From Nitrospirae bacterium GWC2_42_7 (GTDB lineage Bacteria > Nitrospirota > Thermodesulfovibrionia > Thermodesulfovibrionales > UBA6898), in contig MHDW01000232.1 in NCBI GenBank assembly GCA_001803645.1, forward strand, positions 2,840 through 20,290: a DNA stretch of 17,451 nucleotides, read 5' to 3'. Made by a program: the position numbers and the translations under genes. Positions 1-17,451 of this stretch are shown in pieces. The first letter of the stretch is position 1. Every line of letters begins with the position of its first letter. The notes under the pieces are model-generated. The model saw only the letters and a list, made by a program, of their open reading frames with translations, had not been told where the DNA came from and ran no database searches.

Positions 1-2
1 CA

Positions 3-716
3 GGTTTTGATTATTCGCGGGGCGATGTGATAATCACGATGGACGGCGACCTTCAGAACGACCCTGAGGATATTCCTAAAATGCTTGAAGCAATAAAGAA
101 CTGTGATCTTGTCAGTGGATGGAGGAAAAAGAGAAAAGACCCTTTTCTTTCACGGAGACTTCCTTCGATAATGGCAAATTGGCTTATAAGCAAAGTAACA
201 GGCGTCAATCTCCATGATTACGGATGTTCGCTTAAGGCATATAGGAGAGAGGTAGTAAAGAACCTGAAGCTCTATGGAGAGATGCACAGGTTCATCCCTG
301 CTGTTGCAAGCTGGTATGGTGTGAGAATTGCCGAGGTCGAGACAACACACCACCCAAGGAAAAGAGGAAAATCAAAATACGGCATTTCAAGAACAATGAA
401 GGTTGTGCTTGACCTTATCACAGTAAAATTCCTGCAGAGTTTTTCAACAAAACCCCTGCAGTTCTTCGGCCCTATCGGCCTCCTGAGCGGTCTGCTCGGA
501 TTTTTGATCTCTTTGTACTTGAGCCTTGAGAAGTTTTTGACAGGAACGGATATAGGAGGGAGGCCCCTTCTTCTGCTTGGAGCACTCCTGATAATTGTTG
601 GAATCCAATTCATAGGAATGGGATTGTTAGGGGAAATGATGGTGCGTGTTTACCATGAAACACAGAAAAAACCTATTTACGTAATAAAGAAAGTAATCGG
701 CCCTGAAAACAAATAA
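3..716 (+). CDS. Family 2 glycosyltransferase (DPM1/ArnC-like), 5' end outside the window
   Basis: The reading frame is open from the first bases of the window, so the N-terminal part of the GT-A domain is missing. The visible part begins just before the DxD metal and nucleotide-sugar binding region (MDGDLQNDPEDIP, about residue 13 of the visible protein), typical of polyprenyl-phosphate sugar transferases. Two hydrophobic segments follow near the C-terminus (FFGPIGLLSGLLGFLISLY and LLLLGALLIIVGIQFIGMG), as in bactoprenol glucosyltransferases, and the tail is basic. Such enzymes move a sugar from a nucleotide donor to undecaprenyl phosphate on the cytoplasmic face of the inner membrane. The flippase-like gene 17 bases downstream fits a cell-envelope glycolipid role. 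Donor and acceptor cannot be read from the sequence. Confidence 0.85.
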   Translation, partial: GFDYSRGDVIITMDGDLQNDPEDIPKMLEAIKNCDLVSGWRKKRKDPFLSRRLPSIMANWLISKVTGVNLHDYGCSLKAYRREVVKNLKLYGEMHRFIPAVASWYGVRIAEVETTHHPRKRGKSKYGISRTMKVVLDLITVKFLQSFSTKPLQFFGPIGLLSGLLGFLISLYLSLEKFLTGTDIGGRPLLLLGALLIIVGIQFIGMGLLGEMMVRVYHETQKKPIYVIKKVIGPENK

Positions 717-732
717 AGCAATAATTTTCATA

Positions 733-1617
733 TTGAAGTTAGCCGTAAGTTCCTTAGCCCTTTATCTGGTATTTTCGAAAACAGACGAAGGCCGGATATT
801 TGCTATCATAAAGAGCATAGGTGGTTTTTACTTTTTCTCGGCATTTCTTCTCTATATCATCGCCCAGCTTGTATCTTCTTTCAGATGGAAGCTACTCCTG
901 CCGGAAAAATTCACAATAAAAAAGCTTTTTTCGATATATATGATCGGCTCTTTTTTCGGGAGTTTTCTGCCAGGAATAATCGGTGGAGATGCTGTGCGTG
1001 CTTACTACCTGAATAAAAAGGCAAAGAAGATGAGTCTTACTCTTGCATCAATCTTCATGGACAGGTATCTCGGTTATGTCAGCCTGATGATAATCGGGAT
1101 CCTGGCATCACCTTTTGCCATGAGCTATTTTGGAGATTCTCCTTACAAGTGGGCCATGCCTTTTATTTTTGCGGCTTTTATTGTCGTGAGCATTCTCTTT
1201 TTCGGGCTCCAGATCGGGAAGAGATTTAAGGGTATATCCGAGTTTTATGAATACTTTGCTGCTCTGAAAACACAAAAGGCTATAATCGTAAAGGCTGTGT
1301 TTATATCCTTCCTCGTCCAGTTTTTAAATTTTTCGATCGTCGCTGTACTGGCTGCCGGAATGGGAGCAGATATCCCTTTGCTCCTGCTCTTTGTTTTTCT
1401 GCCGATCATTATAACGATCACAACAGTGCCAATATCCATATCAGGGCTCGGCGTCAGGGAAGGGGCTTTTGTACTTCTCCTCGGACTGATCAAGGTAAGT
1501 CCTGAAATTGCAACATCCCTTTCACTCGCATATTTCTTCTCGATCTTTCTTGGCAGCCTGCCTGGACTGGGAATATATTTCGCACTCACAAAAAAAGAAG
1601 AAAGTCCCAAAAACTGA
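733..1617 (+). CDS. Flippase-like integral membrane protein (LPG synthase TM-domain family)
   Basis: A 294-residue protein that is almost entirely hydrophobic, with about seven to eight predicted membrane segments. It has the family pattern of lysylphosphatidylglycerol-synthase transmembrane-region proteins (UPF0104/AglD-like): an early FRWKLLL segment, the GSFFGSFLPGIIGGDAVRAYYL motif (about residues 72-93) and a late PISISGLGVREGAFVLLL motif (about residues 233-250). There is no soluble aminoacyltransferase domain, so it is the membrane part only. Members near glycosyltransferases are thought to act in glycolipid translocation or envelope modification, though the activity is unproven. The TTG start is uncertain: there is no clear Shine-Dalgarno, and a CTG at 703 overlapping the upstream gene would add ten hydrophobic-compatible residues. 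It sits between the glycosyltransferase and bioA in one apparent operon. Confidence 0.8.
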   Translation: MKLAVSSLALYLVFSKTDEGRIFAIIKSIGGFYFFSAFLLYIIAQLVSSFRWKLLLPEKFTIKKLFSIYMIGSFFGSFLPGIIGGDAVRAYYLNKKAKKMSLTLASIFMDRYLGYVSLMIIGILASPFAMSYFGDSPYKWAMPFIFAAFIVVSILFFGLQIGKRFKGISEFYEYFAALKTQKAIIVKAVFISFLVQFLNFSIVAVLAAGMGADIPLLLLFVFLPIIITITTVPISISGLGVREGAFVLLLGLIKVSPEIATSLSLAYFFSIFLGSLPGLGIYFALTKKEESPKN

Positions 1618-1622
1618 TCGAG

Positions 1623-3140
1623 ATGGGCATTAAAGACGAAAACAAACATCTGGAAGATACTGACCGCAGGTATGTCTGGCATCCTTTTACACAGATGAAG
1701 GACTGGGAAAAAGAGCCCCCTGTAATAATTGCTGAAGCGAGAGACTGTTTTTTAAGGGATATTTACGGAAAATGGTATATTGACGGAGTTTCGTCATTGT
1801 GGGTGAATATCCATGGACACAGAAAAAAAGAGATCGATGATGCCATGAAGGCACAGATCGATAAAGTTTCCCACTGCACAATGCTCGGACTGAGCAATGA
1901 GCCGGCGATAAAATTAGCTGAAAGACTGATAAAATTGGTACAGAAAAATCTATCCCCTTATCCCCTGCCTGCCGGCCAGAAAGGTTCTTCCGCCAGAGGA
2001 GAGGGTTGTATTATTTCCCCTCCCTTGAGGGCCTATGGCTCGGAGCCAACGGCTCATAGAGGAGGGGATAAAGGGGAGGGTGACTCCTCACTCCTCACTC
2101 CTTACCCCTTACTCTCCAGGGTTTTCTACTCAGACAACGGCTCAACTGCTGTTGAGGTTGCCCTGAAGATGGCGTTCCAGTACTGGAAGCACAAGGGTGT
2201 TGAGGGTAGAAAGAGTTTTGCTGCGCTCAGTAATGCCTATCATGGAGATACGCTGGGAGCTGTCAGTGTAGGAGGCATCGATATTTTTCATAAGACCTTT
2301 GAACCTCTTCTGTTTAAAACTTTTAAAGCCCCTTCTCCTTACTGCTACAGGTGCGAGCTCGGGCTTTCTCCTGAAAACTGCAGAATGGCCTGTCTTAAAG
2401 AACTTGAAGATATATTAAGAGACCATAATAATGAGATCGCAGCCCTGATCATAGAGCCGATCGTTCAGGCAGCAGGAGGAATGATAGTCTCACCTAAGGG
2501 CTATCTGAAGGGCGTGCGGGACTTATGCACAAAATATAATGTCCTTATGATCGCTGATGAAGTTGCAACCGGATTCGGCAGGACAGGAAAAATGTTCGCC
2601 TGTGAGAATGAGAACATATCTCCGGATATAATGTGTCTGTCAAAAGGCATAACAAACGGTTATATGCCTCTTGCAGTGACCATTGCTTCTGAAGAAATAT
2701 ACTCTGCCTTTCTCGGAGAATTCAAAGAGCTAAAAACTTTTTTCCATGGCCATTCATACACAGGCAATCCGCTTGCGTGTGCTGCAGCGCTTGCATGTCT
2801 TGATATATTCGAGAAAGAAGAGACGCTCAAGAATGTTCAGCCCAAGATCGGTTTGCTCGAAAAATGGCTTGGAGAATTGTCCGGTCTGTCTAATGTCGGC
2901 GATGTAAGGAACAGCGGACTGATGGCAGGCATAGAGCTTGTTAAGGACAAAAAAACAAAAGAGCCATATCCGTGGGAAGACAAGAAGGGATGGCAGGTTG
3001 CGTATTATGCCGGAGATAAGGGTGTGTTCATCAGGCCGCTTGGGAATGTTATTGTGATAATGCCGCCTTTAAGCATCAGCATGGAAAACCTTCAGCAGAT
3101 GCTTAAGGTTATAAGAGATGCGATAATGAATGTGACTTAA
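1623..3140 (+). CDS. bioA: Adenosylmethionine-8-amino-7-oxononanoate aminotransferase carrying a repeat-derived insertion
   Basis: Fold-type I PLP aminotransferase of biotin synthesis that converts 7-keto-8-aminopelargonate to 7,8-diaminopelargonate with S-adenosylmethionine. The opening RYVWHPFTQMKDW, the VSSLWVNIHGH motif (about 56-66), FYSDNGSTAVEVALKMAF (about 168-185), the PLP-binding Asp in IADEVATGFGR (D312) and the Schiff-base Lys in LSKGITNGYMPL (K341) are all intact, as is the HGHSYTGNPLACAAA block (375-389). At 505 residues it is about 50 longer than usual. The excess is residues 111-165, low-complexity translated repeat DNA placed between KNL and RVFYSDNGS, which are adjacent in ordinary BioA. 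A Cys cluster (C241, C244, C253, C257) lies mid-protein. The start is 5 bases after the preceding gene, in an apparent operon. No other bio genes are visible. The frame is unbroken, so the gene is probably functional. Confidence 0.92.
   Translation: MGIKDENKHLEDTDRRYVWHPFTQMKDWEKEPPVIIAEARDCFLRDIYGKWYIDGVSSLWVNIHGHRKKEIDDAMKAQIDKVSHCTMLGLSNEPAIKLAERLIKLVQKNLSPYPLPAGQKGSSARGEGCIISPPLRAYGSEPTAHRGGDKGEGDSSLLTPYPLLSRVFYSDNGSTAVEVALKMAFQYWKHKGVEGRKSFAALSNAYHGDTLGAVSVGGIDIFHKTFEPLLFKTFKAPSPYCYRCELGLSPENCRMACLKELEDILRDHNNEIAALIIEPIVQAAGGMIVSPKGYLKGVRDLCTKYNVLMIADEVATGFGRTGKMFACENENISPDIMCLSKGITNGYMPLAVTIASEEIYSAFLGEFKELKTFFHGHSYTGNPLACAAALACLDIFEKEETLKNVQPKIGLLEKWLGELSGLSNVGDVRNSGLMAGIELVKDKKTKEPYPWEDKKGWQVAYYAGDKGVFIRPLGNVIVIMPPLSISMENLQQMLKVIRDAIMNVT
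1953..2117 (+). repeat. In-frame composite repeat insertion inside bioA
   Basis: About 165 bases (55 codons) lacking from normal bioA genes. In order they contain: a diverged copy of the CCTGCC palindrome (about 1964-1984), a C-rich hairpin-type element starting CCCCTCCC at 2017, an embedded palindrome at 2033-2059 (perfect inner stem GAGCC/GGCTC at 2043-2055), a G-rich arm to about 2082, and five heptamers at 2083-2117. There is no stop in the bioA frame. Exact insertion ends are inferred from the BioA motif spacing. Confidence 0.8.
2083..2117 (+). repeat. Heptamer array of five units (ACTCCTC/ACTCCTT type) in bioA
   Basis: Units read ACTCCTC, ACTCCTC, ACTCCTT, ACCCCTT and ACTCTCC, 35 bases in all. 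The same unit and the same array length recur at 11486-11520 and 14853-14887, and in the opposite orientation at 11091-11125. Here it is translated and ends directly before the conserved BioA segment RVFYSDNGS. Confidence 0.8.
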
Positions 3141-3190
3141 CAATTTGGAATATTTAGGTTCTTTAGAAAAAATGAACAAAATGAAGAATT

Positions 3191-3316
3191 GGATTCCTGC
3201 CTTCGCAGGAATGACGGAGCTTCCGACAATAAAAGTGTCATTCCCGCTTGTCGGGAATCTTTCTTAAGAAGGATTGCAGACCTGCCTACCGGCAGGCAGG
3301 CAAGCCCAATGACAAA
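3191..3316 (+). repeat. Composite of GGAATGAC-type hairpin elements with a nested 20-nt palindrome
   Basis: This fills most of the bioA-aminotransferase spacer. The first hairpin is at 3193-3212 (ATTCCTGC / GCAGGAAT, loop CTTC) and ends in GGAATGAC. A second, oppositely oriented element starts GTCATTCC at 3237, has a hairpin at 3240-3258 (ATTCCCG / CGGGAAT), and closes with CAAGCCCAATGACAAA at 3301-3316. The palindrome CCTGCCTACCGGCAGGCAGG (3281-3300) lies inside this second element. Such sequences resemble small non-coding MITE-like intergenic repeats. Confidence 0.75.
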
Positions 3317-3348
3317 CACAAACAATGTGAATAAGAAATGGAGAGAAT

Positions 3349-4215
3349 TTGTATATTTATTTAAACAATAAGCTGGTGGCTGAACCTGAGGCAGTGGTGT
3401 CTGTATATGACCATGGCTTCCTTTACGGTGATGGCATTTATGAGACAATGCGTGCATATAAAGGGACTGTTTTTATGTCAGAGAGGCATATTGAGAGACT
3501 CGGACGCTCTGCATCTCTCTTGAAACTAAAGATCCCTGACAAAAAAAATATTATGCATTCTGTTCATAAAACACTTGATGCGAATAAGCTCTCCGAAGCT
3601 TATATCAGGATCACTGTATCAAGAGGCAAGGGGCCTGTAGGCCTTGATCCTGCTTTATGCAAAGAACCCTCTTTTGTTGTGTTTGCCGAAAAGTTCAGGG
3701 AATATCCTGCAGCATATTACAGGGACGGCGTAAGATTGATCATCGCAAAAACAAGAAGGAATTTTATCGGTGCTCTTGATCCGAGGATCAAATCCCTCAA
3801 CTTCCTTAATAATATAATTGCCAAGATGGAGGCAAAGGAGCGAGGCGCATATGAAGCAGTCATGCTGAACCCGCAGGGATTTATTGCAGAGGGGACAATA
3901 AGCAATATTTTTTTTGTAAAGGACGAGATGCTTTGTACTCCTTCGGTTGAAGCAGGCATACTCGACGGAATTACAAGGGAGATAGTTATTGATCTTGCGA
4001 AGAAGAACGGGCTAAGGGTGAGGGAAGGTTTATTTAGTCAGGAAGATATCTTCAAAGCTACTGAGGTCTTTTTCACTAATACCACTTCAGAGGTTATGCC
4101 TGTTTCAATGGTAGAAGACAGAACATATGAAATAGGGAAGATCACCCAAAGACTGCGTAGATTATACAAGGAAGAAGTTAAGAGATATCTTAAAAAGACA
4201 GCAGACAGTAAATAA
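3349..4215 (+). CDS. Class IV PLP aminotransferase (IlvE / PabC / D-amino-acid aminotransferase family)
   Basis: A 288-residue protein of fold-type IV. Visible motifs are VYDHGFLYGDGIYETMRAY (about 19-37), YIRITVSRG (85-93), the PLP-binding Lys in IKSLNFLNNI (K148), the cofactor-contacting EGTISNIFFV (about 181-190) and GILDGITREIV (203-213). Length is normal for the family. The sequence alone does not separate branched-chain aminotransferase from aminodeoxychorismate lyase (folate) or D-alanine aminotransferase. The YGDGIYETMR start block is common in proteins annotated as PabC-like, and position after bioA favours a cofactor role only weakly. TTG is chosen as start because GGAGAG at 3340-3345 is correctly placed and the next residues match the family N-terminus. 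The gene is bracketed by exact inverted copies of the 20-nt palindrome (3281-3300 and 4486-4505). Confidence 0.85.
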   Translation: MYIYLNNKLVAEPEAVVSVYDHGFLYGDGIYETMRAYKGTVFMSERHIERLGRSASLLKLKIPDKKNIMHSVHKTLDANKLSEAYIRITVSRGKGPVGLDPALCKEPSFVVFAEKFREYPAAYYRDGVRLIIAKTRRNFIGALDPRIKSLNFLNNIIAKMEAKERGAYEAVMLNPQGFIAEGTISNIFFVKDEMLCTPSVEAGILDGITREIVIDLAKKNGLRVREGLFSQEDIFKATEVFFTNTTSEVMPVSMVEDRTYEIGKITQRLRRLYKEEVKRYLKKTADSK

Positions 4216-4576
4216 AGTCTCTTTATAATTAAACCACCCCCTAACCCATATTATTCATATCAGTCGTGTATTTCTCAAATACGGCTAAAAAATTCTTGAA
4301 ATCCTCAGGTTGTAAGGGATTTATAATCTCCGTTTTCCTAACAGTGTGTCTTTGTCTGTAACTTTAGATCATGTACATTCAAGTATTTTTTCCCGCATCT
4401 GAGAAATTCGTGAATTATGAGAGCTAAGAGAGTTTCTTTCTTGCAGAGGTAGAGAAGACTTAGGAAAGTCCACTCCCTGGAGGGGCCTGCCTGCCGGTAG
4501 GCAGGTGCAGGGGTGGGTTGGATTTTTGTATTGATGACTAACAGTGAGAGTTAATAAGCAGAGTCTAAGTAGCAGC
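4216..4576. other. Intergenic stretch between convergent genes, with one repeat element and a possible gene scrap
   Basis: It separates the aminotransferase (+) from lptG (-). No RNA gene or clear terminator is seen. On the minus strand 4363-4241 is open for 40 codons and ends in KNFLAVFEKYTTDMNNMG and a stop. The composition looks coding-like, but there is no start codon or known motif, so it may be the tail of a decayed gene. A palindrome-containing repeat occupies about 4471-4521. Confidence 0.5.
4471..4521 (+). repeat. C-rich hairpin element with nested 20-nt palindrome
   Basis: A short CTCC / GGAG hairpin (4473-4482) and a GGGG run are followed by the palindrome CCTGCCTGCCGGTAGGCAGG (4486-4505), then TGCAGGGGTGGG. 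The palindrome is the exact reverse complement of the copy at 3281-3300. The architecture matches the elements at 7736-7800 and 14181-14240. Confidence 0.7.
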
Positions 4577-5641
4577 CTATTCCGGTATTTTCATGAAGAA
4601 TCGGACAGCGAGCGCTCCAAAAATAAGGGGTATTATCCATGCCGAGATGACAGGGTGAATAATGCCTGAGTATCCGAGAGAGAGCATGAAGGTGTATCCG
4701 AACCAATAAACAAGACTAATCAGAAGCCCAAGTCCGGCGCTGAAAAGGCCGCCGCCCAGCCTGCGGCCTGAAGATAAAGATATTCCGATCAGCATCATGA
4801 ATATATTTATCACCGGGAACGAGATCTTTGAGTTCAGGTCAACGATAAGTTTCAGATTATTGAACCCTGCGTTTTTGAGCCTCTGTATATATCTGTAAAG
4901 TTCGTTTATTCCCATCTCATCAGGTTTTTTAATATCTTCGGCGAAAATATCAGGTGACTCGAGTCCTGAATAGTCCATGGTCTTTATTTTATCTATCCTG
5001 CCGGTTTCTATTTCATATCGGGTTATGTTCTCTAAGGTCCAGGTGTTTCCGTTCCAGGAAGCTTTCTCAGCTGTGATCTTTTCTTTCAAAAAATCTTTTC
5101 CGAAAATGAATATTTCAATGCCCTTTGCCAGCTTTTTTTCAACAATGTAGAGGTCTATTTTCACGGGGGAGCCATCCTTGCTTTTAAGCCAAAGAGCATC
5201 GTCGCTAAAAGAAGAACTTCTTTTTTTGTTCTCAAGTGTATTTCTGATGTCCGCGGTCCTTTTTGAAAAATCAGGGACTACTATCTCGCCTGCGATGAAA
5301 GCAAGTATGCTCAGCAGAAAACCTGTGATCACAAAAGGCAGGTATAGTTTTCTTAATCTCCCCCCTGCTGTTTTTATGGCTGTGATCTCACCTCTGCGAA
5401 AGGCCTGGCTGAATGTGAAAAGACTGCAGATAAGAACAGACATAGGAAGAAGATAAATAAAGAATTTAGGCAGATTAAAAAATGTATAAAGCACAAGTGT
5501 AGCAGCTGAAGGTCTGCCGGGCATAAAATCATCCATCTTGTTTATGAGGTCAAGAAGGCTGAATATTACAGAGAGGCCTATAGAAATAAGCAGCAGGATC
5601 TTGATAAAGTCTTTCATGTAAAGGCGCTGGACTATGAACAT
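4577..5641 (-). CDS. lptG: LPS export system permease LptG
   Basis: Inner-membrane half of the LptB2FG ABC transporter that extracts LPS from the inner membrane and passes it to the LptC/A/D bridge. The YjgP/YjgQ fold is visible: three N-terminal membrane segments (about residues 12-31, 46-75, 100-125), the cytoplasmic coupling region SQAFRRGEITAIKTAGG (78-94) that meets the ATPase, a periplasmic beta-rich domain, and three C-terminal segments with the SGRRLGGGLFSAGLGL block. The ATG at 5641 gives MFIVQRLYMKDFIKILLL, matching family N-termini (YxxxxFxK), and leaves one base after the lptF stop. An in-frame start 39 bases upstream would overlap lptF and looks unlikely. It is second of the lptF-lptG pair. 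lptB is not in the window. Confidence 0.92.
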   Translation of the reverse strand: MFIVQRLYMKDFIKILLLISIGLSVIFSLLDLINKMDDFMPGRPSAATLVLYTFFNLPKFFIYLLPMSVLICSLFTFSQAFRRGEITAIKTAGGRLRKLYLPFVITGFLLSILAFIAGEIVVPDFSKRTADIRNTLENKKRSSSFSDDALWLKSKDGSPVKIDLYIVEKKLAKGIEIFIFGKDFLKEKITAEKASWNGNTWTLENITRYEIETGRIDKIKTMDYSGLESPDIFAEDIKKPDEMGINELYRYIQRLKNAGFNNLKLIVDLNSKISFPVINIFMMLIGISLSSGRRLGGGLFSAGLGLLISLVYWFGYTFMLSLGYSGIIHPVISAWIIPLIFGALAVRFFMKIPE

Positions 5642-5642
5642 T

Positions 5643-6725
5643 TTATCTTGAGCTCTCTTTTCTGAACAATAGAAATGCAAGTACCCCGAGTATTGCTGTA
5701 GGTATCCATGAGCCTATATAATGAGGCATTTTGCCTGTCATTACAAGGTTCTCAGAATATATCAAAGCCATATAGTAGAAAGTAAAAATAAGCAGGCCGA
5801 GTGCCAGGCCTCCGAGCCTTCCTGATTTGCCTGATAACAAAGAAAACGGAGTTCCAAGAAAGATCAGAACAAGACATATAAAAGGAAGAGAAAAGCGGCG
5901 GTGAAGCTCAAGATAAAAAGAGGTCTTCTTCTTGTATGTGTCAGCTTCTGATGCTTTCCGTGCAAGCTCTGAGGGGGTGAACTCCGCTTTTTTGGCAGAA
6001 GGAGATTCATTGCCGAGACTGAGAGTCATTTTGTACCTGTCAAAGAATAGTTCAGTGGTATTGGAACCTTTTGTCAGATTTATATACCCGTCGGTCAAAA
6101 GTAGGCCGATCTTTAATTCATCCTGAACATATATTCGGCCTTCTTTTGCCATTAACACCCTTGGTTCTCCTTTTTTCCTGTTGTCATGGATAAATATTTT
6201 CTCTAAAGTGTCCGAGGACTTTTTGCCTTTGACGATTATTACTATATCCTTGAATGATGTATTGAACGTCCCTTCTTCTATGGAGAGAGCTGACCGTTCG
6301 GCTATGATCGCTGTTATCTCTTCCCTGAGTTTTATACTGCTTTTTGGGCCGAGGTAAAAACTGACAGTTAAGGCTACGACGAAACATGTCAGTCCGAGGA
6401 CCATCGCAGGCAGCGAAATCCCCTTGAAGTTCATGCCGCATACCTTAAGAATAACGATCTCATTATCCATATTCATACGTCCGTATATCAGAAGTATGGA
6501 GAGGAGAAGTGACATAGGTATGGTCAGCAGGAGGAGCTGTGGCTGCAGATAAAGGATGATCTTTATCATGTCGAGAACTGATGCGCCGACCCCTGAGAGG
6601 ACCCTGCTTAACCTCAGCAGTTTTTCCATCATCAAAATAGAATTCAGAAATGTGAGGGTCAGAACGAAAGTGATGAAAAGTTCTTTAAGAACAGACTTGT
6701 GTATTATTTTAAGCATGGATTTCAT
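5643..6725 (-). CDS. lptF: LPS export system permease LptF
   Basis: A 360-residue YjgP/YjgQ-family permease and partner of LptG in the LptB2FG transporter. Membrane segments lie at about 15-33, 56-80 and 104-125, then a periplasmic jelly-roll region with many beta-prone stretches (about 130-270), then three C-terminal segments at about 278-355. The coupling motif YGRMNMDNEIVILKVCGMN (81-99) follows the second segment, as in the family. The C-terminal FSLLSGKSGRLGGLALGLL resembles the same region of LptG, as expected for paralogues. A second Met (residue 4, position 6716) is an alternative start. Neither has a strong Shine-Dalgarno. The gene is 56 bases after the TPR gene and 1 base before lptG, so these three may be co-transcribed. 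Confidence 0.92.
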   Translation of the reverse strand: MKSMLKIIHKSVLKELFITFVLTLTFLNSILMMEKLLRLSRVLSGVGASVLDMIKIILYLQPQLLLLTIPMSLLLSILLIYGRMNMDNEIVILKVCGMNFKGISLPAMVLGLTCFVVALTVSFYLGPKSSIKLREEITAIIAERSALSIEEGTFNTSFKDIVIIVKGKKSSDTLEKIFIHDNRKKGEPRVLMAKEGRIYVQDELKIGLLLTDGYINLTKGSNTTELFFDRYKMTLSLGNESPSAKKAEFTPSELARKASEADTYKKKTSFYLELHRRFSLPFICLVLIFLGTPFSLLSGKSGRLGGLALGLLIFTFYYMALIYSENLVMTGKMPHYIGSWIPTAILGVLAFLLFRKESSR

Positions 6726-6781
6726 TTTAACATAAATGCCGGAATAGTTAGCAGACAGGAATGCTTTCTAAAAAAATGTAT

Positions 6782-7387
6782 TCATGAACTTCTGTCTTTA
6801 TCATCAGGCTGGACAGCTGACCTCGGAATGTTTTTTGAGATTATCTCATTGAAACAGGACCCATTGCGTATATTGTCATATGTCTTTGATGTCCTTATAT
6901 AGTTCCAGTTATTGTAACCTTTATCAATAGCCAGTTTTAACCACTTGCAGGCATCCTTTTCATTCTTTTTAAGAGCGCACAATTCAGCCATGCTGTTTAA
7001 AGCATATATGTTGTTTTGATTTAGTTCGAGGGACCTTTTAATGTCAGCTTCAGCCTCTTCCAGCCTGCCCATTAAAAGCAGTGTGAAGCCTCTGTTGTTA
7101 TATGGCATACCGTTTTTTGGATTAAGTTGTATCGTCATCTCATAGTCAGCGAGAGCAAGTTCATGCTGGTCTTTTTTCTGGTATGCTATGCCCCTGTTGT
7201 TATAAGCCAGGAAATATGTTGGGTTCAGTTCTATAGCCTTGCTGTAATCTGCGATTGCAAGGTCAAGGCGCCCTTTTTTGTAATAAGCATTGCCCCTGTC
7301 CTTGTATGCAGTGTGATCTTTTGGGTTTATCTCTATCGCTTTTGTGAATTTGGCAATATCAAAATCATATTTCCATGTCTTTGGCAT
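6782..7387 (-). CDS. Tetratricopeptide-repeat protein, possibly N-terminally shortened
   Basis: A 201-residue protein with about four TPR units at residues 24-57, 58-91, 92-125 and 126-159. Unit hallmarks such as AYKDRGNAYYKKGRLDLAIADYSKAIELNP and AYNNRGIAYQKK are clear. TPRs are protein-interaction scaffolds, and no catalytic domain is present. The protein begins with only the second half of a repeat (DFDIAKFTKAIEINPKD) and has no signal peptide. Reading frame upstream of the ATG runs into octamer-like repeat DNA, so an original N-terminus (extra TPRs and an export signal) may have been lost by repeat insertion. It precedes lptF on the same strand, but a role in LPS transport is not shown. 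The tail after residue 160 is unique and charged. Confidence 0.8.
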   Translation of the reverse strand: MPKTWKYDFDIAKFTKAIEINPKDHTAYKDRGNAYYKKGRLDLAIADYSKAIELNPTYFLAYNNRGIAYQKKDQHELALADYEMTIQLNPKNGMPYNNRGFTLLLMGRLEEAEADIKRSLELNQNNIYALNSMAELCALKKNEKDACKWLKLAIDKGYNNWNYIRTSKTYDNIRNGSCFNEIISKNIPRSAVQPDDKDRSS

Positions 7388-7396
7388 ATTACACCA

Positions 7397-7428
7397 TACT
7401 ACCAGAACAGCAGAGCAGCAGCGCAGCA
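7397..7428 (-). repeat. Octamer-like tandem repeat upstream of the TPR gene
   Basis: Read on the minus strand as CTGCTGCG, CTGCTGCT, CTGCTGTT, CTGGTAGT. It lies immediately before the TPR start codon and is related, in inverted orientation, to the array at 7948-8003 and to CTGTTCTACTGC near 7658-7669. Confidence 0.5.
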
Positions 7429-7439
7429 GGGGAATAACG

Positions 7440-7490
7440 CCCCCGCCTTCGGCACCCCCTCTTAAGATAAGAGGGGGAAGGGGGAGTTAT
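7440..7490 (-). repeat. C-rich hairpin element with TGCCGAAGGC module
   Basis: A perfect 9-bp stem, CCCCCTCTT (7455-7463) with AAGAGGGGG (7469-7477) and a 5-base loop, sits beside GCCTTCGGCA (7445-7454) and a further C run at 7440-7444. Read on the minus strand this is hairpin, small palindrome, G-run, the same order as at 7829-7871. Confidence 0.7.
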
Positions 7491-7539
7491 GATCCAGGAG
7501 AGGGGAGAGGGGAGATTTTCTGAATAATATCTGTTCAAT

Positions 7540-7629
7540 AATGAGGCCTTTATTAAAGAGTTTTTTGAAAGTTCCAAAGCAATTTTCCTCAGCTTTTCCT
7601 CAGACTATAAGATTCTTATATTCGGCCAT
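7540..7629 (-). pseudogene. Possible remnant of a small ORF starting MAEYKNLIV
   Basis: An ATG at 7629 on the minus strand encodes MAEYKNLIV and then a stop at 7602-7600. A one-base shift reopens the frame (SEEKLRKIALELSKNSLIKASLL...). The first residues resemble N-termini of four-helix-bundle proteins (compare HHNLIVWQ in the intact gene at 11121), but the remainder does not clearly match. It is flanked by inverted octamer-like repeats. This is a weak call. Confidence 0.25.
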
Positions 7630-7735
7630 GTTAAAACTATACCATACAGTTGCTAAGCTGTTCTACTGCTTAGACCAGCTTGCAATCAAGATGGCGCTAA
7701 AACCACCACCCCTTGCCCCTCTCCTGAGATTCTTA

Positions 7736-7800
7736 CCACCCCGGCCTTCGGCCACCCCTGCCTACCGGCAGGCAGGCCTCCTAAAATAGGCGGGGAGCTT
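7736..7800 (-). repeat. C-rich hairpin element carrying two different palindromic modules
   Basis: On the plus strand: CCACCCC, then the GGCCTTCGGCC palindrome, then CCCCT overlapping the 20-nt palindrome CCTGCCTACCGGCAGGCAGG (7757-7776), then CCTCCTAAAATAGGCGGGGAG. Its first 24 bases (7736-7759) are the exact reverse complement of 7848-7871. Confidence 0.75.
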
Positions 7801-7828
7801 GGGAGATGAGGGAGCTTTTGATTATTAA

Positions 7829-7871
7829 CTCCCCTCCTTGGTTAAGGAGGGGTGGCCGAAGGCCGGGGTGG
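7829..7871 (+). repeat. C-rich hairpin element with TGGCCGAAGGCC module
   Basis: A perfect 9-bp stem CCCCTCCTT (7831-7839) / AAGGAGGGG (7844-7852) is followed by TGGCCGAAGGCC and GGGGTGG. Positions 7848-7871 form a perfect 24-bp inverted repeat with 7736-7759, spacing 88 bases. Confidence 0.75.
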
Positions 7872-7947
7872 TTTGTCCTGAATGTTTAAGGAGAGGATTA
7901 AGGGGTGGTAATAAGGCGTCAGATTGAAAGCTACTTGGAATTTAATG

Positions 7948-8003
7948 TTCTACTGCTCTACTGCGCGAATGCTCTGTTGCGTTACTTATACACTCTGTTG
8001 CAT
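7948..8003 (+). repeat. Degenerate octamer-like repeat region
   Basis: Reads as TTCTACTG, CTCTACTG, CGCGAATG, CTCTGTTG, CGTTACTT and so on. TGTTCTACTGCT at 7947-7958 is repeated exactly at 7659-7670. Degenerate, and the unit boundaries are a judgement. Confidence 0.4.
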
Positions 8004-8110
8004 AATAGACACGGAAGTTATACAGCCAAAATACAGAAACCCCTTGTTTTTCAAACAATTATCTCTGGCATTCTATTTGCTAATAATTATTGAAAAATGA
8101 AATTTTTACT

Positions 8111-8140
8111 TGACAAAAAGAGACTTGGGATGATTAAATG
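8111..8140 (+). promoter_or_regulatory. Likely sigma-70-type promoter of the porin gene
   Basis: A consensus -35 TTGACA at 8111-8116 is followed, after 18 bases, by TTAAAT (8135-8140) with an upstream TG at 8132-8133 (extended -10). Transcription would begin near 8147, giving a leader of about 160 bases before the porin start. Confidence 0.6.
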
Positions 8141-8200
8141 TAGCAACATCTTTCAAAAGGTTTTCCGTATATTATGTGTGGTTTGGGAAACTTTAATTAG

Positions 8201-8272
8201 AAGGGGAGGTGATTGTATAGGAAATAACAATATGAGTCATTTGTAAAAGGAGTAAAATCCGCCTTTGGCGGA
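8201..8272 (+). promoter_or_regulatory. Porin 5' leader with extra Shine-Dalgarno and hairpin
   Basis: GGGGAGGTGATT at 8203-8214 matches the 16S anti-SD well, yet lies about 90 bases before the porin start. A TTG at 8213 could begin a 4-residue peptide, and an ATG at 8232 another (MSHL). A hairpin TCCGCC / GGCGGA follows at 8258-8272. The porin's own TAAGGAGGT is at 8291-8299. A control role is possible but not shown, and no known riboswitch fold is recognised. Confidence 0.35.
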
Positions 8273-8304
8273 CAGAATACTGAACTACCTTAAGGAGGTA
8301 GGAA

Positions 8305-9942
8305 GTGAAAAAAATATTATTAATTGTTTTAGCATCAATTATGGTGCTTGGGTTTGCAGCAAGCGCATTTGCTATCCATGCTGAGATCCCTTCTGAGACT
8401 CAGGCTGTTGTGGCAAAAGGCGGCACCCAGATCACCCTCGGCGGTGAGCTGAGAGTCAGGGGCTGGTATACTGATAATGTTGGTACAGCAGCAATCTCTG
8501 ATGTTACAACAACAACCCGGTGGAATGATGTTGATAATGACGGTACTATTGATCCAGATGAAGCAGGAACTGCTGTAACATCAACATCAACTTTCGCATT
8601 ACCTACAATGTATCTTCCTTCAAACCAGAGTGTTGTATCTAAAGACACATATACATCCAGAATAGATACTAATGATCTTTCTGAGCATGGAATTACCCTC
8701 GTTAGATCTAATGTGAGGACAGAAAGCAATTCAGATGCATGGTATGATGCAAGGGTCAGGCTTACACTCAATGCACAGGTAACCCCTAACACAACCGGTT
8801 ATGTTGCTCTTGAATCAAATTCAGGAACAACAGTATCTGATACATACACTTGGGGTACACTCAACAACAAACAGTCAGATCTGACGATCCTTGAAGCATG
8901 GATACTACATACAGGCTCAGGCCTCCTGGGTATTCCTGCAGGTATCAAGGTTGGACATATGCCTCTTTCACTTGGCGAGAAGCAGTTCCTTGATCTCACC
9001 AAGTTCGGCACAGATGCTATCGTTGTTTTTGCAGACCCTATAAAGGGAATGCATGTTGGTTTATTAACAGCAAAGACAGTTGAAGGTTCAACCAACCTGA
9101 ATGATGATATCGATGCATATGTTGCTCTTATGACCTATAAGATCAATGACAAGAACACCATAGGTGCTAACTACACCTTAATTAAGGGTGACAATCTTGT
9201 AGCATTGGTTTCAAATCCTGCTCTTGGCATCACAAGCCTTGATGGTTATTCTCTTAAACTGCATAACTTCCAGGCACATGCAAAAGGTCAGGTCGGACCA
9301 GTTTCCTACAGGGGAGAAGTTGACTATCAGCTCGGCAGAGTTGAAGGCGCTGGCTCAGTCACTGATGTCGAGGCTTTAGCAGTTTTTGCAGAACTCGGAG
9401 TAAAGGTTGATCCTGTTTCAATTTTTGCAAGGTACGGATATGGCAGCGGCGACAAAGGAACTGAGAGCAAGATAGAGGAATTCCAGACAGTACTTGGAAG
9501 GGATATACATTCATCCTTTATCTATGAGTATATCGTTGACGGTGCAGCCTCAAGCCAGCTGATTCCATCAGGCTCAACAACTTCTTTCAGAAGCAGGGGA
9601 CTTGCCAATACATCAATGTTTAATCTTGGCGCATCAGTAGCCCCTACAAAAGACCTTACAGTAACACTTGATGGTTATTATTTAAGGGCCAATGCAGCTT
9701 ATAAGGGACAGAAAAATGTACTGTCTTCCTGGTCCGGCACTGCAAACAATACTTCACATAGTCTCGGTTATGAAGTTGACCTCAAACTCTCATACAAGAT
9801 CGATAAGAACCTCACATACGGTGTGATTGCAGGTGTTTTCAAACCAGGCAGCTATTATAGGGAGACCTATGATATGGGCGAAATGGGTATAAAGGCAACA
9901 ACAGTGAAAGCAGCAATGCATTCACTCACACTTAGCTTCTAA
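8305..9942 (+). CDS. Outer-membrane beta-barrel porin with an EF-hand-like loop
   Basis: A 545-residue secreted protein. The signal peptide MKKILLIVLASIMVLGFAASAFA is likely cleaved after residue 23 or 26. The mature part alternates amphipathic beta-strands with loops (for example ITLGGELRVRGWYTDN, YDARVRLTLNAQV, KGQVGPVSYRGEVDYQLG) and ends in the C-terminal Phe signal (HSLTLSF) used by the BAM machinery. Size and pattern suggest a general or substrate-specific porin. Substrate is unknown, and I cannot place it in a named family with certainty. Residues 75-86 spell a complete EF-hand calcium loop (DVDNDGTIDPDE), probably in an early external loop. GTG is taken as start because TAAGGAGGT lies 5 bases before it and the signal peptide begins there. 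Strong promoter, strong RBS and own terminator suggest high, monocistronic expression. Confidence 0.85.
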   Translation: MKKILLIVLASIMVLGFAASAFAIHAEIPSETQAVVAKGGTQITLGGELRVRGWYTDNVGTAAISDVTTTTRWNDVDNDGTIDPDEAGTAVTSTSTFALPTMYLPSNQSVVSKDTYTSRIDTNDLSEHGITLVRSNVRTESNSDAWYDARVRLTLNAQVTPNTTGYVALESNSGTTVSDTYTWGTLNNKQSDLTILEAWILHTGSGLLGIPAGIKVGHMPLSLGEKQFLDLTKFGTDAIVVFADPIKGMHVGLLTAKTVEGSTNLNDDIDAYVALMTYKINDKNTIGANYTLIKGDNLVALVSNPALGITSLDGYSLKLHNFQAHAKGQVGPVSYRGEVDYQLGRVEGAGSVTDVEALAVFAELGVKVDPVSIFARYGYGSGDKGTESKIEEFQTVLGRDIHSSFIYEYIVDGAASSQLIPSGSTTSFRSRGLANTSMFNLGASVAPTKDLTVTLDGYYLRANAAYKGQKNVLSSWSGTANNTSHSLGYEVDLKLSYKIDKNLTYGVIAGVFKPGSYYRETYDMGEMGIKATTVKAAMHSLTLSF

Positions 9943-9945
9943 AAA

Positions 9946-9993
9946 CCTCCCCCCTTCTTTTCCCCCCTTAAACAAAGGGGGGATGGGGGGATT
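9946..9993 (+). repeat. C-rich hairpin element without a nested palindrome
   Basis: An 8-bp stem CCCCCCTT (9962-9969) / AAGGGGGG (9975-9982) with loop AAACA, followed by ATGGGGGG. It lies between the porin stop and its terminator. It has the frame of the elements at 14181 and 4471 but lacks the internal palindrome, and so may represent the simple form. Confidence 0.65.
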
Positions 9994-10016
9994 TAAAGCG
10001 TGATGTGTAAATTAAA

Positions 10017-10046
10017 AGGCGGGTCTGCACGACCCGCCTTTTTTTT
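10017..10046 (+). terminator. Rho-independent terminator after the porin
   Basis: A 9-bp perfect stem AGGCGGGTC / GACCCGCCT (10017-10025, 10031-10039) with loop TGCAC is followed directly by a run of eight T. This is a textbook intrinsic terminator and separates the porin from the heptose kinase gene. Confidence 0.93.
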
Positions 10047-10113
10047 GTTTAAAGCAGAGAACAAGAGTAAAAGATTTTTATTTTTAAGAGAAAGTAGGGT
10101 ATATTAAACAGTC

Positions 10114-11103
10114 ATGAGTTTAGAGAATATCATAGAGGATTTTAAAGGCAGGAATATCCTTGTGCTTGGAGATATAATCCTTGACCATTACATATGGGGC
10201 AAGGTTACCAGGATATCTCCTGAAGCGCCTGTTCCGGTGGTAGACGTTACGAGAGAGAGCTTTATGCTCGGCGGGGCTGCAAACGTTGCTCACAATATTG
10301 TATCGCTCGGAGCAAAGGCGACTGTTATCGGCATGAACGGCAGGGATGTTGCCGGAGAAGTACTTGTCAAGATGCTCGGTCAAAAAGGAGTGAATTGTGA
10401 GGGAATATTCATTTCAGACAGGCCGACTACCGTAAAAACAAGGGTGATTGCAAATAACCAGCAGGTGGTCAGGTTTGACAGGGAAAACAGGCAATACATT
10501 GACAATAAGATGATAGAAAGGATAATGAAATATTTAAATTCTGTTATTTCAAAACATGACGCCATAATAATTTCGGATTATGAAAAAGGAATGGTGACCT
10601 CAGGGCTTATCAGAGGTATCCTGAATAATTCCAAGATAAAGAAAAAGGGAAAAGGCAGAAACGGGATGTTTGTTGCTGTTGACCCTAAGATCGGGCATTT
10701 TGATTTTTACAAAAGAGTATCTCTTATTACACCTAATGTCATGGAGGCATCAAACGGTTCTAAGGTCGAGATCAAGGATGAAAAAACTCTCCTTAAAGCA
10801 GGCAAAACATTAATGACAAAGCTTGGCTGTAAGGCTGTACTGATCACACGGGGGGAACAGGGCATGAGCCTCTTCGAAAAGAATAAGGTCACCCATATAC
10901 CAACAGTTGCAAGAAAGGTCTATGATGTCACCGGTGCAGGTGATACGGTCATATCAGCTTTTACACTTGCACATGCATCAGGAGAGAGCATGGAAAATTC
11001 TGCTGTGATAGCTAATCATGCTGCAGGCATAGTCGTGGGAGAGGTCGGAACAGCTGTTGCCACTCCTGAGCAATTGTTTGAGTCATTTAAGAGTAAGGAG
11101 TGA
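10114..11103 (+). CDS. hldA: D-glycero-beta-D-manno-heptose-7-phosphate kinase (RfaE1/HldA type)
   Basis: PfkB/ribokinase-family enzyme that phosphorylates heptose 7-phosphate at C1 in the ADP-heptose pathway for LPS inner core. Hallmarks: ILVLGDIILDHYIWGKVTRISPEAPVPVV (15-43), substrate motif MLGGAANVAHN (51-61), VRFDREN (119-125), DYEKGM (155-160), TPNVMEA (206-212) and the ATP/anion-hole motif DVTGAGDT (271-278) with catalytic D277. It is a stand-alone kinase, since there is no C-terminal nucleotidyltransferase domain. A short basic insert (KIKKKGKGRNG, 174-184) is extra. The last codons, SKE and the stop, are read from a heptamer repeat array (11091-11125). No Shine-Dalgarno is evident, and TATATT lies at 10100-10105, 8 bases before the ATG. 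Confidence 0.9.
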   Translation: MSLENIIEDFKGRNILVLGDIILDHYIWGKVTRISPEAPVPVVDVTRESFMLGGAANVAHNIVSLGAKATVIGMNGRDVAGEVLVKMLGQKGVNCEGIFISDRPTTVKTRVIANNQQVVRFDRENRQYIDNKMIERIMKYLNSVISKHDAIIISDYEKGMVTSGLIRGILNNSKIKKKGKGRNGMFVAVDPKIGHFDFYKRVSLITPNVMEASNGSKVEIKDEKTLLKAGKTLMTKLGCKAVLITRGEQGMSLFEKNKVTHIPTVARKVYDVTGAGDTVISAFTLAHASGESMENSAVIANHAAGIVVGEVGTAVATPEQLFESFKSKE

Positions 11104-11125
11104 GGCGTAAGGGGTAAGGGGTGAA
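11091..11125 (+). repeat. Left heptamer array (five units, GAGTAAG type)
   Basis: Units GAGTAAG, GAGTGAG, GCGTAAG, GGGTAAG, GGGTGAA. It encodes the final S-K-E-stop of the heptose kinase and contains the GTG start (11121) of the next gene, and its GGGGTAAGGGG may act as a poor Shine-Dalgarno. Confidence 0.8.
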
Positions 11126-11477
11126 AAGGACACACCATAATCTCATTGTTTGGCAAGAAGCCATAATTCTTGTAAAAGACATATATTGTATTACTAAAAA
11201 CTTTCCAAAAGAAGAAACGTTTGGACTTACAAGTCAAATTCGTCGTGCTGCTGTTTCTGTCCCTTGCAATATAGCAGAAGGAGCAGCGCGGACCAGCAAT
11301 AAAGAAATGTTACAATTTTTGTCTGTTGCAAGAGGTTTTTTGAGTGAATTAGAGACTCAGGTTATTATTTCAAAAGAATTGGGATATTTAAAAGAAAATA
11401 CAGAACTTAAGCATAAGATTGACACTGTTTTTAGTCTGCTTGGAGGGCTTATTAATTCAATAAGGAAAAAAGTATAA
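11121..11477 (+). CDS. Four-helix-bundle protein of the 23S rRNA intervening-sequence (S23/Avd-like) family
   Basis: A 118-residue helical protein. The family core is clear: HHNLIVWQEAIILVKDIY (5-22), NFPKEETFGLTSQIRRAAVSVPCNIAEGAAR (27-57), then the block EMLQFLSVARGFLSELETQ (62-80). Relatives are encoded inside 23S rRNA intervening sequences, exist as many dispersed stand-alone genes, and include the Avd accessory protein of diversity-generating retroelements. The fold is known to form pentameric barrels that bind nucleic acid, but the role of stand-alone copies is unknown. No reverse transcriptase or rRNA is nearby. The GTG start lies within the left heptamer array, and the stop overlaps the next start codon (TAATG), allowing translational coupling. 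The direct setting between unrelated housekeeping genes suggests insertion. Confidence 0.85.
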   Translation: MKRTHHNLIVWQEAIILVKDIYCITKNFPKEETFGLTSQIRRAAVSVPCNIAEGAARTSNKEMLQFLSVARGFLSELETQVIISKELGYLKENTELKHKIDTVFSLLGGLINSIRKKV

Positions 11478-12547
11478 TGTCTGATACTCCTTACTCCTCA
11501 CTCCTTACTCCTCACTCATCAATTAAGGCTGTTGCCTTATATTCCGGCGGCCTTGACAGCACACTTGCGATACTTGCAGTTCTGAAGCAGGGGATCGAAG
11601 TAAGGGCAGTGACCTTCCTGAATCATTTTGGCTGCGGGATAGAAGAGAAGTCTTCATGTTCAAAGGACCCTTTTTCTGCAGCTGTAAAATTCGGGTTTGA
11701 TGTGAGGCTTTCACATCTATCGGAAAAATTCATAGAGATCGTGAAGAACCCGAAGTTCGGACATGGCAGAAACATGAACCCGTGCATGGACTGCAGGATC
11801 CTTATGCTTAGAGAGATCAAAGAATATATGAATATGACAGGCGCTGAATTTGTGATAACAGGTGAGGTCCTTGGCCAGAGGCCGATGAGCCAGAGGAGAG
11901 ATGCACTCGACATCATAGACAGGGAATCAGGGCTGAAAGGATATATCTTGAGGCCTCTCAGCGCTAAACTGCTGAAGCCGACCATACCTGAAGAAAAGGG
12001 GATAATAAACAGAGAGCTTTTATATGCATTTGGCGGCCGTTCCAGAAAGCCTCAGATGTCTCTCGCAAGAGAATTCGGCCTTACGGATTATCCTGCACCC
12101 GCAGGTGGGTGCTTACTGACAGAGCCGAATTATTCTCACAGGCTTAAGGAACTTCTTGAGTATGACCAGAACCCGTCTGTTGAAGACCTGCTTTTGCTGA
12201 AACTCGGCAGGCATTTCAGGATGTCTTCTGAGTGCAAAGTTATTGTAGGCAGGAATGAGGATGAGAATAACTCTCTGTTTGCAATATCAGGCAATAAATG
12301 GACATATATGATAGCAGAGAACTGCGGAAGCCCTGTCACAGTTATCAGGGGGGAAGCCGGTGAAGAGATAATACATACTGCTGCAGCTATCTGCGCAAGA
12401 TATTCTGATGCAGGAGCCCTCAACATTGTGGATGTAAGTATTTATAAGGGAGAAGACAGGTATCAACTGACCGTATCCCCGGCAAAAAAAGATATTATCG
12501 ATAATTTCAGGATAGAATGGAAAAAGACAGTTATGAGCAGGCGGTAA
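11477..12547 (+). CDS. PP-loop ATPase fused to an NFACT-R-like domain; predicted tRNA thiolation-type enzyme
   Basis: A 356-residue two-domain protein. The N-terminal PP-loop (adenylation) motif is SGGLDSTLA at 23-31. A CxxC pair (C103, C106), lone Cys residues (C53, C61, C212) and the block TGEVLGQRPMSQRRDAL (128-144) resemble ThiI/MnmA-like thiolases, which adenylate a nucleobase and transfer sulfur. The C-terminal part from about 238, with FRMSSECKVIVGRNEDEN (247-264) and a later AAAICARYSDAG segment (302-313), resembles the NFACT-R (DUF814) RNA-binding domain. The fusion is known from comparative genomics, but substrate RNA and exact modification are not known to me. Residues 2-15 (SDTPYSSLLTPHSS) are translated heptamer repeats. 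The ancestral start was probably close to the IKAVALYSGG segment. It overlaps the preceding stop by one base. Confidence 0.8.
   Translation: MSDTPYSSLLTPHSSIKAVALYSGGLDSTLAILAVLKQGIEVRAVTFLNHFGCGIEEKSSCSKDPFSAAVKFGFDVRLSHLSEKFIEIVKNPKFGHGRNMNPCMDCRILMLREIKEYMNMTGAEFVITGEVLGQRPMSQRRDALDIIDRESGLKGYILRPLSAKLLKPTIPEEKGIINRELLYAFGGRSRKPQMSLAREFGLTDYPAPAGGCLLTEPNYSHRLKELLEYDQNPSVEDLLLLKLGRHFRMSSECKVIVGRNEDENNSLFAISGNKWTYMIAENCGSPVTVIRGEAGEEIIHTAAAICARYSDAGALNIVDVSIYKGEDRYQLTVSPAKKDIIDNFRIEWKKTVMSRR
11486..11520 (+). repeat. Right heptamer array (five units, ACTCCTT/ACTCCTC)
   Basis: Units ACTCCTT, ACTCCTC, ACTCCTT, ACTCCTC, ACTCATC. It is inverted relative to 11091-11125 and is translated as the start of the PP-loop protein. 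Confidence 0.85.
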
Positions 12548-12567
12548 AAGGCAGTAGCTTAAATAAG

Positions 12568-12596
12568 TTGACTTGATAACTAAAATTTGATATCTT
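12568..12596 (+). promoter_or_regulatory. Likely sigma-70-type promoter of the small barrel protein gene
   Basis: TTGACT (12568-12573), a 17-base A/T-rich spacer and TATCTT (12591-12596). The predicted start near 12603 leaves a leader of about 27 bases containing GGAGGAG at 12618-12624, 5 bases before the ATG. Confidence 0.65.
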
Positions 12597-12629
12597 TGAG
12601 GAAACAAAAATTATAATGGAGGAGTAATT

Positions 12630-13541
12630 ATGTCAAAAAGAAAAACTTACAGTGTAGTTGTTGCAATTTTTTTGTCTCTTTTTATTTTTGCTGCACCGGG
12701 AAATGTTTTTTGTCAGGATGAAGTTGTCAGCGGGCCTTTTTCTCTGACCATTCTTGGCGGTGCCCAGAATGATTCTCTTTTTGGTGGTGTTGAGGGCCGT
12801 GTGGATTATCTGAACCCGGTGCTTAATGTTCATGTATCAGGATTTTATAACGGTCTTGATGCAAGCAGAGGAATGGGACGAATTGACAATCAGAGATACG
12901 GTGCCGGAGTTGCTGTCTCTCATACCTATCCGGGCAAGGCAAATGCTTTTCTGGGAACTGCGTTTGTGAATGAATTAGGCAGGAACCTTGCTCATGTATA
13001 TGCAGGCGGAAAATACAAGATGACCGATAATCTCCTGTTAAGCGGAGCTTATGGAAAAGGCTTTGGTGGGGAGAGAGAATACGAAAAGGATGATACAGTA
13101 ATTAATTACGAGGCATCTGACTGGCTGAAATTCGGGGTCGTATTTGTTCCGATGAATAATCTGAAGGCGAATTTTTATGTTTATGATAACTCACCTTTTG
13201 AAAAGAATATTTATGGATTAGAAGGTGAAGTGTCGTACAACCTGAATGATTCTGTTGCAGTAGGCGTAAGAGGCATGTCGGATCTTGCTTCAAAAAGTGA
13301 GTTGGACAAAAATTGGACAGCAGCAGCTTTTGTTACTTATTCCTTTGGCGGACAGAAAGGCAAACTGATAGATGTTGCACTCGAAAAGAATAATCCTATT
13401 GCATATCCAAGGGTGACGATATTTTCCAGAGATAATAGTTCTATCTCTATAGAACAGTGCTTGCAACAAGAGAGTTGCGATTGTTTATGCGGGTATTTTC
13501 CGGATTCATGGCAATGCTCTGAATATTGCTACCCGGAATAG
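12630..13541 (+). CDS. Secreted outer-membrane beta-barrel-like protein with Cys-rich C-terminal tail
   Basis: A 303-residue protein of unrecognised family. A signal peptide covers about residues 1-29 (hydrophobic VVVAIFLSLFIFAAPGNVF, then CQDE). The C is not in a standard lipobox, so lipoprotein status is doubtful. The body (about 35-255) has alternating, aromatic-rich beta-strand patterns (FSLTILGGAQ, VEGRVDYL, NVHVSGFYNGL, KYKMTDNLLLSGAYGKGF, LKFGVVFVPMNNLKANFYVYD, WTAAAFVTYSFGG) typical of small outer-membrane barrels. After the probable last strand (TAAAFVTYSFGG) there is an unusual extension of about 50 residues with six Cys (277, 283, 285, 287, 296, 300), which could form disulfides or bind metal. 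It has its own promoter, a strong Shine-Dalgarno and an intrinsic terminator, so it is a single-gene unit. Confidence 0.75.
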   Translation: MSKRKTYSVVVAIFLSLFIFAAPGNVFCQDEVVSGPFSLTILGGAQNDSLFGGVEGRVDYLNPVLNVHVSGFYNGLDASRGMGRIDNQRYGAGVAVSHTYPGKANAFLGTAFVNELGRNLAHVYAGGKYKMTDNLLLSGAYGKGFGGEREYEKDDTVINYEASDWLKFGVVFVPMNNLKANFYVYDNSPFEKNIYGLEGEVSYNLNDSVAVGVRGMSDLASKSELDKNWTAAAFVTYSFGGQKGKLIDVALEKNNPIAYPRVTIFSRDNSSISIEQCLQQESCDCLCGYFPDSWQCSEYCYPE

Positions 13542-13570
13542 TCATATTCTCTAAAGTAAAGTCTTTACAG

Positions 13571-13602
13571 TGCCTCCCGTTTTCATAACGGGAGGCATTT
13601 TT
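13571..13602 (+). terminator. Rho-independent terminator after the small barrel protein gene
   Basis: An 11-bp perfect stem TGCCTCCCGTT / AACGGGAGGCA (13571-13581, 13587-13597) with loop TTCAT is followed by a run of T. It is 30 bases after the stop codon. Confidence 0.93.
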
Positions 13603-13615
13603 AATCAAAAAAATT

Positions 13616-13636
13616 CCTCGATGCTCTGCATCGGGG
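13616..13636. repeat. 21-nt hairpin repeat, copy 1
   Basis: CCTCGATGC and GCATCGGGG pair around a TCT loop. Copy 2 at 13735-13755 differs by a paired T-A to A-T exchange that keeps the stem. Confidence 0.75.
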
Positions 13637-13648
13637 TTGATGTTCGCT

Positions 13649-13717
13649 GTCATTCCCGCAAGCAAAGCGCATCGGGAATCCTTCTTCGGAAAGATTCCGG
13701 ACAAGCCGGAATGACAA
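13649..13717. repeat. GTCATTCC...GGAATGAC bounded repeat element (empty form)
   Basis: It has 8-bp inverted ends GTCATTCC (13649-13656) and GGAATGAC (13708-13715). Internal hairpins are ATTCCCG / CGGGAAT and ATTCCGG / CCGGAAT (loop ACAAG). It aligns without gaps over the 21 bases after CGGGAATC with the element at 3237-3316, which carries an additional 20-nt palindrome in the loop of the second hairpin. Confidence 0.75.
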
Positions 13718-13734
13718 ATATTTGGGTTTAGATA

Positions 13735-13755
13735 CCTCGAAGCTCTGCTTCGGGG
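13735..13755. repeat. 21-nt hairpin repeat, copy 2
   Basis: CCTCGAAGC and GCTTCGGGG around a TCT loop, in the same orientation as copy 1. The two copies bracket the element at 13649-13717. Confidence 0.75.
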
Positions 13756-13822
13756 TAGTTTATTTTGAAAAAACCGGATAATGTTTCTATATTATTAAAA
13801 GATAGTTGAGAGAGTTTTTATC

Positions 13823-14719
13823 TCAAAGCCTGACCGGAACCCCTTTTGATCTCAGATATTCTTTTGCCTCTCTGACAGAATATTCCCTGAAGTGGAAGAT
13901 GGAAGCTGCAAGTGCTGCGTCTGCCTTGCCATTGACGAGCCCTTCATAGAGATGCTCCAGTGTGCCGGCACCGCCAGATGCAATTACAGGGATCGATACA
14001 GTCTCTGAGATGATACGGGTCAATTCAATATCATAACCGTCTTTTGTCCCATCCTTGTCCATGCTTGTTAGCATGAATTCGCCGGCCCCGAGTTCTTCCA
14101 TTTTCTTCGCCCATTTAACAGCATTCATCAGCTTCATTTTCCTGCCGCCGTGAGTGGACAGAGCCCAAACAGTTTCTCCGTCCATCCCCCCCTTACCAAG
14201 GGGGCCTGCCTGTCCGGTAGGCAGGGGCGAAGGGGGGGTAGGCAGTTTAAGGATCACATCCTTCAATGAAGCATCGGAGAACCAGCCTTCGCCTGTAGCA
14301 TCAGACATGTTATCCGAAACTCTCTTTGCATCAATCGCAACCACTATGCACTGGCTGCCGAATTTCTCTGCAGCGCGGCTTATAAAGTAAGGGTCTTTTA
14401 CTGCGGTTGTGTTGATAGATACTTTGTCGCATCCTGCATTGAGAAGGTCTCTGATGTCCTCAAGGGTTTTTATCCCGCCTCCAACAGTTAGAGGCATAAA
14501 AACATCTTCAGCGGTCTTCCTGACTATATCCAGAATTGTCTTTCTTTTCTCATGAGAGGCTGTTATGTCAAGAAAAATGAGCTCATCTGCGCCCTGTTCG
14601 TCATAGAACCTTGCATTTTCAACAGGATCACCGGCATCGCGAAGATTAACAAAGCTTACGCCTTTTACCACGCGTCCGTCTTTTACATCAAGACAGGGAA
14701 TAATACGTTTAGCAAGCAT
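13823..14719 (-). CDS. hisF: Imidazole glycerol phosphate synthase cyclase subunit HisF with a repeat-derived insertion
   Basis: TIM-barrel cyclase of histidine synthesis that uses ammonia from HisH to turn PRFAR into imidazole glycerol phosphate and AICAR. The N-terminus [19 protein letters not shown] contains catalytic D11. D130 (VVAIDAKR), LTVGGGI (77-83), THGGRK (189-194), [17 protein letters not shown] (217-233) and [10 protein letters not shown] (243-252) are all present. At 298 residues it is about 45 longer than usual. The excess lies between AIDAKR (133) and the [10 protein letters not shown] segment, in the beta5-alpha5 loop, and about 23 of those residues (159-181) are translated repeat DNA. 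The frame and catalytic residues are intact, so activity is likely. It lies downstream of hisA, and hisH is not in the window. The ATG start matches the family N-terminus. Confidence 0.92.
14181..14240 (+). repeat. C-rich hairpin element with nested palindrome, inside hisF
   Basis: Stem CCCCCTT (14188-14194) / AAGGGGG (14198-14204), then a 21-nt copy of the palindrome with one extra T (14205-14225), then GGCGAAGGGGGGG. It is translated on the minus strand within the HisF insertion as [20 protein letters not shown]. Confidence 0.8.
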
Positions 14720-14730
14720 CGTTAAAAACC

Positions 14731-14887
14731 GTGAGGCGTGAGGTGTGAGGTGTGAGGTGTACGTAGTAAGGAGTCAGGTGAAGGGGGTTAGGGGTTAAAA
14801 ATAAACACAGCAGAGTGAAAAGTGAATTTATTCTTACTTTTGTATAAAGTTTCTCACTCCTCACTCCTTACTCCTTACTCATTACTA
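14731..14887. repeat. Inverted heptamer arrays with a short gene-less centre, between hisA and hisF
   Basis: The left arm from 14731 has about nine GTGAGGT-type heptamers, degenerating toward 14793. The right arm at 14853-14887 has five (CTCACTC twice, CTTACTC twice, ATTACTA). The arms are inverted, as around the four-helix-bundle gene, but the 59-base centre has no gene. The right arm forms the 3' end of hisA. Confidence 0.7.
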
Positions 14888-15593
14888 ACTTTATTGCTTC
14901 TTTCAGATCCAGTGAGCCGGAATAAATGGCCTTTCCGGTTATTGCTCCCCAAAGTTTTTTTATCTCCAGAAGGTTTTTTATATCTTCTAAGGTTGCGATG
15001 CCTCCGGAAGCAATAACCGGGATTCCAACTGAACTGACCATTTCCTGAAGGGCTGTAATGTTGGGGCCGGTGAGCATGCCGTCTCTCGAAATATCAGTAT
15101 AGATAATGCCTGATACTCCGATGGTCTCGATCCTCTTTGCAAGCTCTTTTGCTTCGATGGAACTCACCTCTTCCCATCCTTTAACAGCAACTTTGCCGTC
15201 TTTTGCATCAATGCCGACAAGTATTTTGCCCGGGAACTTATTGCATACATCGAGAAGGAAAGCAGAATCCTCTACTGCAGATGTGCCGATAATAATACGA
15301 TCTATACCTGCTGAGAGCAACTTGTCGACAGTAGCAATATTTCTTATTCCCCCTCCAACCTGTAATGTCATTTTTACTGCTTTCCTGATCTTCATTATTA
15401 CATCAATATTTTTCTGGCTGCCTGTGAAGGCGCCGTCAAGGTCTACGACATGAAGCACTTTTGCGCCGCAGGCCTCCCATTTTCTGGCAGTTGCAGAAGG
15501 GTCATTGGAATAGATAGTAACAGAGTCTTTTTTCCCTTGCTGCAGTCTGACGCATAGTCCGTCTTTCAGATCTATTGCGGGAATAATCAGCAT
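14868..15593 (-). CDS. hisA: Phosphoribosylformimino-5-aminoimidazole carboxamide ribotide isomerase HisA
   Basis: TIM-barrel isomerase that converts ProFAR to PRFAR, the step before HisF. From the chosen ATG the protein starts MLIIPAIDLKDG with catalytic D8. VVDLDGAF (49-56), LQVGGGIRN (77-85), the second catalytic Asp in VGIDAKDG (D129), YTDISRDGMLTGPN (165-178) and IPVIASGGI (191-199) follow. Length is 241 residues, normal for the family. A TTG 18 bases upstream would add MCYINL, but the family N-terminus favours the ATG at 15593. No Shine-Dalgarno is seen. TATATT (minus strand, 15605-15600) is 6 bases before the ATG, so a leaderless message is possible. The last codons S-K-E and the stop come from a heptamer array. 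hisF follows after 148 bases. Confidence 0.93.
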   Translation of the reverse strand: MLIIPAIDLKDGLCVRLQQGKKDSVTIYSNDPSATARKWEACGAKVLHVVDLDGAFTGSQKNIDVIMKIRKAVKMTLQVGGGIRNIATVDKLLSAGIDRIIIGTSAVEDSAFLLDVCNKFPGKILVGIDAKDGKVAVKGWEEVSSIEAKELAKRIETIGVSGIIYTDISRDGMLTGPNITALQEMVSSVGIPVIASGGIATLEDIKNLLEIKKLWGAITGKAIYSGSLDLKEAIKLVMSKE

Positions 15594-15655
15594 AAGGTTA
15601 ATATAACACAATTAATAAAAAAGTAATGACTGTTGACCTGAAATCCGGAGAAAAA

Positions 15656-16414
15656 ATGAACAGAAAATTCAGTTTTATAAGAAGATATTTATGCAGTTCG
15701 GTGCTTGGAGTTCTGATCTTCTTTCTAAGCCCCTTGACTGCAGGGTCTTTCAGTATTCCTGAAAAACTTGTTTATGACCTGACATGGACCGGGGTCAAGG
15801 CAGGGACTGCTACTCTTGAGATAAACAATGATAAGGATCTTTTAAAGATCATATCAACTGCCCGCTCTGCTGATTGGGTATCGGTTTTTTATACTGTTGA
15901 GGACAGGATAGAATCAAAGCTTTCCAGAACACGGACAACGTCCATTGTCGGGTTGCCTCAAAATTACAGGATAAAGACCAGAGAGGGCAGGCACAGGCGC
16001 GACAATGAAGTTATTTTTGATATAGAGAAGAGGAAAGCGTTTTTCATAAATCATATTGACGGGAAGAAAAAAAATGCAGATATCGAGGAAAATACATTTG
16101 ACCCTCTGTCGTGCCTCTACTACGTAAGGACCCTGAAGATCGAGACAGGCAAGTCGGTATTTGTGAATATTTTTGACAGCAAGAAAATGTGGAATGTAGA
16201 GGTGCAGGTTCTAAGGAAGGAAAAAATAGAAACACCGCTCGGAAGCTTCGATACAGTCGTTATAAAGCCGCTTATGAAGTCAGAAGGTATCTTCAACAGA
16301 AAAGGCGATATGTATATCTGGCTTACTGATGACGAAAAACATGTCCCTGTTAAGATGCAGACAAAGGTAGCTGTAGGCTCTATAACCGCAACATTGGTCA
16401 GCGGCACTTACTGA
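15656..16414 (+). CDS. DUF3108-family exported protein
   Basis: A 252-residue protein with an N-terminal signal sequence (MNRKFSFIRRYLCSSVLGVL, then a hydrophobic stretch to about TAGSFS at 33), followed by the DUF3108 pattern: EKLVYDLTWTGVKAGTATLEI, a mid-region NTFDPLSCLYYVRTL (about 149-163), and a C-terminal MYIWLTDDEKHVPVKMQTKVAVGSITATLV. The family is periplasmic or envelope-associated, mostly beta-strand, and of unknown function, often seen near envelope or LPS genes. ATG 15656 is preferred to the ATG at 15626 because GGAG (15643-15646) is correctly spaced and the signal peptide starts there. It is divergent from hisA, with a spacer of about 60 bases that must hold both promoters. Confidence 0.82.
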   Translation: MNRKFSFIRRYLCSSVLGVLIFFLSPLTAGSFSIPEKLVYDLTWTGVKAGTATLEINNDKDLLKIISTARSADWVSVFYTVEDRIESKLSRTRTTSIVGLPQNYRIKTREGRHRRDNEVIFDIEKRKAFFINHIDGKKKNADIEENTFDPLSCLYYVRTLKIETGKSVFVNIFDSKKMWNVEVQVLRKEKIETPLGSFDTVVIKPLMKSEGIFNRKGDMYIWLTDDEKHVPVKMQTKVAVGSITATLVSGTY

Positions 16415-16645
16415 AATTAATAGTTACTGCACCCCACGCCATGATATTTCATTCGTAACCATTCAGTTGTGTGTGGAATACATCCTTTTTATACCAAGAT
16501 TAGCTTGTGGTAATCTCTGAATGTCTGCAAAATCGGGGAAAATCCAGTATTAGTGTAGTGAGTCAACGCTTCAGTTTCGTATTGCTTTTTGATGAGGCAA
16601 TGGGTCTTCTTTCCTATAATTCTCTGTTTGTTTATACTATAAGTT
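16415..16645. other. Spacer before the ABC exporter gene
   Basis: 231 bases with no gene, RNA or recognised repeat. TATAAT (16615-16620) and TATACT (16633-16638) resemble -10 boxes, but neither has a convincing -35 at 17 bases. Confidence 0.4.
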
Positions 16646-17451
16646 ATGAAAATGCTCAGAAAAATAATTCTGCTGACAAGGCCTTATTGGCGGAGGATCT
16701 TTGCGGCAATCATCCTCAGCTTTATCGTCTCCGGAATTGCCGGTGCCATAGCATGGCTGGCAAAGCCTGCAGTGGACAAGATCCTTGGTGAGAAGAGATA
16801 CGAATACTTTGCATTTCTCCCGATCGGTGTATTTCTTCTGTATTCGCTGAAAGGGTTTGTAAGTTTTGCGCAGGCTTATTTGATGAAGTCTGCAGGAATG
16901 AAACTGGTAAGAGAGACGAGGAACAAACTTTATAACCACGTGCTTTATCTTCCTATATCATATTTCAGCAAAGAGTCTTCAGGCGTTATTATTTCGAGGA
17001 TCATGAGCGATGCAAAGGAACTGAGCGCGCTGATTTCCACGAGCATGAAGGAGCTGATTATACAGGTGCCCACGGTCCTGATTCTCCTGGGGGTTGCTTT
17101 TTACCGGAGCTGGCAACTTACTGCTGTCAGCATGATCCTGCTGCCTTTCATAGGCTACAGCACAAGAAAATTCGGCAAAAGAGTCAGGAAGAAGACAAAG
17201 GAAGCACAGAAAAAAATAGCATCTCTCACCCACAAGATCGGGGAAGGTGTTCTTGGCAACAGGATCATAAAGGTATTCAACCGTGAAGAGATAATGACAA
17301 AGAAATTCAGCAGCCTGAACCAGAGGGTGTACCGGGAAAAGATGCGGGCGCTGAGGTTCAAAGAATTTGCAGCAGCATTTAATGACGTCTTTACGGGGAT
17401 GGGCTTTGCTTTTGTCCTCTGGTATGGCGGCAGTCTCGTTATGAAAGGGAC
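16646..17451 (+). CDS. msbA: Lipid A / LPS ABC exporter MsbA-like, N-terminal half (3' end outside the window)
   Basis: The frame is open from ATG 16646 to the window end (268 codons). It starts MKMLRKIILLTRPYWRRIFAA and has the exporter membrane-domain pattern: TM1 at about 17-40 (AIILSFIVSGIAGAIAWLAKP), the AKPAVDKIL segment, TM2 near 55-75, the conserved MKLVRETRNKLYNHVLYLPISYF (about 84-106), SSGVIISRIMSDAKEL (109-124), two further helices near 130-165 and the coupling-helix region KIGEGVLGNRIIKVFNRE (about 199-216). This fits type IV ABC exporters such as MsbA, which flip lipid A-core across the inner membrane. The ATPase domain lies beyond the window, so other half-exporters cannot be excluded. 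The lptF, lptG and heptose kinase genes nearby favour MsbA. There is no Shine-Dalgarno. Confidence 0.75.
   Translation, partial: MKMLRKIILLTRPYWRRIFAAIILSFIVSGIAGAIAWLAKPAVDKILGEKRYEYFAFLPIGVFLLYSLKGFVSFAQAYLMKSAGMKLVRETRNKLYNHVLYLPISYFSKESSGVIISRIMSDAKELSALISTSMKELIIQVPTVLILLGVAFYRSWQLTAVSMILLPFIGYSTRKFGKRVRKKTKEAQKKIASLTHKIGEGVLGNRIIKVFNREEIMTKKFSSLNQRVYREKMRALRFKEFAAAFNDVFTGMGFAFVLWYGGSLVMKG

Follow-up and report, generated by a model that had tools for sequence, protein, structure and literature searches.

In Coxiella, the intervening sequence (IVS) of the 23S rRNA gene is described, in the passages of PMC4990558 drawn on here, as 428 nt long with complementary ends and an S23p open reading frame (ORF) in sense orientation, as a rule preceded by three tandem heptamers, and it is excised by RNase III, which cuts in the stem. 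Tandem heptamers have also been described as genome-wide repeats. The excerpts of PMC4692102 used here report an over-representation of heptameric repeats in various bacteria, count 186 GGGAATC arrays with 70 inverted pairs in Xanthomonas campestris (for two Xanthomonas strains the numbers of such pairs are 70 and 75), describe these arrays as generally not associated with mobile elements, and tie them to no gene. TAACTGA direct repeats are abundant in Beggiatoaceae according to passages of PMC4679880, in which the IVP family was not mentioned under the terms tried, and a 23S rRNA IVP is included in a list of novel CRISPR associations in one figure legend of PMC10910872. For the IVP/S23 protein family structures have been solved and no function is given in this literature, which likewise gives no source for the heptameric repeats.

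The locus described here resembles the Coxiella IVS in its protein family, inverted ends, similar length, sense ORF and heptamers before the ORF, as far as these are set out in the passages of PMC4990558. Unlike the rRNA IVSs of Coxiella, Leptospira and others, it lies between two protein-coding genes and not inside an rRNA gene, both of its arms are heptamer arrays, and their word is tied to the element. A preliminary description, made from the letters of this DNA, had likened its organization to rRNA intervening sequences; the parallel is closer than was claimed, since the Coxiella IVS has tandem heptamers too (PMC4990558, same passages). A search of the open-access literature, with subscription papers and preprints outside its scope, returned no report of non-rRNA IVP genes between heptamer arrays.

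The IVP unit and its protein

The window, that is, the whole stretch of 17,451 nucleotides analyzed (contig MHDW01000232.1 of Nitrospirae bacterium GWC2_42_7), contains a unit of ~430 bp in which a single IVP gene is flanked on both sides by arrays, inverted relative to each other, of a heptamer specific to the element. The unit and its neighbors are as follows.

10114..11103, + strand: upstream host gene, HldE-type heptose-phosphate kinase domain (TIGR02198)
11088..11122, + strand: left (upstream) arm, five imperfect heptamers of type GT[A/G]AGGN; holds the kinase stop codon and runs into the first bases of the IVP ORF
11121..11477, + strand: IVP gene, 118 aa, GTG start, PF05635/TIGR02436, predicted four-helix bundle
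11477..12547, + strand: downstream host gene, ThiI-like/NFACT-R_2; homologues align from about residue 15-17
11486..11520, + strand: right (downstream) arm, five heptamers, the left word reverse-complemented; translated as an N-terminal extension of the ThiI-like protein

Each array is 35 nt long and consists of five heptamers, the units being imperfect, and the sense-strand word is GT[A/G]AGGN upstream of the IVP gene and its complement downstream, so that complementary ends surround the ORF as in rRNA intervening sequences. The longest ungapped inverted match of the arms joins 11091-11116 to 11485-11510 (26 nt, 92% complementary, 368 nt apart). The inverted Smith-Waterman score of the arms was 42; when the 150-nt flanks were shuffled 2000 times, no shuffle scored above 32, and flank pairs of identical geometry at 304 other window positions scored at most 25. 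The two mutually inverted 35-nt arms of five heptamers that had been read by eye are therefore real, although reading of the left array, previously started at 11091, can begin at 11088. The end of the kinase gene (10114-11103) falls within the left array, the start of the ThiI-like gene (11477) lies on the stop codon of the IVP gene, and the right array is contained in the first ~15 ThiI-like codons; the unit thus sits between two genes and overlaps both, as had been noted. In the predicted fold of the RNA of 11088-11522 the arms pair with each other (-133.1 kcal/mol, z -7.55). An Rfam search of the window gave 0 matches.

In profile searches, the window ORF matched PF05635 (23S_rRNA_IVP; 122 bits, cut-off 33.8, E 1.5e-35) and TIGR02436 (117.8 bits, cut-off 24), in agreement with the earlier assignment of the small enclosed gene to the 23S-IVP family; it did not match PF01797 (Y1 transposase), and it scored 24.4 bits against the Avd model, below the cut-off of 80. 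The protein was predicted as a four-helix bundle, the fold of the family (pLDDT 96), and the model was matched to 2gsc (X. campestris XCC0516; TM 0.93), likewise to 2rld, and to Avd, a protein of diversity-generating retroelements (DGRs) (4dwl; TM 0.77). IVP proteins are basic (median pI 9.0, n = 111; window protein 9.4). Values of dN/dS were 0.05-0.25 in 10 of 11 IVP gene pairs, with one undefined, which indicates that the gene is under purifying selection. Phage records searched with the IVP protein gave no match.

Inverted arms across the IVP family

Four PF05635 genes with unrelated neighbors were found in the GWC2_42_7 genome (2.58 Mb, 71% complete), and inspection by eye placed all four between inverted arrays, each pair built of a word of its own. 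For systematic scoring, arms were called where the inverted score between 200-nt flanks was at least 25; one of the four copies (L001) scored 21, under this threshold. A PF05635 gene was present in 65 of 101 genomes of the same family and order, and from the 204 matches of this order-level set 114 were examined, mostly the better-scoring and intact ones. Scores of 25 or more were obtained for 87 of the 114 loci, compared with 4.3% of 12,640 flank pairs taken from different genomes, 1/30 control ParE genes and 0/29 control ThiI-like genes. A direct flank match of at least 25 was also present at 48/114.

Named genomes yielded at least 577 IVP relatives, of which the best 80 were kept and 78 had enough flank. 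By their titles the best 80 belong to Bacteroidota, Proteobacteria, Acidobacteriota, Planctomycetota, Chloroflexota, Patescibacteria, Spirochaetota and others. Among the 78 multi-phylum loci from this best 80, 66 scored 25 or more, compared with 6.2% of mismatched flank pairs; below the arm score were 12 of these 78 genes and 27/114 in the order-level set. When each locus was shuffled separately (150-nt flanks, p ≤ 0.05), 90/114 order-level loci and 68/78 multi-phylum loci passed, compared with 1/30 ParE and 1/29 ThiI-like genes (2/59). Homologues therefore do co-occur with arms, which the preliminary description had proposed as a check. No rRNA was detected in an Rfam scan of 14 named IVP loci.

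Heptamer words of the arms

Periods of 7, 14 and 21 nt were present in the flanks of IVP genes and absent from control flanks, and identity at lag 7 was 0.34-0.37 in the former vs 0.26-0.27 in the latter. A strict four-unit array was found in both flanks at 30/114 order-level loci and at 32/78 loci from the best 80 of at least 577 relatives; the frequency among single control flanks was 4/118. The 169 strict arms, once aligned, shared the core A-G-T-G-A-N-N (G 0.80, T 0.66, A 0.75), with an information content of 3.27 bits vs at most 2.62 in 20 permuted sets. More than half of the bases were purines on the sense strand in 65/81 upstream arms and in 21/88 downstream arms.

Both arms of a locus share one word: upstream and downstream words were within two letters of each other at 47/62 loci, compared with 12.6% of mismatched pairs. 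Between loci, with 38 pairs that had similar flanks removed, words were within one letter in 43.8% of 89 pairs at ≥60% protein identity and in 2.1% of 1997 pairs at 30-40% identity, which indicates that the word of an element follows the lineage of its protein. This link can reflect common descent of the whole unit and is not by itself proof of recognition.

Gene-free sites

At 32/37 loci examined in relatives, the kinase gene lies next to the ThiI-like gene with no IVP gene between them. In a first set 27/29 were gene-free at this junction, the other two showing the ThiI-like gene only, and in a further set 5/8 were gene-free, the other three showing ThiI only. Kinase stop and ThiI-like start overlap at three gene-free junctions (L039, L055, L059), and single short arrays stand at three gene-free junctions from sister genera (L036, L048, L050). 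Arms-only inverted pairs were found at the junction in L040 and L294 (0/1000 shuffles each) and in L301 (12/1000); another pair picked by eye, in L046, was rejected (696/1000). Empty sites between the flanking genes, for which the preliminary description had called, thus exist, and elsewhere some have nearly identical flanks.

The latter were found on plasmids. IVP protein matched 31 plasmid records, all but six cyanobacterial by listing. At nine plasmid loci examined, clear two-sided arms were present in five, and in the remaining four, one side or both carried an array or single unit at most. For eight plasmid insertion sites a gene-free counterpart was found, with flank identity of 85-99.7%. 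T. variabilis and Scytonema are filled where N. linckia and Tolypothrix are gene-free; C052 and ATCC 53789 supply filled/gene-free pairs in both directions; the PCC 7003 insertion lies between cas10 and cmr3, and PCC 7002 is gene-free; Calothrix NIES-22 is filled and N. carneum gene-free; Aulosira is filled and Tolypothrix gene-free; the N. edaphicum element is antisense, between ribonucleotide reductase genes, and Calothrix NIES-4105 is gene-free; and the Anabaena 90 insertion lies between cas6 and cas4, where Dolichospermum is gene-free with a different 273-nt stretch. Inserts were 406-518 nt long, except for that of Anabaena 90 (849 nt). At the seven sites besides Anabaena 90, 8 nt were imperfectly duplicated, 3 nt were duplicated, or 2-32 nt were replaced; there is therefore no constant target duplication, and of the two marks of DNA transposons and MITEs only gene-free sites, not a target-site duplication of fixed length, were seen. 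Because gene-free sites exist and arrays stand at the ends of most insertions, gene and arms together are one insertion unit at several independent sites. Two of the plasmid insertions lie inside cas operons and their relatives are gene-free, so links between IVP and CRISPR may be hitch-hiking.

Dispersed arrays of the same word

The word of the unit recurs elsewhere in the window.

2083..2114, + strand: dispersed array, same word, within a class-III aminotransferase ORF
14731..14760, + strand: dispersed array, word class GTGAGGY, left member of an inverted pair (score 27) with no IVP-family ORF between
14853..14886, + strand: dispersed array, same word, right member of the pair with 14731..14760

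Among 40 named loci, arrays of the locus's own word lay outside ±350 nt of the IVP gene at 13, with a mean of 0.775 per locus; words of other loci, counted in the same 40 regions, gave 0.028 per locus (2.1%). In the GWC2_42_7 genome, ACTCCTN with one mismatch had 33 pattern matches, corresponding to 16 sites outside the element, and the same word thus occurs in several tandem arrays of one genome, as in dispersed heptameric repeats. The backwards-pattern control for ACTCCTN was uninformative, this word being close to a mirror repeat. Across the 101 genomes, GTRAGGN matched in 18, and GWC2_42_7 had the highest count (31); G005 had 12, and its only IVP bears the same word. At genome level, in counts that include the elements' own arms, two of three words went together with an IVP carrying them (p 0.009 and 8e-6), and the third showed no such link (p 0.18). 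For some arrays, such as those of TTGAATN in G005, the search gave no matching IVP. Arms-only (MITE-like) pairs were dropped as a general rule: near solo arrays they were not enriched (34/110 within 250 nt vs 29/110 in the control interval, 600-850 nt away), and in the GWC2_42_7 genome a significant inverted partner was found for 0 of 13 solo arrays.

Orientation and candidate helper enzymes

Orientation was counted at 203 loci, with the longest open frames within 400 nt taken as neighbors; 83 had mixed or missing neighbors. Where the neighbors were co-directional, the IVP gene was sense to them at 115 loci (64+45+6) and antisense at 5 (2+2+1). Insertions are thus mostly in sense orientation between co-directional genes, and the element is therefore probably expressed by read-through. 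Mismatches of the arms on the sense strand were G.U in 175 cases and A.C in 170, a null result for selection on the arms at the RNA level, with no RNA-strand bias. Given this lack of G.U preference, complementarity may matter as DNA or be maintained by copying.

The element encodes no known recombinase or nuclease. Reverse transcriptase was found in 29/65 IVP-bearing and 10/36 other genomes (p 0.14) and Y1 transposase in 53/65 and 20/36 (p 0.01, a weak link), some of the genomes being incomplete. Both were absent from 10 IVP-bearing genomes, again some incomplete, and by co-occurrence neither would be required for mobilization in trans. The GWC2_42_7 genome (71% complete) had no RVT_1 match and no PF01797 match.

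Interpretation and alternatives

The window unit is probably a minimal selfish mobile element. This was the suggestion of the preliminary description, and it is now well supported because homologues have arms, gene-free sites exist and the parallel with intervening sequences is closer than supposed. Evidence against it includes that no movement was observed, that the plasmid sites show no constant target duplication and that no known recombinase or nuclease is present. Also against it stand the IVP genes below the arm score (27/114 and 12/78), the plasmid loci lacking clear two-sided arms (4 of 9), the absence of RNA-strand bias, the missing enrichment of arms-only pairs, the one word of three without a genome-level link, and common descent as a possible cause of the link between word and protein. 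The accompanying proposal of the preliminary description, that the protein would act on the folded arms, gains no support from the arm mismatches (G.U 175, A.C 170), which do not show selection on the folded RNA. In the best reading, rRNA intervening sequences are the known special case of such an element. Read-through of the host operon would express the IVP gene, and the basic, probably ring-forming protein would recognize its own word in arrays, whether presented as RNA or as DNA in hairpin or cruciform form; this reading of the word by the protein is the mechanism we prefer by inference. Host enzymes of replication, repair or RNA processing would then place a copy of the unit at another gene junction, leaving no target duplication of fixed length. 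Gene-less arrays would be relics or non-autonomous copies, and rRNA intervening sequences would be elements of the IVP kind that landed in rRNA genes.

The arrays might instead have come first, as dispersed hot spots or landing sites, which would make the arms targets and not parts of the element. This would fit the single short arrays without a gene at the window junction in sister genera (L036, L048, L050), the 13 of 114 order-level loci at which the direct flank match alone passes 25 and the inverted match does not, and the persistence of arrays in genomes without a matching IVP. However, no array is present at most gene-free plasmid sites (T. variabilis, C052, ATCC 53789, PCC 7002, Calothrix NIES-4105), insertion into a direct array does not produce inverted arms, and the word tracks the protein lineage across unrelated sites, so that an arrays-first origin is judged unlikely. 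It is improbable, too, that the unit serves RNA processing, with arms that form double-stranded RNA for removal from operon transcripts by RNase III and with movement incidental: the stable predicted fold (z -7.55), the strong sense orientation (115 vs 5) and RNase III cleavage of the Coxiella IVS stem (PMC4990558, passages used) speak for it, but sense-strand mismatches are no more often G.U than A.C (175 vs 170), and word and period are under tighter constraint than a simple stem requires.

Start and stop codon overlaps with both neighbors suggest translational coupling, as would be expected of an ordinary resident operon gene with regulatory repeats, but the kinase and ThiI-like genes are adjacent without an IVP gene at 32/37 loci and the four GWC2_42_7 copies have unrelated neighbors, which makes a resident gene very improbable. 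Various bacteria do have an excess of heptameric repeats (PMC4692102, excerpts), but an origin by chance or microsatellite noise was rejected by the shuffles, the mismatched flank pairs and the control gene families alike, and is hardly conceivable.

The mobile-element reading also sets the unit apart from other compact elements. Like MITEs and simple transposons, it is short with inverted ends and gene-free sites, but the plasmid insertions show no constant target duplication, the unit has no transposase-type ORF, and its ends are tandem arrays. With Avd of DGRs it shares the fold (4dwl, TM 0.77), but the Avd model gave 24.4 bits against a cut-off of 80 and GWC2_42_7 (71% complete) has no RVT_1 match. 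In REP/BIME systems with RAYT, one gene lies between inverted repeats, with relatives scattered in the genome; the IVP protein is not a Y1 (HUH) transposase, GWC2_42_7 has no PF01797 match, and the repeats here are 7-nt arrays, unlike REP/BIME palindromes. Heptamer arrays scattered through the genome are shared with the GGGAATC repeats of Xanthomonas and the GGGGA(C/T)T repeats of Nostoc, but here, unlike in those repeats as reported in the excerpts of PMC4692102, the word belongs to the IVP gene.

More tentatively, and with rather less confidence than for the window unit, a transposase-free class of mobile elements may exist across bacteria, in which a ring-forming four-helix-bundle protein, arms of its own word and host enzymes suffice, and which would be the source of dispersed heptameric repeats (Xanthomonas GGGAATC, Nostoc GGGGATT and similar ones) and of rRNA intervening sequences. 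The finding connects a protein family that has no assigned function with bacterial heptamer repeats that have lacked an explanation. Should gene and word form a single system, the IVP gene of a genome would allow its word to be predicted, and naturally occurring pairs of protein and word would spell out a seven-letter recognition code; rRNA intervening sequences would then represent a general element at one of its landing sites. X. campestris, a species with GGGAATC arrays, is also the source of the solved IVP protein 2gsc, and if the reading is true the gene for this protein (XCC0516) is predicted to lie between such arrays.

Insertion sites between cas genes

The element, a 23S_rRNA_IVP (PF05635) gene between inverted heptamer arrays, was located between cas6 and cas4 in Anabaena 90; a plasmid of PCC 7003 carries it between cas10 and cmr3. 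These two placements may be the source of the CRISPR links reported for the IVP family. In the Dolichospermum counterpart of the Anabaena 90 site, which is without the IVP gene, the position was occupied by another stretch of 273 nt with inverted ends, GTAGGTTGGGTTG ... AACCCAACCTAC, and the one junction therefore seems to have taken up two kinds of insert.

Arrays in and between host genes

Repeats and a low-complexity stretch elsewhere in the window were as follows.

2083-2114, in-frame array of the element's heptamer word, within the class-III aminotransferase ORF
14150-14230, unusual low-complexity stretch of 18 residues within the HisF ORF
14731-14886, two mutually inverted arrays of the element's word class, where the hisF and hisA genes meet (inverted score 27)

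Other GC-rich repeats surround the aminotransferase array (~1950-2130), and the whole stretch looks like an in-frame insert; the low-complexity residues of HisF may be another such insert, made of repeats. Some 95 nt separate the two arrays at hisF/hisA, and no IVP gene lies between them. In several genera the N-terminal extension of the ThiI-like protein is the translated right-hand array, as at 11477-11521 of the window and at the related loci L037, L040 and L045.

Copies and arrays in individual genomes

Two IVP copies in genome G038 (L011 and L066) were 95% identical over the 532 nt compared, each containing an internal stop, and are possibly a recent duplication. Tandem repeats near both copies appeared CRISPR-like by eye. 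Genome G005 contained TTGAATN arrays (19 matches), possibly remnants of a lost element; its sole IVP bears a different word.
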